Assembly (NCBI RefSeq): GCF_026344005.1 | Contig: NZ_JAPKNH010000001.1 | Coordinates: 558,001 to 622,000, forward strand | Length of the DNA: 64,000 nucleotides | From: Kaistia terrae | GTDB taxonomy: Bacteria; Pseudomonadota; Alphaproteobacteria; Rhizobiales; Kaistiaceae | Reading direction: 5' to 3' | Shown: positions 1 through 64,000 of the stretch, piece after piece | Layout of the letters: every line of letters starts with the position of its first letter | Numbering within the stretch: the stretch's first letter is position 1 | Program-made: the position numbers and the translations under genes | The notes under the pieces: generated by a model | Seen by the model: the letters and a program-made list of their open reading frames with translations, nothing else | Databases searched by the model: none | Told to the model about the DNA's origin: nothing

Positions 1-1335
1 TCGGCCATTGGACTCTATGCAGGGTCCCAAACCATCTCTGCCTCGATGGGGCTGGCGACGGACGCCATCGGCCGGCTGGGCTTGCCGCCGGAGGAGACCA
101 AGCGGCTGCTCGACGCCATGCCGGTCGCCTATGCCGTCACCTATATCTTTGGAACCGTCGGCTCCGCCATTGTATTGGCGCTGCTCGGACCGGCGCTGCT
201 CGGCATCGACCTCGAGGCGGAATGCAAGCGCTATGAGGAAGAGCACGGCGGCAAGAAGCAGGAAGGTGGCGCGGGCACCGCTTGGCATCATTACGAACTC
301 CGCGCCTACAAGGTGCGCGAGGGCGGTCCGATCGTCGGCCAAACAGCCCACAACGCCGAGTCGATGGTCCCCAATCAGCGCTTGTTTATCGAGCGCATCC
401 GCCGCGACGGGAAGATCATAGACGCGACGGCGGAAACGGTGATCCAGGCGGATGATATCGTCGCCGTCGCAGGCCGCCGCGACGTATTGGTCAGCCTGCT
501 TGGCCACGTGGCCGACGAGGTCGATGATCGCGAGCTACTCGCGGTGCCAACGGAAGGCGTCGACGTGCTGGTCACCAACAAGCAGGCAGACGGCAAGACG
601 CTCGCCGAGCTGGCGCAATTGCCGGCGTCGCGCGGTGTGTTCCTCCGCCGGATTACGCGCGGCGTCACGGGGACCGAGATTCCGATCCTGCCGAACACGA
701 AGGTGAACCGCGGCGATATCCTGACGATCGTCGGTCGGACCCAGGACACGACCGCGGCAGCAAAAGCGCTCGGCGTCGCCGATCGCCCCAGCGATATTGC
801 CGACGTCGCCTTCATTGGCGCCGCGATCGCGATCGGCGCGCTGATCGGTGCGATCGTCTACAAGATCGGCAGCGTACCGCTGACGCTATCGACATCGGGC
901 GGCGCGCTGATTTCCGGCCTCTTCTTCGGTTGGCTGCGCTCTGTCCACCCGACATTCGGACGGATCCCGTCCTCGACAGTCTGGTTCATGAATTCGGTCG
1001 GCCTCAACATGTTCATCGCCGTGGTCGGGATCTCGTCCGGCCCCGGCTTTGTCTCCGGCCTGCAGCAACTCGGATTCAGCCTGTTTCTCTGGGGCATCTT
1101 CGCAACGACCGTGCCGCTGGTGCTGGCGATGTATGTCGGCAAATACGTGTTCCGGTTCCACCCCGCGATCCTGTTAGGGGCCTGTTCGGGCGCCCGAACG
1201 ACGACAGCTTCGCTCGGCATGATCAACGACCGCGCCAAGAGCCAGATTCCCGGGCTCGGCTATACCGTCACCTATGCGGTCGGCAACACATTGCTGACGA
1301 TCTGGGGAATGGTCCTCGTGATGATGATGGCCTAG
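1..1335 (+). CDS. AspT-type aspartate:alanine exchanger family antiporter, 5' end missing
   Basis: The reading frame is open from base 1, so the start lies outside the window; 444 residues are visible. The visible part starts near the end of the first membrane domain, followed by a hydrophilic middle with two RCK_C (TrkA-C)-like segments and then a second membrane domain ending in hydrophobic helices. The order membrane, RCK_C, RCK_C, membrane is that of the AspT/YidE/YbjL family of electrogenic substrate/product exchangers of the inner membrane. It is a paralogue of the protein encoded at 4311-6002: both carry the middle motif HxxELRAY and a RELL(A/D)(V/I)P segment. It lies upstream of a PLP decarboxylase, so exchange of that enzyme's substrate and product is the likely role. 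The exchanged pair cannot be read from the sequence. Confidence 0.88.
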
Positions 1336-1520
1336 CGGCAGGGGCTCCGGATCAGGCTCCTCGCGGGAACTCTGGACGAGGGGGGCGTCCATCCGTGGCC
1401 GGCTCATTCGTGATGCGTCGGGCTCGTTCCAGGTGCATGCCATCTGCCGCCGGAAAAGAAAAATCGCGATGAAGTCGGCGGCAGGACCGCTGGCACCAAT
1501 CAGGACATTGGGAGCGCGTC

Positions 1521-4232
1521 ATGGCACGCAAGAACGCACGGATCGACCAGTTCCTCCTCATCCACTCGGCCCGCGCCGATAACTGGCGCGAGATCACGAC
1601 CCTGGCCGATGCGTGGGCCGCCGGGCGCGGCGAGCGTGCGGCGCTGGAAGCCGCCATCGCCGAGATGGATAGTGTGGAGGAATTCCATGCCTATCCCGGA
1701 GCGCGGCTGCGCGGGGCGCTGACGGAGCGGATTGCCACCAACGATGCCGGTGGGGCGGCGAAGCTGGCGCGCCGGATCTCCAACGGACTTCTCACCCGGG
1801 CCTATCGTGATCGTCCCGGCGAATGGGACGTGCATGATGAAGGGGCGACGGGCGAGCTGGCAGACCTGTTGCCGCCGACGACGGGCGATGTCGGATTGCG
1901 ACGCCCCTATTTCGAGGTGTTGTTCGTCAATAGCCAGCCGGCCGCCCGCTGGCCCGCCTTCACGGCGGAAGTGCGAAGACTGCGCCGAACGGAGGATGCC
2001 TTCATCTACGAGCCCGTCATGGCGGGCTCGTTCGAGGATGCCCTCTGCGCGGTGGCCTTAAATCCCGATATCATCTCTGTCGTTTTGGCCGAAGGCTTCC
2101 CCTATCGCTCGCGCCGCGATGCGCCGGTCCTGCGCTCGGTGCTGGATCCGCTCGGGGAGTCGGAGGGTCCGGACATGTCGGCGCTCCGTCTCTCGCGGGC
2201 GCTAAAGCGGATTCGCCCCGAACTAGACATCTATCTTCTCTCGGATCGCCAGGTCGAGACGATTGCCGGCGACCCCGCGGCGGATGCCGTGCGGCGTGTA
2301 TTCTACGCGGTGGAGGAGTTGCTTGAATTGCACCTCGCCATTCTCGAGGGGGTGCAGGACCGCTTCGAGACGCCGTTCTTCGACAATCTGAAGAAATATG
2401 CGCGACGGCCGATCGGGACGTTTCATGCGCTGCCGATTGCCCGCGGCAAATCGGTGTTCAAGTCCGACTGGATTCGCGACATGGGCGAATTCTACGGCCT
2501 CAACCTGTTCCTGGCGGAAAGCAGCGCGACAACCGGCGGGCTCGATAGCCTGCTGGAGCCGACCGGCACCATCAAGCGTTCGCAGGAGATGGCCGCGCGC
2601 GCTTTTGGCGCCGACCACGTCTTCTTCGTGACGAACGGGACATCCACCTCCAACAAGATGGCGGTGCAGGCGCTACTGGCGCCTGGGGACATCGCGGTGG
2701 TCGATCGCAACTGTCACAAATCGCACCATTACGGCATGGTCCTCACCGGTGCGCAGCCTTACTACGTCGAGGCATTTCCGATGACGGAATACTCGATGTA
2801 TGGGGCCGTTCCGCTCGATACCATCAAGCGGGCGCTGCTGGCCCTGAAGGCGGAGGGCCGCCTTGACCGGCTGAAGCTGCTGGACCTGACCAACTGCACC
2901 TTCGACGGACACATGTACAATGTCCGGCGGGTGATGGAGGAGTGCCTCGCGCTCAAGCCGGACCTCATCTTCCTTTGGGATGAGGCGTGGTCCGGCTTCG
3001 CCCGCTTCTCGCCCTTCCTGCGTCCGCGCACGGCGATGGGCGCAGCGGCAGATCTTGAGGATTGGTTGCGGGATCCGGATTCCGTCGCCGCCTACGAGAA
3101 ACAGCAGGCGGAACTCGGCGAAAGCCCGTCCGACGAGGCGCTGCTCGCCACGCATCTGATCCCCGATCCGCGGCTCGTGCGGCTTCGCGTTTACCAGACC
3201 AATTCCACCCACAAGTCGATGTCGGCGATCCGTCAGGGCTCGATGCTGCTGGTCAAGGACGTCGACTTCCATACCGTGGAGGCGCAATTCCATGAGGCGG
3301 TCTTCACCCATGCCTCGACCAGCCCCAACCAGCAGCTGATCGCCAGCCTCGATGTCGCGCGCCGGCAGATGGAGCTGGAAGGCTACGGGCTGGTGATGAA
3401 CGCCATCGAGATCGCGTTGAAGATCCGCCACGCGGTGAACTCGCACCCGCTGATCTCAAAGTACTTCCGTGTGCTCGGCGCGGACGAGATGATCCCGGAG
3501 GCCTACCGACAGTCCGGCTTCCAGGACTATCTCGCGCCGGGCTCTAGCTGGGGCACGGTGATCAAGGCGATGCGGGAAGACGAATTCTACCTCGACCCGA
3601 CCCGCATGACACTGGTCTGCGGGACCGCCGGCTTCGACGGCACGCAATTCAAGGGCCTGCTGGCGAATGAGTACGACATCCAGCTCAACAAGACCTCGCG
3701 CAACAGCGTGCTGTTGCAGTCGAACATCAACAACACGCGAAGCGACGTCGCCCATCTCATCCGCGTCCTGGTCGAGATCTGCCACGGCATCGAAAAGCGC
3801 CTGGCCGATGGCGGCGAGGGCGAGCGCGCGACCTTCGCGGCGCGGGTCAAATCGTTGATGACCGACGTGCCCGATCTTCCCAATTTCAGCCATTTCCACG
3901 AGCTGTATCGCGGCGATGCCGGGCGGACGACGCCGGAAGGCGACATGCGCTCTGCCTTCTTCAACGCCTATGACGCCTCGGTCTGCGAATATGTGCCGCT
4001 GAATGGCGCCGAGTGCGACAAGCGCCTGCGCGAAGGCCCCGAAATGGTCTCGGCCAACTTCGTCATCCCGTATCCGCCGGGCTTCCCGATCATGGTGCCG
4101 GGCCAGGTGCTGACGCAGGAGACGATCGACTTCATGCGCAAGCTCGATGTGAAGGAAATCCATGGCTACGAGAAGGCGAGGGGACTGAAGCTGGTGAAGC
4201 CCGAGGCGGTTTTGGCCAAGGCGAAACGCTGA
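1521..4232 (+). CDS. PLP-dependent Orn/Lys/Arg-type decarboxylase
   Basis: A 903-residue protein of fold-type I, group III amino acid decarboxylases (cytoplasmic). The PLP-binding lysine is in STHKS at K565, with the upstream cofactor-pocket motif DEAWSG and the substrate-region motif NCHKSHHYG. An N-terminal region of about 300 residues precedes the PLP domain. The protein is longer than E. coli LdcI or AdiA (about 710-760 residues), mostly because of this N-terminal part. The ATG has the purine-rich GGGAGCG upstream. It sits between two AspT-type antiporters, which implies proton-consuming decarboxylation coupled to substrate/product exchange, as in acid resistance or energy conservation. 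Arginine, lysine or ornithine are all possible substrates. The AspD enzyme that partners classical AspT is a different, aminotransferase-like family, so aspartate is not implied. Confidence 0.9.
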   Translation: MARKNARIDQFLLIHSARADNWREITTLADAWAAGRGERAALEAAIAEMDSVEEFHAYPGARLRGALTERIATNDAGGAAKLARRISNGLLTRAYRDRPGEWDVHDEGATGELADLLPPTTGDVGLRRPYFEVLFVNSQPAARWPAFTAEVRRLRRTEDAFIYEPVMAGSFEDALCAVALNPDIISVVLAEGFPYRSRRDAPVLRSVLDPLGESEGPDMSALRLSRALKRIRPELDIYLLSDRQVETIAGDPAADAVRRVFYAVEELLELHLAILEGVQDRFETPFFDNLKKYARRPIGTFHALPIARGKSVFKSDWIRDMGEFYGLNLFLAESSATTGGLDSLLEPTGTIKRSQEMAARAFGADHVFFVTNGTSTSNKMAVQALLAPGDIAVVDRNCHKSHHYGMVLTGAQPYYVEAFPMTEYSMYGAVPLDTIKRALLALKAEGRLDRLKLLDLTNCTFDGHMYNVRRVMEECLALKPDLIFLWDEAWSGFARFSPFLRPRTAMGAAADLEDWLRDPDSVAAYEKQQAELGESPSDEALLATHLIPDPRLVRLRVYQTNSTHKSMSAIRQGSMLLVKDVDFHTVEAQFHEAVFTHASTSPNQQLIASLDVARRQMELEGYGLVMNAIEIALKIRHAVNSHPLISKYFRVLGADEMIPEAYRQSGFQDYLAPGSSWGTVIKAMREDEFYLDPTRMTLVCGTAGFDGTQFKGLLANEYDIQLNKTSRNSVLLQSNINNTRSDVAHLIRVLVEICHGIEKRLADGGEGERATFAARVKSLMTDVPDLPNFSHFHELYRGDAGRTTPEGDMRSAFFNAYDASVCEYVPLNGAECDKRLREGPEMVSANFVIPYPPGFPIMVPGQVLTQETIDFMRKLDVKEIHGYEKARGLKLVKPEAVLAKAKR

Positions 4233-4310
4233 GCAGCATGTCGGGACCCGGCCGCGCCCGTGCATCGGGTCGGCCCGGGTCTCTGTCCGGCGAGCGGAGA
4301 AGCGCAGATC

Positions 4311-6002
4311 ATGGTTTGGCTCGAACAGTTCCTGGTCAAATATCCCGAACTCGCCGTGTTCTTCGCGATCAGCCTCGGCTACTGGATCGGCGGGATCAAG
4401 ATCGGCGGCTTCGGCCTCGGGCCGGTCACCGGCTCCCTGTTCGCGGGCATCCTGATCGGGCAATTCGCCGAAGTGCCGATCGCGGGCATGGCGAAATCCT
4501 TTCTGTTCCTCCTGTTTCTCTTCGGCATCGGCTATTCGGTAGGTCCACAGTTCCTGCAAGCGTTGAAGCGGGACGGGATGAAGCCGGTTCTGCTGGCGGT
4601 CGTCGTGTGCGTGACGGGACTGCTGACCGCCGTCGCCGTTGCGAAGATCCTTGGCCTCGACCCGGGCTTCGCGGCGGGCCTTGTTTCCGGCTCCTTGACC
4701 GAAAGTCCGGCCATGGGCACGGCGACCGAGGCGATCCAAGCGCTTCCCCTGCCGGAAGCCGAGCGAGCGCGCCTGGTCGCGCACATCGCGGTGGCGGATG
4801 CGGTCTGCTATATCTTCGGCGCTCTTGGCGTCATCCTCTTCTGCAGCGTCGTCGGTCCCAAACTGCTCGGCATTGACCTGACCGCGGAAGCGCTCAAGCT
4901 GGAGCAGGAGTTGGGCATCAAGCGTACGGCGGCCGGCGTTGTCTCGGCGTGGCACAGGTTCGAGTTGCGCGCCTACCGGATCGCGAAGGATGCGCCGATC
5001 GTCGGGCTGTCGCGGGCGGCCGCCGAGGCAAAATTCCCGGAACACAGGCTTTTCATCCAGCGTGTGCGGCGGCAAGGCGCAATTCTGCAGCCGACCGAGG
5101 ACTTCCTCGTTGAAGCCGGCGATGTGATCGCTGTGTCGGGACGGCGAGAGACGCTGGTCGATGTGCTGGATCCCCGCGCCGAGGAGGTCGAAGACCGCGA
5201 ACTGCTGGATATTCCGGTCGCGGCGGTGGAAATGCTGCTGACCCATCGAGAGCTCGCCGGCCGAAACCTGGAAGATGTTGCGAAGGAGGGCTGGGCGCGA
5301 AGCCTTTATCTCGCTGGCATTACGCGCGGCGGGCAGGACATCCCGCTTGGGCCGGGGGTGACGCTCGAACGGGGCGACATCCTCCGCCTGATCGGACCGG
5401 AGCCGGTTGTGGCGGACGCCGCCAGACAGATCGGTGTCACCATCGCGCCGACGACGGCCACGGACTTCTTCGTGCTTGGCCTGGCGATCTTCCTGGGCGG
5501 ACTTGTCGGCGTCCTCGTCACCTTCCCGATCGGCGACATCCGGGTTTCCCTCAGCACGAGCGTGGGGACGCTGATCGCCGGGCTGGTGGTGGGGCACCTG
5601 CGGACACGCTTCCCACTGTTTGGTCGGATACCCGATGCAGCTGTGTCGCTGATGACCTCGCTAGGCCTTGCCGCCTTCGTGGCGATGACCGGCCTGCATG
5701 CTGGACCGGTCTTTGCCGCCGCCCTTGCTGAAGCGGGTGTCGGCCTGCTGTTCGGCGGCATGATCGTCACTTCGATGCCGATGATTATCGGGCTCTACTT
5801 CGGGCGCTACGTGCTCCGCATGAACCCGATCCTGCTGCTCGGCGGCCTCGCCGGGGCGCAGACCATGACGGCGGGTATGGCGGCCGTTCAGGATCGATCC
5901 GGCAGTCCGGTGGCCGTGCTTGGCTATACGCCGACCGTGCCGATCGGCCACATCCTGCTGACGACATGGGGAACCGTGATCGTCGGGATCGTCGCGAGCT
6001 AG
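4311..6002 (+). CDS. AspT-type aspartate:alanine exchanger family antiporter
   Basis: A 563-residue inner-membrane antiporter with a complete family layout: N-terminal membrane domain (about residues 1-190), two RCK_C-like segments (about 200-375), and C-terminal membrane domain (about 385-563). I chose the ATG at 4311; an in-frame GTG at 4260 would add 17 residues with no membrane character. It begins 78 bases after the decarboxylase stop and is probably co-transcribed with it. The partner at the left edge is a paralogue, so one decarboxylase is flanked by two exchangers. They may serve different substrates, or one may be a spare copy. Confidence 0.9.
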   Translation: MVWLEQFLVKYPELAVFFAISLGYWIGGIKIGGFGLGPVTGSLFAGILIGQFAEVPIAGMAKSFLFLLFLFGIGYSVGPQFLQALKRDGMKPVLLAVVVCVTGLLTAVAVAKILGLDPGFAAGLVSGSLTESPAMGTATEAIQALPLPEAERARLVAHIAVADAVCYIFGALGVILFCSVVGPKLLGIDLTAEALKLEQELGIKRTAAGVVSAWHRFELRAYRIAKDAPIVGLSRAAAEAKFPEHRLFIQRVRRQGAILQPTEDFLVEAGDVIAVSGRRETLVDVLDPRAEEVEDRELLDIPVAAVEMLLTHRELAGRNLEDVAKEGWARSLYLAGITRGGQDIPLGPGVTLERGDILRLIGPEPVVADAARQIGVTIAPTTATDFFVLGLAIFLGGLVGVLVTFPIGDIRVSLSTSVGTLIAGLVVGHLRTRFPLFGRIPDAAVSLMTSLGLAAFVAMTGLHAGPVFAAALAEAGVGLLFGGMIVTSMPMIIGLYFGRYVLRMNPILLLGGLAGAQTMTAGMAAVQDRSGSPVAVLGYTPTVPIGHILLTTWGTVIVGIVAS

Positions 6003-6183
6003 ATCCGACGGCCATCCTGGAGGGCGGCTGGATCCTTCGCTAAGCATGGGCGCGGCTCGTAGGGGCGGTGCCTCATCTCGAAGAAACGGTCAAATAAATT
6101 TTCGATTCGCGTGTAGAGAAAATTGTCATAGTGGGTAATTTTCGATAATATCGGCCTCTTGGTTGAGCATCAAGGTGAAGCAT

Positions 6184-7611
6184 ATGCTTGTCTTGCCGCG
6201 TGGCATACGGGTTTTGGACTTCGTGTTCCTGATGGCGACTGTTTTTGTCGCGACCGCGATTCCCGCCCGAGCGAAGGAACAACTCGTAGCGCAGGCTCCG
6301 GCGCCTCCCGTTCCGGAGCCGTCGCCAGCCGCGCCAGCGCCTGCCGCCGCGCCGACTGCTGACACGGCCGCGCCTACCCAGGCTGTACCGGACGACGTGT
6401 TCAGCGAGGCGGAACTGCGCAAATTGCTGGCGCCGTTTGCCCTCTATCCGGACACGCTCCTGGCGCAGCTTCTGCCGGCCTGCGCTTACCCGGTCGACAT
6501 CGTCCAGGCGTCGCGCTGGCTTGGTAAGAACCGGTCCGCCGTCGCCAAGAATGACTTCTCCGGAGTCGACGCGCAGAACTGGGATCCGACCGTCAAGGCG
6601 CTGGTGCGATTCCCGGACATCATCGCGAGGCTCAACGACGACCTCGACATGACGACGGATCTCGGCGACGCGTTCGTGAACCAACCCGATGATGTCGCCG
6701 CGATGATCCAGGAATTGCGCCGCGAGGCGCAGAAGGCCGGGTCGCTCAAGACCACCAAGCAGCAGAGGGTTACGGTCCAGGACCAGGGCGGCACCGATTA
6801 TGTCGTGATCGAACCGGCCGATCCGGGCGTGATCTACGTGCCGACCTATGATCCGCAGACGGTCTACTATGACAGCTACGGCAGCGGCGACGCGCTCGCC
6901 GCCGGCATCATCGGGTTCGGCGCGGGCATCGCCGTCGGCATTGCGATCGACAATGCCTGGGATTGGGGGCGTGGCTGGGTTTATCCGCCGCGTTGGCCGG
7001 GCTACCCCGGTTACCGTCCGGGCGGCGGCAACAACATCAATATCGGCAACAACATCAATATCGGCAACGACATCAACATTGGCGGTGACACGCGGCCCTG
7101 GCGGCCGGACGGTGACCGTTATCGTCCGGGTCAGGGCAGCAAGCCCGGCCTTGCCAACCGGCCGAATGCGCCGGGTGCCGGAAACCGGCCTGGTGCTGGC
7201 AATCGACCGGGCATTGATCGCCCGAATGCCGGCAACCGGCCGGAGACGCGCGACCGTCCCAATGCCGGAAATCGGCCGAGCGCAGGCAACCGGCCCGATC
7301 GTCCCGCGAGCGCTGGCAAGGGTCAGCGTCCTGGCTCGGGCGCCAAGCAAGCGGCGAAACGCCCGGCGAAGAATACAGCTTTCAGCAACGCCAAGATGGG
7401 CGGCAAGGGCTCCAAGGCTGTGTCGAACCGTGGTTCGTCGAGCCGGCAGTCGGTCGCAAGGCCGTCGAACAGCCGGCCTCAGATGAATCGGGGCGGCGGT
7501 GGCCGCCAGCAGATGTACAGGGGTGGCGGCGGGCGTCAGCAGATGCACCGCGGCGGCGGCGGTGGCCGGCAAATGCATCGTGGTGGTGGTGGCGGACGCG
7601 GAAGGCGCTGA
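6184..7611 (+). CDS. Secreted DUF3300 protein with Gly/Arg/Asn-rich repeat tail
   Basis: A 475-residue exported protein. A signal peptide ends near the motif IPARA. A Pro/Ala-rich linker leads into a DUF3300 domain with the segments LAPFALYPDTLLAQLLPA and PADPGVIYVPTYDP. The C-terminal third is low complexity: three NNINIG-type hexapeptides, then many (G/A)NRP units, then RQQMHRGGGG units, strongly basic. The start at 6184 is preferred over an in-frame TTG at 6163 because AAGGTG lies six bases upstream and the signal peptide then begins directly. DUF3300 function is unknown. It is followed after 11 bases by a DUF2950 gene, a recurrent pairing. The basic tail might bind a polyanion or the cell wall, but that is speculation. 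Confidence 0.85.
   Translation: MLVLPRGIRVLDFVFLMATVFVATAIPARAKEQLVAQAPAPPVPEPSPAAPAPAAAPTADTAAPTQAVPDDVFSEAELRKLLAPFALYPDTLLAQLLPACAYPVDIVQASRWLGKNRSAVAKNDFSGVDAQNWDPTVKALVRFPDIIARLNDDLDMTTDLGDAFVNQPDDVAAMIQELRREAQKAGSLKTTKQQRVTVQDQGGTDYVVIEPADPGVIYVPTYDPQTVYYDSYGSGDALAAGIIGFGAGIAVGIAIDNAWDWGRGWVYPPRWPGYPGYRPGGGNNINIGNNINIGNDINIGGDTRPWRPDGDRYRPGQGSKPGLANRPNAPGAGNRPGAGNRPGIDRPNAGNRPETRDRPNAGNRPSAGNRPDRPASAGKGQRPGSGAKQAAKRPAKNTAFSNAKMGGKGSKAVSNRGSSSRQSVARPSNSRPQMNRGGGGRQQMYRGGGGRQQMHRGGGGGRQMHRGGGGGRGRR
7030..7083 (+). repeat. Three 18-bp tandem repeats inside the DUF3300 gene
   Basis: Three consecutive 18-bp units encode NNINIG, NNINIG and NDINIG. The first two units are identical and the third differs at a few bases. 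They mark the start of the low-complexity tail and are a likely site of slippage length variation. Confidence 0.85.
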
Positions 7612-7622
7612 GGAAAAAGACC

Positions 7623-8537
7623 ATGCGAAACATAGCCTTGCCAGCTCTTGCCATCCTGATCGCCTGTGTCGCCGGCGGCGTCACCCGGCCAGCCGTCGCG
7701 CAGCAGGTCTTCCCCTCCGCCGAGGCGGCCTCGACCGCGCTCGTCGCGGCGGCGAAGGCGCCCGAGAAGGGAATGCTGGACAAGATTTTTGGCCCCGGCG
7801 CCCAGGATGTGATCGCCTCGGGAGACGAAGCGGTCGACAAGCAGCGACTGTCCGATTTTCTCGAACTGGCGAGCAAGGGCAGCACCGTCGTCGACGGCGA
7901 GAACGGAGCCAAGGTCCTGACTTACGGGGCTGATCTCTGGCCGTTCCCCATTCCGCTGAAGCCAAGCGGTGGCGGATGGACATTCGATCTCGCCGCGGGT
8001 AAGCAGCAGATCGCCGACATGGCAATCGGCCAGAACGAACTGGTGGCGATCGGCGTCTGCGACGACTACGTGGCCGCCCAGAACGAATATTTCCAGACCC
8101 TGCATGACGATGAGCCGGTGCAGCAATTCGCTCGTCGGCTGGTCAGTCAGCCCGGTCGGCACGACGGCCTTTACTGGGAGCCCGAGACGCCAACGGATCG
8201 CAGTCCGCTTGGCGATCGGATCACGGCGGCGGCCGTACGCAGCAGCGACGACCCGTCCGCGCCCCGCTCCTATAACGGCTATCGCTACCGCGTCCTGACC
8301 CGTCAGGGACCAGCGGCTCCCGGTGGTGCCTATGATTATCTCGTCAATGGCAGGATGCTGGCGGGCTTTGCCCTCGTCGCCTACCCGGAAAAATGGGGCG
8401 AGACGGGCATCATGACGTTTCTGTGCGACCAGCGCGGCAATGGCTATCAGCGCAACCTCGGCGCCTCAAGCGACGTGGTCGGGCCGCAGATCCGCAGCTT
8501 CAATCCCAGCGCCGCTTGGAGCCCCGTGCTGCCCTAG
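7623..8537 (+). CDS. Secreted DUF2950 family protein
   Basis: A 304-residue exported protein with an N-terminal signal peptide ending near RPAVAQ. The rest matches the DUF2950 layout: an N-terminal part with KIFGPGAQDVIASGD, a central QNEYF segment, a DGLYWEP segment, and a C-terminal YDYLVNGRMLAGFALVAYP stretch ending in a WSPVLP-like tail. It starts 11 bases after the DUF3300 stop and is surely in the same transcript. The biochemical role of the family is unknown. Co-occurrence with DUF3300 suggests that both act together in the envelope. Confidence 0.86.
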   Translation: MRNIALPALAILIACVAGGVTRPAVAQQVFPSAEAASTALVAAAKAPEKGMLDKIFGPGAQDVIASGDEAVDKQRLSDFLELASKGSTVVDGENGAKVLTYGADLWPFPIPLKPSGGGWTFDLAAGKQQIADMAIGQNELVAIGVCDDYVAAQNEYFQTLHDDEPVQQFARRLVSQPGRHDGLYWEPETPTDRSPLGDRITAAAVRSSDDPSAPRSYNGYRYRVLTRQGPAAPGGAYDYLVNGRMLAGFALVAYPEKWGETGIMTFLCDQRGNGYQRNLGASSDVVGPQIRSFNPSAAWSPVLP

Positions 8538-8754
8538 AGGCGGTTCCAGACACTCCACCTATTCCGCTTCCGCCAGTTCCAAGGTGGCCTCTTCCGTCGG
8601 ATCACTATGACTTCATGCTGCCGGGCGCGGACGCCAGCGCGCGGATTGCGTCTTAGGCTGACCTTGCGCTCGTCGGCAATCGCGTCGGGATCGTAACCTG
8701 GTGTAGGCCCCGCAGGCCGTAGTCGCTGCAAATTGATGTGCCGGTTCCGAGATG

Positions 8755-8772
8755 TGACGTAAGTTACGGTAG
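8755..8772. promoter_or_regulatory. Candidate operator, motif A copy 1
   Basis: The segment reads TGACGTAAGTTACGGTAG and lies 54 bases before the GTG start of the CadC-like regulator gene. Its core ACGTA-N2-TTACGGTAG recurs upstream of the SulP gene at 13418-13434. A regulatory role is an inference from this recurrence in non-coding DNA. Confidence 0.4.
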
Positions 8773-8825
8773 CAGACATAGGCATGGCGAATACCGCAGA
8801 CGGCTGACCCGGAGGAGGCGGCGGC

Positions 8826-10622
8826 GTGTCAAGTTCCATAGAACATCACGCCATCGACCCGTTGGACAGCGGGATGGCGCATGCCGTGCGCATCGCGGTT
8901 GATCGCGTTATCCGCAGTTCCGATTTCACAGTCGCGGAGCGTGCCCGCAAGTTCCTCTCCTATATCGTCAACGAGACGCTCGGCGGCCGGGCGGACCGCA
9001 TCAAGGCCTATTCGATCGCGATCGAGGTGTTTGGCCGAAGCACCTCGTTCGACGCGCAGTCCGATCCGGTAGTGCGGATCGAGGCAGGCCGGGTGCGCCG
9101 AGCGCTGGAGCATTACTACCTGACGGCCGGGCGCGACGATCCGATTCTCATCGAGATCCCAAAGGGCGGCTACATCCCGAACTTCAGCTGGCGCAACGAC
9201 CAGATCTCACGGCCGCCGGAGGCGGGCGCGACAACCGCGGCGGCGGTCCCGGCGGCTGGCGGGGGGCGCCGATACTGGCCGGCGCTCGCCATAGTCTCCG
9301 CGCTGGCCGTGGCCTTGGCCGTGGTGCTGTTCGAGCCTCTCGCCTTGCCGGGTGGGACGGACCGGCTCGCCACCTTCGGCGTGGCCGAGACGGCGGCGGT
9401 CCCTTCGCCTGCGCCGCACTTGGTCGTGTTGCCCTTCGCAGACATCTCGAACACGGCAGCCTCCGCGGTGATCGTCCGCGGGCTGACCGAGGAGGTGATC
9501 GGCCAGATCGCCAAGTTCCGAGAGATCGTGGTGATGCTGCCGAATGGCTCGACCGTGGCGCGTGACGACGGGGCGGCCGATAGAGAGGCGGCCTCTGCGC
9601 AGGGGGCTCGGTCGCGCTATGCGCTGGAGGGCAGTGTCCGCGTCGAGGACGACAGACTGCGGCTGATGGCGCGCCTGATCCGCCGCGGCGACGGGACCAT
9701 CGTCTGGGCCGACAGCTATGACGATACGCTCGGCGCCCGCGACCTCATGGACGTGCAGGCGGAGATCGCCGCCAAGGTGGCGACCGCTGTCGCCCGACCC
9801 GACGGCGCCATTTTCAGCTCCGATTCCGCGCAGCTGTCGAAAGCGGCGACGGGCGACGGGGAGGCCTATACCTGCACCCTGGCCTACTATGCTTATCGAG
9901 CGGAACTGAAGCCGCAGACACGCAGCACCGTGGAGCCATGCCTGAGACAGACGACGGAGCGTTTCCCCAACGACGCCACCGCCTGGGCGCTGCTGTCGCT
10001 TACCTACCTCGATGAAATCCGCTTTCACCATCCTGTCGATGCGGGGCCGCCGCCGCTCGACCAAGCCCTTGCCGCAGCGCGGCGCGCCTTCGAACTGGAT
10101 CCGAAAAACGTGCGCGGCATGCAGGCCTACATGGCGGCGCTCTTCTTCCACGATGAGGTCGAGGCGGCGCTGAAGCTGGGTGCCCGCGCGGTGGAGAGCA
10201 ACCCGAACGACGCGGAACTCGTCGGTGAATATGGAATGCGCCTCGCCTTGTCAGGCGAATGGCAAAAGGGGCGGGAGCTGCTGCTCAAGGTGCTGGATGG
10301 TAATCCCGGCCCCCTCGGTTATTTCGAGACCGTCATTGCCCTGTCCTACTACATGCAGGGTGACTATCCGTCCGCTGCGACCCGGATCCGGAGGGCCAAT
10401 CTGGACGCTAACCCCATCGACCACCTGGTCGCCGCGGCGATCTTCGGCCAACTCGGTCTCGATGATCAGGCGCGGGCGCAACGCGACTGGTTGCTCGGCA
10501 ATGCCTCGGACGTCCTGGCGGATCTGCCTCGAGCTTTCCAGATGCGAAACCTGCGGGCGCGCGACGCGGCGCATCTCAGCGAGGGCCTGCGCAAGGCCGG
10601 GTTCGTCTTGTCCGCCTCCTAG
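8826..10622 (+). CDS. CadC-like membrane protein: winged-helix-like N-terminus, one TM helix, TolB-like and TPR-like C-terminus
   Basis: A 598-residue protein. Residues about 10-120 form a conserved domain with FLSYIVNETLGG and PVVRIEAGRVRRALEHYY, ending in IEIPKGGYIPNF, which resembles a transcriptional-regulator winged helix. One hydrophobic segment follows at about 150-172. Beyond it is a TolB/FlgO-like stretch (LVVLPFADIS) and an alpha-helical TPR-like region from about 330. Related rhizobial proteins are often labelled adenylate cyclase-like, but no cyclase catalytic domain is present. Topology suggests a cytoplasmic DNA-binding head and a periplasmic sensor, as in CadC/ToxR. The GTG start is supported by GGAGGAGG a few bases upstream. 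It precedes ppk2 on the same strand and probably acts as a local regulator; the DNA-binding assignment is inferred. Confidence 0.72.
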   Translation: MSSSIEHHAIDPLDSGMAHAVRIAVDRVIRSSDFTVAERARKFLSYIVNETLGGRADRIKAYSIAIEVFGRSTSFDAQSDPVVRIEAGRVRRALEHYYLTAGRDDPILIEIPKGGYIPNFSWRNDQISRPPEAGATTAAAVPAAGGGRRYWPALAIVSALAVALAVVLFEPLALPGGTDRLATFGVAETAAVPSPAPHLVVLPFADISNTAASAVIVRGLTEEVIGQIAKFREIVVMLPNGSTVARDDGAADREAASAQGARSRYALEGSVRVEDDRLRLMARLIRRGDGTIVWADSYDDTLGARDLMDVQAEIAAKVATAVARPDGAIFSSDSAQLSKAATGDGEAYTCTLAYYAYRAELKPQTRSTVEPCLRQTTERFPNDATAWALLSLTYLDEIRFHHPVDAGPPPLDQALAAARRAFELDPKNVRGMQAYMAALFFHDEVEAALKLGARAVESNPNDAELVGEYGMRLALSGEWQKGRELLLKVLDGNPGPLGYFETVIALSYYMQGDYPSAATRIRRANLDANPIDHLVAAAIFGQLGLDDQARAQRDWLLGNASDVLADLPRAFQMRNLRARDAAHLSEGLRKAGFVLSAS

Positions 10623-10662
10623 GGCGGAGAGGTTGCCCCGCAAGGTGCGGGCAACGTCGAGA

Positions 10663-10677
10663 CTACGCGATGCTACG
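10663..10677. promoter_or_regulatory. Candidate operator, motif B copy 1
   Basis: CTACGCGATGCTACG lies in the 125-base gap upstream of ppk2 and matches 14 of 15 bases with the segment at 13521-13535 upstream of the SulP gene. It may be a shared regulatory site; this is inferred from recurrence only. Confidence 0.35.
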
Positions 10678-10747
10678 GGCAGGCTCAGCTTGGCGCGCCT
10701 AGGCTTCAAGGTCAGCCGATCGGCGCATCGGTTCGAAGGAGGCGGTG

Positions 10748-11578
10748 ATGGAACGGGATCTCGTCGAGACTGCGGAACCGGTCAAAGACCGGTCACGCGG
10801 AACCCTATCGGGCAAGGAATACGAGAAGGAGCTGCGGAAGCTGCAGAGCGAACTCTGCGTCCTACAGCAGTGGGTCCAGCACACCGGCCAGCGTATCATC
10901 GTGGTGTTCGAGGGTCGCGACGCGGCTGGCAAGGGAGGCACGATCCGCGCGCTCACCGAGCGGCTAAGCCCGCGCATCTTTCGGAAAGTCGCCCTGCCTG
11001 CGCCCTCCGACCGGCAGAAGACTCAGCTCTACATGCAGCGTTACATGGAGCATTTCCCGGCCGCCGGCGAAGTCATCGTCTTCGACAGGAGCTGGTACAA
11101 CCGGGCGGGCGTCGAGACCGTCATGGGCTTCTGCACCAAGGAACAGCAGAAGACGTTCCTGCGGATCTGCCCGATGTTCGAACGGCTGGCGATTCAGAAC
11201 GGCATCACGCTGATCAAATACTGGCTCGAAGTTGGCAACGAGGAACAGAAGCAGCGCTTCGAGGCGCGGATCACCGACCCGATGAAGCAGTGGAAGCTCT
11301 CGCCGATGGACCTGCCATCGCGGGAGCGCTGGTACGATTATTCGCGCGCGCGGGACCAGATGCTGGACGCGACGGACACCGAGGATTCGCCTTGGTACAT
11401 CATCCGTTCGGACGATAAGAAGCGCGCGCGGCTGAACTGCATCGCGCACTTCCTTTCGCTCATCCCCTATGAGCGAATTCGCCCGCCTGAGGTGAAGCTG
11501 CCAAAGCGCGCGACGAAGCACGCCTATGACGACGAGCACACGATGACCGACCGTCGCTGGATTCCCGAGCGCTATTGA
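10748..11578 (+). CDS. ppk2: Polyphosphate kinase 2 (PPK2 family)
   Basis: A 276-residue single-domain PPK2 that transfers phosphate between polyphosphate and nucleotides in the cytoplasm. The Walker A motif FEGRDAAGKGGT is at about residues 54-65, the lid/Walker B motif FDRSWYNRAGVE starts near 112, and the SDDKKRARLNC segment and C-terminal WIPERY are family hallmarks. One domain of this length fits the class I/III type; ADP versus AMP or GDP specificity cannot be decided. The ATG at 10748 has AAGGAGG five bases upstream; an in-frame GTG three bases earlier is less well placed. Its position after a CadC-like regulator and before a divergent SulP transporter suggests a stress or phosphate/sulfur link. 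Confidence 0.93.
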   Translation: MERDLVETAEPVKDRSRGTLSGKEYEKELRKLQSELCVLQQWVQHTGQRIIVVFEGRDAAGKGGTIRALTERLSPRIFRKVALPAPSDRQKTQLYMQRYMEHFPAAGEVIVFDRSWYNRAGVETVMGFCTKEQQKTFLRICPMFERLAIQNGITLIKYWLEVGNEEQKQRFEARITDPMKQWKLSPMDLPSRERWYDYSRARDQMLDATDTEDSPWYIIRSDDKKRARLNCIAHFLSLIPYERIRPPEVKLPKRATKHAYDDEHTMTDRRWIPERY

Positions 11579-11628
11579 GGGTGCTTGCGGGCCGCGCGAG
11601 CCAAGGCTCTTCCTGGCGCCACGGGGGG

Positions 11629-13317
11629 TCAGCGGGGCGCAGCCAAACGCCCGCCGCCAGCTTCCCGGAACGCAGCCAAGGCATCCTCAAGGTCATCGAA
11701 CAGCATGTCCGGACCGATCCGCGCCAGCGTTCCCGATCGTTCCAGCAGGGCACGGGGCTCGGTGTGCAGTTCTGCGATGCCGAATGCGATGCCACGCGCG
11801 GCGATCTGCGCGTGCATGTCATCCAGCATGGCCGCCGCGGTGGTGTCGATCTGGACGACAGCGCCTGCGTCGAGGACGAACCAGCGCGTTTCGGCCGGAA
11901 GCGCCGTGATCAGTTGCTCGAAACGACGTTTTACATAGTCGACGTTGAAGAACAGAAGGCTGCCCTGGATCAGATAGATGGCGAGGCCGGGGATGGGCTG
12001 CGCCTCCGGGTGTTTGTGCAGCTTGTAGAACCCTTCATGTCCCGGCATGCGGCCAAGAACGGCGTCGCGCGGCTTCGCGCCCCTGACGAGCAGATAGAGC
12101 AACGTCGCCGCGACCGCGACGATCACGCCCCTGAGCACGCCGAAACCGATTGCCCCCGACATACCGATCAGGGCAAACAGGAATTCCATGCGACTGGTCC
12201 GCCACAATTTGGAAAGCGCGCTGATGTCGATCAAACCGACGGCGGCCGAAGCCAGGATCGCGCCCAGCGCCGCCTTCGGGATCAACTGCAACGTCGCCGT
12301 CAGGAAGCCGACCGCGAGAGCAAGGGCGACCGCAGCGACGATGCTCGCCAACTGCGTTTTGCCGCCCATCGAGATATTGATGGCAGTGCGGGAATCCGAC
12401 CCAGTCACGGGAATGCCCCCGAACAGCCCGGCGGCGACGTTCGCCGCGCCAAAACCGACGAGTTCCCGGTTGGCGTCGACGGTTTCGCCCGTCTTGGCGG
12501 CGAAGCTCCGCGCGGTCACGATGCCCGAGCCGAAGCTGACCAGCAGCACGGCGGCGGCGCCGAGGACCAGGTCTCCCAGATCTATGCCGGATGGAATCGG
12601 CAGCTGCGGCGTCGGCAGCCGGCCCGGAATCGGCCCAATGGCGGCAATGCCGTAGGATTGCAGGTCGAAGACCGTGGCGAGTGTCGTGGCGATGATGATG
12701 GCGACGACAGGGCCGGGTATCTTCGGCATCGTGGCGGCGAGTACGCGCAAGAGGATGAAGAGCGCCGACCCCAGCACCAGCGTCGGCCAGTTGATCAACG
12801 CCACCTTGCCCGCCAGCTCGATGAGCGGCCGGATCAGACCGTCGCTCTCGATGGAAACGCCGGTCAGCCGACCGATCTGACCGACAAGGATCGAGAGCGC
12901 GATGCCGCTCATGAACCCGATCAGGATCGGGCGGGAAAGGAAGCTCGCGATGAAGCCCAGCCGCAGCAGGCTGGCGATGAAGCAGAGCAGCCCGACGACC
13001 AGCGCGATGGCTGCCGCAGCGGCGACGTTGCCGCCGGCGGCGAGTGGCCCGAGCGAGGCGAGCACAGCGGCGATGACGATCATCGTCCCCGCGTCGGGTC
13101 CGACGATGAGCTGGCGCGACGAACCGAACAGCGCGTAAGCGATAAGCGGCACGATGCTGGAGTAAAGTCCCATCTCCGGCGGCAGGCCGGCTATGGCCGG
13201 ATAGGCGATGGCGCTCGGCAAACCGACGGCGGCGATCGACAATCCCGACATGAAGTCGGCTTGCAGCCATGCGCGCTTGTAGTTGCTGAATTGGCTTAAG
13301 AAGGGTAACGCCGCCAT
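11629..13317 (-). CDS. SulP family anion permease with C-terminal STAS domain
   Basis: A 562-residue inner-membrane transporter. The membrane part (about residues 15-420) opens with DFMSGLSIAAVGLPSAIAYP and has the central GGIPVTGSDSRTAINIS segment typical of SulP proteins. A STAS domain occupies about 445-560 (WFVLDAGAVVQIDTTAA). The family carries sulfate, bicarbonate or other anions. The ATG at 13317 has GGAGAG seven bases upstream; an in-frame TTG at 13356 is less likely. It is convergent with ppk2. Its upstream region holds copies of both candidate regulatory motifs also found upstream of the CadC-like regulator and of ppk2. Confidence 0.92.
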   Translation of the reverse strand: MAALPFLSQFSNYKRAWLQADFMSGLSIAAVGLPSAIAYPAIAGLPPEMGLYSSIVPLIAYALFGSSRQLIVGPDAGTMIVIAAVLASLGPLAAGGNVAAAAAIALVVGLLCFIASLLRLGFIASFLSRPILIGFMSGIALSILVGQIGRLTGVSIESDGLIRPLIELAGKVALINWPTLVLGSALFILLRVLAATMPKIPGPVVAIIIATTLATVFDLQSYGIAAIGPIPGRLPTPQLPIPSGIDLGDLVLGAAAVLLVSFGSGIVTARSFAAKTGETVDANRELVGFGAANVAAGLFGGIPVTGSDSRTAINISMGGKTQLASIVAAVALALAVGFLTATLQLIPKAALGAILASAAVGLIDISALSKLWRTSRMEFLFALIGMSGAIGFGVLRGVIVAVAATLLYLLVRGAKPRDAVLGRMPGHEGFYKLHKHPEAQPIPGLAIYLIQGSLLFFNVDYVKRRFEQLITALPAETRWFVLDAGAVVQIDTTAAAMLDDMHAQIAARGIAFGIAELHTEPRALLERSGTLARIGPDMLFDDLEDALAAFREAGGGRLAAPR

Positions 13318-13417
13318 CGCGGATCTCTCCGGCAGGACAAGAATGGGCGGCCCCAAGCCGGCGCGGGCTGGCAGAACCTGTCCCTTGCTGATTGTGGTCC
13401 TTCGAAGGGAGAGATCC

Positions 13418-13434
13418 TACGTAGCTTACGGTAG
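13418..13434. promoter_or_regulatory. Candidate operator, motif A copy 2
   Basis: TACGTAGCTTACGGTAG lies about 100 bases upstream of the SulP start codon. It shares ACGTA-N2-TTACGGTAG with 8755-8772, and its left part, with the preceding C, is the palindrome CTACGTAG. Confidence 0.4.
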
Positions 13435-13520
13435 TGGCAGCACGCTCCGCGCCAGGCCGGCCGCCCGCGTCGCTTCCAAGCCCGCTGCTTTTGGCTGCGC
13501 GGTGCTGGCTACACCCGATG

Positions 13521-13535
13521 CTACGCGATGATACG
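13521..13535. promoter_or_regulatory. Candidate operator, motif B copy 2
   Basis: CTACGCGATGATACG differs at one base from the segment at 10663-10677 upstream of ppk2. It sits between the SulP gene and the small gene at 13644. Confidence 0.35.
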
Positions 13536-13643
13536 CACGCGGGGTTTTGCGGATCGCTATGCTCACAGCTGAGAGTGGAATGGTGATCACGGCTTCGGAG
13601 ACGGGTTAGTTGGTTTTCTAGCACAGCTGAATGGAGGGGTAGA

Positions 13644-13952
13644 ATGAGGTGCCCCATCTGCGGCAGTAGCGCCAAGGACATCACTCCCCGTGAATCCGGA
13701 TACGCATCCATTCGCTGTCTTGTCGATGGCGATTTCGAAATTGATGCCGGATGCCAGAGAGAGTTGTTCGAGTTGATCGAATCTGACCGTCATCGCGTCT
13801 TCCACGGGGCAATTCTCAGCGGACTAGCCGGCTCGCGCCCCCGCATTACGATGGCGGCAATCGTTGGTATTCAGGCCACGTCTCGTCAATTTCGACGGGA
13901 TGCCATCGTGATCCCCGACATGAACTCAGAGTGCGCCACGTCTTCAAAGTAG
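13644..13952 (+). CDS. Small unknown protein, possible zinc ribbon
   Basis: A 102-residue protein that I do not recognise. It begins MRCPICG, and with cysteines at about positions 3, 6, 25 and 37 it could hold a zinc ion, though the spacing is not a standard ribbon. The C-terminal half is basic. The start is well supported by GGAGGGG four bases before the ATG. The next gene begins nine bases after the stop, so the two form an operon. Its reality rests on the strong ribosome binding site and operon spacing; no function is proposed. Confidence 0.55.
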   Translation: MRCPICGSSAKDITPRESGYASIRCLVDGDFEIDAGCQRELFELIESDRHRVFHGAILSGLAGSRPRITMAAIVGIQATSRQFRRDAIVIPDMNSECATSSK

Positions 13953-13961
13953 GAGGAAGCG

Positions 13962-14420
13962 ATGACAGCGACCGACGACCTCTCCAACCTGCTGCCGACA
14001 GCCGACCAGCTGAAGCAGAAAGCGGCCATGGCGGAAGCCGCAAAGGCAGACGAGGCCGAGCGTGCACGCATCGCCGGGGAGGCCGAGAAGCGTGCACTGA
14101 TCGAGCGGCTCAGCAAACCATCGGGCGTATCGGACGAGGAGGCGCTGAAGCGGGTCGCGATCATCATCCAGCGCGCCGTCAGCAATGGCTTCACAGAGGT
14201 GCAGGTCTTTCGCTTCCCGAACACGCTGTGTACGGATCGCGGCCGGGCCCTCAACCAGGCGGAAGCGGGCTGGGAGGAGACGTTGACGGGGCTGCCAAAG
14301 GAGATGCTCGAGTTCTGGAGGCGGGAACTCCAGCCGCGCGGATACCGGATCCGCTACCAGATCGTAGACTTTTCCAGCGGCGCGCCAGGCGACGTCGGCA
14401 TCTTTGTCGAATGGTCTTAG
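13962..14420 (+). CDS. Conserved-looking small protein of unknown function
   Basis: A 152-residue, soluble protein without signal peptide or membrane segment. Residues about 15-50 are rich in Ala, Glu, Lys and Arg and likely form a long charged helix. The rest looks globular, with VAIIIQRAVSNGFTEVQVF and a final GIFVEWS. The ATG has GGAGGAAG a few bases upstream. It is the second gene of a two-gene unit with the possible zinc-ribbon gene. I do not recognise the family. Confidence 0.65.
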   Translation: MTATDDLSNLLPTADQLKQKAAMAEAAKADEAERARIAGEAEKRALIERLSKPSGVSDEEALKRVAIIIQRAVSNGFTEVQVFRFPNTLCTDRGRALNQAEAGWEETLTGLPKEMLEFWRRELQPRGYRIRYQIVDFSSGAPGDVGIFVEWS

Positions 14421-14634
14421 ATAGCCCTCTTGCTCTGGGGCGAGAGGTTTGCGAGGCCGACCTGCAACTCGGCGACGGTCCGACATACCACCGTTGTCTG
14501 GTCCATGCCCGCGGTGCGGATTAAGAAGCTTGACGAACCGAGCATCGCGGTCCCTCAGGCTATTTGCAGACCAAATCAAGGATGGCGCCCTCGGCGTAGA
14601 CGTGCGGCAGGCTTTTGTCCGCCGCACTTTTGGT

Positions 14635-16059
14635 TCAGGCCAGCGTTCGCCTCACGCTCGGCAGCAGACGCAGTAGCGCCGCATCGATCAGAAGCACCGC
14701 GACAATGGCGGCACCGGCCAGCGGGAACACGATGCCAAGGAAGACAACAAGCGCTGCCGCTCCTTTCCAGAACGGAACATCACCCGGTCGCGGCGGTGCG
14801 GCCAGCCGTCCAGAACCGCTGGGTCTCCGCTTCCACCACATGACCAGACCGGAGAGAGATACGCCCAGGACCGAGAGGCAGAAGGCTGTGTTGAGGGCGA
14901 AGTTCCAGACACCGAGGTCGCCCTCATGGAATGCGATGCCCCACGCCATCGCCTTGGCATAGGGCGAGTAGTCCGCATAGCGAACGTCTGCCAGGACATT
15001 GCCCGTGAACCGATCAATGTGGATGGTGCGGTCGGCCGCCGGGTTCGGTCCATCGTTCGATATGCTGTCGTGGCTGATCGTCCAGACGCCTGCATCTCCC
15101 TTCGGGAGGTTGATCTGGAAGCGCCCCACGAAGCCCAGGCTGCGCGCGAAAGCGGCCACCGTTTCAAGATCCACCGGTCCAGTAATGGCGGCTGTCCCTT
15201 TGAGGGAGCCGGAGGCGGGCATGGGGGTCTGCTCCAGCCCCCACGGCACCTCTTTGGCGGGTCCGTGGTTCATGTCCGCATGCACGTCATCGGACAGAGG
15301 CACGTTGTCCCACTTCTCGGCTGGAAACGTCGACCATGCCTGAACCATGCGCTCGCCCCAGACACCAGCCCAACTTAAGCCGGAGATCAGGAAGACGATC
15401 AGCATCAGCGACACCCAGAAGCCCACGACACCGTGCAGAGACTTCCAGAAAGTCCTGCCGCGCGCCGAAAGACGCGGGACGAGGGTATCCCGCCAAGAAC
15501 CACCCCGCCGGGGCCAATGCAGATAGAGCCCGCTTGCCACCATCACGAGCCCGAGGCTGGCCGCGATTTCGATCAACCGGTCGCCGAAGGAGCCCAGCAG
15601 CAGCGTACCGTGGATCTTGTTGGCCAGGTCGTAGGCGCCAGCCCGCCACGGGAACGTGTGGAGCACCTCGCCAGTGTAAGGGCTCAGCACAACACCCGTG
15701 TTGCCGGCCTCGGTCGCGACCGAGATCACGGCTACCCTGTCCGCTGCAAGCGGCTCGACATACTGGGTGGCGCGGCCGCCCGGTATGGCCGTTTCGGCGG
15801 CCGTTTGCAGCACGCTCAGGGGAAGCGGCTCGCCACCCGGCTGGACGGTCATTCGCTCGGCACCGATGCCGGCCATCCAAGAGATCCAGAGCATGACCAG
15901 GCCGGTCGTGGCCAGCATGATCAGGAACGGGATGACATACAGCCCGGCATAGAAGTGCCAGCGCCAAGCGATGAAGTAGAACTTGTTGGCGCCAGAAGGC
16001 TGTGCAGCCTCCTTCGCCGACCCGCCGGCACCGACCGGGGGAAGCGTCGTATCCGTCAT
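14635..16059 (-). CDS. PepSY-associated transmembrane protein of a copper operon
   Basis: A 474-residue inner-membrane protein of the PepSY_TM family, with a first helix after FYFIAWRWHFYAGLYVIPF, a periplasmic PepSY-like segment containing the motif SPYTGEVLHTFPW, further helices (GLYLHWPRR, HGVVGFWVSLML), a second periplasmic part (TIHIDRFTGNVLADVRY), and a final helical bundle. Its role is probably in metal or redox handling at the membrane. It is the last gene of a minus-strand run with SCO and PCu(A)C genes, 13 bases after SCO, so copper delivery or cytochrome oxidase assembly is the likely context. Its last 15 codons are nearly duplicated at 45516-45562. Confidence 0.85.
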   Translation of the reverse strand: MTDTTLPPVGAGGSAKEAAQPSGANKFYFIAWRWHFYAGLYVIPFLIMLATTGLVMLWISWMAGIGAERMTVQPGGEPLPLSVLQTAAETAIPGGRATQYVEPLAADRVAVISVATEAGNTGVVLSPYTGEVLHTFPWRAGAYDLANKIHGTLLLGSFGDRLIEIAASLGLVMVASGLYLHWPRRGGSWRDTLVPRLSARGRTFWKSLHGVVGFWVSLMLIVFLISGLSWAGVWGERMVQAWSTFPAEKWDNVPLSDDVHADMNHGPAKEVPWGLEQTPMPASGSLKGTAAITGPVDLETVAAFARSLGFVGRFQINLPKGDAGVWTISHDSISNDGPNPAADRTIHIDRFTGNVLADVRYADYSPYAKAMAWGIAFHEGDLGVWNFALNTAFCLSVLGVSLSGLVMWWKRRPSGSGRLAAPPRPGDVPFWKGAAALVVFLGIVFPLAGAAIVAVLLIDAALLRLLPSVRRTLA

Positions 16060-16072
16060 GTTTCCCTCGATC

Positions 16073-16684
16073 TCAGGCGCCAGCGACCAGTCGCTTCAGC
16101 TTTTCCAGCATGGTGTCGCGCGCTTCGCCGTAGGCGAGCGTGCCGACGAACTGACCGTCCTTGTCCATCAGATAGACCGAGGCGGTATGATCGATGGTGT
16201 AATCCCCGCCATCGACCGGAACGCGCTTGTAGTAAACGCGGTAGGCCTTGGTCACCGTCTCGATTTCGGCCTCGGTGCCCGACAAACCCTGGATATGGCT
16301 GTCGAAGGCGGAGGTGTAGCTGGCCAATTCCTTCGGCCCGTCACGTTCCCAGTCAACCGAGACAAAGGCGAAGTTCATCTTGTCCGCCTCGGGTCCCAGT
16401 TCCTTGATCAGGCCCGACAGCTCATAGAGCGTCGTTGGGCAGACCTCGGGACAGAAGGTGAAGCCGAAGAAGATGGCGGTCGGCTTTCCGAGGAAGTCCT
16501 TCTCGGTGACCGCCTTGCCATCGCCCCGCGTCAGCGTGAAGGGGCCGCCAATACTGGCAACTCCCGTCACGATCTGGCCGGCAGGCTGCGCCTGCCGAGA
16601 GTTTACAAGCGCGGTGAAGCCGACCAGCGTCAGGACGATGGCAGCCGCCCCGCCGGCCAGGAGACCTATGTGTCGAGGGCGCAT
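16073..16684 (-). CDS. SCO family copper-binding thioredoxin-fold protein
   Basis: A 203-residue membrane-anchored periplasmic protein. An N-terminal hydrophobic anchor (about residues 8-28) precedes a thioredoxin fold with the copper motif FCPEVCP (C78 and C82) and the distal ligand H166 in DHTAS, so all three known copper ligands are present. SCO proteins deliver copper to, or reduce, the CuA site of cytochrome oxidase. The start overlaps the stop of the PCu(A)C gene (ATGA), indicating translational coupling. PCu(A)C passing copper to SCO is an established partnership and fits the gene order. Confidence 0.94.
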   Translation of the reverse strand: MRPRHIGLLAGGAAAIVLTLVGFTALVNSRQAQPAGQIVTGVASIGGPFTLTRGDGKAVTEKDFLGKPTAIFFGFTFCPEVCPTTLYELSGLIKELGPEADKMNFAFVSVDWERDGPKELASYTSAFDSHIQGLSGTEAEIETVTKAYRVYYKRVPVDGGDYTIDHTASVYLMDKDGQFVGTLAYGEARDTMLEKLKRLVAGA

Positions 16685-17169
16685 CAGTGCTTGCCCCCGT
16701 GGCCGCCGTGCTCCATCGTCGGAGCTCCAAGCGCGCCGGCTGAGAGCTCTACGTCGACCGTGCCGGCATGCTCGAAGCGGAGCGTGACAGGGATCTTGGC
16801 GCCTTCGCTGATGGGTGCCTTGAGGTCGATCAGCATCAGATGAAAGCCGCCCGGCTCCAGCTTGACGGTTTCACCCGGAGGCAGCGCAAGGCCATCGGCA
16901 AGCTCGCGCATCTTCATCACACCATCGGTCACTTCCATTGTGTGGACCTCGACGCGGCCGGAAACCGATGAGGATCCTCCTACGAGGCGGTCGGCAGTCT
17001 GTCCGTGGTTGGTGAGGGTGAGATATCCACCTCCTGTACGCGCCGCAGGCGGTGTGGCGCGGGTCCAGGGATGGCCGATTTCGATGTCACCCGCCTTGTA
17101 GTCGTGGGCAAAGGCGGAAGGAGCGGCCAGCAGGACGGCGGCCGCGAGAAGGCGCGAAAAAGCTCGCAT
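16684..17169 (-). CDS. Periplasmic copper chaperone PCu(A)C
   Basis: A 161-residue secreted protein with a signal peptide ending at PSAFA. The copper site pattern is visible as HTMEVTDGVMKM followed by FHLM, supplying the His and Met ligands of the family, and the C-terminus is His-rich (MEHGGHGGKH), possibly an extra metal site. I chose the ATG at 17169, which has GGAG seven bases upstream; the longer in-frame start at 17205 would spoil the signal peptide. It lies upstream of SCO, overlapping it by four bases. Confidence 0.92.
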   Translation of the reverse strand: MRAFSRLLAAAVLLAAPSAFAHDYKAGDIEIGHPWTRATPPAARTGGGYLTLTNHGQTADRLVGGSSSVSGRVEVHTMEVTDGVMKMRELADGLALPPGETVKLEPGGFHLMLIDLKAPISEGAKIPVTLRFEHAGTVDVELSAGALGAPTMEHGGHGGKH

Positions 17170-17235
17170 GATTGATCTCCAAATGCGCAAGAACAGCCGG
17201 CGCACGGGATGCGCGCCGAGCCATGAAATCAGGCG

Positions 17236-17652
17236 TCAGATGGAGAGCGAGGGCGGTCCTCGGGCCTCGGGAACAACTCGGGTCTTGGAAGGCGGGCCCC
17301 CTACTGCGCCGGCCGGGCGCCATTTCGCGGGTCGCACGTCGGCCTTGTAGGCGAACACGACCGGCGAAGAAGGCAGCAAAGGTCCTATGGCACTTGCTGC
17401 TTGGCAAAGCGTCGAGCAGCAATCGCGCGCCAGTGCCTTGATCGGATCTTCGTCGCTCGCCCCGCCGAGCGGAGAACAGATGATGAAGCGGGGGCCTGCT
17501 TCGGACGCAGCCATGACCGTCTGGGCGTAGGCCGAGATCAATCCTTGGGAGAGCAAGACATAGACAACGCCGACCGCCAGAAGGGCAGTCTTCAGCTCTT
17601 GCCAGATGAGCTTGCGCGTCACGTCCATAGATCGCTGATCGCATACCGCCAT
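17236..17652 (-). CDS. Small membrane protein heading the copper operon, possibly DUF2946-like
   Basis: A protein of up to 138 residues with one hydrophobic segment (LLAVGVVYVLLSQGLISAY) near the N-terminus and a periplasmic part holding IICSPLGG and DCCSTLCQ, thus several cysteines. A small Cys-containing DUF2946-type protein often precedes PCu(A)C, SCO and PepSY genes, and this fits by position, but the match is not certain. The start is unsure: ATG at 17652 or 17628, neither with a well-spaced ribosome binding site. The gap to PCu(A)C is 66 bases. The leader just before the 17652 start resembles 45566-45598. Confidence 0.6.
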   Translation of the reverse strand: MAVCDQRSMDVTRKLIWQELKTALLAVGVVYVLLSQGLISAYAQTVMAASEAGPRFIICSPLGGASDEDPIKALARDCCSTLCQAASAIGPLLPSSPVVFAYKADVRPAKWRPAGAVGGPPSKTRVVPEARGPPSLSI

Positions 17653-17682
17653 AGCTTTGTCACCGCGACAATTGCCTCCGGT
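17652..17682 (-). repeat. Leader segment repeated at 45566-45598
   Basis: On the minus strand CCGGAGG is followed by a 24-base stretch ending in GACAAAGCT. The copy at 45566-45598 has a 3-base insertion and about three mismatches. It abuts the start of the copper operon. Confidence 0.6.
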
Positions 17683-17980
17683 AGGCCCGCTGCGACCTGT
17701 GGAGGGGCTGTATTGTCCAGTGGCGATCCAACCCAAATCTAGCATCGGCGGCACTGCCCACGTCGGATGAGGTTTCCGACGGCGCCGGTCGGTGACGGAC
17801 CGGCCGGCGTCGAGGTCGGTTATCGCCAAGGCGAAAGGCAGGGAATTCAGCCTTGCGTGAGGGATCGCACCACGGTGTCGAGGAATTCGCTGAGAAGAAA
17901 TGTCTCTTCGTCGACGTTCTGATCGGTAAGACAAGGCCCGTGCCGCATAGCAGCCTTCTGACGAGCGTGCTGATCTCCAA
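17653..17980. other. Intergenic region with possible gene remnant
   Basis: This 328-base stretch lies between the copper operon and the dipeptide-type ATPase gene. On the minus strand 17847-17950 could encode a short tail containing DEETFLLSEFLDTVVRSL. It looks like the C-terminus of a helical protein but has no supported start, so it may be a decayed fragment. Nothing else is recognisable. Confidence 0.3.
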
Positions 17981-19630
17981 CTACACGATCGACGTGTTGA
18001 AATCGGTTGCGTGGGCGCCAGCGTTTGGCTGCGGGAGATGTGGCGCGGACGCCAGCAAACGCCGCGTGAACTCGTGCTGAGGATTGATGAACAAATCCTC
18101 GGTCGCGCCGCGTTCGACGACTCTGCCGTCCAGCATGACCAGAACTTCGTCGCTGATTTCCCGGATCACGCCGAGATCGTGCGAGATGAACAGGTAGGAA
18201 ACGCCGAGCTCGTCCTGCAATTCGCGCAGGAGATCGAGCACCTGCTTTTGCACCGAGACGTCCAGCGCCGAGACGGGCTCGTCGCAGACGATGACCTTGG
18301 GATTCGAGGCGATCGCTCTTGCGATGGCGATACGCTGGCGTTGCCCACCGGACAGCTGCAATGGCCAACGGCCGGCGTATTCGGCCGGAAGGCGGACTCT
18401 TTCGAGCAGCGACGCGACGCGCGCCGCATGCTGGCTGCGCGGCAGGCCGCCGGCATCAAGCGCATCGGAAAGAATGCGCCCGACATTCCAGCGCGGATCG
18501 AACGAACTGAGCGGATCCTGGTAAATCACGCCGAAATGGGGGCGCTGCGGCCGCCGCGCGCGTTCCGAGACGGCGTTCTTGCCGGCCGCGTTCCACCTGC
18601 TGCCGTCGAAGGTCACTTCGCCCCGGTCCGGGCCAACGAGGCCGAGCGCGATCCGCGCTGCGGTCGTCTTGCCTGAACCGGATTCGCCAACGATTCCTAG
18701 AGTCTGGCCGGAGCGAAGCGTGAAGCTTACATCGTCGACGACGCGACGGTCGCTACGGTCCGGTCCGGCATAGGTCTTCGACAGGTTCGACGCTTCCAGC
18801 ACGATGGGTGTCTGGTCCTTGGAGGCGATCCGGGCCTTGTGCCGCCTTGCACCGGGAACCGAGCCGAGAAGCAGGCGCGTATAGGCGTGTCTCGGCCGGC
18901 CGAGCACCTGTTCGGTCGGCCCCTGCTCGACGACATCGCCTTGATGCATCACGACGACATGGTCGGCGATCTGCGAGACGACGGCGAGGTCGTGGCTGAT
19001 GATCAGCAGGCCCTTGCCGCGCTGCTTGACCGCCTGCAGCACCTTCAGGATCTGCGCCTGCACGGTGGTATCAAGCGCCGTGGTCGGCTCGTCGGCGATG
19101 ACGATGGCCGGATCGAGCGCCAGCGCGGTCGCGATCAGCGCGCGCTGGCGCAGGCCGCCGGAAAGCTGGTCGGGTCGCTGGCGGGCGCGCAATTGCGGCT
19201 CCGGAATGCCGACGAGATCGAGCAGCTCCAGCATCCGCTGCCGCCGCGTCTCGCGGTTGCCCCAGCCATGGGCCGAAAGCGCCTCGATCAGTTCGTCGCC
19301 GACCGGGCGCAGTGGATCGAGCGAGACGAGCGCATCCTGCAGGATGAAGCCGATATCCTTGCCGCGCAGGCCGCGCCATTGCCGGTCGGTCAAGCCGCGC
19401 AGGTCGGTTTCGCCGAATTGCAGCCGGGTCGCCGAAACGCCGGCGCCCGCGCCGGCCAGACCGACCAGCGTGCGCGCCGTGACGCTTTTGCCGGAGCCGG
19501 ATTCGCCGACCAGCGCCACGGCCTTGCCGGGCTCGACGGTGAAGGAGATGTCGCGGACGACACGGCGGCGGCTCGCGCCGTTGCCGAGCGTGACCGAGAG
19601 GTCTTCGACGATCAGGGATTGGCCGCTCAT
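17981..19630 (-). CDS. Fused double ATPase of a dipeptide-type ABC transporter
   Basis: A 549-residue cytoplasmic ATPase with two complete ABC domains (DppD-DppF type fusion). Both halves have GESGSGKS Walker A motifs, signatures LSGGLRQR and LSGGQRQR, and Walker B sites ADEPTTALD and CDEPVSALD, so both look active. The ATG at 19630 overlaps the stop of the upstream permease (ATGA). It is the last gene of a minus-strand operon: binding protein, permease, permease, ATPase. Proximity to DszA/DszC-like monooxygenases suggests uptake of an organosulfur compound or sulfur-containing peptide, which is inferred from context. Confidence 0.92.
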   Translation of the reverse strand: MSGQSLIVEDLSVTLGNGASRRRVVRDISFTVEPGKAVALVGESGSGKSVTARTLVGLAGAGAGVSATRLQFGETDLRGLTDRQWRGLRGKDIGFILQDALVSLDPLRPVGDELIEALSAHGWGNRETRRQRMLELLDLVGIPEPQLRARQRPDQLSGGLRQRALIATALALDPAIVIADEPTTALDTTVQAQILKVLQAVKQRGKGLLIISHDLAVVSQIADHVVVMHQGDVVEQGPTEQVLGRPRHAYTRLLLGSVPGARRHKARIASKDQTPIVLEASNLSKTYAGPDRSDRRVVDDVSFTLRSGQTLGIVGESGSGKTTAARIALGLVGPDRGEVTFDGSRWNAAGKNAVSERARRPQRPHFGVIYQDPLSSFDPRWNVGRILSDALDAGGLPRSQHAARVASLLERVRLPAEYAGRWPLQLSGGQRQRIAIARAIASNPKVIVCDEPVSALDVSVQKQVLDLLRELQDELGVSYLFISHDLGVIREISDEVLVMLDGRVVERGATEDLFINPQHEFTRRLLASAPHLPQPNAGAHATDFNTSIV

Positions 19631-20490
19631 GCGCCGCGTCCTTCCAGCCGGTGCTGCAGATAGCGGCCGAAGACGGTCGTCGCGAGCGTCGTCAGCACGA
19701 TGAAGAGGCCGGGGAAGAAGGTCAGCCACCAGGCGCGCTGGACGAAGTCGCGGCCCATGGCGAGCATGGTTCCCCATTCCGCCGCCGGCGGCTTGGCGCC
19801 GAGGCCGAGGAAGGAGAGTGCCGAAGACCAGACGATCGCCTGGCCGATACCCATGGTGATGGTGACGATCAGAGGCCGCATGGCGTTGGGCAGGATCTGC
19901 CGGGCGATGGTGCGGAGCGGTGGATGGCCGAGCGCCCGCGCCGCCTCGACATAGCCGGCATTGCGGGCGGCGATCACCTGGCCGAGCACCATGCGGGCAT
20001 AGCCGGGCGCCGTGCCGATGCCGGTCGCGATGATCAGCGGGCCGATGCCGCTGCCGAGATGGGCGGCAAACAGCAGCGCCAGCACCAGCGTTGGGAAGGA
20101 GAATAGCACGTCGAGCAGCCAGGAAACGGCGCGCTCGGCGAAGCGGCCGCCCAATCCGCCGATCAGGCCGAGGATGATGGCGAGGCTCATCGACAGCGCC
20201 ACGGCGCCGACGCCGAGCAGCAGCGATTGCCGGGCGCCATAGATGACGCGGGTGAAGATGTCCCGGCCGGACTGGTCCGTACCGAAGAGATGCACCCAGC
20301 TCGGCGGCTGGAAGGCCTCGCGCGGCGCGATTGCCAGCGGATTGGCGGCGGTGAACAGGCGCGGTTCGATCGCCGCGAGCGCCAGGGCAAGAAGGAAGAG
20401 GCCGGCGAGGATGGCGCGCAGGGGCGGCAACCGCAGGGCAGGAAGCCGCCATGCGCCGGGGCGGATCGACAGGGCGTCGGAAAAGCTCAT
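19627..20490 (-). CDS. Dipeptide-type ABC transporter permease (DppC-like)
   Basis: A 287-residue inner-membrane permease. The N-terminal cytoplasmic part and first helix lead to the family motif FGTDQSGRDIFTRVIYGAR, and the EAA-loop region is EAARALGHPPLRTIARQILPN. The hydrophobic segments and length fit the binding-protein-dependent permease family. The start at 20490 overlaps the stop of the upstream permease by four bases and the gene ends inside the ATPase start. It forms the transmembrane channel together with the protein encoded upstream. Confidence 0.92.
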   Translation of the reverse strand: MSFSDALSIRPGAWRLPALRLPPLRAILAGLFLLALALAAIEPRLFTAANPLAIAPREAFQPPSWVHLFGTDQSGRDIFTRVIYGARQSLLLGVGAVALSMSLAIILGLIGGLGGRFAERAVSWLLDVLFSFPTLVLALLFAAHLGSGIGPLIIATGIGTAPGYARMVLGQVIAARNAGYVEAARALGHPPLRTIARQILPNAMRPLIVTITMGIGQAIVWSSALSFLGLGAKPPAAEWGTMLAMGRDFVQRAWWLTFFPGLFIVLTTLATTVFGRYLQHRLEGRGA

Positions 20491-21467
20491 CGCGTGGCTG
20501 CCTTGATGCGGGGATCGACGAGGACGAACAGCAGGTCGGCGAGGGTGCTGGCGACGATGTAGACGATCGTCACCACCAGCGTGACGCCGATGGTCAGCGG
20601 AATGTCCTGGCGGGTGACGGCCTGGTAGAGGATGCGGCCGAGGCCCTGCCGGGAGAAGATCACCTCGACCAGAACGGCATTGCCGATCAGCGAACCCACC
20701 GCCCAGGCGGAGAGGCTGATGCCGGGCAGCACCGCATGGCGGAGCGCATGCCGCAGCCGCACCGCGAGGTCGGAAAGGCCGCGCGTTCGCGCCGAAAGGA
20801 TGAAGGGCTGGTCGAGCGCCAGTTCGAGCGATTCCCGCGTCACCTGCGCCAGGAAGCCGGCGAGCGGAATGGCGAGCGCCAGCGTCGGCAGGACGAGGCC
20901 TGCGAATCCGTCGCGGCTTTGCGGCGGAAACCATTTGAGGCCGAAGGCAAAGACGGCGAGCAGGACCAGCGCCAGCCAGAACTGCGGCAGGGAGGCTGCC
21001 ACGGCCTCAAGGCCGGAGCCGAACGCGCTGAGGAAGCGGTTGCGCCGGGTGGTGCCGATCACCGAGACGAGCGCGAGAGCCCATGCGACAAGCATTGCCG
21101 AGGCCGTCAATTGCAAGGTCGGGCCGATCTGCTGGGCCAACACGCTTGCGACCGGCTGGCGCTGCGAGAACGAGACGCCGAGATTGCCGGAGACCAGGCG
21201 CTCCAGATAGAGGCCGTACTGGACGATCAGCGGCCGGTCGAGGCCGAATTCGCGGATCGTCGCGGCGATCGTCTCTGGGCTCGGATTGGCGGTCGGGCCG
21301 CCGAGCACGGCGCGGACGGGATCGCCCGGTGTCAGCTTCAGCGCGAAGAAGGTGATCGTCGCCGAGGCGAGCAGCACGAGGATGCCGACCAGCACGCGGA
21401 TCGCCACGCGCTGGCCAAGGCGTCCCAGCCCGTCACCCGATGGAAAGGCCAGGACGCCGGCGCTCAT
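20487..21467 (-). CDS. Dipeptide-type ABC transporter permease (DppB-like)
   Basis: A 326-residue inner-membrane permease of the DppB/OppB type: first helix followed by ITFFALKLTPGDPVRAVLGG, then REFGLDRPLIVQY, the GNLGVSFSQRQPV segment, and the EAA-like loop RTRGLSDLAVRLRHALRHA, ending VDPRIKAATR. The start overlaps the stop of the binding-protein gene by four bases, so translation is coupled. Confidence 0.92.
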   Translation of the reverse strand: MSAGVLAFPSGDGLGRLGQRVAIRVLVGILVLLASATITFFALKLTPGDPVRAVLGGPTANPSPETIAATIREFGLDRPLIVQYGLYLERLVSGNLGVSFSQRQPVASVLAQQIGPTLQLTASAMLVAWALALVSVIGTTRRNRFLSAFGSGLEAVAASLPQFWLALVLLAVFAFGLKWFPPQSRDGFAGLVLPTLALAIPLAGFLAQVTRESLELALDQPFILSARTRGLSDLAVRLRHALRHAVLPGISLSAWAVGSLIGNAVLVEVIFSRQGLGRILYQAVTRQDIPLTIGVTLVVTIVYIVASTLADLLFVLVDPRIKAATR

Positions 21468-23113
21468 TTGCTGACCCAGGCGTCATAGAGAGTGGTCACC
21501 GACAGCGACGGCTCCAGCCGGACGCCATGCGCGGTCTTGTAGACGCCAAGGCGGGTGCTCTGCGGATAGGTCAGCACCTGCAGGAAGTTGGAGGCGACGA
21601 TCTTCTGCGCCTGGTGGTAGAGCTCGCGCCGCGTCGCCTCGTCCTGCGTTTCCAGCGCCTTGGCGACGGTCTTGTCGAACTCGGCATCCTTGAAGCCGGA
21701 GGCGTTCTGGTGATAGCCGCCGGAGCCCGCCGCGCCGATGAATTCGGAGCTCAGCACGATCCGCAGCACGTCGGCGGTGTTGGTGTTCCAGTAGGCGCCG
21801 ATCGCGTCGTAGTCCCAGCGCGAATCCCGGTCCAGCCAGTCCGAGAAGCCGACCGTTTCCAGCTGCACGTCGAAGCCGGCCTGGCCTGCGGTCGCCTGGA
21901 TCTGCTCCCAGAGCGAGCGGTCGGCCGGGCCCTGGAAGTCGCCGATCGGGATGTGGATCGTGAGCTTCTTGCCGTCCTTGGAACGGATGCCGGCGCTATC
22001 GCGCTCGGTCCAGCCGGCCTCGTCGAGCAGCTTGTTGGCGCGATCGGGATCGTAGTCGTAGAGGCCCTGGAAGTCCGCCGTCGCGAAGGGGGTGACGCCG
22101 CTGAGCGGTCCCGGCGCGCGGCGATAGCGGCCGAAGAAGACGCTGTCGAGCGCGGAGGTGATATCGGCCGATCGGATGAACGCCTCGCGGACACGGATGT
22201 CGTCGAACGGCGCGCGGGTGATGTTGAGGCTGCCATTGGTCGGATTGCCGGGGCGATCGGTGACGATCAGCTTCAGATCCGGGTTCTGTTCTGCTTCTGC
22301 CTCGGATTCCGGCGGCACGGACTCGATGACGTCTACATCGCCGCTCGCGAGCGACGCATAGCGTACCGACGGCTCGGGGATGAACTTCCAGATAACCTGG
22401 TCGAGATAGGCCGGGCCCTGATGATCGGCGGTCGGCGGCGCCCAATTGTAGTCGGGGTTGCGCTCCAGCACGATCTCGCTCTGGCGGTCCCACTTCACCA
22501 CCTTGAACGGGCCGGAGCCGATCGGGCTTTCGCAATTGACGTTGCGATCGCGCGCCAGCGCCGTCGGCGCCTGGATGCCGAGGAAACCCTGCGCCAGCAC
22601 TTCCAGGAAGGCGGCATACGGCTTGGAGAGATGGACGACGGCGGTGAATTCGTCCGGCGTGTCGGTGCTGACATATTGCTGGATGTAGCCGCCGGCGGTC
22701 GAGGACTGCGTCGCCGGGTTCTTGATGTGGTCGAGGTTCGCCTTCAGTGCGGCGGCGTTGAACTTCTCGCCATTGGTGAAGGTGACGTCGTCGCGGAGTT
22801 GGAAGGTGTAGGTCTTGCCGTCCGGCGAGATGGTCCAGCTTTTCGCCAGCCAGGGGCCGATCCGGCCCTGCTTGTCCTGCGAGACGAGGGAGTCCGTATA
22901 TTGCTGGGCAATGAAGACCTGCGGCATGTCGCCGTCGACATGCGGGTCGAGGCAGGTCGGTTCGCGGTCGGTCGCGTAGATCAGCGTGCCGCCCTTGACC
23001 GGCGTCGTCACGTCCTCGGCACTGGCGTGCGAAATGCCGCCGGCCAGCAGGAACAGGGTGGCAAGGGCGGTGGAACCGCGCGCAAGCGAAGCACGGCGAA
23101 GGATGCGTTTCAT
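21464..23113 (-). CDS. ABC transporter substrate-binding protein, family 5
   Basis: A 549-residue periplasmic binding protein. The signal peptide ends near ISHASA. SBP_bac_5 hallmarks include LAKSWTISPDGKTYTFQLRDDVTFTNGEKF and repeated PYAAFLE and PIGSGPFKV-type segments. The ATG at 23113 gives a proper signal peptide; the longer in-frame reading to 23191 does not. It is the first gene of the operon and lies 125 bases after the monooxygenase gene. The ligand is unknown; the flavin monooxygenase next door suggests an organosulfur compound. Confidence 0.9.
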   Translation of the reverse strand: MKRILRRASLARGSTALATLFLLAGGISHASAEDVTTPVKGGTLIYATDREPTCLDPHVDGDMPQVFIAQQYTDSLVSQDKQGRIGPWLAKSWTISPDGKTYTFQLRDDVTFTNGEKFNAAALKANLDHIKNPATQSSTAGGYIQQYVSTDTPDEFTAVVHLSKPYAAFLEVLAQGFLGIQAPTALARDRNVNCESPIGSGPFKVVKWDRQSEIVLERNPDYNWAPPTADHQGPAYLDQVIWKFIPEPSVRYASLASGDVDVIESVPPESEAEAEQNPDLKLIVTDRPGNPTNGSLNITRAPFDDIRVREAFIRSADITSALDSVFFGRYRRAPGPLSGVTPFATADFQGLYDYDPDRANKLLDEAGWTERDSAGIRSKDGKKLTIHIPIGDFQGPADRSLWEQIQATAGQAGFDVQLETVGFSDWLDRDSRWDYDAIGAYWNTNTADVLRIVLSSEFIGAAGSGGYHQNASGFKDAEFDKTVAKALETQDEATRRELYHQAQKIVASNFLQVLTYPQSTRLGVYKTAHGVRLEPSLSVTTLYDAWVSK

Positions 23114-23238
23114 GCTGGTGTCGTCCTTTGCAAAAGGCAAGCGGAAGGCCGCGCCGTCCGTCCAGGAGGCGAGCATCCGGTCTGGTTTCAATCCGGGGCG
23201 ACGGAGTGCCGGCCGGTGCGTTCAGGTCTTGGGTAGGG

Positions 23239-24654
23239 TCAGGCCGCTTCCGCGTCGGAGGGTTGCCGCGCTGCTGCCTGGGCCCGCTTCACCGCCTCGA
23301 TGTCGCGATAGCGCGCACCGGGGTGATCGTCGGGCAGATAGGGGCCATCGCCGAAGAGCTTTTCGCGCAGCGTTCCCGCCGCATAGGAGGTCGGGTAGGC
23401 GTCGCGGCGCTGCAGTTCGGGGATGAGGTAACCGACGATGTCCTCGAACGAGCCCGGCGTGATCGCATAGGCGATGTTGAAGCCGTCGACGTCGGTTTCT
23501 TCGACCCAATCCTGCAGGATGTCGGCAATCGTTTCGGCCGAGCCGACGAAGACCGGCCCGGCGCCGCCAATGCCGCCCCAGCGCGCCAACTCCTCGATCG
23601 TCCAGGGCCGGCCGGTTTCCTCGATCGATTCAACCAGCGACGTCAGGCCGGCGGATTCGACCTTCCGCACCAGGTCGGTCGGCGCGTACTGGCCGAAGTC
23701 GATGCCGGTCCAGCCGGACATGAAGACGAGCGAGCCGTCATAGGAGGCGTATTCCTGCAGCTTCTCGAACTTGGCCTGCGCCTTGGCGTCGGTCTCGTCG
23801 ACGATGATGGTGATCAGATTGTAGACGAGCAGCTTGCGCGGATCGCGGCCGGACGCTGCCGCGCGGGCGCGGACGTCGGCGACATAACTTTTCAGGGCCG
23901 GCTTTGTCAGGGCGCCGACGAACACGCATTCGGCGTTGCGCGAGGCGAAGCGTCGGCCTGCCTCGGATTGTCCAGCCTGGAACAGCAATGGCGTCCGCTG
24001 CGGCGAGGGCTCACTCAGGTGATAGCCCGGCACCTGGAAGTATTTTCCGTCATGGCCGATCTCGTGCACCTTGGCCGGATCGGAGAACAACCGCCGCTCG
24101 CGGTCGCGCACCACGGCGCCTTCTTCCCAGCTGCCTTCGAGCAGCTTGTAGAGGACCTCGAGATATTCCTCTGCCACGTCGTAGCGGTTGTCATGCTGGC
24201 GAAGCCCCGTTTCGCCGACATTCCTGGCGCCGCTTTCCAGATAGGAGGTGACGATGTTCCAGGCGACGCGCCCCTTGGTCAGGTGGTCCGCCGTCGAGAG
24301 CCGCCTTGCGAAGGTGTAGGGGTGCTCGAACGAGGTGGAGGCGGTGATGCCGACGCCGATATGCTGCGTGCTCATGGTGATCGGCAGCGCCAGCTGCAGC
24401 GGATCATTGACCGGAATTTGCGCCCCCTGACGCAGTGCCGCGTCGAGATCTCCCTTGTAGACGTCGTAATAGCCGATCACATCGGCGATGAAGATGCTGT
24501 CGAAGATTCCTTTCTCCAGAGTCCTCGCCAGATCAGCCCAGTATTCTACATCCTTGTAGCGCCACGACTGGTCGTCCGGGTGCGCCCATAGTCCCGGAGA
24601 CTGGTGGCCGACGCAATTCATCTCGAAGGCATTGAAACGAATATGTCGAGGCAA
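23239..24654 (-). CDS. Flavin-dependent monooxygenase, NtaA/SnaA/DszA family (copy 1)
   Basis: A 471-residue LLM-class (luciferase-like) monooxygenase that uses reduced flavin supplied by a separate reductase. Hallmarks are NAFEMNCVGHQSPGLW at the N-terminus, the ASTSFEHPYTFARRLSTADHL segment, GRVAWNIVTSYLESGARN, and VPGYHLSEPSPQRTPLLFQAG. I place the start at the TTG at 24654, with AAGGA about eight bases upstream and alignment with the start of the second copy at 32706; longer readings add a region unlike the family. Known relatives cleave sulfones (DszA), nitrilotriacetate or pristinamycin; the sulfur setting favours a sulfone or sulfur-ester substrate. It is divergent from a DszC-like gene. 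Confidence 0.9.
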   Translation of the reverse strand: MPRHIRFNAFEMNCVGHQSPGLWAHPDDQSWRYKDVEYWADLARTLEKGIFDSIFIADVIGYYDVYKGDLDAALRQGAQIPVNDPLQLALPITMSTQHIGVGITASTSFEHPYTFARRLSTADHLTKGRVAWNIVTSYLESGARNVGETGLRQHDNRYDVAEEYLEVLYKLLEGSWEEGAVVRDRERRLFSDPAKVHEIGHDGKYFQVPGYHLSEPSPQRTPLLFQAGQSEAGRRFASRNAECVFVGALTKPALKSYVADVRARAAASGRDPRKLLVYNLITIIVDETDAKAQAKFEKLQEYASYDGSLVFMSGWTGIDFGQYAPTDLVRKVESAGLTSLVESIEETGRPWTIEELARWGGIGGAGPVFVGSAETIADILQDWVEETDVDGFNIAYAITPGSFEDIVGYLIPELQRRDAYPTSYAAGTLREKLFGDGPYLPDDHPGARYRDIEAVKRAQAAARQPSDAEAA

Positions 24655-24997
24655 GAGAATATTCCTTCGAGATTTCAAATTTTCGTAGTGAAAGACTAGC
24701 GGGGGTTTCGGGGCGGTTACAGGAAGCCGGTATCCTTCTTCGACGGATCGATGGAAATTTCCTCCACCATCCGACGCATCAGCTCGAACGGGCCGATCGC
24801 GCACGGGCATAATTTTTCCGCGCCGAGGCGCAGCACATGATGGGGTTTCTGTCCGCCTTCCCGTCGATCGGATATCGCTGGTGGACGGCTTCCACCGTCG
24901 TGGCCGTTTGCCTGTCAGGATCGCTTCCCGCCGTTTTCAGCGCGTGAGGCGGATCGTTGCAAAGGCGTCCATTTTCTCCCAGTCGAGGATCCTAAAG
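24655..24997. other. Divergent intergenic region in the sulfur island
   Basis: This 343-base gap separates the divergent DszA-like and DszC-like genes and must hold both promoters. The part next to 24654 is AT-richer than its surroundings. I see no clear operator or RNA element. Confidence 0.5.
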
Positions 24998-26224
24998 ATG
25001 ACGCAGATCGATGCCGGTTGGGGCGCCGGCCCTACGGCCTCCTACGAAACATTGGCCGCGACGTTCCGGCCCATTTTTCGGCAGATCGCGGCGGGAGCCG
25101 TCGAGCGCGAGGTTGCACGCCGCTTGCCGTATGAGGAACTCGCCCTGTTGAAGGTGGCGCGCTTTGGTGCTGTGCGCGTGCCGCGTGAGCAGGGCGGCTT
25201 TGGCGCCTCGCTTCCAGAGCTGTTCGCGCTGTTGATTGAACTGTCGGCGGCGGATTCCAACGTCACGCAGGCACTTCGTGCGCATTTCGGCTTTGCCGAG
25301 GAGATTGTCAGCGCGCAGCCGTCGCCCTGGCAGGCAAACTGGTTCGAGCGGCTCGTCGCCGGCGATACGGTCGGCAATGCCTGGACCGAAGTCGGCGATG
25401 CGAAGCAGTTGACCTTCGCCACTCGACTCGTCCGGGATGGCGAGCGTTGGCGGCTGAACGGCACCAAATATTACACGACCGGATCGCTGTTCGCGGAATG
25501 GATCGACGTCACCGCAACGGGCGAGGACGACAAGCCGGTCGGCGTACTGGTGCGCTCCGATGCGCCCGGCGTCGAGATCTTCGACGACTGGGACGGATTC
25601 GGCCAGATCGGCACGGCAAGCGGCACGTCGGTATTCAGCAATGTCGCGATCGAACCGGCGCAACTGGTCGCCGACGAGGGCAGGGTCAAATACGGCCAGG
25701 CCTTCTTCCAGCTCGTGCATCTGGCGACTTTGGCCGGCATTGGCCGGGCGGCGGCGATCGAACTCGCCGAGGCGGTTGCGACGCGGACCCGCCACTACAG
25801 CAACGGCGCCGGGGCGCGCTCGAGCGAGGATCCGCAGGTTTTGCAGGTCGTCGGTCGCATCCGCGCCTCGGCTTACGCTTCGGGCACGATCGTGCTGAAG
25901 GCGGCGGAAGCGGTGCAGCGCGCCTTCGAGCGTCGGATTGCCGGCGACGTGGAAGGCGAGACCACAGCCGCGGCAATCGCCGATATCGAAGTCGCGCAGG
26001 CGCAGGTGATCGTGTCGAGCCTGGTTCTCGACGCCACCTCGTCGGTCTTCGATGCGCTGGGAGCTTCGGCGACCCGCAAGGGCGTGGCGCTGGACCGGTT
26101 CTGGCGCAACGCGCGCACGCTGTCGTCGCATAATCCGCGCATCTACAAGGATCGCATCATCGGCGATTTCGCCGTCAATGGCGCGCCGCATCCCGCCCAG
26201 TGGCGGATCGGCAAGGTGGCCTGA
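24998..26224 (+). CDS. DszC/SfnB-like acyl-CoA dehydrogenase-fold monooxygenase (copy 1)
   Basis: A 408-residue flavoprotein of the acyl-CoA dehydrogenase fold that uses reduced flavin and oxygen, like DszC (dibenzothiophene S-oxidation) and SfnB (sulfone metabolism). Visible segments are VPREQGGFGASLPELFALL, WRLNGTKYYTTGSLFAEWI, DDWDGFGQIGTASGTSVF, and the C-terminal DRFWRNARTLSSHNPRIYK, which fits the DszC subgroup. The ATG at 24998 is preceded by GAGGA. Paired with the divergent DszA-like enzyme, it could carry out the oxidation that precedes C-S cleavage. A paralogue is at 32718-33935. Confidence 0.88.
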   Translation: MTQIDAGWGAGPTASYETLAATFRPIFRQIAAGAVEREVARRLPYEELALLKVARFGAVRVPREQGGFGASLPELFALLIELSAADSNVTQALRAHFGFAEEIVSAQPSPWQANWFERLVAGDTVGNAWTEVGDAKQLTFATRLVRDGERWRLNGTKYYTTGSLFAEWIDVTATGEDDKPVGVLVRSDAPGVEIFDDWDGFGQIGTASGTSVFSNVAIEPAQLVADEGRVKYGQAFFQLVHLATLAGIGRAAAIELAEAVATRTRHYSNGAGARSSEDPQVLQVVGRIRASAYASGTIVLKAAEAVQRAFERRIAGDVEGETTAAAIADIEVAQAQVIVSSLVLDATSSVFDALGASATRKGVALDRFWRNARTLSSHNPRIYKDRIIGDFAVNGAPHPAQWRIGKVA

Positions 26225-26265
26225 AAAGTTGGATCGACGGTCGCCGGTGCACAGCCGGCGGCCGA

Positions 26266-27228
26266 TCAGCCAGCGCGGCCGCGCAGCCCGGCGAGGGCCA
26301 GCGCGCCGACGAGGATCAGGCCGGACAGGGCGGATTTCAGGTTGAAGTCTAGCCCGAGCAGATTGAGCCCATTGGCGACCACGCCGAGGAATAGCACCCC
26401 GAGCAGGGTGCCCGGCACGTTGGGGCGCAGGCGCGGATGGATCGAGGCGCCGATAAAGGTCGCGGCGATCGCGTCGAGAAGGTAGGATTGGCCGGCGAGC
26501 GGTGTGAACTGGCGCAAGGTTGCCGCCAGGATGACGCCGCCGAGCGCGCAACTTGCCGCCGCGAGGATGAAAACAACAGCGACATGGCGGCCGACGCGGA
26601 TGCCGGCGACGCGGGCGGCGCGCGGTTGTAGTCCGATCGCATGCACGCGCTGGCCGAAATTCGTTCGCTCCAGCAGCAGGTAGTAGCCGACCAGCACGAC
26701 AGCGGCGATCACGATTTCCATCGGAATGCCGGCGATGTTGCCAGCCGCGAGGTCGCGAAAACCCTGCTCCATGCGTCGAAAGGCAATGGGCCCGCCGCCA
26801 TCGGTGTAGATGCGCTGGATCGAGCTTCCGATGAAGAAGGTTCCGAGCGTTGCGAGGAACGGGCGGATGCCGAGCCCGACGATCAGCAGCGCATTGAAAG
26901 CGCCGACAAGCGCGGCGCCCGCCAAGGCGGCGAAGATCGCCACATACCAGGGCGCGCCAAAATCCTTCAGCGCGATCAAGGCGAAGACGGCCCCGAAATC
27001 GATCGCGACGCCCACGGAAAGGTCGATCCCGCCCGAGGCGATGATCAGCGTCATGGCGAGAGCGACGATCAGCAGGACGGCGCTGCTCTCCAAAATGGTG
27101 AGAAGGTTCGTCGGCGCAGTAAAGGCCGGCGCCTGGATGCTGAAGAACACCAGCAGCGCGATCAGGATGAGGATCAGGCTGTGCCGCAAAAGTGGGGCGA
27201 CGAACCGGGGCAGGGCGAACGCGGTCAT
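26266..27228 (-). CDS. Ribose-type ABC transporter permease (RbsC-like) 1
   Basis: A 320-residue inner-membrane permease with the family hallmarks LIIASGGIDLSVGVAI, LGIRPFLATLGTFFIG, NFGQRVHAIGLQPRAARVAGI and a hydrophobic C-terminus. It is the last gene of a minus-strand operon (binding protein, ATPase, permease, permease). It starts four bases inside the preceding permease gene. Transporters of this family usually carry sugars or nucleosides, but here the neighbours are sulfur monooxygenases, so a sulfur-bearing substrate is possible. Confidence 0.9.
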   Translation of the reverse strand: MTAFALPRFVAPLLRHSLILILIALLVFFSIQAPAFTAPTNLLTILESSAVLLIVALAMTLIIASGGIDLSVGVAIDFGAVFALIALKDFGAPWYVAIFAALAGAALVGAFNALLIVGLGIRPFLATLGTFFIGSSIQRIYTDGGGPIAFRRMEQGFRDLAAGNIAGIPMEIVIAAVVLVGYYLLLERTNFGQRVHAIGLQPRAARVAGIRVGRHVAVVFILAAASCALGGVILAATLRQFTPLAGQSYLLDAIAATFIGASIHPRLRPNVPGTLLGVLFLGVVANGLNLLGLDFNLKSALSGLILVGALALAGLRGRAG

Positions 27229-28214
27229 CGACGCAGCCGTTCATCGAGCGCTGCGGCGACCAGCACGAGCAGGATCAGGCCGCCCTTGATGCCGCTCACC
27301 CAGAAGATGTTGACCTGGAGCAGGGCAAAGCCGGTCGAGAGCGCCGTTACCAGCACGGCGCCGAGTAGGGCGCCCCAGACGGTCACGATCCGTCGGCGCG
27401 AGAAGGCACCGCCTAGAAAGGTCGCCAATACCATTTCGAGCAACAGCGGCTCCTCCGAGCCAGGCGAACTGCCGGAGCCGCGCGCCAGGATGGCGATCGC
27501 CGCCACGGCTGCGGCCGCCGCCGCCAGACCGTAGGAGAGGGCGACGGACTTTCGCGTCGGCAGGCCCGTCAGCGAGGCGACGGCGCGGCTGGCGCCGATC
27601 GCCTGTAGATGCGCGCCCCAGCGGGTGCGATGGACGAGGAAGGCGAGCCCGGCGAAGACGAGCAGCGCCAGCAGCATCGAGGCCGGGATACCGCCGATGT
27701 CGCCGTCGCGGACCCAGTCGATGGCCCGGTTCGAGACATTGATGCGTCGGTTGGAGGTGATGAGTTTGGTGAGGCCGGAAACGGCGACCGAGGTGGCGAG
27801 CGTCGCCAGGAGCGGCGTCAGGCCGATGCCGACGACAAGCAGGGAATTGGCGGCGCCGACCGCGAGCACGGCGGGCAGGCCGAACAGGAGCGCCGTGCCG
27901 AGGCCGCTTCCGGCGACGCTGAGCTGGTAGCTGATGATGCCGGCGCCGAGCACGGCTGCGGCGGGCAGCGACAGGTCGATGCCACCTGAAACGACATCAT
28001 CCCCGCCGCCGATCACAACGACCGAGAGACCACAGGCGAGGATGGCGAGCGGCGCGGATTGGCGCAGGATCGCGGTCAGGTTCTGGGCGTCGAGGAAATT
28101 CGGGGCCCGCAGCGCCAGATAGGCGAGCAGTAGCGTGAGGACGATCAGCGCCGCATGCGAGACGAGGCCGGCCAGCCATGCCCGGCTGCTTGGGGCGGAT
28201 ATGGCGAGGCTCAT
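27225..28214 (-). CDS. Ribose-type ABC transporter permease (RbsC-like) 2
   Basis: A 329-residue permease homologous in layout to its neighbour: NFLDAQNLTAILRQSAPLA, VVSGGIDLSLPAAAVLGA, GIGLTPLLATLATSVAVSG, then RWGAHLQAIGASRAVASLTG and further helices. The ATG at 28214 overlaps the ATPase stop. Two different permeases probably form a heterodimeric channel. The signature region contains an extra GGDD (VVIGGGDDVVSGG) before the GGIDLS motif. Confidence 0.9.
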   Translation of the reverse strand: MSLAISAPSSRAWLAGLVSHAALIVLTLLLAYLALRAPNFLDAQNLTAILRQSAPLAILACGLSVVVIGGGDDVVSGGIDLSLPAAAVLGAGIISYQLSVAGSGLGTALLFGLPAVLAVGAANSLLVVGIGLTPLLATLATSVAVSGLTKLITSNRRINVSNRAIDWVRDGDIGGIPASMLLALLVFAGLAFLVHRTRWGAHLQAIGASRAVASLTGLPTRKSVALSYGLAAAAAAVAAIAILARGSGSSPGSEEPLLLEMVLATFLGGAFSRRRIVTVWGALLGAVLVTALSTGFALLQVNIFWVSGIKGGLILLVLVAAALDERLRR

Positions 28215-29770
28215 GATGCCACCCTCTGGCCGGCCGCGTCGGTTGTCCGCGCGATCAGGCCGTCGACGCTGATTTCGCCGCACCGCACGATCTCGACCAG
28301 CTTCCCACGCACCAGCACGGCGATGCGGTCGCAAAGGCCGATCAGTTCGGCGGCGTCGCCGGACGAGACGATGACCGTCGCGCCGCCGTCAGCGAGTTCG
28401 CGGACCAACCGGTAGATCTCGGCGCGGGCGCCGATGTCGACGCCGATGGTCGGCTCGTCGAGCAGGAAGATTTCCGCTTCCGCCGCCAGCCAGCGGCCGA
28501 GCACCACCTTCTGCTGGTTGCCGCCGCTGAGCAGGCCGGCCCGCGTGCCGACGCTTCGCGGCCGGATGTCGAGCAGGTCGGCGAGCCGGGTCGCGCGCGC
28601 GTTGGCTCGACGCTCGCGGCGAAAGCCGGCAGTCGAGACTTCGTCGAGCGACGCGAGGTTGATATTGTCCGTGACTGCGAGGTCGAGCACGAGCCCATCC
28701 CGGCGGCGATCGCGCGGTACGAGGACGAGGCCGGATTGTACCGCAAGCGCGGGGTCGAGGCGGATTGGCCTGCCGGCTCGCGTCACGCGCCCCGTCGCAG
28801 GAGGGCGCAGTCCGTAGAGCCCGTCGACCAGTTCATCCCGGCCCGAGCCGATCAATCCGGCGATGCCGAAGATCTCGCCCTTCGCGAGGCTGAAGCTGAC
28901 ATCAGCGAAGCTGCGGCCGTCGCCCAGTCTTTCGACGGCAAAGCTTGGCTCGGCTTCGATGCCGTCTGCAGTGCGCACGGCCGCTGCCGGATAGAGATCG
29001 TCGAGCTGGCGGCCGATCATCCACGTGATGATTTCGTCAGTGCGGGTCGGGTTGGGCGCATCGAGGACGGCCACGTGACGGCCGTTGCGAAACACCGTGA
29101 CGCGGTCGCAGATGTCAACGATCTCGCCGAGATAGTGGGAGACGTAGAGGATCGAGACGCCGCGCGCCTTGAGATTGCGGATGGCGTTGAAGAGCCGTCC
29201 GGTCTCGGCAGCGGCAAGCGGTGCCGTCGGCTCGTCGAACACGACGAGGCGGGCCTTGCCGTCGATCAGGGCGGCGGCGATCTGCACCAGCTTGCGCTCG
29301 GCGATGCCGAGGTCGCGGATCAGGGTTTGGCCATCGAGCGGGCATTCGAGCACGTCGCGCAGGAAGGCTTCGGCCTCGCGTCGCATCCGCCGCTTGGCAA
29401 GTCCGCCAAAACGGTCGGTCCGTTCCTGGCCGAGGAAGACGGATTCGGCGACGGTGAAATGGTCGACGAGGTTCAGTTCCTGATGGATGATGCGGATGCC
29501 GATCGCGTGCATATCGGCGGCGGCGCCACCTGCCAGCACCTCGCCATTGGCGAGAATATCGCCAGCGTCGCGCGCATAGACGCCGCCGAGGATCTTGATG
29601 ATCGTCGACTTGCCGGCGCCGTTTTCCCCGACCAGGCCGTGAATCTCGCCGGCGCGGATGTCGAGATCGGCGGCGTCGAGCGCCCGGACACCCGGAAAAG
29701 TCTTGACGATGCCTGTCATCGCAAGCGTCAGGCCTGGCGCGAGGGATGCGGCGGCGAGGGGGAGGGGCAT
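28211..29770 (-). CDS. Ribose-type ABC transporter double ATPase (RbsA-like)
   Basis: A 519-residue ATPase with two fused ABC domains. The first half has Walker A GENGAGKST and Walker B FDEPTAPL; the second half has the family-typical degenerate P-loop GLIGSGRDEL but a good signature LLSGGNQQK and Walker B LLDEPTIGVD. This asymmetry is normal for the RbsA/MglA family. It lies downstream of the binding-protein gene behind a strong hairpin, which probably lowers its expression relative to the binding protein. Confidence 0.92.
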   Translation of the reverse strand: MPLPLAAASLAPGLTLAMTGIVKTFPGVRALDAADLDIRAGEIHGLVGENGAGKSTIIKILGGVYARDAGDILANGEVLAGGAAADMHAIGIRIIHQELNLVDHFTVAESVFLGQERTDRFGGLAKRRMRREAEAFLRDVLECPLDGQTLIRDLGIAERKLVQIAAALIDGKARLVVFDEPTAPLAAAETGRLFNAIRNLKARGVSILYVSHYLGEIVDICDRVTVFRNGRHVAVLDAPNPTRTDEIITWMIGRQLDDLYPAAAVRTADGIEAEPSFAVERLGDGRSFADVSFSLAKGEIFGIAGLIGSGRDELVDGLYGLRPPATGRVTRAGRPIRLDPALAVQSGLVLVPRDRRRDGLVLDLAVTDNINLASLDEVSTAGFRRERRANARATRLADLLDIRPRSVGTRAGLLSGGNQQKVVLGRWLAAEAEIFLLDEPTIGVDIGARAEIYRLVRELADGGATVIVSSGDAAELIGLCDRIAVLVRGKLVEIVRCGEISVDGLIARTTDAAGQRVAS

Positions 29771-29794
29771 CGGGAAATCCAGCAGGAAAGCGAA

Positions 29795-29829
29795 AACCCC
29801 GGCGCGAAGGCAGGCTCCGCGCCGGGGTT
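29795..29829 (-). terminator. Strong hairpin between binding-protein and ATPase genes, likely attenuator
   Basis: A perfect 12-bp stem (AACCCCGGCGCG with its reverse complement) closes an 11-base loop. On the minus strand the stem is followed by TTTTCGC, a short U-run. Its place between the binding-protein stop and the ATPase start suggests partial termination, giving more binding protein than transporter. Confidence 0.75.
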
Positions 29830-29845
29830 GTGGTAGGGATGTGGC

Positions 29846-30853
29846 CTAGTTGATCGTGCCGTAGCCGAGCTGCTTGTAGACGCGCTTGGCTTCTTCAGGC
29901 CCGTCGACCGGGATGACCGGAACGAAGGTCTGCGACAGCAGCTTTTCACCGGCGAAGTGGCGCGCGACATTCTCGGCCGCCGTCTTGCCGATCAGGTAGG
30001 GCTGCTGGGCGATGTTGGCGACGAAGGGGCTGTCCTTCTCGGCGATGATCTCGAGCGTTTCCGGCCCGGCGTCCACTGCCGTCACCACGACGTCGCCGGC
30101 GCGGCCGGCTTCCTCAATGGCCTGGACGACGCCGATCGCCGGCTGGTCCCAGCAGGCGACGTGGATCGCGTCGAGCGTGCCCTTCGGGTGCTGTTCCAGC
30201 AGCGCCAGAGTCTGCTTGCGCGCGTCTTCAGGCGAGTTGGCGAAGACCTCGGCAAGTTCGGGCTTGATGATCTCGATCTCGGGGAAATCCTCGAGCACGT
30301 ACTTCCAGAGGTCGTAGCGGACGCCGCAGAACTGCAGCGAGCCGGAGAAGGCGTTGAAGACCGCAACCTTGCCCTTGCCGCCAATCGCCTTGGCGAGAAG
30401 GATGCCGATCTGCGAGCCTGTAAAGTAATTGTCGGATGCTGTGTTGTTGACGGCTTCGGGAGAAAGGTGATCGACAGTAAATACCGGGATGCCGGCCGCC
30501 TTGAGCGCCTTCAGCTTGGGATCAACCGAAGCATCGCCAAGAATGGTGATGACGGCATCGACCTTTCGGGTGATGAAGACGTCATGGTTGTTGGCGTGGA
30601 CCTGGTTGTCGCGACCGCCATCGGTCGGAACCACGGTGCCGCCCAGCTTCTCGATTTCCTCCGTCGCGCCTTTGAAGGCCTCGCGGTCCCAGAAATGCTG
30701 GGTGCCGACGACGGCGACGCCGATGGTCTTGCCAGCTAGGCTCAGATCCTGAGCACTGGCGGCCCCCGCCGCCAGTGCCAGGAGTGAAATGCCGCCGATC
30801 AAGCCGCCCGCAAGCGTTCGACCGAGCGTGGATACGAAACTGGATTGGGTCAT
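29846..30853 (-). CDS. Periplasmic sugar-type substrate-binding protein (RbsB-like)
   Basis: A 335-residue exported protein of the periplasmic-binding-protein-like I (type 1) fold. A signal peptide runs to about GAASAQ. The mature part has KTIGVAVVGTQHFWDREAFKGA, the hinge-region DAVITILGDASV, and IPVFTVDHLSP. It is the first gene of the RbsA/RbsC-type operon, with the hairpin after its stop. The ligand is not predictable. Confidence 0.9.
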   Translation of the reverse strand: MTQSSFVSTLGRTLAGGLIGGISLLALAAGAASAQDLSLAGKTIGVAVVGTQHFWDREAFKGATEEIEKLGGTVVPTDGGRDNQVHANNHDVFITRKVDAVITILGDASVDPKLKALKAAGIPVFTVDHLSPEAVNNTASDNYFTGSQIGILLAKAIGGKGKVAVFNAFSGSLQFCGVRYDLWKYVLEDFPEIEIIKPELAEVFANSPEDARKQTLALLEQHPKGTLDAIHVACWDQPAIGVVQAIEEAGRAGDVVVTAVDAGPETLEIIAEKDSPFVANIAQQPYLIGKTAAENVARHFAGEKLLSQTFVPVIPVDGPEEAKRVYKQLGYGTIN

Positions 30854-31138
30854 AAGAAAGTCCTGAAAATTGGTTGTTGGTGCAAACTCGGTCCACCGCG
30901 GGAGGGGGCGCCCCTAGCCCCCCCCCGGTCCCATGCGTACAAGCTCTATGGATTTAGTCGTATTTTGAAGGCAGGCTGTTCTACGGATCCGCGGTAGAGG
31001 GGAAAATTCATCAGAAATGCGCCCGGCGCCGCCACGGCCGGATATTGGCGAAGAGCGGAACAGCGTCTGCCGGGTCGGGCGCGGAGCGCAGCGGAACCGC
31101 AGGCCAGCCTCAGTTACCGGCCGATGGAAACCCTCGGT

Positions 31139-31177
31139 CATCATTCTGAGGTGCCCGGCAAAGCCGGGCCTCGAAGG
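31139..31177 (+). repeat. REP-like palindromic unit, left copy
   Basis: The unit begins CATCATTCTGAGGTGC, holds the hairpin CCCGGC-AAA-GCCGGG, and ends GCCTCGAAGG. The right copy at 31248-31287 is the same design in inverted orientation. Similar units ending in CCTCAGGATGA are common between genes of rhizobial relatives. Confidence 0.7.
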
Positions 31178-31247
31178 CGGGTTCAGTGAACCGTCGACTC
31201 CTCGCCTTTGTGACGTCCCGTTCAAGTCGGATTGCCCGCTGGATCCT

Positions 31248-31287
31248 CCTTCGAGGCTTCGCTGACGCGAAGCACCTCAGGATGATG
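31248..31287 (-). repeat. REP-like palindromic unit, right copy
   Basis: The unit begins CCTTCGAGGC, holds the hairpin GCTTCGC-TGAC-GCGAAGC, and ends CACCTCAGGATGATG. It is the inverted partner of 31139-31177, with 15 of 16 matches at the outer ends. Confidence 0.7.
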
Positions 31288-31308
31288 GCGGAGCGGGGTC
31301 TATCCGCC

Positions 31309-32706
31309 CTAAAGGTTCAGAACGGCCGGCTCCGCGAGAGCGGCGAGGTCGCGATAGCGCGTGCCGGGATGGGGTGCCGCGAGTCGCGGCCCCTTGCCAA
31401 ACAGCTTCTCGCGCAGCGTGCCAGGACGGTATTCCGTCTTGAACACGCCGCGCTTCTGCAACTCCGGCACCAGCAGGTCCACGACATCCTCGAAGGTTTC
31501 CGGCGTCACCGCATAGGCGAGGTTGAAGCCGTCGACATCGGTATCCTCGACCCATTCCTGCAACAGGTCGGCGACGGTCTCCGGCGAGCCGACGAAGAGT
31601 GGGCCGAAGCCGCCAATGCCCACCCATTCCGCCATTTCGCGCACCGTCCACTCCTTGCCGGGGTCAATGGTGGTGAAGGTCTCGACGGCGGATTGCACCG
31701 CGTCGGTCTTGCGGTGGCGTAACACTTCGTCGGGCTGGAACTGGCTGAAATCGATGCCGGTCCAGCCCGAGATCAGGGTCAGCGCGCCCTCATAGGAAAC
31801 GTAGCGGCGGTATTCGTCGAACTTGCGCTTCGCCTCGGCATCGGTCTCGCCGACGATGACCGTCTGCAGGTTGAAGACCAGCACATCGCGCGGGTTGCGA
31901 CCGGCGCGTGCGGCTGCCTCGCGGACATTGGAAACGTACTTCTTCAGCACCGCCTTGGATGGCGCGGCGACGAAGACGCATTCGGCGTTGGCGCCGGCAA
32001 AATCCTTGCCGCGGCTGGAAGCGCCGGCCTGATAGAGCACGGGCGTCCGCTGCGGCGACGGCTCGCTCAGATGGATGCCGGGCACCTTGAAAAACGGGCC
32101 ATCATGCCGGATCGGGTGCACCTTGTCGGGGTGGGTGAAGATGCCGGCCTCGCGGTCGCGGACGACAGCGCCTTCCTCCCAGCTTCCCTCCCACAGCTTG
32201 TAGCAGACGGCGAGATAGTCCTCGGCGAGGTCGTAGCGGTCGTCATGCCGGGTCTGCGCCGGCATGCCGATATTGAGCGCACCGGAGTTCAGATAGGAGG
32301 TGACGATGTTCCAGCCGACCCGGCCCTTGGTCAGGTGGTCGAGCGTCGAAAGGCGGCGTGCAAAGGTGTAGGGATGCTCGAAGGAGAGCGACGCGGTCAG
32401 CCCGAAACCGAGGTTTTCAGTGAGGTGGGCCATGGTCGGGATCAGCTGCAGCGGATCGTTGACGGGCACCTGCGCCGAATTGCGCAATGCCGATTCCGTG
32501 TTGCCGCCATAGACGTCGTAGACGCCGAGCACGTCGGCGATGAACAGGCCGTCGATCTTGCCGCGTTCCAGCGTTTTCGCCAGATTCACCCAGTAGTCCA
32601 GGTCCTTGTAATTCGCGGATTTGTCTCGCGGATGGCGCCAGAGGCCGGGCGATTGATGGCCGACGCAGTTCATGTCGAAGGCGTTGAGGCGGATTTCGCG
32701 GGTCAT
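31309..32706 (-). CDS. Flavin-dependent monooxygenase, NtaA/SnaA/DszA family (copy 2)
   Basis: A 465-residue LLM-class monooxygenase and paralogue of the protein at 23239-24654. It opens MTREIRLNAFDMNCVGHQSP and has the same landmark segments (FEHPYTFARRLSTLDHLTK, GWNIVTSYLNSGALN, HLSEPSPQRTPVLYQAG, VEDTDVDGFNLAY). The ATG at 32706 has AGGAGG eight bases upstream. It follows the DszC-like gene 32718-33935 after 11 bases on the same strand, so the two enzymes are co-expressed. Reduced flavin is probably supplied by the reductase at 39952. Confidence 0.91.
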   Translation of the reverse strand: MTREIRLNAFDMNCVGHQSPGLWRHPRDKSANYKDLDYWVNLAKTLERGKIDGLFIADVLGVYDVYGGNTESALRNSAQVPVNDPLQLIPTMAHLTENLGFGLTASLSFEHPYTFARRLSTLDHLTKGRVGWNIVTSYLNSGALNIGMPAQTRHDDRYDLAEDYLAVCYKLWEGSWEEGAVVRDREAGIFTHPDKVHPIRHDGPFFKVPGIHLSEPSPQRTPVLYQAGASSRGKDFAGANAECVFVAAPSKAVLKKYVSNVREAAARAGRNPRDVLVFNLQTVIVGETDAEAKRKFDEYRRYVSYEGALTLISGWTGIDFSQFQPDEVLRHRKTDAVQSAVETFTTIDPGKEWTVREMAEWVGIGGFGPLFVGSPETVADLLQEWVEDTDVDGFNLAYAVTPETFEDVVDLLVPELQKRGVFKTEYRPGTLREKLFGKGPRLAAPHPGTRYRDLAALAEPAVLNL

Positions 32707-32717
32707 GAAAATGCCTC

Positions 32718-33935
32718 CTACAGGGCGCCGTTGCGCGGCGGCGCAACCTGGTTGAGCACCCAATTGCCGACGACGTGGTACTTCCAGCGCACGGGGTCGT
32801 GTAGCGTATGGGTGCGGGCGTTGCGCCAGTGGCGATCGAGGTTTTCCTCGATCAGCGTCGAGCGCGTGCCGGAGAGTTCGAACAGCGTGTTGGTGGCAGC
32901 TAGCGCCACTTCCGTGGTCAGAACCTTGGCGCCAGCCACCGCGATGGTGGCGGCGATCACGTCGGGTTCGGCCAGCGAATGGCGGGCGATGTCGACCAAC
33001 CGACCGGATTCGGCCAGCAGCGCGGTCGCGGCATCGAGGCGGATCGCCAGGCTGCCGACGATCGAGATGGTCAGCGGATCGTCCGAGGCGCGATCGACGC
33101 CGGCATCGCTCCAGGGGCGAGCCCGGTTGCGCACGAAATCCAACGTTTCCGCGAAAGCGGCGCGCGCGATACCAAGATCGATGCCGGCATGGATGACCTG
33201 CCCGAGCGAGCCGATCGTGGTCGGGCGGGCGAAGCCCTGATGGTGCTCGACGACGCTCTCGGCCTCGACGCGGACATTGTCGATGATGGTGGTTCCGCTG
33301 CCCGTCGTGCGCTGGCCAAAGCCGCTCCAGTCGTCGACGAGCGTCAGCCCTTCCGTGTCGTGCGGCAGGAAGGACATGGTGATCTTTCCGGCCGGGTCGT
33401 TGGCGAACACGACGATCCAATCGGCGAACAGCACACCGGTCGAATAATATTTGCGTCCGTTGATGCGATGGCCGTCGCCGTCCGGCGTGATCGTGGTGTT
33501 GAGCTGAGACACCGTCTTGGTGCCGATTTCCGACAGCGCGTTGCCGAACTGGTCGCCTGCCAGGGCGCGCTCGAAGAAGAAGCGCTTCTGCGCCTCCGTG
33601 CCGTCGACGCGTAGCGCCTCGAGAATGTAGAAATGGTTCTGCGGGATCTGGCCGATTGAGCTGTCTGCCTCGGCCAGGATCGCCGACACCTCGCCCAAGG
33701 TCGATGCCGAGACGTCGATGCCGCCATATTCGCGCGGGACCGTGATGGCGAGCAGGCCGGACGCGGCGAGTGCTTCCAGTTCGGCCCAGGGCAATTGCCG
33801 GTCGCGGTCGCGCTGCGACGCGCCGGGCGCAAATTCGGTGGCAAGCGCGCGGGCAACGTCCAGCGCTTCCTGATCGCTTTCGATCCGTTTCGCTGGCGAG
33901 GCGTCCGATAGGGCGGATGTGGCGGTGAGCGACAT
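32718..33935 (-). CDS. DszC/SfnB-like acyl-CoA dehydrogenase-fold monooxygenase (copy 2)
   Basis: A 405-residue flavoprotein with VPREYGGIDVSASTLGEVSA, HRINGRKYYSTGVLFADWI, DDWSGFGQRTTGSGTTII and a C-terminal HWRNARTHTLHDPVRWKYH. These match the DszC/SfnB subgroup that binds free reduced flavin. It is upstream of the second DszA-like gene in one transcript and divergent from the SsuD-like gene. A two-step oxidation and cleavage of an organosulfur compound by this pair is inferred from the Dsz and Sfn pathways. Confidence 0.88.
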   Translation of the reverse strand: MSLTATSALSDASPAKRIESDQEALDVARALATEFAPGASQRDRDRQLPWAELEALAASGLLAITVPREYGGIDVSASTLGEVSAILAEADSSIGQIPQNHFYILEALRVDGTEAQKRFFFERALAGDQFGNALSEIGTKTVSQLNTTITPDGDGHRINGRKYYSTGVLFADWIVVFANDPAGKITMSFLPHDTEGLTLVDDWSGFGQRTTGSGTTIIDNVRVEAESVVEHHQGFARPTTIGSLGQVIHAGIDLGIARAAFAETLDFVRNRARPWSDAGVDRASDDPLTISIVGSLAIRLDAATALLAESGRLVDIARHSLAEPDVIAATIAVAGAKVLTTEVALAATNTLFELSGTRSTLIEENLDRHWRNARTHTLHDPVRWKYHVVGNWVLNQVAPPRNGAL

Positions 33936-34157
33936 GCGGAAATCCTGACTGGATGGACATCGACGCGCCGAGCGAGCCTGCGCGCATTGCTGTCAAATTT
34001 CGCCGCCGAAGACGTTTGCGAGAAGACATCGAATTTCTATATTTAATAGATATTTGACAATTGTTTCCTTTTATTTCGATATGACGACCAATAAGTTACC
34101 GTGTCTTTTCAGAAAATTGGAAAGGCCTAAATAATAGTATTTGTATTGGAGATATAC
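33936..34157. promoter_or_regulatory. AT-rich divergent promoter region of the sulfur genes
   Basis: This gap is clearly AT-richer than its surroundings. TTGACA at 34054-34059 with GATATG 18 bases later is a plausible but weak plus-strand promoter for the SsuD-like gene. TCTAT-N5-ATAGA at 34036-34050 and AATAGATAT at 34045-34053 resemble a palindrome upstream of another sulfur-island gene at 39655-39674. Confidence 0.4.
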
Positions 34158-35318
34158 ATGAGTGCGGACGTTCCCGAGCGCATCAAGGTTCTCTGGTTCC
34201 TTCCCACCCATGGGGACAGTCGCTATCTCGGCACGGCGGTTGGAGGGAGGTCAGTCGATCTGCCCTATCTGACCCAGATCGCACAGGCGGCGGACTCACT
34301 CGGATTCTACGGGGCGCTGCTGCCGACGGGGCGCAGTTGCGAGGATAGCTGGGTCATCGCATCGGCTCTTACGCCCTTGACCCAGCGCCTGCGCTTCCTG
34401 GTGGCGGTGCGGCCGGGCCTGCAGTCACCGACGCTTGCTGCGCGCATGACGGCAACGCTCGACCGGATTTCGGGCGGCCGGCTGCTCATCAATGTTGTGA
34501 CCGGTGGTGATCCGCAGGAAAACAAGGGTGATGGCATTTTCCTGAGCCATGCCGATCGCTACGCCGTCACTCGCGAGTTCCTCGATATCTACAAGGCGGT
34601 TCTGCGCGGCGAGACGGTCGAGCATGAGGGGCCGCATTTCCATATCGAGGACGGCCGCCTGCTGTTTCCGCCCGTCCAGACGCCCTATCCGCCGCTCTAT
34701 TTCGGCGGGTCGTCGGTCGAGGCGAACGATGTGGCGGCCGAGCAGATCGACAAATACCTGACCTGGGGCGAGCCGCCGGCGCAGGTGGCGCAGAAGCTCG
34801 ACACGGTGCGGCGTCTCGCCGAGGCGAAGGGGCGGGATGTCAGCTTCGGCATTCGCTTGCATGTGATTGTCCGCGAAACCACCGAGAAGGCCTGGGCGGC
34901 AGCCGACGACCTGATCCGATATCTCGATGATGATACAATTGCCGCGGCGCAGAAGGTGTTTGCGCGGATGGATTCAGAAGGGCAGGCCCGGATGAGCCGG
35001 CTGCATGGTGGCCGACGCGACAAGCTGGAAGTGTCGCCCAATCTCTGGGCCGGCGTCGGTCTCGTTCGTGGCGGCGCCGGCACGGCGCTTGTCGGCGACC
35101 CCGATACGGTAGCGGAGCGCATTGACGAATATCGGCGCCTCGGCATCGATACCTTCATCTTCTCCGGCTATCCGCATCTGGAAGAAGCCTATCGCTTCGG
35201 CGAACTGGTGCTTCCGAACCTGCCGCTCGATCACCCGATCCCGTCGCGTAGCAACGCCGTGAACACCGGTCCGTTCGGCGAAACAATCGCCGGCGATCAT
35301 CGGCCTGCAGCCCGATGA
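34158..35318 (+). CDS. Alkanesulfonate monooxygenase, SsuD-like
   Basis: A 386-residue LLM-class FMNH2-dependent monooxygenase that releases sulfite from alkanesulfonates. It matches SsuD along its length: [75 protein letters not shown], and the C-terminal [16 protein letters not shown]. The ATG at 34158 has GGAG seven bases upstream; an earlier in-frame ATG at 34146 overlaps the ribosome binding site. The next gene follows after 10 bases and encodes an FAD protein, not the usual SsuE reductase or SsuABC transporter. Confidence 0.93.
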
Positions 35319-35328
35319 GTGCCTGTTC

Positions 35329-36720
35329 ATGACGGGCCGCAGAAAGCCGCCGACAGTCGCTGTTGTCGGTGGTGGCTTTACCGGGGCGGCAGTGGCGTAC
35401 CATCTCGCGGCAAGCCGCTTGCCTGGATTGGGGCTGATCACCGTCGTCGAACCGCGCTCGCTGCTCGGCGCCGGCCTCGCTTATTCCACGGTTGACGCCG
35501 CACATCGGATCAATGTTCCCGCGGCCAAGATGAGCCTGATCTCGGAACAGCCGGGCCATTTCGCGGAATGGCTCGACCGCACGGGGGCGGCGGACAAGGA
35601 TGCGGAGACTGCCGAAGGCCAGGTCTTCCCGCAACGTCGCATATTCGGCTTCTATGTCGACGCGACGCTTCTGCCGCTGGTTGGAGAGGGCTTGATCCGT
35701 CACAGCCAGACCCGCGCCACCGCCATTGAAAGACAGGGAAAGCGCTTCCGGATAAGCTTGGAAGACGGAACCGCGCTCACTGTCGATGTCGTCGTGCTCA
35801 CCACAACGCATCCCGCGCCGTCCGTGCCGGGGCCCTTGCAGTCGCTGATCGGCCGGAAGGGGTTCATTGCCAACGCCTATGCCCCGGATGCGATCGTTGA
35901 CGTCGGACCAAAGGACCGGGTCCTGATCGTCGGCAACGGCCTGACGTCGGCGGACATCGCCGCCGCCCTTGACGTGCGCGGGCATACCGGGCCGATCACG
36001 TCCCTGTCTCGCCACGGCCTGCGTTCGAAAGGGCACGCTCCTGTGCCTGCCGACCCGCGCGGAGATTTCACCACGGCGCCCGCCCGAACCGCGCTGGATC
36101 TGCTGGCGCATGTCCGAGCCGAGTTGAAGGCGGGCCATGAGGTCGGCGAAAGCTGGCACCCGGTCTTCGACGCGTTGCGCAATCAGGGTGGGGCCATCTG
36201 GGCGGGGCTTACGCCGGTGGAGCGCCGGCGTTTCGTCAGGCACCTGCGGGTCCTCTGGGACATTCACCGTTTCCGTATCGCGCCGCAGGTCGAATCCGTG
36301 CTCGAAAGGCGGATTGCCGGAGGGAAGCTCGAGATCCTGGCCGGCTCCGTGGTGGCGGCGAGCCGTGAGGCTCGATCCTTTGCCATCGATATCCGCCCAC
36401 GCTCGAAGCGTACCGTCCTTCGCGAGCGCTATGATGCGGTCGTCGTCGCGACTGGTCCGGCCCATGCGGCGGTCGTGAACGAGAATCTGGCGGTCGCCTC
36501 CCTGCATGCTGCAGGGCTCGTGCACCTCGACGAGTTCGGATTGGGATTATCCGTTAATCGCGACGCCCTCGCTCTCGATGCGGCCGGCTTGCCGGTGGCC
36601 GGGCTCTATGTTGCAGGACCTCTGGCGCGTGGAACTTTCGGGGAGTTGATGGGGTTGCTGGAAGTGACCCGCCATGCCGAATTTGTCGCCGCCCAAATCG
36701 CCCACGGCATCACAGGGTGA
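35329..36720 (+). CDS. YdhS-like FAD/NAD(P)-binding protein
   Basis: A 463-residue cytoplasmic flavoprotein. The N-terminal Rossmann motif is VAVVGGGFTGAAVAYHL (about residues 10-26), followed by GAGLAYSTVDAAHRINVPA and a second dinucleotide motif VLIVGNGLTSADIAAAL near 200. This is the layout of the FAD_NAD_bind_9/YdhS family. It begins 10 bases after the SsuD-like stop and is surely co-transcribed. Members are often found with sulfur genes, but a reaction is not firmly known; supplying or recycling reduced flavin or oxidising a desulfonation product are possibilities. Confidence 0.85.
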   Translation: MTGRRKPPTVAVVGGGFTGAAVAYHLAASRLPGLGLITVVEPRSLLGAGLAYSTVDAAHRINVPAAKMSLISEQPGHFAEWLDRTGAADKDAETAEGQVFPQRRIFGFYVDATLLPLVGEGLIRHSQTRATAIERQGKRFRISLEDGTALTVDVVVLTTTHPAPSVPGPLQSLIGRKGFIANAYAPDAIVDVGPKDRVLIVGNGLTSADIAAALDVRGHTGPITSLSRHGLRSKGHAPVPADPRGDFTTAPARTALDLLAHVRAELKAGHEVGESWHPVFDALRNQGGAIWAGLTPVERRRFVRHLRVLWDIHRFRIAPQVESVLERRIAGGKLEILAGSVVAASREARSFAIDIRPRSKRTVLRERYDAVVVATGPAHAAVVNENLAVASLHAAGLVHLDEFGLGLSVNRDALALDAAGLPVAGLYVAGPLARGTFGELMGLLEVTRHAEFVAAQIAHGITG

Positions 36721-36775
36721 AGTGTGGGCGAGACGTCGATTTCGGTGTCTCGCTCCCTAAATGTGGTCGGTCGGC

Positions 36776-37558
36776 TCAGGCGGCGATCTCGTCGATCCCC
36801 GTCATGACGCCGACGACCTCGCGCAGGGTCGTCTCCGCCGGCGCGACGACGGCGGCCCGGCGTCCGTGCCGATGGATGTGGATGCGGTCGGCGATCTCCA
36901 GCACCTGCGGCAGGTTGTGGCTGATCAGCGCGACGCTGACGCCATTGTCGCGAATGCGGCGGATCAAGTCGATGACAACCGCCGTTTCCCGCACGCCGAG
37001 CGCTGCCGTCGGCTCGTCCAGCACCAGCACGCGCGCGCCAAACGCCATGCCGCGTGCGATCGCGACCGCCTGTCGCTGGCCGCCGGAAAGCTTTCGCACC
37101 GGCGTTGTCAGCGAGACATTGCCGAGGCCCAGTCGCGCCAGCTGCTCGCCGGCGACGTTCGCCATCGCCGCGCGATCGAGCGTCCGTAGGACGCGGCCGC
37201 TGAAGGAGGGTTTGCGGATCTCGCGCCCGAGAAACAGGTTGCTGACCAGATCGAGTTCGCCGGAGAGCGCGAGATCCTGATGCACGACACCGATGCCGGC
37301 GCCTAGGATCTGGGTCGGATCGGTGAGCCGCACCGGAATTCCGTCGATATAGATCTGGCCGGAATCGGGCACCGTCGCTCCGGTCAGCGACTTGATCAGC
37401 GTCGATTTGCCGGCGCCATTGTCGCCGACCACGGCAAGAATCTCGCCCTGGCGCAGATCGAAATCGGCCCCGCGCATCGCCTCGACGGCGCCATAGGTCT
37501 TGGTCAGGGCGCGCGCGGCAAGGATGGTTCCGGCGGGGATCGCGGGGCTGCTGGTCAT
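36776..37558 (-). CDS. Ribose-type ABC transporter ATPase, single-domain
   Basis: A 260-residue ATPase with one ABC domain: Walker A GDNGAGKST, signature KLSGGQRQ, Walker B VLVLDEPTAALG. It is half the length of RbsA-type proteins but aligns with their N-terminal half (FDLRQGEILAVVGDNG). Single-domain versions exist in the FrcA-like subgroup. It must dimerise to form a working pair. The ATG at 37558 lies 14 bases after the permease stop. It is the last gene of a minus-strand operon with a permease and a binding protein, convergent with the YdhS-like gene. Confidence 0.9.
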   Translation of the reverse strand: MTSSPAIPAGTILAARALTKTYGAVEAMRGADFDLRQGEILAVVGDNGAGKSTLIKSLTGATVPDSGQIYIDGIPVRLTDPTQILGAGIGVVHQDLALSGELDLVSNLFLGREIRKPSFSGRVLRTLDRAAMANVAGEQLARLGLGNVSLTTPVRKLSGGQRQAVAIARGMAFGARVLVLDEPTAALGVRETAVVIDLIRRIRDNGVSVALISHNLPQVLEIADRIHIHRHGRRAAVVAPAETTLREVVGVMTGIDEIAA

Positions 37559-37572
37559 GTCGATTTCCCGGC

Positions 37573-38583
37573 TCACGTCGATCTCCGGCGCGAATACTGG
37601 TCGAGCGAAACGGTGGCAACGATCAGGATGCCGGTGATGATGTCCTGGAACAGGCTGTCGATGCCGGCCAGCGTCAGCCCGTTGCGCAGCACGCCGACGA
37701 TGAGCGCGCCGATCAGGGTGCCGAGCACCTTGCCGCGTCCGCCAAAGAAGCTGGTGCCGCCAAGGACGACGGCGGTGATGCTTTGCAGCGCGATGTTCGC
37801 CATGGCGTTCGGATCGGCGCTTGGAATCCGTCCCAGCGAAAGCCAGGCGCCGACGCCGTAGAGCAGGCCGGCGACTGCATAGACGCCGATCAGCGTGCGC
37901 TCGACCCGGACACCGGCGACCCGCGCCGCGTCGGGATTGTCGCCGACGGCATAGATGTGCTTGCCCCAGGCGGTGTTGCCGAGGATGTGGGCGAAAAGGG
38001 CATAGGCGGCGAGGAGGGTCGGGATGCCCCAGCTGACAAACACGCCGCCGATGCTGACGCCCTGGCCGAGCAGGGTCAGAAAACCCTTCGGGATCGTCTG
38101 GCTGCGCGAGCCGGAGAGCAGATAGGAGACGGCCGTCAGCACGGTGAAGGCGCCGAGCGTGACGATGAAAGGCGGCAGTCGAACTTTTGCCACCAGCCAG
38201 CCGTTCAGCGTCGAGGCGGTGATGGCGAGCGTCACGGCCAACAACAGCGCCAGTTCTTCCGGCACGCCGCCGACTGCGAGCTTGGCAGCCAGGATGGTGG
38301 CCAGCACGGTGATCGCACCCAGCGCCAGATCGACGCCAGCGGTCAGGATGATCAACGTCTGCCCGAGCGCCAGCATACCCAGCACCAGGGTTTGCTGCAG
38401 CACGAGCGAGACGTTGGTTGCCGTGAGAAAACGGTCGGAGGCGAAGGAGAAGACGATGATCAGTAGGAGCAGCGCCAGGGCGGGCCCGACAAGCGGATGA
38501 CCGCGCAGGGATTTTCCCCACGCGGCCAGCCGGCTTTCATCTGCCTTCGCCGCCACGTCCGGGCGGGCGGGGACTACCAGCAA
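37573..38583 (-). CDS. Ribose-type ABC transporter permease
   Basis: A 336-residue inner-membrane permease with LGQTLIILTAGVDLALGAI, KVRLPPFIVTLGAFTVLTA, WGKHIYAVGDNPDAARVAGV and LGGTSFFGGRGKVLGTLIGA, all typical of RbsC. The start is uncertain: the reading to TTG at 38583 overlaps the end of the binding-protein gene by ten bases, while GTG at 38556 lies just after it. Neither has a strong ribosome binding site, and translational coupling to the upstream gene is likely. Confidence 0.87.
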   Translation of the reverse strand: MLVVPARPDVAAKADESRLAAWGKSLRGHPLVGPALALLLLIIVFSFASDRFLTATNVSLVLQQTLVLGMLALGQTLIILTAGVDLALGAITVLATILAAKLAVGGVPEELALLLAVTLAITASTLNGWLVAKVRLPPFIVTLGAFTVLTAVSYLLSGSRSQTIPKGFLTLLGQGVSIGGVFVSWGIPTLLAAYALFAHILGNTAWGKHIYAVGDNPDAARVAGVRVERTLIGVYAVAGLLYGVGAWLSLGRIPSADPNAMANIALQSITAVVLGGTSFFGGRGKVLGTLIGALIVGVLRNGLTLAGIDSLFQDIITGILIVATVSLDQYSRRRST

Positions 38584-39554
38584 TTCTTCAGGCCCCAGGC
38601 GGAGTTCTGCGAGGCGATGCCTTCGAACGGCTTGTCGGTCACCAGCACGGCGCCACTGTCGATGAAGCCGCTCGGCTTGGTGCCGGTCTTGGCGTAGTCG
38701 ACGATCGCCTGCACGCCGAGCTCGGCCATCTTGCCGGGGAACTGGACCACGGTGGCGCCGACCTGGCCATCGGCCACCGCCTTGATGCCGTCGCAGCTGC
38801 CGTCGATCGAGCCGATCGCGACCTTGCCGGCGAGGCCGAGGGCGGAGGTCACGGCATGGGCGGAGACCGCCGCCGGCTCATAGACGGTGTAGACGGCGTT
38901 GATGGTAGGATCCTTCTGGAAGAAGTTCTCCAGCGCCGTCTGGGCTTCCGCCTGGTTGGAGATGTTCTGCTGGGCGATGATCTCGGGCGCACCCTCCTGG
39001 AGGCCGAAACCTTTCAGGAAGCCGTCATGGCGCTCGCGCGTCGAGACGGTGCCGCGCGTGCCGTCGACCAGCGCGACACGCGGCGCGGTATCGCCGAGCG
39101 CGGCGCGGACCCACTGGCCCTGCAGCACGCCGGCCTGCAGGTTGTCGGTGGCGAAGGTGGCGTCGACGGCGCTGTCGGGCGAGACGCGGCCATCGAGCGC
39201 GATCACCAGAATGCCGGCGGCGCGGGCCTTGGCGATGGCGTCGTTCAGCGCCTCGGCGTCGCTCGGCGTCACCAGGATGCCCTTGACGCCGAGCGCCGTC
39301 AGATCCTCGATCGCGGCGACCTGGCCGGCGGCGTCGTCATGCGTCTTGCCAGTGATGGCGACGATCTCGGCGCCGGCCGTCTTGGCATAGGCCTGCGCAT
39401 CCTCGCGCAGCTTGACGAAGAAGGGATTGCTGTCGGTTCGCGTCACCAGGCCGATCTTGACGGCATCGTCCGCTGCGAAGGCGCTGGTCGACAGCATGGC
39501 GATCGCGACGAGGGCGAGCGAGGAGGCGTTGAATTTCAGGCGCATGGTTTTCAT
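38574..39554 (-). CDS. Periplasmic sugar-type substrate-binding protein
   Basis: A 326-residue exported binding protein of the RbsB-like class. The signal peptide ends at TSAFA. The mature part shows VKIGLVTRTDSNPFFVKL, GILVTPSDAEALNDAIAKA, ILVIALDGRVSPDSAVDA and a GSCDGIKAVADGQVGATV segment. It heads the operon with its permease and half-size ATPase. Upstream is an AT-rich region with a palindrome at 39655-39674. Confidence 0.91.
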   Translation of the reverse strand: MKTMRLKFNASSLALVAIAMLSTSAFAADDAVKIGLVTRTDSNPFFVKLREDAQAYAKTAGAEIVAITGKTHDDAAGQVAAIEDLTALGVKGILVTPSDAEALNDAIAKARAAGILVIALDGRVSPDSAVDATFATDNLQAGVLQGQWVRAALGDTAPRVALVDGTRGTVSTRERHDGFLKGFGLQEGAPEIIAQQNISNQAEAQTALENFFQKDPTINAVYTVYEPAAVSAHAVTSALGLAGKVAIGSIDGSCDGIKAVADGQVGATVVQFPGKMAELGVQAIVDYAKTGTKPSGFIDSGAVLVTDKPFEGIASQNSAWGLKNCW

Positions 39555-39951
39555 TAGCTTCTTATGGAGGCGCTATCTGCGTTCAGGAACGCGCAAAGAC
39601 GTTCAAGGCGCAGATAGTCTCATTGAATAGGGTCGATGAATCGGGAAATATTCAAATAGATATGAACATCTATTCGTGCAAACATTGTGATTATCGATAA
39701 TATTTAGGAAAGAAAGCGCGTTTTATATTTAAGGTGATCAATAGAAAAAACTTGAATGGCCGTTGCGTTATTTTCGCAGTCTCGCCGACAGGGGGGCTCG
39801 CGGCAGGCGTCACTGCCGTGGCTAGTCAGACGCAATCGATGGCGATTGTGCTGCGCGACAGGAGGGCTCACGCGGATACCTCCATCGGCTCCGCTTGCGG
39901 CCGCATTTGCAATGTCGGCGTAATGAAAGCGATGACGCTCGCCTTCAGCCC
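39555..39951. other. AT-rich intergenic region with palindrome
   Basis: This 397-base stretch lies upstream of the binding-protein gene. Its first half is AT-rich and contains the palindrome at 39655-39674; the rest holds no recognisable gene. Confidence 0.5.
39655..39674. promoter_or_regulatory. Candidate operator AATAGAT-N6-ATCTATT
   Basis: A perfect 7-bp inverted repeat with a six-base spacer, about 100 bases upstream of the binding-protein start at 39554. The half-site AATAGATAT is also present at 34045-34053 in the SsuD/DszC divergent region. It is a candidate site for a sulfur-responsive regulator, none of which is encoded here. Confidence 0.45.
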
Positions 39952-40515
39952 TTAGCGGCCGCCTGTCGGCGCTGTCTGGTTTGACAATTGGCGATAGCCG
40001 CCGTGCCAGTAGAGCAGGGGCTGGGCTTCCGCGCGTGTGGTGATGGCGCGCACCCTTCCGATCAGGATCGAATGGGAATGGCGTTCGATCGCCTCTTCCA
40101 GTTCGCAATCAAGCGCGGTCAGTGCGTCGACAAGGGCGAGGCTGCCGGTGGCAAGCTTCTGCCACGACGCGCCCTCATAGCGGTCAGGCCCCTTGACGCC
40201 CCCTCGGCCGGCAAAGTTGTCCGCGACATGCTGCTGGTCGTCGGCCAGCACGTTCACGCAAAAACTCTGGTAGCGCTGGATTGCCGGCCAGGAGGACGAG
40301 GAACGGTTGAGCGAGACGATGATCGACGGCTGATCTGCCGAAAGCGAGGAAACCGACGTCGCGGTGAAGCCCGTCAGTTCAGGCCCTTGTCCCACTGTGA
40401 TGACACTGACGGCGCCCGCCAGAAACCGCATGGAGTTCTTGAAGGCCGCGGTTTCCACATGGGGCTGGAAGTTGTCGGGGATCGCCGTGTGGTCATAGAC
40501 TGCGGCAAGGGACAT
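39952..40515 (-). CDS. Flavin reductase family protein (DIM6/NtaB type)
   Basis: A 187-residue flavin reductase-like protein that would use NAD(P)H to supply FMNH2 or FADH2 to two-component monooxygenases. Hallmarks are MRFLAGAVSVITVGQG, TGFTATSVSSLSADQPSI, SFCVNVLADDQQHVADNFAG and a C-terminal PLLYWHGGYRQL. I chose the ATG at 40515, with GGAG about six bases upstream, over the in-frame ATG at 40527 that has none. It is the only flavin reductase recognised in the sulfur island, so it may serve several of the DszA-, DszC- and SsuD-like enzymes. Confidence 0.9.
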   Translation of the reverse strand: MSLAAVYDHTAIPDNFQPHVETAAFKNSMRFLAGAVSVITVGQGPELTGFTATSVSSLSADQPSIIVSLNRSSSSWPAIQRYQSFCVNVLADDQQHVADNFAGRGGVKGPDRYEGASWQKLATGSLALVDALTALDCELEEAIERHSHSILIGRVRAITTRAEAQPLLYWHGGYRQLSNQTAPTGGR

Positions 40516-41146
40516 GGTTTTCTCCATGGGGGACGTTAGTTTGCTGGATAGGCAACACGCGGCGCGCCGCCGAACGGCAGTGGTTCGCGGGCATGAGTCT
40601 TCACGCGATAAGGCGGAGCCACGCGTTCACGAATCTGGCGTTGTCGGAGGATCGCGGTCGCGTAGTTCATGCGCACATTGCAGCATGAGCGACCTATGAA
40701 AAACGAGGTCGAGACTATCCCGATTGCCACGCCACGAGGACTTTCCTTGCTGGAAGCGGGGTCGCAGGGAGAAGAAAAAACCTACAGACGATTTAGTCTA
40801 TAATTTTGGTCGCCTTTTTAATTTAGGCGAACGCCGAAGCCATGGACTCCCTCTTGGCGCGGTGGCGGAGCAGGGGGCACGACGTTCCGAACAGTCCAAC
40901 GTGTCAGGGTTGAAGGGTAGGTCGCCGCAGCGACTTGGTGCTGGATCGAGACTGGCAGTGCTGGATCCCGGTCTTGGCCCGGGCGATTGCCTCATGCGTC
41001 TTCGATGGTTCCTGCACGTCGTTGATGTGGGCGCCAAGCGGGTCGCGTCTGACCTGCGTCGTTTGGATCTTGAGCCTGTGCAGCATGGCTTGCGGCACGT
41101 CTTGCTTGACGCGTCCGGACGGGTTCCCTACCACTGCCTCCGTCAT
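40516..41146. other. Non-coding or unexplained region upstream of the riboswitch
   Basis: About 630 bases without a gene I can support. A short AT-rich part at 40775-40825 contains a TATAAT-like hexamer at 40799-40804 without a good -35 box. A minus-strand open frame at 40904-41146 has a plausible amino acid mix but no ribosome binding site or recognised family; it may be a gene remnant. Confidence 0.4.
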
Positions 41147-41335
41147 GGTTCTCCGGTCCGTCGAAGCGGCGCTGGGGCTAAGAGGGAATTAGGTGCGTCT
41201 GCTTCTGGCAGGCAATACCGGAGCTGCCCCCGCAACTGTAAGCGGCGAGTCCAGGTCCAACGAGTGCCACTGAAGCCGAAGCTTCGGGAAGGCCGAACCT
41301 GGGTGACGACCCGCGAGCCAGGAGACCTGCCCTGA
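41147..41335 (+). ncRNA. Cobalamin (B12) riboswitch
   Basis: The conserved parts are in order: GGGGCTAAGAGGGAA followed by GGTGCG, the B12 box region GCCCCCGCAACTGTAAGCGG, GCCACTG followed by GGGAAGGC, and the final GCGAGCCAGGAGACCTGCC. It ends about 125 bases before the CbiX-like/ferredoxin gene and so is placed to repress that operon when adenosylcobalamin is plentiful. Alpha-proteobacterial class members usually act on translation or termination; a short hairpin with TTCCTT and AAGGAA follows at about 41346-41372 but is not a clear terminator. Confidence 0.94.
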
Positions 41336-41460
41336 CCGGTTGCAATTCCTTGGGCGGGGTGTCCTGAAGGAACGGTTGGCTGGTCTCGACGGGCGTTTGC
41401 GCCGTCTATCCAATCATTCGTCCTTTTCCGACGCTTCGCCCGTTCCGCGGGGACTCGGAC

Positions 41461-42249
41461 ATGCTGGATCTCAAAGCCAAGCCTTCGGGCTCGAAGCCGC
41501 CTGGGCGTGCTGTCCTGTTGCTGGCAAAGTCTGCCTTCGCGGCGGCACCGATGCAGGAAATGCAGCGTCTGACCGAGCGCATCCAGCGACAGCGTGGTTC
41601 CGACGAGCATGTCGTCTTCGCGTTCTCCGAACAGGGTACGCCCGCCCTGCGCGATGTGATGCTGGAGCTTCGCGATGCCGGTTTTCGCGAGATCGTCATC
41701 GTGCCGCTGTTGATCCCGCTCGAGCCAAGCTTCCGTCTCTGGCTGGGCCGGACGCTGCAGCGCTGGCTGCGGGATGCCCCCGGCGTCTGGCCGCCGATCC
41801 GCATTTCCGCGCCACCGGAAGAGTCGCCAGGGCTGCATGACCTCGTCGGTGCGCTGATCGACGGCTGTTCGACGCAGCCTACCATGGCCATGCCCGACAG
41901 GCCGCTGCCCGACGCATCGCTGGTCCCTGCGCAGAAGCGTCGCGTCCTGGTCTGCCAAGGTGGCCCTTGCAACGCGGCGGGCGCCGACGTGATCTGGGGC
42001 CATCTCCGCAGCGAGCAGGAGCGCCGCAAGCTGCGCAACGTCGGCGATGGCGTGATGACCGCCAAGTCGACCTGCCTCGGTCCCTGCAATCTCGCGCCAG
42101 TGCTGCAGGTGTTTCCCGAAGGGACCTACTACGGCGGCGTCACCGAGGCCGGCATCGACTGCATCATCGATGAGCACCTGCTGGGTGGCCGCATTGTCGC
42201 CGCGCTCGCCTATGAGCCGACCGGCCGCAAACAGTTGCTGCGCTCTTAG
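41461..42249 (+). CDS. CbiX-like domain fused to a thioredoxin-fold [2Fe-2S] ferredoxin domain
   Basis: A 262-residue soluble protein. The N-terminal part (about residues 10-135) has the alternating strand/helix layout of the sirohydrochlorin cobaltochelatase (CbiX/SirB) half-domain, but the GHGSR-like metal histidine is absent (LLLAKSAFAAAPM) and the second histidine region reads IPLEPSFRLWLG. The C-terminal part (about 160-250) is a thioredoxin-like [2Fe-2S] domain with CQGGPC and CLGPC ligands. It is the first gene after the B12 riboswitch and precedes an ABC transporter. Cobalt trafficking or redox sensing are possible roles; a chelatase reaction looks unlikely without the histidines. Confidence 0.75.
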   Translation: MLDLKAKPSGSKPPGRAVLLLAKSAFAAAPMQEMQRLTERIQRQRGSDEHVVFAFSEQGTPALRDVMLELRDAGFREIVIVPLLIPLEPSFRLWLGRTLQRWLRDAPGVWPPIRISAPPEESPGLHDLVGALIDGCSTQPTMAMPDRPLPDASLVPAQKRRVLVCQGGPCNAAGADVIWGHLRSEQERRKLRNVGDGVMTAKSTCLGPCNLAPVLQVFPEGTYYGGVTEAGIDCIIDEHLLGGRIVAALAYEPTGRKQLLRS

Positions 42250-42281
42250 TCCCTATTCTCCCATTTCAGAAAGACCTTCTC

Positions 42282-43778
42282 ATGAAGACCATGCTTCGCG
42301 CCTTGCGGACGTCTGCGGTGCTGCTCGCGTCAGTGGCTGGTTTCGCAACCGTCGCTCATGCGGCCGATCCGTTGCGGGTCGGCGCCTCGTTCATTGCCAG
42401 CGGGCTTGATCCCACCAAGGGCTCGAACGGCTGGGCATTGGCCAGCCACGGTATCGGCGAGAACCTGTTTTCGGTCGATAAGGACGGCGTGCTCGTTCCG
42501 GAGCTTGCCGCGAGTGCCGAGCGCGTCGACAAACTGACATGGCGGGTCAGGCTCAAGCCGGGCCGCCAATTCTCCGATGGAGCGCCAGTATCGGCCGAAG
42601 CCGTCAGCGCCGGGCTGGCGCATACGACGGCGAACAACAAGGCGGCGCTCGCCACCGGAGGCAAGCTTGCGTTCCAGGCCGAGGATCCCCTGACAATCAA
42701 AGTTACGACCGAGCGGCCAGTGCCCCTCATCCAGGCACTGTTCGCCGAGTGGCCGTTGATCGTCTATGGCCTCAAGGCGGATGGCAGCGCCGTGTTCAGC
42801 GGTCCCTATGCCGTCCAATCCTTTAAGCCGGATGCGGAGATCGAGCTCGTCGCCAATCCGCATTTCGACGGCGCGGAGAAGCGCAGCCCCATCACCTACC
42901 GCAAATTCGGCGATGCGCAGGCGTTGACACTCGCCCTCGAAGCCGGGGAACTCGACCTTGCCTTCGGTCTGCCGGCCGAGAGCATTGCGCGGCTGAAGAA
43001 GGATCCGGACCTTGCCATCAAGTCGTTTCCGGTCGGCTACCAATATCTCGCCTATCTGAACACCCGGAAGCCCGCTCTGACCGATGCCAGGGTCCGCCGC
43101 GCCATCGATCTCGCCATCGACCGCAGCCAGCTCGCCACCGCCATCAATGGCGGCCTGCCGGCGACTGGGGCTTATGCTCCGTATTTCCCTTTCGCAGGCA
43201 AGGAAACGCGGCCGACCGACGCCGCGAAGGCTGCGGCGTTGCTGGACGCAGCGGGTTGGACGACTGGCGTCGATGGCAAGCGCTCGAAGGAAGGCGCGCC
43301 GCTGGAACTGACCGTTCTCGCCTATCCGCAGCGCCCAGACCTCGTTGCCATGTTGCCTGTGGTCAAGGCGCAGCTCGCTCCGCTCGGCATCGCGGTGGAG
43401 ACGAAGATCGTCGAGAATGCCAACGACGTCGCCGCTTCGGGCGACTATGACGTTTTCCTCTGGGCCCAGCATACGGCACCGAGCGGGGACCCGGCCTTCT
43501 TCCTTAACAGCACGTTCAGGACAGGCGCCGGGCTGAACTTCACGGGCTATTCCAGTCCCGATTTCGACGCCATCCTCGACGGCTTCGCAACCGAGAGCGA
43601 TCCGGCGAAGCGGGCCGACATTGCCGCCCACGCACAGCAGAAGCTGTTCGAGGACGCGCCGGTCTCCTTCCTGCTGTCGCCAGTCTGGCATGTCGGCCTG
43701 TCGAAGGCGCTTTCCGGCTACGAGCCCTGGGGCTCCGACTACCATGTGCTGCGCGCCGACATCGGCGAGGCGAACTGA
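42282..43778 (+). CDS. NikA/DppA-like ABC substrate-binding protein under the B12 riboswitch
   Basis: A 498-residue periplasmic binding protein of family 5. The signal peptide ends at TVAHAA. It has GSNGWALASHGIGENLF, LTWRVRLKPGRQFSDGAPV, EAGELDLAFGLP and DARVRRAIDLAIDRSQLA segments. It is 32 bases downstream of the CbiX-like gene and upstream of two permeases. Control by a B12 riboswitch makes cobalt, a cobalt chelate or a corrinoid precursor the likely ligand; this is inferred from regulation and position. It is distinct from, and not close to, the NikA protein encoded at 45727. Confidence 0.85.
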   Translation: MKTMLRALRTSAVLLASVAGFATVAHAADPLRVGASFIASGLDPTKGSNGWALASHGIGENLFSVDKDGVLVPELAASAERVDKLTWRVRLKPGRQFSDGAPVSAEAVSAGLAHTTANNKAALATGGKLAFQAEDPLTIKVTTERPVPLIQALFAEWPLIVYGLKADGSAVFSGPYAVQSFKPDAEIELVANPHFDGAEKRSPITYRKFGDAQALTLALEAGELDLAFGLPAESIARLKKDPDLAIKSFPVGYQYLAYLNTRKPALTDARVRRAIDLAIDRSQLATAINGGLPATGAYAPYFPFAGKETRPTDAAKAAALLDAAGWTTGVDGKRSKEGAPLELTVLAYPQRPDLVAMLPVVKAQLAPLGIAVETKIVENANDVAASGDYDVFLWAQHTAPSGDPAFFLNSTFRTGAGLNFTGYSSPDFDAILDGFATESDPAKRADIAAHAQQKLFEDAPVSFLLSPVWHVGLSKALSGYEPWGSDYHVLRADIGEAN

Positions 43779-43789
43779 GTGCGACGCCT

Positions 43790-44707
43790 TTGACGCTTCC
43801 CGCCCGGATCACGCTGAGGACGGTCACCAGCTTGCTGGTGATCTCTCTCCTGGCGTTCGCGGTCATATCGGCGATGCCGTCCGACCCCGTCGCCATCGCG
43901 ATCCGGGCCTGGAACCTGCCGTCGGATGGCGCCACCGTCGCGGGCTTGCGCGCTCAGTGGGAGCTCGACCGGCCGTTCATCGAGCGCTACGGCTCCTGGC
44001 TGGCGCGCTTCGTTCGCGGCGATTGGGGCATCTCGTTCCGTACTGGCGAGCCAGTACTCGCCGAATTCCTGCAGCGCCTGCCGCTCACCATGACGATGGC
44101 GCTCTCCGGGCTGGCGCTCGCGCCACTTCTCGCCGTGCCGCTCGGCTTTTTTGCCGCGCTGCGTCCAAGCGGATTGATCGACCGCGCGACACGCGGCCTC
44201 GCGGTCTTCATCCAGGCCGTGCCGTCGATCTGGCTCGGCCTGATCCTGCTCTATGTCCTAGGTGTGCAACTCCGCTGGATCCGTCCTTTCACGCGCGACT
44301 GGACCGGGCTGATCCTGCCCGTGGCGTTGATCGCGCTGCATTCCCTCGCCGTGCTGACCCGAGTCTATCGCCGCGACCTGCTTGAAGTGACCCGGCAGCC
44401 CTTCTTCCGCACGGCGCTCGCCAAGGGCCTGACCCGTTCTGCCGCGCTCTGGCGCCATGGCCACGCCCACGCCCTCTACGCCATGATCTCTGCCTTTCGG
44501 GCCGAGGCAAGCTGGGCCGTTGGCAGCACGGCCGCGCTGGAGGTGCTGTTCGGTCTTCCTGGCATCGGCCAATTCCTCGTCGAGAGCATCGCGGCGCGCG
44601 ATTACCCGGTCCTGCAGGCGTATGTGATGGTCGTGGCGGCCTGGCTTCTCGTTCTCAATGCCGGAGTCGCGCTCTGCCTCGGCTGGCTCGGGCCGCGTCC
44701 AGCATGA
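43790..44707 (+). CDS. NikB/DppB-like ABC permease of the B12-regulated transporter
   Basis: A 305-residue inner-membrane permease: first helix followed by AVISAMPSDPVAIAIRAWN, then WELDRPFIERYGSW, GDWGISFRTGEPVLAEFLQ, and the EAA-like region RTALAKGLTRSAALWRHGHAHAL, ending GWLGPRPA. The start is given as TTG at 43790, 11 bases after the binding-protein stop, because no in-frame ATG or GTG lies nearer. It overlaps the next permease by four bases. Confidence 0.86.
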   Translation: MTLPARITLRTVTSLLVISLLAFAVISAMPSDPVAIAIRAWNLPSDGATVAGLRAQWELDRPFIERYGSWLARFVRGDWGISFRTGEPVLAEFLQRLPLTMTMALSGLALAPLLAVPLGFFAALRPSGLIDRATRGLAVFIQAVPSIWLGLILLYVLGVQLRWIRPFTRDWTGLILPVALIALHSLAVLTRVYRRDLLEVTRQPFFRTALAKGLTRSAALWRHGHAHALYAMISAFRAEASWAVGSTAALEVLFGLPGIGQFLVESIAARDYPVLQAYVMVVAAWLLVLNAGVALCLGWLGPRPA

Positions 44708-45468
44708 GACGGACGGTCTCTACACTCGCGTTGCTGCTTATCGGCTTGATGCTGATCGGCGCTGTATGGCAGCCCCATGACCCAGACGCGATTGATCTCT
44801 CCCTGCGTTTCGCGCCGCCGTCGCTGGATCACTGGCTCGGCACGGATCAACTCGGCCGCGACGTTCTTGCCCGCCTGATGATCGGGGGATGGCGGACGGT
44901 CGCAGTGCTTGGCTGCGTCGCGGCGATTGGCATGGTCGGCGGCACGGTGTTCGGCGTTGCTGCGGCCATGCTGGAAGGCTGGCGGGGTGCATTGATCCTG
45001 CGAGCGGGCGAGATGTTTATTGTCGTGCCCACGCTGGTCGTCGCTCTGACGGCGGCGGCCGTGTTCGGTCTCAATCCGGTTACGGCCGGCGTGGCAATGG
45101 GGCTGGCGGGCATCGGGCCCTACACGCTCTTCGCCCACGCCCTGGCGCGACGGCTCCTGGCCGAACCGTTCGTGCAGGCTGCACGAGCCATGGGGGTTGG
45201 CGGATCCGGACTTGTGGTGCGCCATGTGGTGCCGAACATGGCGCCCGTGTTGTTTGCGCATATCGGAGCCAATGCGGGTCTAGCCGTCACCGCCTATGCG
45301 GCGCTCGCCTTCCTCGGCCTCGGCGCCGATCCGTCCAGGCCGGATTGGGGGGCGATGCTATTTGAATACCGCATGTTCCTCTTCGATCATCCACTGCTGA
45401 TGGTCTGGCCGGGGCTCGCCATCGCCATGGTTTCAGCAACGCTGAACGCAGTTTTCGATGCGCACTGA
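44704..45468 (+). CDS. NikC/DppC-like ABC permease of the B12-regulated transporter
   Basis: A 254-residue inner-membrane permease with the family motif WLGTDQLGRDVLARLMIGG and the EAA-like region QAARAMGVGGSGLVVRHVVPN, ending GLAIAMVSATLNAVFDAH. The ATG overlaps the preceding stop (ATGA). No ATPase gene follows; the next genes are nikABCDE, so its ATPases must come from elsewhere, most simply NikD and NikE. Confidence 0.9.
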   Translation: MRRTVSTLALLLIGLMLIGAVWQPHDPDAIDLSLRFAPPSLDHWLGTDQLGRDVLARLMIGGWRTVAVLGCVAAIGMVGGTVFGVAAAMLEGWRGALILRAGEMFIVVPTLVVALTAAAVFGLNPVTAGVAMGLAGIGPYTLFAHALARRLLAEPFVQAARAMGVGGSGLVVRHVVPNMAPVLFAHIGANAGLAVTAYAALAFLGLGADPSRPDWGAMLFEYRMFLFDHPLLMVWPGLAIAMVSATLNAVFDAH

Positions 45469-45515
45469 GCCGGATGAAAGCGGCGAGCATGGGGGCGCCG
45501 ATCCATCGTGGATAT

Positions 45516-45598
45516 GCCAGCGCTCGCCTCACGCTCGGCAGCAGACGCAGTAGCGCCGCATCCAGAGCTTTGTCGCCGCGACGATCGCCTCCTCCGGT
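45516..45598 (-). repeat. Scar matching the two ends of the copper operon
   Basis: 45516-45562 matches 14639-14685, the 3' end of the PepSY gene, at 46 of 47 bases. Directly beside it 45566-45598 matches 17652-17682, the leader of the same operon, with a 3-base insertion and about three mismatches. Order and orientation are the same as in the intact operon, but the roughly 3 kb in between are missing. It may be the remnant of a deleted second copper operon. Confidence 0.65.
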
Positions 45599-45645
45599 TG
45601 CCAGACGGGGTTGGAAATTCGGGCTCATCCAAGAGGAGTCTGTGA

Positions 45646-45673
45646 GTATGAGCTTTTTGACTAGACATCATAC
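45646..45673. promoter_or_regulatory. NikR operator upstream of nikA
   Basis: GTATGA, a 16-base spacer and TCATAC match the known NikR consensus exactly, 53 bases before the nikA start. NikR represses nickel uptake when nickel is plentiful. No nikR gene is in this window. Confidence 0.88.
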
Positions 45674-45726
45674 GATCCCACCTCCTAGCCTTGTACTCGA
45701 TGCGAAAATCACTCGGGGGTTGATCG

Positions 45727-47295
45727 ATGCGTGGAGTTCTGGTCGGGGCGCTGCTCGGGATTGCGGCGACTATCGCGCCCGCATCGGGTGTCGTCGCGCA
45801 GACACTGAATTTCTCATGGCCAGCCAATGTCGGACCTCTCAACCCGCACGCCTACGCGCCGAGCCAGATGTTCGCGCAGGGTATGGTCTACGAGTCGCTG
45901 GTGAAGTATCAGCCCGACGGCACCGTGGCTCCGTGGCTTGCCGCCTCCTGGACCACGTCCGAGGATGGCCGGACCTACACCTTCAAGCTGCGTGATGACG
46001 TCACCTTCTCGAACGGCGAGACGTTCGACGCGGCCGCCGTCGTCGCCAACCTCGAAACCGTCATGGCCAACCGGAAGAGTCATGACTGGCTGGAACTCAT
46101 CAGCCAGTTCCATTCGGTCAAGGCGCTGGCCGATTTCACGGTCGAGCTGCAGCTGAAGGATCCGTATTACCCGCTACTGCAGGAACTGGCGCTGGTTCGG
46201 CCCGTCCGTTTCCTCGCGCCGTCGCAGCTTCCGGCCTCCGGCAACACCGAGGAAGGCGTAAAGGCGCCCATTGGCACCGGGCCTTGGAAGCTCGTCGAAA
46301 CGCGGCTCGGCGAATATGACGTGTTCGAGCGCAACGACAGCTATTGGGGTCAGAAGCCGGCCTACGAGAAGATCGTCGTCAAGGTCATCGCCGACAGCAA
46401 CACGCGCGCCGTGGCGCTTGAGACGGGCGACATCGACCTGATCTATGGCGACGAGGGGCCTATCACGCCTGACACCTTCGCCCGCCTCAAGGCCCAGGGC
46501 TACCAGGGCGAGATCTCGCCGCCGCTCGGAACGCAGGCTATCGCGCTCAACACCAACAAGGCGCCGACGAACGACCTTGCCGTCCGCCAAGCGATCAACC
46601 ACGCCATAGACAAGGACACGCTTATTTCAACGATCTATCACGGCACCCAGACCCGCGCCGACACCCTGTTCGCGCCGACCGCGCCTTATTCCGATGTGGG
46701 GTTGAAGCCCTATGGCTTCGACGCGGCACTTGCGGCGAGCCTGCTCGACAAGGCCGGGTGGACGCTCGCGCCGGGTGCCGACTTCCGCGCCAAGGATGGG
46801 CAGCCGCTGCAGATCGACCTCGCCTATATCGGGACGGACGCGGTGATGAAGTCGGTCGCCGAGGTACTGCAGGCCGACCTGGCCAAGGTCGGCATTGAGG
46901 CCCGGCTGCTGGGCGAGGAAGCCAACGCCTTTTATGCGCGCCAGACGGACGGCAATTTCGGCATGATCTTCGGCAACACGTGGGGCGCCCCCTACGACCC
47001 GCACGCCTTCGTCAGCTCGATGCGCGTTCCCGCTCACGCCGACTACCAGGCGCAACTCGGCCTCCCAGACAAGGCGAAGATCGACGCCGAGATAGGCCAG
47101 GCGCTGACCAGCACCGACGAGACGAAGCGCCAGGAACTCTATACCGACATCCTGACACGGCTACACGACGAGGCCGTGTACCTGCCGCTCACCTATTCCA
47201 CGGCCATGCTGGTCGCGCGGGACAATGTCGGCAATCTCACCTTCGGCGCCACCTCGTTCGACTACCCCTTCGCCGACCTGAAGCCGAAGGACTGA
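45727..47295 (+). CDS. nikA: Nickel ABC transporter substrate-binding protein NikA
   Basis: A 522-residue periplasmic protein closely matching E. coli NikA along its length: [80 protein letters not shown], and [20 protein letters not shown] followed by AHADYQAQ. The conserved His of SHADF-type segments in E. coli is kept here as AHADY. A signal peptide ends near GVVAQ. It binds nickel, probably with a small chelator, for the inner-membrane transporter. A perfect NikR operator lies upstream. Confidence 0.95.
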
Positions 47296-47303
47296 GCCCC
47301 GCC

Positions 47304-48248
47304 ATGGCCGGCTTCATCATCCGCAGGTTGCTTCTTCTGATCCCCATCCTGCTTGGCGTTTCCATCTTGATGTTCGTGATCATCCGGATGGCGCCCGGCG
47401 ATCCTGCCGTGGCTTATCTTAAGCTCTCGAACATACCGCCGACGCCGAGCGCCGTGGCGGAGGCACGCCACACGCTCGGCCTCGACCGGCCCATCCTCTC
47501 GCAATATGCAAGCTGGATCGGCAATGCGGTGAAGGGCGACTTCGGCGTCTCGCATGTCACGCGACGCCCGGTCATCGACGACATCATGCACTTCCTGCCG
47601 GCGACGCTTCAGCTCGCCGGGGTGGCGCTCCTGTTCACGCTGGTCGTTTCCGTGCCGCTCGGCATCTGGTCGGCGCGTTACAAGGACCGCTGGCCCGACC
47701 ACCTGGTGCGCGGCTTCGCCTTCGTCGGCGTCTCCACGCCGAGCTTCTGGCTCGGCTTCCTGCTTGTGCTGCTGTTTTCGCTGACGCTCAAATGGCTGCC
47801 GCCGATGGGCAAGGGCGGCTGGCAACACATGATCATGCCCGTGCTGGCGGTCTCGTTCATGTCGCTGGCGATCAATGCGCGCCTGCTGCGCGCCAGCATG
47901 CTGGAGACGGCGAGCGCCCGCCATGTACTCTATGCGCGGCTCCGCGGCCTCTCCGACCGGCGGGTCGAGCGCTCGCACATCCTGCGCAACGCCATGCTCC
48001 CCATCGTGACGGCGACCGGCATGCATGTCGGCGAACTTCTGGGCGGCACGCTGGTGATCGAGAGCGTGTTCGGCTGGCCGGGCATTGGCCGCTATGCGGT
48101 CACTGCGATCTACAGCCGCGACTTCCCCGTCATCCAGTGCTTCACCCTGTTCCTGGTGACGATCTTCGTCCTCTGCAACCTGGTGGTCGATATCCTCTAT
48201 GCGTGGCTGGACCCGCGCATCCGCCTGAACGCGGAGGCAGCCCTGTGA
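47304..48248 (+). CDS. nikB: Nickel ABC transporter permease NikB
   Basis: A 314-residue inner-membrane permease. The first helix ([19 protein letters not shown]) is followed by [53 protein letters not shown] and the EAA-like region [20 protein letters not shown], ending [16 protein letters not shown]. The ATG lies eight bases after the nikA stop. It forms the channel with NikC. Confidence 0.94.
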
Positions 48249-49123
48249 CCCTCGCCAGCCTCGATGAACACGCGCCCCGGCGCACGCTCTGGCGCCTGCC
48301 GGTTCGAGATACATGGCTGGTGCGCATCGCGCTCGTCATCGTCGTCCTGCTCGCCATTGCCGCCATTGCCGCGCCACTGGTCGCCCCCTACGACCCCAAC
48401 GCGGTCGAACTGACCCGGCGCCTCCAAGGCCCCAGCCTCGCACATTGGCTCGGCACTGATCATCTCGGCCGCGACGAACTCACTCGGCTGATTTATGGAA
48501 CGCGGGTTTCGCTGGGCTCGGTAGCGCTCTGCATTGTGCTGATCATGACGCTCGCCATCGCGGTTGGCGGCGCGTCCGGCTATCTGGGCGGGCGCGTCGA
48601 CCAGGCCGTGATGCGCTTCTGCGACATCTTCCTCGCCTTCCCGACCATCGTCCTCGCGCTGTTCCTGATCGGCATCCTCGGCACGGGCATGGGGAACGTC
48701 GTCATCGCCATCGCGCTGTCGCACTTCGCCTGGTACGCCCGCATGGTGCGCGGCCTGGTTCTCTCCTTCCGGCAGCGTGACTTCGTGCTCGCTGCGCGGG
48801 CCGCAGGCGCCGGCCGCGTGCGCATATTCTTCGAGCACCTCTTCCCGGCCATCATGGCGCAGATGATCGTGCTCGCCACGCTCGACATCGGCCACATGAT
48901 GTTGCACGTGGCGGGCCTCTCCTTCCTCGGGCTCGGCGTCCAGACGCCGACCGCCGAATGGGGCGTGATGATCAACGACGCCCGCCAGTTCGTCTGGTCC
49001 AACCCGATGCTGATTGTCTGGCCCGGCCTCGCGCTTCTGCTCAGCGTGATGGCGTTCAACATCCTGGGGGATGCGGTGCGCGACCGGCTCGACCCGAGCC
49101 TGCACGGAGACCACCAGCATTGA
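48245..49123 (+). CDS. nikC: Nickel ABC transporter permease NikC
   Basis: A 292-residue inner-membrane permease with [60 protein letters not shown] and the EAA-like region [20 protein letters not shown]. The GTG start at 48245 overlaps the nikB stop (GTGA). The C-terminus is His-rich (HGDHQH). Confidence 0.94.
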
Positions 49124-49899
49124 CCGGGACGCTCACCATCGAGAACCTCCACATCGCCGCCAGGCATGGCGACCATGACCATGTGCTTGTCGACGGCATC
49201 AGCCTGACGATCCGGCGCGGGCGGATCCTCGCCTTGGTCGGTTCCAGCGGATGTGGCAAGTCCATGACCTGCAGCGGCGCGCAGGGCGTGCTGCCGCCCG
49301 GCGTGCGCGTCACAGGAGGGCAAGTGCTCTACGATGGCCGTCCCATCGCGCCGGAGAAGTTGCGCGGCCATGTCGTCGCGGCGATCCTGCAGAACCCGCG
49401 CTCGGCCTTCAATCCGGTCCTGACCATGGCCAACCACGCCAAGGAGACGCTGCGGGCGGTCGGCAAGCTCGACTCCGGCTGGCGCAGCCGGACTCTTGAG
49501 GCCTTCGCGACGGTCGGGCTGGAGGACGGCGAGACGGTGCTGGGGCTGCATCCTTTCGAGATGAGCGGCGGCATGCTGCAGCGGACCATGATCGCCCTGG
49601 CGCTTCTGTCGGACGCGCCCTTCCTCTTCGCCGATGAGCCGACCACCGACCTCGACCTCATCGTCCAGGCGCGCATCCTCGACCTGCTCGAAGAGCTTGC
49701 CCGCCGCCGCAATCTCGGCGTCCTCATGATCACGCACGACATGGGCGTGGTGGCGCGGCTCGCCGACGAAGTGGCCGTGATGGAGAACGGCCGCATCATC
49801 GAGCGGGCGACCACCCGCGATATCTTTGACAATCCGCAGCGCATAGCGACCCGCGAACTGGTCGAAGCCCACATGTCGCTCTATCCGGAGGTTGCATGA
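49120..49899 (+). CDS. nikD: Nickel ABC transporter ATPase NikD
   Basis: A 259-residue ATPase: Walker A GSSGCGKS, signature MSGGMLQR, Walker [12 protein letters not shown]-loop MITHDMG. The family-typical signature MSGGMLQR supports NikD. The start is the TTG at 49120 overlapping the nikC stop (TTGA); longer in-frame readings run through nikC. It pairs with NikE and could also energise the B12-regulated permeases upstream. Confidence 0.93.
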
Positions 49900-50702
49900 G
49901 CCCGATCCTGTCCGCACGGTCGCTCTCGAAGGTCTACTCGACCCATTCGCTGGTCGGGCGATCGGCGCCGAAGACCGTGCTCCGCGACGTGTCGCTCGAC
50001 ATCGCGGCCGGCGAGAGCATCGCGCTGCTCGGCCGCAGCGGCTCGGGCAAGAGCACGCTCGGACGCCTGCTGCTCGGCTTCGAGCGGCCGGACGGTGGCA
50101 GCGTCGCCTTCGATGGCCATGATCTGCGCGGCCTCTCGGGCGAGGCCTACCGGCACTATCGCCGCTCGGTCCAGGTCGTCTTCCAGGACTCGCTCGGCGC
50201 CGTGAATCCGCGCCATACGGTCGGCCGCATCATCGCCGAACCGCTGCGCCACCTGACGACGCTCGGCGCGGACGAGCGCGACCGCAGGGTCCGCTCGCTG
50301 TTGATGCAGGTCGGACTCGCGCCGGCCGACGCCCGCAAGTTGCCCACCCAGATGAGCGGCGGCCAGATGCAACGCGTTTGCATCGCCCGCGCCATCGCAC
50401 CATCACCCCGGCTGCTCGTCCTCGACGAGGCAGTCTCCAATCTCGACCTCATGCTACAGATGCAGATGATCGCGCTTCTTAAGGAGCTGCAGTCGACGCT
50501 GAAGATGGCTGTGCTGTTCATCACCCACGACCTGCGGCTGGTGCGCCTGTTCTGCAGTCGCGTCATGGTGCTGGCTGCAGGTCGCATCGAGGAGGACGAG
50601 CCGGTCGTGCGGAGCCTGGAACTGCGCTCGGTGGAAGGACGCCTCCTGCAAGGCGCAATCCTGCCGGCACGGCCCGTCCATCGGCCCCTGGAGCCGGTTT
50701 AG
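49896..50702 (+). CDS. nikE: Nickel ABC transporter ATPase NikE
   Basis: A 268-residue ATPase: Walker A GRSGSGKS, signature MSGGQMQR, Walker [12 protein letters not shown]-loop FITHDLR. The LDEAVSNLD motif is typical of NikE. It overlaps nikD by four bases (ATGA) and ends the operon. Confidence 0.94.
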
Positions 50703-51158
50703 CTGGCTTCGGCCTGAGGTGCGGGAACTGTTCGGGGGGCTGTCCGGCCGATAGTCTCCCTCGGACCACCGCGAGAGCCGCCGGAGCGCCGTGAAGAATT
50801 GCGGCTCCAGCGCGCGGAGAAATCCAGTCCGCCCATCGGCCGACAAGGCTACATCCTCCGACTCATCCCGAGCGAGGATGAAATGTAACATTCGCAGTCG
50901 CAAACGTTGCGGGGCAATTGCTTCAGTGCCCCCCCCCATATCCGATCGTCCGCTTTTGCCGTCCGTGCACATCTTCAATTGACCAACGAGCGCGCCGTCA
51001 AAAGCGGATCCGAAAATCCGTTCCGAGAGCTATTGTAGTTTAGCGGGCGCACGATGTACTTTGAACACTGCTCGATTTCACAGTCAATTTTCGACGAAAT
51101 TCATTTAGGCTGTTTGCGATCGCAGTATACTGGTGCCGGATCAATTGGGGGGATCTAA
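50703..51158. other. Intergenic region before the multicopper oxidase operon
   Basis: This 456-base gap follows nikE. It turns AT-richer after about 50990. TATACT at 51126-51131 is a candidate -10 box for the multicopper oxidase operon, and the perfect palindrome TGCGATCGCA at 51115-51124 lies just upstream of it. No clear terminator for nikE was seen. Confidence 0.4.
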
Positions 51159-52757
51159 TTGCAGCGGGATCTGGAGGATGATGGTGCCGTCGCCACCGCG
51201 ACGAGCGTCAAGAACTTGTCACGGCGCCAATTGCTCGATAGCAGCATGGGGATCGGCGCATTTCTGCTTACAGCAGGGGCCGCAAGGGCCCAGGACGCCG
51301 ATCACAGCAAGCACGGCAGCATGGAAATGTCTCCTGCGCTGGGCAGGTTACCCGACAAGATGGTGCCCGCCACGGATCAGCCGCTTGTGGAGCCTGAGGT
51401 GCGGCGGTCCGTCGACGGCGTGCTGAGCACCACCTTGCGGGTTGGCTATGCCTATCGGCAGATCGGCGGCGTCCGGCTTTATGTCCGGTCCTACGAGGGC
51501 GGCAGCCCGGGACCGACCCTGCGCATGAAGCCCGGTGACACGCTACGCATCAAACTCGTCAACGATTTGCCGCCGAACCGCGACGCGATGCCCGCCGACA
51601 TGAGCCGGCCGCATCAGTTCAACAACACCAATTTCCACTTCCACGGCGCGCATGTCAGCCCGAGCGGCATCGCCGACAACGTCATGCGCACAATGGCGCC
51701 TGGCTACACCTACGACATTGAAATCGAGGTGCCGGACGATCACACAAGCGGCACCTACTGGTACCATCCCCACCACCACGGCAGCGCCGATGTGCAGATG
51801 TCGAGCGGCATGGTGGGCGCCGCCATCATCGAGGGCGATTTTGCGGACGTACCGGAGATCACCGAAGCGCGGGAGCGCCTGCTGGTGCTGAGCCAGGTGG
51901 TGCACGATGCGAGCGGCATGATCGAGGATTTCGAGACGCTGTTTCCGGAGACGGCGACGCGCTTTCTGGCGATCAACGGGCAAAGGCGGCCGATGATCGC
52001 GATGCGTCCCGGCGAGGTGCAGCGCTGGCGCATCCTCAATGCCGGCTATCAGGACGATATGCTGCTCGATCTCGAGAAACACGACCTGCATGCGATCGCC
52101 TATGACGGCATCCAGCTCGGTGTCGTCGAGCCTTTCCAGCAGCTTCTCATCGCGCCGGGCCAGCGCGTCGATGTGCTGGTGAAGGCCGGTCCCGCCGGCA
52201 CCTATGCCCTCGACGCAGCCCCCTACGACCAGGGGCATCCATCGCCCACGGGCCCGCTGGCACGGATCGTGGTCTCCGGCGACCCCATGGACATGAAACT
52301 GCCGGCTGCATTGCCGCCGCAGCCGCTGGAATCCATCCGGGATGCCGAGATCACCAACCGTCGCACGGTGGTCTTTTCCGCCACCGCGCCCGAGGCGGAC
52401 GCCGCCGGCCATTGGCAGGAGTTCGGCTTCTTCATCGATGGCAAGAAATTCGATCCTCGCCGCATCGACCATCGGGTCGAGCTCGGCGCGGTCGAGGAGT
52501 GGACGATCGTCAACACCCATGAACATGACGATCACGTCTTCCATATCCACACCAACCCGTTCGAGGTCGTGTCGATCAACGGCAAGCCGCTGGCCGTGCC
52601 GCAATGGCGCGACACGGTGATCGTCGAGCGCAAGGGCGGCGAGGTCGTGTTCCGCTCCCGCTTCCTCGATTTCACCGGCGTCTACATGGTCCATTGCCAC
52701 ATGATGAACCATGAAGAGATGGGCATGATGCAGACGGTCGAAGTCTACCAGCCGTGA
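51159..52757 (+). CDS. Tat-exported multicopper oxidase
   Basis: A 532-residue periplasmic multicopper oxidase. The twin-arginine signal is SRRQLLDSSMG, with cleavage likely near ARAQ. All copper ligands are present: HFHGAH, WYHPHHHG, HVFHIHTNPF and the T1 segment HCHMMNHEEMGMM. The TTG start at 51159 has a GGGGGGA ribosome binding site just upstream. Three cupredoxin domains fit the length. The substrate (metal ion or organic) is not clear. It is the first gene of an operon with a molybdenum hydroxylase; the next start is 12 bases away. Confidence 0.92.
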   Translation: MQRDLEDDGAVATATSVKNLSRRQLLDSSMGIGAFLLTAGAARAQDADHSKHGSMEMSPALGRLPDKMVPATDQPLVEPEVRRSVDGVLSTTLRVGYAYRQIGGVRLYVRSYEGGSPGPTLRMKPGDTLRIKLVNDLPPNRDAMPADMSRPHQFNNTNFHFHGAHVSPSGIADNVMRTMAPGYTYDIEIEVPDDHTSGTYWYHPHHHGSADVQMSSGMVGAAIIEGDFADVPEITEARERLLVLSQVVHDASGMIEDFETLFPETATRFLAINGQRRPMIAMRPGEVQRWRILNAGYQDDMLLDLEKHDLHAIAYDGIQLGVVEPFQQLLIAPGQRVDVLVKAGPAGTYALDAAPYDQGHPSPTGPLARIVVSGDPMDMKLPAALPPQPLESIRDAEITNRRTVVFSATAPEADAAGHWQEFGFFIDGKKFDPRRIDHRVELGAVEEWTIVNTHEHDDHVFHIHTNPFEVVSINGKPLAVPQWRDTVIVERKGGEVVFRSRFLDFTGVYMVHCHMMNHEEMGMMQTVEVYQP

Positions 52758-52769
52758 GCGGAGACGATC

Positions 52770-53585
52770 ATGAATTTGGGCACAGTAACCGAAGTAAAAC
52801 GGCCGAGATCCGCTGACGAAATCGGTAGCTGGCGGGATGGATACTCCTGGCTGGCCGGCGGCACCTGGCTGTTCTCGGAGCCGCAGGTGGCGGTCGACAC
52901 GCTGATCGATCTCGACGCCCTTGGCTGGGCGCCGCTGACCGTGACGGAAGCCGGCCTCGACATCGCCGCGACCTGCCGGGTCGTGCAGCTGCACGATTTC
53001 GAAGGCCCGGCGGACTGGCGTGCGGTCCCATTGTTCCGGCAGGCCATCGACGCGTTCCTGATGTCGTTCAAGATCTGGAATGCAGCGACCATCGGCGGCA
53101 ATGTCTGCATGTCGCTGCCTGCGGGCGCGATGATCTCGCTGACGGCGGCCCTCGACGGCGTCTGCACGCTGTGGCCGCGCGAAGGCGAGCCGCGCGAGGT
53201 GCCGGTCGTCGACTTCGTCACCGGCAACCACCGCAACGTGCTGCAGCGGGGAGAACTGCTCCGCCAGATCCACCTGCCGGCGGCGGCACTCTCGAAAAGG
53301 TCGGCCATGCGTCAGGTGTCGCTGACGAAATTCGGCCGTTCGGCCGCGCTCCTGATCGCCACGGTGGGGGATGGCGGCGCCGACTTCCTGCTGACGGTCA
53401 CCGCCGCCACGCCGCGGCCGGTGCAGTTGCGCTTCGCCAGTTGCCCAACGGCCGAAGAACTGCGGCTGGCCCTGGAGGCTAGATTGCCACCGGACGCCTA
53501 TTTCGACGACGTGCACGGGTCGGCTTCCTACAAGCGCCACGTCACGCATTATCTCGCCGAACAGATCCGCGCGGAGCTTGCATGA
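52770..53585 (+). CDS. FAD-binding subunit of a molybdenum hydroxylase (CoxM/XdhB-like)
   Basis: A 271-residue subunit with the FAD-binding motifs LAGGTWLFSE and TIGGNVCMSLPAGAM and the CO-dehydrogenase-type C-terminal domain. It carries electrons from the iron-sulfur centres to an acceptor. It lies 12 bases after the multicopper oxidase stop and overlaps the next gene by four bases. It has no signal peptide. Confidence 0.88.
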   Translation: MNLGTVTEVKRPRSADEIGSWRDGYSWLAGGTWLFSEPQVAVDTLIDLDALGWAPLTVTEAGLDIAATCRVVQLHDFEGPADWRAVPLFRQAIDAFLMSFKIWNAATIGGNVCMSLPAGAMISLTAALDGVCTLWPREGEPREVPVVDFVTGNHRNVLQRGELLRQIHLPAAALSKRSAMRQVSLTKFGRSAALLIATVGDGGADFLLTVTAATPRPVQLRFASCPTAEELRLALEARLPPDAYFDDVHGSASYKRHVTHYLAEQIRAELA

Positions 53586-56287
53586 CCCATTTCCATGTCA
53601 ATGGCCGTCACTACGAGGCAGAGCCGACCGCCGGCCAGTGCCTGCGCACCCTTCTGCGCGATCTCGAGGTATTCGGGGTCAAGAAGGGTTGCGACGCGGG
53701 CGACTGCGGCGCCTGCACGGTGCATATCGACGGCAAGCCGTTCCACTCCTGCCTGGTGCCGGCGTTTCGTGGCGAAGGCCGCGAGATCACGACGATCGAG
53801 GGCCTGGCCACGGACGGCGAACTGCATCCGATGCAGCAGGCGTTTCACGATGCGCAGGCGTTTCAATGCGGGTTCTGCACCGCCGGCATGATCATGACGG
53901 CCGTGACGCTGACCGAAGCGCAGAAGCGTGACCTGCCGCATGCGCTGAAGGGGAACCTCTGCCGCTGCACAGGCTACCGATCGATAAACGACGCGCTGCA
54001 CGGCACGTGCAACATCGAGGTGGACGTGGCCGGCAAGGCCTTGGGAGCCAGCCTGCCTAACCCGTTCACCGACGCCATACTGACCGGCACGGCGCGCTAC
54101 ACGATGGATCTTGCCGTCGAAGGGCTCCTGCACCTGAAGGTTCTACGCTCGCCCCATGCCCATGCGCGCATCGTCTCCATCGACCGCCGCGCGGCGCTCG
54201 CTGTGCCGGGCGTCGTCGCCGTGTATACTTGGGAAGACGTGCCGGGGCGCTTGTTCAGCTCGGCCTTGCACGAGGACCATCTCGTCGACCCCGACGACAT
54301 CCGCCTGCTCGACGACGTCATGCGTTTCGTCGGCCAACGCGTCGCCGCCGTGGTTGCGGAGACCGAGGCGGCGGCTGAGGCGGGCTGCCGGGCGCTCTCC
54401 GTCGACTATGAGATCCTGCCGGCCGTCTTCGACCCGGTCCTGGCGGTGCAGCCTGGAGCCCCGCTGCTGCATGACAGGGACCAGGTAACCGGGAACGACA
54501 ACATCTTCTGCACCTTGCAGGGCGAAATCGGCGACGTCGCCGAGGGCTTCGCGGAGGCCGACCTGGTGCATGAGCAGACCTATTCGACCACGCGCGTGCA
54601 GCATGTGCATCTGGAAACGCATGGATCGATCGCCTGGAAGGGTGAGGATAACCGCTGGCATGTCCGCACAAGCTCGCAGGCGCCGTTCGCCGCGCGGCAG
54701 AAGCTCGCCTACATCATGGGGATTCCGCCCCTCGATCTGCATGTGTTCACCGAGCGTGTCGGGGGCGGCTTCGGCGGCAAGCAGGAATTGGTGTCGGAAG
54801 ATCTCGTGCTGTTCGCCACGATGAAACTCGGGCGCCCGGTAAAGTGGGAATGGAGCCGCGAGGATGAGTTCATCGGCGCCACGACGCGCCACCAGATGAC
54901 CACACGGGTGAAGATCGGCGCGCGCCGGGACGGTACGCTGACGGCGCTCGACGTCGAGGTGTTCTCCAACACCGGCGCCTATGGCGGCCATGGCAGCGAA
55001 ACACTGGCGGCTGCGATGGCGAGCCCGATCGCCGCCTATCGCTGCGCCAACAAGAAGGGCATCGGCCACGCCGTCTACACCAACATGACGCCCGGCGGCG
55101 GGTTTCGCGGCTATGGCGCCTCGCAGACCACCTTCGCGGTGGAGTGCGCGATCGACGAACTGGCAAGGCAGCTCGACATCGATCCGTTCGAGATGCGTCG
55201 CATGAACGTGGTTCGGCCTGGCGACAACATCGAATCGATCTGGAAGGAACCCAGCGACGCCAGCTTCGGCAGCTACGGCATCGGGGAGTGTCTCGATATC
55301 GTCGAGCGGGAGCTGAAGAAGGACAACGGCGTCGCGAGGCCCGACGGCGCGGATTGGGCCGAGGGCCAGGGTATCGCAATGGCCATGCTGGAATGCGGGC
55401 CGCCGACCGAGCATCGCTCGGGTGCCGAAATGCGGTTGCAGCCGAACGGCACCTACCATCTCGCCTGCGGTTCGACCGAAATGGGCAACGGCATCACCAC
55501 GGCGCACAAGCAGATCGCCGCCTCGATACTGGGTACGCGCGCCGATGACATCGACATCATCAACGCCGATACGGATCGCACACCCTACGACACGGGCACG
55601 TTTGCGAGCACCGGCGTCGTGGTCGGCGGCAAGGCGGTTCACCTGGCGGCCGAGGCGATGTCGGCCGACATCCTCGACTTCGCGAGCCGCCACGCTGGCG
55701 TGCCGATCGATCAATGCCGCCTCGACAATGACGGCGTCATCTGCGGCAGCCGCCGGATCTCGCTACGCGAGTTGCATGCGGAAGGGACGAAGGTCGACCA
55801 TCGCTTTTGGGTGAGCCGCCGGGCCTATCTGTCGCCGCGCACGATCGCCTTCAACGTGCAGGGTGTACGTCTCGCCGTGCATCGCACGACCGGCGAGATC
55901 CGCGTGTTGCACAGCGTGCATGCGGCCGATATCGGCCGGCCGATCAACCCGATGCAGTGCCGCGGCCAGCTCGATGGCGCCGTTGCGATGGGGTATGGCT
56001 GGGCGCTGGTTGAGAACATGGTGCATGACGCCGACGGGCATATGGTCAATCCGCAGTTGCGCAATTGCCGCATCCCGACCTTTGCCGACACGCCGCACAC
56101 CGACATCTTCTTCGCCGATACGACCGATACGATCGGGCCTCTCGGTGCGAAGTCCCAGGGCGAGTGCGGCATCAATCCGGTGGCGCCGGCCGTCTCGAAT
56201 GCGCTGGCCGATGCCACGGGTGTAAGGTTCGCCCATCTGCCTTTCCTGCCTGATCGCCTGTTCGCCAAACTCAGTGCTGCCCCATGA
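53582..56287 (+). CDS. Molybdenum hydroxylase with fused [2Fe-2S] and molybdopterin domains
   Basis: A 901-residue xanthine dehydrogenase-family protein. The N-terminal plant-type cluster uses C37, C42, C45 and C57 and the second cluster uses C96, C99, C127 and C129. From about residue 165 the molybdopterin domains follow, with GGGFGGKQE, PGGGFRGYGASQ, and the segment GAKSQGECGINPVAPAVSNAL, split here for length, holding the catalytic Glu. The FAD subunit is separate. It hydroxylates an aromatic heterocycle, aldehyde or similar; the substrate is not predictable. No twin-arginine signal is visible, so it should be cytoplasmic, unlike the oxidase beside it. Confidence 0.9.
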   Translation: MTHFHVNGRHYEAEPTAGQCLRTLLRDLEVFGVKKGCDAGDCGACTVHIDGKPFHSCLVPAFRGEGREITTIEGLATDGELHPMQQAFHDAQAFQCGFCTAGMIMTAVTLTEAQKRDLPHALKGNLCRCTGYRSINDALHGTCNIEVDVAGKALGASLPNPFTDAILTGTARYTMDLAVEGLLHLKVLRSPHAHARIVSIDRRAALAVPGVVAVYTWEDVPGRLFSSALHEDHLVDPDDIRLLDDVMRFVGQRVAAVVAETEAAAEAGCRALSVDYEILPAVFDPVLAVQPGAPLLHDRDQVTGNDNIFCTLQGEIGDVAEGFAEADLVHEQTYSTTRVQHVHLETHGSIAWKGEDNRWHVRTSSQAPFAARQKLAYIMGIPPLDLHVFTERVGGGFGGKQELVSEDLVLFATMKLGRPVKWEWSREDEFIGATTRHQMTTRVKIGARRDGTLTALDVEVFSNTGAYGGHGSETLAAAMASPIAAYRCANKKGIGHAVYTNMTPGGGFRGYGASQTTFAVECAIDELARQLDIDPFEMRRMNVVRPGDNIESIWKEPSDASFGSYGIGECLDIVERELKKDNGVARPDGADWAEGQGIAMAMLECGPPTEHRSGAEMRLQPNGTYHLACGSTEMGNGITTAHKQIAASILGTRADDIDIINADTDRTPYDTGTFASTGVVVGGKAVHLAAEAMSADILDFASRHAGVPIDQCRLDNDGVICGSRRISLRELHAEGTKVDHRFWVSRRAYLSPRTIAFNVQGVRLAVHRTTGEIRVLHSVHAADIGRPINPMQCRGQLDGAVAMGYGWALVENMVHDADGHMVNPQLRNCRIPTFADTPHTDIFFADTTDTIGPLGAKSQGECGINPVAPAVSNALADATGVRFAHLPFLPDRLFAKLSAAP

Positions 56288-57240
56288 GCGATGCGGCAGC
56301 CAGCGTCAGCCTCGTCACGCAAACCTGCGTTCGGCCCGAATGCGCGGAAGCCTTCGCTCAATGGCAGGGTGAAACCAGCCGGGTAATCTCCGCCTTTCCG
56401 GGGTTCATCGAGCAGCGGCTGATGCCGCCGCACCCGCCGCTGCAGGTCGACTGGGTGATCCTGCAGCGCTTCGTCAATCTCGACGATGCCAGGCGATGGC
56501 TGGGCTCGTCCGAACGGCAGTCCCGCATCGAAGGCGCTGCCCCGATGCTCGTGGGTCGCGATGACGTCCATATCGTGCGCGACGATGCGGGTGCGGCGCG
56601 CACGGCGCCGGTCTCCGCCGTGATCAGCACGCGGGTGAAGCCCGGCATGGAGGCCGAATACCGCAAATGGGAGCAGAAGATCGCCGCCGCGCAGTCGAAG
56701 GCGGCAGGCTTGCAGGGCTATCGCTTCGAGCCGGCCGTGCCGGGCGTGCAGGAAGACTATGTCGCGATCCTGCGTTTTGACAGCGAAGCCAATCTGAAGG
56801 CCTGGCTCGAGTCGCCTGTGCGACGTCGACTGGTCGACGAAGCGGCGCCGCTGACGGCGGAGTTCCACACGCGGATGGCGGATAGCGGCTTCGAGCAATG
56901 GTTCCGCGATGCCACACCCGATGGGGCACCGGCGCCCGCGGCGTGGAAGATGAACATGATCGTTCTTCTGACGCTCTATCCGGTCGTCTTCCTGTGGGGC
57001 CTTCTGGTGGGCACGCCCATTCTGGCAGGCGTCCTGAAGCTGGATTTCCCCGTGGCCCTGTTCATCGGCAACGCGTTCAGCGTCATCCTCACTTCCTATC
57101 TAGTCCCGTGGACCGCCAAGCGGCTCAGCTGGTGGCTCACGCCACCGAAGGCAGGGCGAACTCTTGTGGAGCTGCGCGGCGCCGGGCTGCTGGTTGCGAC
57201 TTACGCAATCATGATCCTGCTGTTTTGGAAGGCTTTATAG
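56284..57240 (+). CDS. Membrane protein with two tandem ABM-like domains
   Basis: A 318-residue protein. Two ferredoxin-like antibiotic-biosynthesis-monooxygenase (ABM) domains are visible at about residues 5-95 and 112-200, each with an EW-type start and R-rich middle (SVSLVTQTCVRPECAEAFAQ; SAVISTRVKPGMEAEYRKWE). Three to four hydrophobic segments follow from about 225 (MIVLLTLYPVVFLWGLLVG; FIGNAFSVILTSYLVPW; final LVATYAIMILLFWKAL). It overlaps the molybdenum hydroxylase stop by four bases, so it is the last gene of the operon. The combination is known in membrane-linked ABM proteins but its reaction is unclear. Confidence 0.82.
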   Translation: MSDAAASVSLVTQTCVRPECAEAFAQWQGETSRVISAFPGFIEQRLMPPHPPLQVDWVILQRFVNLDDARRWLGSSERQSRIEGAAPMLVGRDDVHIVRDDAGAARTAPVSAVISTRVKPGMEAEYRKWEQKIAAAQSKAAGLQGYRFEPAVPGVQEDYVAILRFDSEANLKAWLESPVRRRLVDEAAPLTAEFHTRMADSGFEQWFRDATPDGAPAPAAWKMNMIVLLTLYPVVFLWGLLVGTPILAGVLKLDFPVALFIGNAFSVILTSYLVPWTAKRLSWWLTPPKAGRTLVELRGAGLLVATYAIMILLFWKAL

Positions 57241-57503
57241 GCGATCGTACGGCGGGCCCGCCTCCAACCAAGCTCAACACTCTAATCAGACGCCATCGCG
57301 TTGGGGATCGCTCTGCGTTCAGATCAGCCTTATCGCGCTCTCGCTGACGGTCTGAGCGACGTACTCGGGGCGTTCCAGGGTCTGGGCGTCCTTCGTGTAG
57401 TCGAGGCATGCGTCATCGTTGGAAAACCAATTCCGATGGCTGCTCGGTCGACCGCATGTCAGCCGCTGCGGTGGCCGCATTTCATGTCGCAATGGATGAA
57501 GGC

Positions 57504-58667
57504 TTAGCGCCTATCGAGCCGGACATGCTTGATGGCGCGGCGGAAATAAGTGAAGGCGATCTCCAGCGAGTTGTCGGGTGCTTCGAGGATCGACGGGTAG
57601 GAGAACTCCCGGTTCAGCCCGTCCTTCGAGTTGTTGGTCAGGCAGTAGCCATCGCCCGTCTCGAGGTCGATGCGTTCGCCGAAGGTCTGGCCGCCATCCT
57701 TTGAGAAAGCCAGGCTTAGCGGCGCGCGGGGCACACCCCAGATCGCCTTCCGGCGATCGGCCGGCTCAGGCGTTGACGCGGCTTCAGCGTCGCCAGCGGT
57801 ATCCTCAATGTCGTCGTAGAGCGAGAGCCGGCGATCGGTCGACGCTGAGGCGTCGACGTGGTTGTAGACGATGGCGATCTGGCCATCGGCGCAACGGATC
57901 GCCTGAACTGAGGAATTGTTGTTTGGGAGCGTCGTGGGCTCCGGTGGGCTCCAGTTCCGTCCCCCGTCATGGGAGCGGCTCCTCTGGATCCGCTCGGCGA
58001 AGCGGTGGCGGAAGAAGGCGACCATTTCGTCGCCGCCAAGTGGCACGATGTTCATGTGAACCGCGCCGATGCTCTCGGGCAGATCATGCATGGTCCAGCT
58101 GGCGCCATGGTCCACGCTGACGAGGACGGAGGCGAAATCCGCGTCGCCTGTCCAGCGCTCGCCCGGAATGCCGATGCAGCGGAACAGCGGCAGCAGCCAT
58201 TCGCCACGGCCGTTCACGACGATCGGCTGCCGGACAAAAGTTCCCGGCACGTCCCAGAGCGTTTCGACCGGGCCAAAGGTGAGGCCGCCATCGTGCGAGA
58301 TGCGCCGCTTCACCACCGAGCCGTCCTGATGGCCGGAGGTCTGCGAGGTGTGGAGCAGCCATACAGCGCCGTCCGGCGCGACGAAGAGGAGGGGGTTCTG
58401 CTCGGATTTTCCGTCGTCGTCCGAGAGCTTCTCCGGCGCCGACCAGCGCTGCGCGCCCGGCGCGAGACGGGAGAGATAGACCGAGATGTCGCCCATGCCC
58501 TCCATCGTGCCGCCGAACCAGACGCAGGTCAGCGTTCCATCCGGCAAGTAGGCGAGATTCGCGGCGTGGTTCTGGACTGTGAGCGCCGGAAGGAACGCAT
58601 CCGAGCGGTCACTGCCGACGCGGTGAAGAACGCCGTCCAGGCTGTCCAGGCTGGGCATCGTGGTCAT
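57504..58667 (-). CDS. Sialidase-like BNR/Asp-box protein
   Basis: A 387-residue beta-propeller protein. Four Asp-box motifs are visible: SHDGGLTF, SVDHGASW, SHDGGRNW and SKDGGQTF. There is no signal peptide, so it is probably cytoplasmic and may not be a true exo-sialidase. It starts in a four-base overlap with the lyase/aldolase-family gene and is the last gene of a four-gene operon. The family also includes enzymes acting on other acidic sugars, so the substrate is open. Confidence 0.8.
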   Translation of the reverse strand: MTTMPSLDSLDGVLHRVGSDRSDAFLPALTVQNHAANLAYLPDGTLTCVWFGGTMEGMGDISVYLSRLAPGAQRWSAPEKLSDDDGKSEQNPLLFVAPDGAVWLLHTSQTSGHQDGSVVKRRISHDGGLTFGPVETLWDVPGTFVRQPIVVNGRGEWLLPLFRCIGIPGERWTGDADFASVLVSVDHGASWTMHDLPESIGAVHMNIVPLGGDEMVAFFRHRFAERIQRSRSHDGGRNWSPPEPTTLPNNNSSVQAIRCADGQIAIVYNHVDASASTDRRLSLYDDIEDTAGDAEAASTPEPADRRKAIWGVPRAPLSLAFSKDGGQTFGERIDLETGDGYCLTNNSKDGLNREFSYPSILEAPDNSLEIAFTYFRRAIKHVRLDRR

Positions 58668-59557
58668 GGCAATTCGGCTACCTTGGCGCGGAGATCGTCG
58701 AGTTGGGTCGGGCTAAGTGGCAGGAGCGGTGGTCGCACGCGCTCCCAGCCTGTTTCGCCGTTCGCAACGCCGATCATGGCCTTGATCGCGGGGATCTGGA
58801 CATAGCTGTTCGAGAGGCTGCGCCAGGCGTTGATGCGCGCCTGGGCTGGTTCGGCAACCGACGGTTCGCGGAAGCCGTCATAAATAGCGCGAAGCGAGTC
58901 TGCGACGAGATTGGAAGTGGCGGTGATGCAGCCCGCGCCGCCCGAACCGAGCAGGGGCAGGAGGAGCGGATCGGCTCCGGCCAGCACCGCGAAGCCGGGA
59001 TGATCGGCGACCATCGCCTGCATGTTGGCAAGGTCGCCGGACGAATCCTTGATGCCGACGACGATGTCGGGAAAGGCCGCGATCAGCCGGGCGACGAGGG
59101 AGCGGGACAGCGGAACGCCCGAGACCTGCGGGATATGATAGAGGATGATCCGAAGGCGGTCGTCGCCCACCGCCTCGATGATCCGCGCATAGGCGGCGAA
59201 GAGGCCGTCGTCCGAAACGCCCTTGTAGTAATAAGGCGGCAGCATCACGACCCTGGTGACACCGTTGGCGAGCGCGTGGCGGGTCAGTTCAACAGTCTCG
59301 GGGATCGCCGCGACACCGGTTCCCGGGATCAGCTGATCGGGAGCGATACCGGCGCCGAGGGCTGCCTCCAGTATGGTCTTTCGCTCAGCGAGCGAGAGGG
59401 AATTTGCCTCGCCTGTGGTGCCGAGCAGGGCGATGCCGTGGCATCCCATGTCGAGAAGACGCTGGCAATGCTCGGCGAAAAGCCCGAGATCCGGCGAGAG
59501 ATCGGCGTTGAACGGCGTCGCCGCCGCGCAGTTGACGCCCGAAATGGCGAAGCTCAT
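58664..59557 (-). CDS. Dihydrodipicolinate synthase/N-acetylneuraminate lyase family protein
   Basis: A 297-residue Schiff-base class I lyase or aldolase of the DHDPS/NAL family: GTTGEANSL motif, Tyr140 (YHIP in place of the usual YNxP), and Schiff-base Lys170 in VVGIKDSSG. It is coupled to PdxA upstream and the sialidase-like gene downstream by four-base overlaps. A catabolic role is more likely than lysine synthesis because of the operon partners. Confidence 0.9.
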
Positions 59558-60534
59558 GCGACGTTCCTCGGCGTGCCGGCGAGCCGCTTCGCATAAGCGA
59601 TGGCCGCGTGCATGTTGACGTGATCGGCCTTGCCGGTGCCGGCGATGTCAAAGGCGGTTCCGTGGTCGACCGATGCGCGGTCGATCGGCAGGCCAAGCGA
59701 CACGTTGACGGTCGTGTCGAACGCGACCAGCTTCATCGGGATGTGGCCCTGATCGTGATACTGTGCGACGACCAGGTCGAACGCGCCGTTATAGGCCCGA
59801 TGGAAGACCGTGTCGGCCGAGATCGGGCCGACCGCGTCGATACCCTCCGCCCGCGCAGCCGCGACAGCGGGCGCGATCTGCTCATCGTCTTCCGTGCCGA
59901 ACAGGCCATTCTCGCCGCAATGCGGATTGAGGCCCGCGACAGCGATGCGCGGTGATTCGATCCCAAGTCGGCGGAAATGCCGGTAGCCGGCGCGGATTGT
60001 CTCAAGGATGCGCTGGGTCTTCGACCGCTCGATGGCGCCGCGCAGCGCGACGTGGGTCGAGACATGGATGACCGACATGCGCTCCGAAGCGAGCAGCATG
60101 AAGCTGGACTTGGCGCCGGTCAGCGCCGCCAGCATGCCGGTATGGCCGTCATAGTGGTGTCCGGCGTCGTTCAGCGCTTGCTTGTTGATCGGCGCAGTGA
60201 CGATGCAGCCGATCTCACCGCCTTCCGCCGCGCGTACCGCCTTCTCGATATAGCGGAAGCTGGCATCGCCAGCGCGCGGATCGAGCTTGCCGAAGGCAGG
60301 AATGTCTCCCTCGAAAGGGATGTGGTCGACGGCGATGTCATTGGACCCGGCCGAGAAATCGAGCGTCGCGCCGACGACGCCGGCGGCGCGCTGGAGCACG
60401 TCGCGATTGCCGAAGATGCGAATCTGGGCTCGCTCCGCAGGGGCAAGGTCGGCGAGCGCCTTGCAAATCACCTCGGCGCCGACGCCTGCAGCGTCGCCCA
60501 TGGTGATGCCGATGATGGGGCTAGTCTCGTTCAT
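59554..60534 (-). CDS. PdxA-family 4-hydroxythreonine-4-phosphate dehydrogenase-like protein
   Basis: A 326-residue protein with [40 protein letters not shown] and [13 protein letters not shown], and [16 protein letters not shown], all typical of PdxA. The ATG at 60534 overlaps the SDR stop; longer readings run into the SDR gene. Because it sits in a catabolic operon and not with pyridoxine genes, it may be of the PdxA2 type that oxidises phosphorylated sugar acids, though no kinase is seen nearby. Confidence 0.9.
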
Positions 60535-61295
60535 GGCATTAACTGTCCGCCGTTGACCTCGATGATCTGGCCAGTGATGTAGCCGCTCATGCGCTCGCTT
60601 GCGAGGAATTCGAAGGCACCGACGCATTCCTCCGGAGTGCCGAGGCGCCCCATCGGGATGGTCTGGGCGGCGGCGGCAAGCTGCTCGGGCGTCGAAAAGC
60701 GTTCGTGGAAGGGCGTCAGGATCACGCCGGGCGCGACGGCGTTGACGCGCACGCCGGTTGGGGCAAGCTCCTTGGCAAGAACGCGGGTGATCGTCGAGAC
60801 GAATCCCTTGGCCGAACCATAGAGGCCGGCACCACCGCCGCCGCCTGTACGGGCGGCGACCGACGTTGTGTTGATGATGGTGCCCGAGCGCTGTTCGCCC
60901 ATCAGCTGCGCGGCCCTGCGGGCGGCGAAGAAGACGCCGCCGATATTGAGCGCGATGACGTTCTCGTACTGCTCGTCCGTGGCGTCGGCGATGGCGGTGC
61001 GACCGAACATCGAACCGGCGTTGTTGACGAGGATATCGAGTCCGCCGAGCTGCTCCGCTGCCTGGTCAATGAGACTGGCGGCTATCTCTCCATCGGCGAC
61101 GTCGCCCTGTAGAACCGTGGCGCTGCCGCCACCCTCGCGGATCGTCGCGGCGACCGACTCGCCCCCCTCGCGATTGCCGTTGCAGTGGACCGCGACCTTG
61201 ACGCCCAGCGCGCCGAACCGGGTGGCGACAGCCGCGCCTATCCCCGAACTCGCGCCTATGATGAGGCATCGCTTGCCTTCGAGATCCGCACTCAT
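60531..61295 (-). CDS. Short-chain dehydrogenase/reductase (SDR)
   Basis: A 254-residue classical SDR: cofactor motif [16 protein letters not shown], catalytic Ser145 in TTSVAA and Tyr159-x3-Lys163 in YGSAK. Closest in style to 3-ketoacyl reductase-like or sugar dehydrogenases. It is the first gene of the minus-strand operon, 267 bases from the divergent ABC transporter gene. An oxidation or reduction step in catabolism of the transported compound is inferred. Confidence 0.9.
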
Positions 61296-61562
61296 CGTCC
61301 CGTCCTTCCCAATGACACTTCAGTCGGAGCCTCACAACTGAGCGCCTTGTTGTCAAGTTGCCATTTGGTTGAACGTTGTTGCCTCGCGCAGGGACTTACT
61401 AGGTATTGTAAGGCTTCAGGCGCCATTCTTCACATCGCCGTCCGGAATTTTCGATTCCGTATTGACAGGTTTACAATTCGGGGTGAGGGTTCGCGTCGCG
61501 ATTGGCGAGCGCTCGTGGAGGGAGCATTCGCCGATAGGATCGCCAAATGGGAGGGACAGACA

Positions 61563-63197
61563 ATGTCGAACAGGGATACAGGCGCGCCGACTCGCCGCGA
61601 GGCGCTCAAGCTTGGCCTCGGCGCTGCCGTGGGCATCACGGCCTTCGGGTTTGGGGCCCGGATCGTCGTGGCACAGGAAGGCCAGGTGCTGAAGGTTGCC
61701 AACCCCAGCTTCGCGCAGGATTGGTCGCCGTTGCGCGGTGGTGGCGTTCCCTATCGCTGGAATTCGGCCTGGTGGGCCTCGCCGATGCGGTTCGACGCAG
61801 AGGGCAAGATTCACCCCTATGTTTTCGCAAGCTGGGCGCCGAACGCCGACAACACGGTCTGGACGTTCAAGATCGATCCGGCGTCGAAATTCTCCGATGG
61901 CAGTCCGATTACCGCGGCCGACGTCAAGGGATCCTGGGAGCTGGCGGCCATGCCGGCCTCGACCAACCAGCGCATCGCGCAGGTGATCTCCGGTGTGAAT
62001 GGATATGCCGAGATCACCGGCGGCAAGACCAAGGAACTCTCAGGCGTCGCCACGCCGGACGCATCGACGGTCGTCGTCACGCTCGCCGCGCCCGATCCGA
62101 TCTTCTTCATGCGCCTTGGCAATCACATCGCGCCGATCACCAAAGTGAGCCAGTCTCGCGGTGACGATGGCAACGAGGCGCCTGACTGGTATATGCCGCA
62201 GAACGGCGTTGTCGTCTCCGGCCCGTTCAAGCCGACCTCGATCGACCTCGATGCCGGTAAGCTGGTGTTCGAGCCGAACGAGAACTTTTTCGTCGCCAAG
62301 CCGAAGCTGGCCCGGATCGAGATCACGTCCATCGAGGACAATGTCACCGCGACGCAGTTGATCAAGTCCGGCGAATTCAACGCCCATACCGAACTGGTTA
62401 CCTCGACCATCATCCAGGATCTCGGCCCCGAATTCGCCGCCGGCCCGCAGATCCCCACCAGCCAGCACTTCTGGTTCAATGGTTCGCGCGCGCCTCTCGA
62501 TGACATCAAGGTCCGCCAGGCGCTGATCATGGCCGTCGACCGTGACGGACTGATCAAGGCTTCCTATCCGGACGGGCCGCACAAGAAGACCGACCAGGTA
62601 CTGAATTCGGTCCCCGGCGCGGACCAGTCCGGCTTCGAGCCGTTCCCCTACGATCCGGCCGCCGCCAAGAAGGCGCTCGCCGAATCGAGCTATGGCGGAC
62701 CCGAGCGACTGCCGAAGCTGCTGTTCGTCGGCATTTCGGGGCCGGCCATCCAGGCCGCGGCGCAGTACATCGCCGAGCAGTGGCGGCAGAACCTCGGCAT
62801 TACCGCCGTCGACATGAAGCCGCAGCAGGACGCGTATGCCGGTCCGGACCAGAATGCGGTGCAGATCTTCCGCGACGACGTCGGCACCCGCTTGCCGGAT
62901 GCGGCCAGCTATCTGCTCGGTTCGATCGCCTCGACCGCCGGCAATGCCCGCGACAAGATGGGCGGCTACAAGAACGAGACGGTGGACGCCAAGCTTGCCG
63001 AGGCTTCGACGAAGGCGGCCGACGACCCCGCGCGCGTAACGCTCGCGCAGGAGGCGCAGAAGGCCTTCCGGGAGGATTGGATGTTCATCCCCTGGTACGC
63101 ACAGACGATGTCGCGTTGGGCAACGGCGAATGTCGCCGGCATGGACAAGAACCTGGACTTCCAGGTCGTCGCTCCCTGGGACATTGCGATCAACTGA
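61563..63197 (+). CDS. ABC substrate-binding protein, family 5, with Tat-like signal
   Basis: A 544-residue exported binding protein. The N-terminus has TRREALKLGLGAAVGITAFG, a twin-arginine-like signal ending near VVAQ. SBP_bac_5 features include FASWAPNADNTVWTFKI, KFSDGSPITAADVKGSW, and DIKVRQALIMAVDRDGLIK. The ATG at 61563 has GGAGGG seven bases upstream. It is divergent from the SDR operon and precedes a DppB-like permease. The ligand is probably the substrate of the divergent catabolic genes. Confidence 0.88.
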   Translation: MSNRDTGAPTRREALKLGLGAAVGITAFGFGARIVVAQEGQVLKVANPSFAQDWSPLRGGGVPYRWNSAWWASPMRFDAEGKIHPYVFASWAPNADNTVWTFKIDPASKFSDGSPITAADVKGSWELAAMPASTNQRIAQVISGVNGYAEITGGKTKELSGVATPDASTVVVTLAAPDPIFFMRLGNHIAPITKVSQSRGDDGNEAPDWYMPQNGVVVSGPFKPTSIDLDAGKLVFEPNENFFVAKPKLARIEITSIEDNVTATQLIKSGEFNAHTELVTSTIIQDLGPEFAAGPQIPTSQHFWFNGSRAPLDDIKVRQALIMAVDRDGLIKASYPDGPHKKTDQVLNSVPGADQSGFEPFPYDPAAAKKALAESSYGGPERLPKLLFVGISGPAIQAAAQYIAEQWRQNLGITAVDMKPQQDAYAGPDQNAVQIFRDDVGTRLPDAASYLLGSIASTAGNARDKMGGYKNETVDAKLAEASTKAADDPARVTLAQEAQKAFREDWMFIPWYAQTMSRWATANVAGMDKNLDFQVVAPWDIAIN

Positions 63198-63269
63198 CGT
63201 CTTCGTCACGTTCCGGAGGCGCTTCATGGCGCCTCCGCCCCGACCGGATAGAAGTAGGAATCAGGGGCC

Positions 63270-64000
63270 ATGCTCCGATACATCGCGATGCGGATCCTGC
63301 TATGGATCCCATCGGTTCTTCTCGTCATGCTGGGGGTCTACGCGCTCGCCTTTTATGGCGCCGGAGACCCGATCAAACTGATCTTCCTGCGTGCGCCCGG
63401 CGACGTCGCCTACGACCCGGTGCGCGTCGAGGCGATCCGGGAGAGTGCCGGCCTCACCAAGCCGTTCCTCGAACAGTTCGCCAATTATCTCCTGAACCTC
63501 TTGCAGGGGAATTTCGGCAACTCGCTGAATTCCGGCCGTTCTGTCTGGGCGATGATCTCGGCCGCGGCGCCGGTGAGCTTCAAGCTCGGCCTCTGCGCGA
63601 TCGTGGTCACGGCCCTCATCGCGGTTCCGCTCGGGCTCGTGGCTGGGCTTAACCAGAATACCAAGCTCGACTACACCATCCTGGGCTCGGCACTTTTTCT
63701 CTGGGCCATTCCGCCCTATGTGGCGGGGCCGCTGCTGATGGTGGGCCTTCTCCTGATCCTTCCCGGCATCCATGTTCCCTATGGCTGGGGCGGGGTTTTT
63801 GACGCGCGGATCATTTTGCCTCTCGTCGTGCTCTCCTTCCAGCCGATCGCGCTCATCGTGCGGCAGACCCGCGCCGCCGTCATCGAGGTGCTGAGCGAGG
63901 ATTTCGTGCGCACCGCGCGAGCGAAGGGCGTGCCGGAACTGTTCGTGGCGCTCAAGCATGTGCTCCGACCGGTACTCACGCCGGTCGTGACCCAGCTCGG
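63270..64000 (+). CDS. DppB-like ABC permease, cut by the window edge
   Basis: At least 243 residues of an inner-membrane permease: first helix followed by AFYGAGDPIKLIFLRAPGDV, SAGLTKPFLEQFANYLLNLL, QGNFGNSLNSGRSVWAMISA and the EAA-like region RTARAKGVPELFVALKHVLR. The frame is open at the last base. It lies 72 bases after the binding-protein stop and is the second gene of a peptide-type ABC operon. Confidence 0.9.
   Translation, partial: MLRYIAMRILLWIPSVLLVMLGVYALAFYGAGDPIKLIFLRAPGDVAYDPVRVEAIRESAGLTKPFLEQFANYLLNLLQGNFGNSLNSGRSVWAMISAAAPVSFKLGLCAIVVTALIAVPLGLVAGLNQNTKLDYTILGSALFLWAIPPYVAGPLLMVGLLLILPGIHVPYGWGGVFDARIILPLVVLSFQPIALIVRQTRAAVIEVLSEDFVRTARAKGVPELFVALKHVLRPVLTPVVTQL

Follow-up and report, generated by a model that had tools for sequence, protein, structure and literature searches.

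The question raised by this locus is what a B12-riboswitch operon imports when it encodes one binding protein and a pair of permeases but no ATPase, and what a fusion of a CbiX-like domain and a ferredoxin domain does beside them. In the window, that is, the whole 64,000-nt (64-kb) stretch of Kaistia terrae DNA that was analyzed, an RF00174 aptamer is followed by the gene for the fusion protein, here called chelFd, by a family-5 substrate-binding protein (SBP), and by two permeases, permA and permB, with the start of permB overlapping permA by 4 nt (Table 1). Rfam and Pfam searches confirmed this composition, as read earlier in a preliminary description of the same DNA, and no same-strand ATPase gene was found within 3 kb 3' of permB in the window.

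Table 1. Features of the operon and its downstream neighbor, in window coordinates
Feature	Position	Strand	Basis
Cobalamin (B12) riboswitch aptamer, RF00174	41129..41348	+	cmscan 121.6 bits
Leader, aptamer end to chelFd start	41349..41460	+	by position
chelFd, CbiX-like and thioredoxin-like [2Fe-2S] ferredoxin domain, 262 aa	41461..42249	+	Pfam
SBP, family-5, NikA/Opp5A-like, 498 aa	42282..43778	+	Pfam SBP_bac_5 239.8 bits
permA, NikB/OppB-type permease, TTG start, 305 aa	43790..44707	+	Pfam BPD_transp_1 93.8 bits
permB, NikC/OppC-type permease, 254 aa	44704..45468	+	Pfam BPD_transp_1 77.7 bits
NikABCDE, complete nickel importer, two ATPase genes	45727..50702	+	NCBIfam

The aptamer matches its covariance model over the full length (positions 1–189, E 5.3e-30, gathering threshold 31.5 bits), and no other Rfam match reaches gathering anywhere in the window. 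The gap to chelFd is 113 nt, and at the other 17 loci with the same arrangement (L138 counted once) an aptamer lies 87–171 nt 5' of the matched stretch of chelFd. No terminator-like site was detected on the + strand between 40700 and 41500, and the RNA fold of 41325–41480 (z −1.72 against shuffles) showed nothing decisive for an expression platform; the predicted B12 control of the operon is supported by the position of the riboswitch.

The ATPase-less cassette is present at 18 distinct loci including the window, in Kaistia, Rhizobiaceae and Paracoccus, and its recurrence behind B12 riboswitches at 17 further loci indicates that the gene order is not due to chance. A riboswitch lies upstream on the same strand at all 18 of these loci and at 37 of the 42 distinct chelFd loci (38 of 43 before L052, which is one record with L138 and carries an identical gene, was dropped); none was found upstream of chelFd at L008, L037, L043, L047 and L113. 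The preliminary description had staked its reading on homologs keeping the riboswitch, and most of them do. The loci were picked by similarity to chelFd, three (L016, L019, L020) via the SBP, and none via the riboswitch; a home-made B12-box pattern that recovered just 12 of 39 known loci was set aside. One chelFd search supplied 9 of its 14 matches outside the own genome, the other five covering the ferredoxin part only; from another, with 66 matches, just the five non-own ones spanning both domains were taken; and a further search added 11 of 14, three being already in the set. Among 31 plasmid records with chelFd similarity, contexts were taken for 11 (three of them via the SBP search), leaving out near-copies and most ferredoxin-only matches. 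The 43-locus count excludes L050, which is ferredoxin-only, and L051, a haloarchaeal cob operon that encodes a CbiX-type protein carrying a related ferredoxin domain. A methyltransferase gene seemingly common to the Shinella and Bosea loci was dismissed, as the two genes do not match each other.

The importer beside chelFd is of the ATPase-less Nik/Opp type at 18 of the 42 distinct loci, of the Nik/Opp type with ATPase at 4, and of the BtuF/FecCD type at 17 (L132 and L038–L040 are examples from other genomes), with none directly adjacent at 3. A 40-row chelFd tree, from which L020, L052 and L117 were left out, requires 8 partner changes against a minimum of 3, and its starred branches force at least four changes for the ATPase-less class and at least four for the Btu class. 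Judging by these gene neighborhoods, chelFd is the constant part and the importer the variable part, and the more unusual component is chelFd, which accompanies several importers.

The N-terminal part of chelFd matches Pfam CbiX over residues 32–85 (24.8 bits, cut-off 22), as do 29 of 31 chelFd members at E ≤ 0.01, and the C-terminal part matches 2Fe-2S_thioredx (PF01257; 37.9 bits, cut-off 24.8). Foldseek aligned the predicted structure (mean pLDDT 86.5) with CbiX (3lyh, TMt 0.81), CfbA-Co2+ (6m28, TMt 0.80) and a [2Fe-2S] ferredoxin (1m2a, TMt 0.79), and profile searches found no FhuF or FhuF_C domain match. Four cysteines, C165, C170, C205 and C209, are kept in all 31 rows of the alignment and are presumably the cluster ligands, spaced C-x4-C and C-x3-C as in NuoE. 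By profile alignment with 3lyh, AHGS has become AKSA and GRHL has become EPSL: of the 28 rows covering the first CbiX histidine site, 27 have K or R there and one has Q, and the second site is non-histidine in 31 of 31. We take these to be the catalytic sites of CbiX. Given the loss of both histidines and the retention of the four cysteines, chelFd is probably not an active chelatase, and a role as active cobalt chelatase was rejected; the earlier label "chelatase-like" thus holds for the domain, which scores above its cut-off, and not for the activity. Displaced histidines, two residues past the second lost site in 7 of 31 rows and two residues past the first in L044, make some metal binding nearby possible. 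The catalytic histidines of CbiX-L are given as His14 and His79 in the accessible part of a review (PMC7689651).

For the SBP, the NCBIfam models Opp5A_nikA (248.6 bits, cut-off 600) and TIGR02294 NikA (121.4 bits, cut-off 393) both stay under their thresholds, short of a NikA equivalog. The closest PDB chain by sequence is 3t66, labeled "nickel ABC transporter" (E 7.1e-53), which also ranks first in a fold search with the predicted model (pLDDT 81.4), and the 50 fold matches listed include 5yhe, a structure of CntA with staphylopine and cobalt. The N terminus resembles a signal peptide by eye. These comparisons support placing the SBP closer to the metal-binding NikA/Opp5A type than to peptide binders, in agreement with the preliminary view of a NikA-type protein in a candidate cobalt uptake system. 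The best NCBIfam models of the permeases are Opp2B for permA (246.1 bits, cut-off 350) and Opp2C for permB (167.9 bits, cut-off 300), each under its cut-off.

At none of the 18 cassette loci does the same strand carry an ATPase match in the 3 kb 3' of permB. In the window, NikABCDE begins 258 nt 3' of the cassette; its NikA reaches 698.1 bits with TIGR02294 (cut-off 393), NikB, NikC and NikE are above their NCBIfam cut-offs, and NikD scores 316.0 against 318.7. This importer lies outside the conserved cassette and is a possible ATPase donor here. NikA above cut-off occurs in the three cassette genomes belonging to the genus of the window and to Kaistia granuli (G000, G244, G251), in none of three from that genus that lack a chelFd match (G099, G130, G225), and in none of six other cassette genomes, so that NikDE would be at most a local source and was rejected as the general donor. 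A dedicated orphan ATPase was likewise rejected: two ATPase queries match several similar peptide-type ATPases per genome, of which none stands out (8 to 29 in 6 genomes at E ≤ 1e-30; 4 to 23 in 12 genomes at E ≤ 1e-45). With a NikABCDE adjoining here, yet no NikA above cut-off in six other cassette genomes, the gene content suggests that the cassette probably borrows its ATPase from elsewhere. The preliminary description had passed over the complete NikABCDE next door, as well as the histidine loss and the constancy of chelFd.

At some loci, a different protein occupies the chelFd position. The order in Ponticoccus is riboswitch-BtuF-FecCD-ATPase-FhuF, with an SBP that shares 67.4% identity with its counterpart in the chelFd operon L132, and in Labrenzia it is riboswitch-SBP5-permease-permease/ATPase-ATPase-FhuF; as annotated from sequence, both importer types behind B12 riboswitches thus carry a FhuF-like [2Fe-2S] protein instead of chelFd. 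In Rhodococcus PD04, weak aptamers precede both a chelFd operon and a FhuF_C operon, bringing the FhuF-like genes behind B12 riboswitches to 3 cases. These are weak family members: against the NCBIfam cut-off of 63.85 bits, the Labrenzia protein scores 38.0 and the Ponticoccus protein 27.1, the latter being slightly above both Pfam cut-offs.

All 9 of the cassette genomes tested carry CbtA, as do 5 of 7 without the cassette; this rules out the cassette as the only cobalt importer and is the opposite of the proposal that strains lacking other cobalt importers would keep it. CobN is present in 9 of 9 versus 6 of 7, indicating that cassette genomes make their own B12.

We consider it an even call whether the riboswitch-controlled operon imports a cobalt chelate from which chelFd frees the cobalt by reduction. 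When adenosylcobalamin is scarce, the riboswitch would permit expression, and the NikA/Opp5A-like SBP would capture a complex of cobalt with a small organic ligand in the periplasm, for instance a histidine- or metallophore-type chelate. permA and permB would move the complex inward, powered by an ATPase pair encoded elsewhere, and cytosolic chelFd would hold it via the CbiX-like domain and donate an electron from its [2Fe-2S] cluster, turning inert Co(III) into exchangeable Co(II) for CobW/CobN and B12 synthesis. chelFd would then play the part with cobalt chelates that FhuF plays with ferric siderophores. The sequences themselves show the riboswitch, the domain make-up, the histidine loss, the conservation, the lack of an ATPase gene, the exchange of importers and the FhuF-like stand-ins; we infer which metal and chelate are carried, that chelFd works in the cytosol as a reductase, and that the ATPase is provided in trans. 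The cobalt-chelate reading draws support from the upstream riboswitches, the swapping of importers around chelFd, the FhuF-like proteins in its position, the pattern of lost histidines and kept cysteines, the proximity of the SBP to nickel-type SBPs, and CobN in all nine cassette genomes tested. Against it count the weakness of the three FhuF-like cases, the five chelFd loci without a riboswitch, the second cobalt route given by CbtA in all nine cassette genomes tested, the frequency of CbtA and CobN also in genomes without the cassette, the AztD-type genes at a few loci, the displaced histidines of some chelFd rows, the BtuF-type partners and TonB receptors, which fit corrinoids as well, the lack of an identified ATPase donor, and the low conservation of the permB coupling loop.

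Two other readings keep cobalt as the metal, and we regard both as unlikely. The importers could carry corrinoids or their precursors (cobinamide, incomplete cobamides), with chelFd reducing corrin Co(III) to Co(II) or stripping the upper ligand for adenosylation. B12 control, the BtuF/FecCD-type partners found at 17 of the 42 distinct loci, some of them accompanied by a TonB-receptor-like gene, and the tetrapyrrole-binding CbiX fold of the Foldseek structures would all suit such a cargo; however, the cassette SBP is NikA/Opp5A-like, the cob region of the own genome seems by eye to hold a BtuB/BtuF/FecCD set apart from the cassette, the cassette genomes appear to synthesize B12, and the positional equivalent FhuF is kin to siderophore-iron reductases. 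That same equivalence, together with the replacement of both metal-binding histidines, argues against a cobalt (or cobalt/nickel-histidine) importer in which chelFd would store cobalt or act as a metallochaperone, passing Co(II) to CobW/CobN, its cluster being structural or regulatory and not redox-active in release, even though chelFd has CbiX ancestry, its haloarchaeal counterpart at L051 is encoded in a cob operon, and chelatases with Fe-S centers dispensable for catalysis are described in the accessible part of the review (PMC7689651).

Still less probable, in our estimation, is that the substrate is another metal for co-induced B12-independent isozymes, zinc for MetE or iron/manganese for class I RNR, making the operon a zinc or iron chelate importer. 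In the own genome, aptamers precede genes that by eye resemble those for MetE and NrdAB, and in Shinella they precede nrd and metE adjoining the cassette; at three Neorhizobium loci, genes for AztD-type zinc chaperones are found upstream of the cassette, and in Bosea (L008) chelFd has a remotely AztD-like gene and a G3E-GTPase-like gene nearby, which makes zinc possible as a substrate. Yet AztD matches are confined to these four among 163 sequences examined, and chelFd also adjoins cob genes in L115–L117 (by eye). That the permeases are decaying remnants and the operon now transports nothing seems very improbable: although the ATPase is absent, the L141 SBP matches in two overlapping reading frames, and the permB coupling loop is conserved below the mean of its protein, the matched stretches of chelFd, permA and permB are free of stops at 18 of 18 loci, permease identity ranges from 55 to 96% across the other 17, the SBP is whole in 17 of 18, and the permA coupling loop is conserved above its protein's mean, with eleven residues invariant in 12 of 12 rows.

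Under the cobalt-chelate reading, chelFd could, more tentatively, be the founder of a new class of metal-chelate reductases, formed from a disarmed cobalt chelatase-type domain and a ferredoxin, and mark a B12-controlled "cobaltophore" route whose importers have repeatedly changed, some giving up their own ATPase. How bacteria obtain and free complexed cobalt for B12 is poorly known, and a constant protein amid changing importers draws attention to cargo chemistry. A chelFd gene adjoining a B12 riboswitch offers a sequence marker for new cobalt-chelate importers, and the cassette provides a conserved case of an importer with two permeases that would have to rely on an ATPase from elsewhere.

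A publication search on the gene pair of the cassette, with thin coverage of subscription papers, found nothing, and the accessible part of the review PMC7689651 enumerates cobalt importers and names no release step. As far as partial sources describe them, several importers come close. In Clostridium tetani and Desulfitobacterium hafniense, NikABCDE family members are predicted to follow a B12 riboswitch (PMC2667541) and are likewise Nik/Opp-type importers under predicted B12 control, so B12-controlled Nik-type importers as such are not wholly new; by description, the cassette differs from them in lacking an ATPase, in its divergent SBP and in chelFd. CbtJKL of Sinorhizobium meliloti, in a rhizobiaceous host, is also an ABC cobalt importer under a cobalamin riboswitch, but its CbtJ resembles BtuF (PMC7689651, PMC12239276), and by description the cassette combines SBP_bac_5 with BPD_transp_1 instead of a BtuF-like SBP with FecCD and an ATPase; the S. 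meliloti locus L161 was rejected as cbtJKL, having no riboswitch. The icu (improved cobalt uptake) cluster of Methylobacterium, compared by description, links a TonB receptor and a periplasmic binding protein to cobalt uptake (PMC3621897). S. aureus NikA (Opp5A) and CntA, seen in the PDB as a nickel-histidine and a cobalt-staphylopine complex, share family, best NCBIfam model and fold with the cassette SBP, which is 19–21% identical to them by structural alignment and under the equivalog cut-off. The class II chelatases CbiX, SirB and CfbA share the fold of the N-terminal domain of chelFd, in which the catalytic histidines are replaced and to which a thioredoxin-like [2Fe-2S] domain is fused. 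FhuF, finally, is a [2Fe-2S] protein whose substrate is a metal chelate taken up by the cell, as proposed for chelFd, whereas chelFd matches CbiX and a thioredoxin-like ferredoxin instead of FhuF, and its metal is probably cobalt.

The operon in the window joins a full-length cobalamin aptamer to chelFd (a CbiX-like domain fused to a thioredoxin-like [2Fe-2S] ferredoxin domain), a family-5 substrate-binding protein (SBP) and two permeases, permA and permB, all closely spaced on the forward strand, with no ATPase gene within 3 kb downstream of permB. Among named relatives of its chelFd, the nearest comes from Kaistia granuli (L011, 78% identity), making Kaistia the probable genus of this genome. 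Three further aptamers in this 5.59 Mb genome (G000, the window being C1:558001-622000) score above the gathering threshold, and the genes behind them, read by eye, are CbtA-CobW-CobN-CobO-like, MetE-like and NrdAB-like, with CbtA and CobN confirmed by Pfam models. Because of these additional aptamer-led genes, we regard the window operon as a member of an ordinary B12 regulon in a likely B12 producer. The genome's own B12 region (L014, G000:C23:110000-126000) carries, behind an aptamer, the model-confirmed CbtA and CobN, CobW-, CobO- and CobQ-like genes by eye, and a BtuB/BtuF/FecCD-like set, also by eye. Elsewhere in the window, a 901-aa protein joins xanthine-dehydrogenase-type [2Fe-2S] and molybdopterin domains (53582-56287); an FAD-subunit gene precedes it, and a multicopper oxidase gene lies upstream.

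Features of the riboswitch operon and the adjoining nickel-type transporter in the window
Feature	Position	Strand	Remark
Cobalamin aptamer, full-length	41129-41348	+	121.6 bits
chelFd	41461-42249	+	
Family-5 SBP	42282-43778	+	
Permease permA	43790-44707	+	
Permease permB	44704-45468	+	
NikABCDE, complete, canonical	45727-50702		begins 258 nt past permB

Scanning for Rfam families covered 43 loci gathered by chelFd similarity, three of them via the SBP (42 distinct, as L052 and L138 are one record). A cobalamin aptamer lies upstream on the same strand in 38 (37 of the 42 distinct loci), 77-184 nt from chelFd where this gene comes first in the set and 2-5.3 kb away where it comes later. Among the remaining five, the Bosea locus L008 has an aptamer directly after chelFd, L037, L043 and L113 belong to genomes with aptamers on other contigs, and L047 has none on its plasmid. 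L008 also holds a remotely AztD-like gene near chelFd, and a Shinella plasmid (L019:1379-7027) packs three cobalamin aptamers into 6 kb, before nrdHIE, metE and the chelFd gene set.

Across these loci chelFd is constant and the importer is variable. An ATPase-less SBP-permease-permease set adjoins chelFd in 18 loci, a Nik/Opp importer with ATPase genes in four (two ATPase matches each in L136, L139 and L140; one gene of 494 aa in L049), and a BtuF/FecCD/ATPase-type importer in 17 (L132, L038-L048, L113-L117), several with a TonB-receptor-like gene; 14 of the 17 match all three subunit kinds, and L115-L117 match the BtuF-like protein only. No importer lies directly beside chelFd in L133, L037 and L008, the last having a TonB-BtuF-FecCD-ATPase set behind its aptamer. 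Despite their different importers, the chelFd proteins of L132, L136, L139 and L140 are 59-60% identical to the window's, a range enclosed by the 56-61% of ATPase-less loci outside the window's group in the same alignment. A 40-row chelFd tree, in which several long rows are unsure, needs eight importer-partner changes against a possible minimum of three, and its well-supported branches force at least four for each of two large importer classes. Second Nik/Opp-type sets (SBP-permease-permease) occur near chelFd with a BtuF-type importer at L038:4600-9600 and L039:1-3700, the latter behind a cobalamin aptamer cut by the stretch end.

The predicted structure of chelFd (mean pLDDT 86.5) has one domain matching CbiX/CfbA-like chelatases and another matching thioredoxin-like [2Fe-2S] ferredoxins, and the first-domain profile aligns to the CbiX structure 3lyh (E 8.5e-9). 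In that alignment chelFd has AKSA opposite the AHGS histidine of 3lyh and EPSL opposite GRHL, which holds the second histidine. Of 31 aligned rows, 28 cover the first site, with K or R in 27 of them and Q in one; the second site lacks histidine in all 31, and seven of the 31, the window's chelFd not among them, have a histidine two residues further on. All four cysteines are kept in 31 of 31. Judged by its sequence, chelFd is predicted not to be an active chelatase. The ferredoxin domain of chelFd resembles that of a haloarchaeal CbiX-type protein encoded in a cobalamin operon (L051:5074-6303).

The cassette, chelFd-SBP-permA-permB without an ATPase gene, is conserved. Its three transport genes directly follow chelFd in seven of eight loci from the GTDB genomes scanned, Bosea L008 being the exception, and the order recurs on Neorhizobium, Shinella, Rhizobium and Paracoccus plasmids, in one further genome of the window's genus (L036) and in six Rhizobiaceae genomes (L134, L135, L137, L138, L141, L142). 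With L138, which is the Rhizobium plasmid again, counted once, this gives 18 distinct cassette loci. In none do the 3 kb past permB hold an ATPase gene on that strand, and no stop interrupts the matched parts of chelFd, permA or permB in any of the 18. At L141:6986-8457 the SBP gene matches in two overlapping frames, reflecting a sequencing error or recent decay. The coupling loop of permA (RTALAKGL...RH) exceeds the protein mean in conservation (0.868 against 0.767; 31 of 287 segments along the protein are as high), and that of permB falls below it (0.693 against 0.751; 209 of 233 as high), with A159, A160, G164, H174 and P177 of the latter invariant in 12 of 12 rows. We read the cassette as an importer that still relies on an ATPase whose gene lies elsewhere; searches of cassette genomes with ATPase queries yielded no donor that could be named. 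Three of three cassette genomes in the window's group, G000, G244 and that of Kaistia granuli (G251), have a NikA above cut-off; three same-genus genomes without a chelFd match and six other cassette genomes have none. Within the window's genus, the neighbouring NikDE could plausibly supply the ATPase. NikA begins about 14 kb after chelFd on the same contig of the sister genome G244.

FhuF-like proteins can occupy the position of chelFd, in three cases whose FhuF assignment is weak by score. Ponticoccus has a riboswitch, a BtuF-like SBP (67.4% identical to the SBP of chelFd operon L132), FecCD, an ATPase and then an FhuF-like protein that carries the 2Fe-2S motif of FhuF_C. The Labrenzia order is riboswitch (record 241574-241784, minus strand), family-5 SBP, permease, permease-ATPase, ATPase and an FhuF-like protein 50% identical to that of Ponticoccus. 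Rhodococcus PD04 has one operon with chelFd last and a second with an FhuF_C protein, each preceded by an aptamer of low score (39.3 and 41.7 bits). Together, these arrangements show each importer type paired with chelFd in some operons and with an FhuF-like [2Fe-2S] protein in others. On the Labrenzia plasmid (L162), nrdHIEF behind its own aptamer and a separate NikR-linked importer adjoin the FhuF-like operon.

The simplest common reading is that riboswitch operons of either importer type would bring a cobalt chelate into the cell, where chelFd or the FhuF-like protein would reduce it and so release the metal; we infer metal, ligand and activity, and the part directly observed is the anatomy alone. 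Ligand exchange is very slow in Co(III) complexes and fast in Co(II) complexes, so a reductase would be a sensible partner for such an importer. The same anatomy could serve corrinoid import with reductive processing, or chelFd could act as a cobalt chaperone without a redox role. A zinc or iron importer tied to B12-independent isozymes is a further rival, favoured by three Neorhizobium loci (L005, L007, L020) where a gene for an AztD-type zinc metallochaperone lies close upstream of the cassette. CbtA and CobN are present in nine of nine cassette genomes, and, since they are also common in comparison genomes (CbtA in five and CobN in six of seven), they mark B12 synthesis rather than a link to the cassette.

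Nik-type importers under B12 control are mentioned for two Firmicutes (PMC2667541) and CbtJKL is a known case of ABC cobalt import under B12 control (PMC7689651). Given these precedents, and as the literature searched, with most subscription papers outside its scope, yielded no mention of a CbiX-like/ferredoxin partner of an importer, we place the system within known B12-controlled ABC metal import, with chelFd as a putative new class of reductase.
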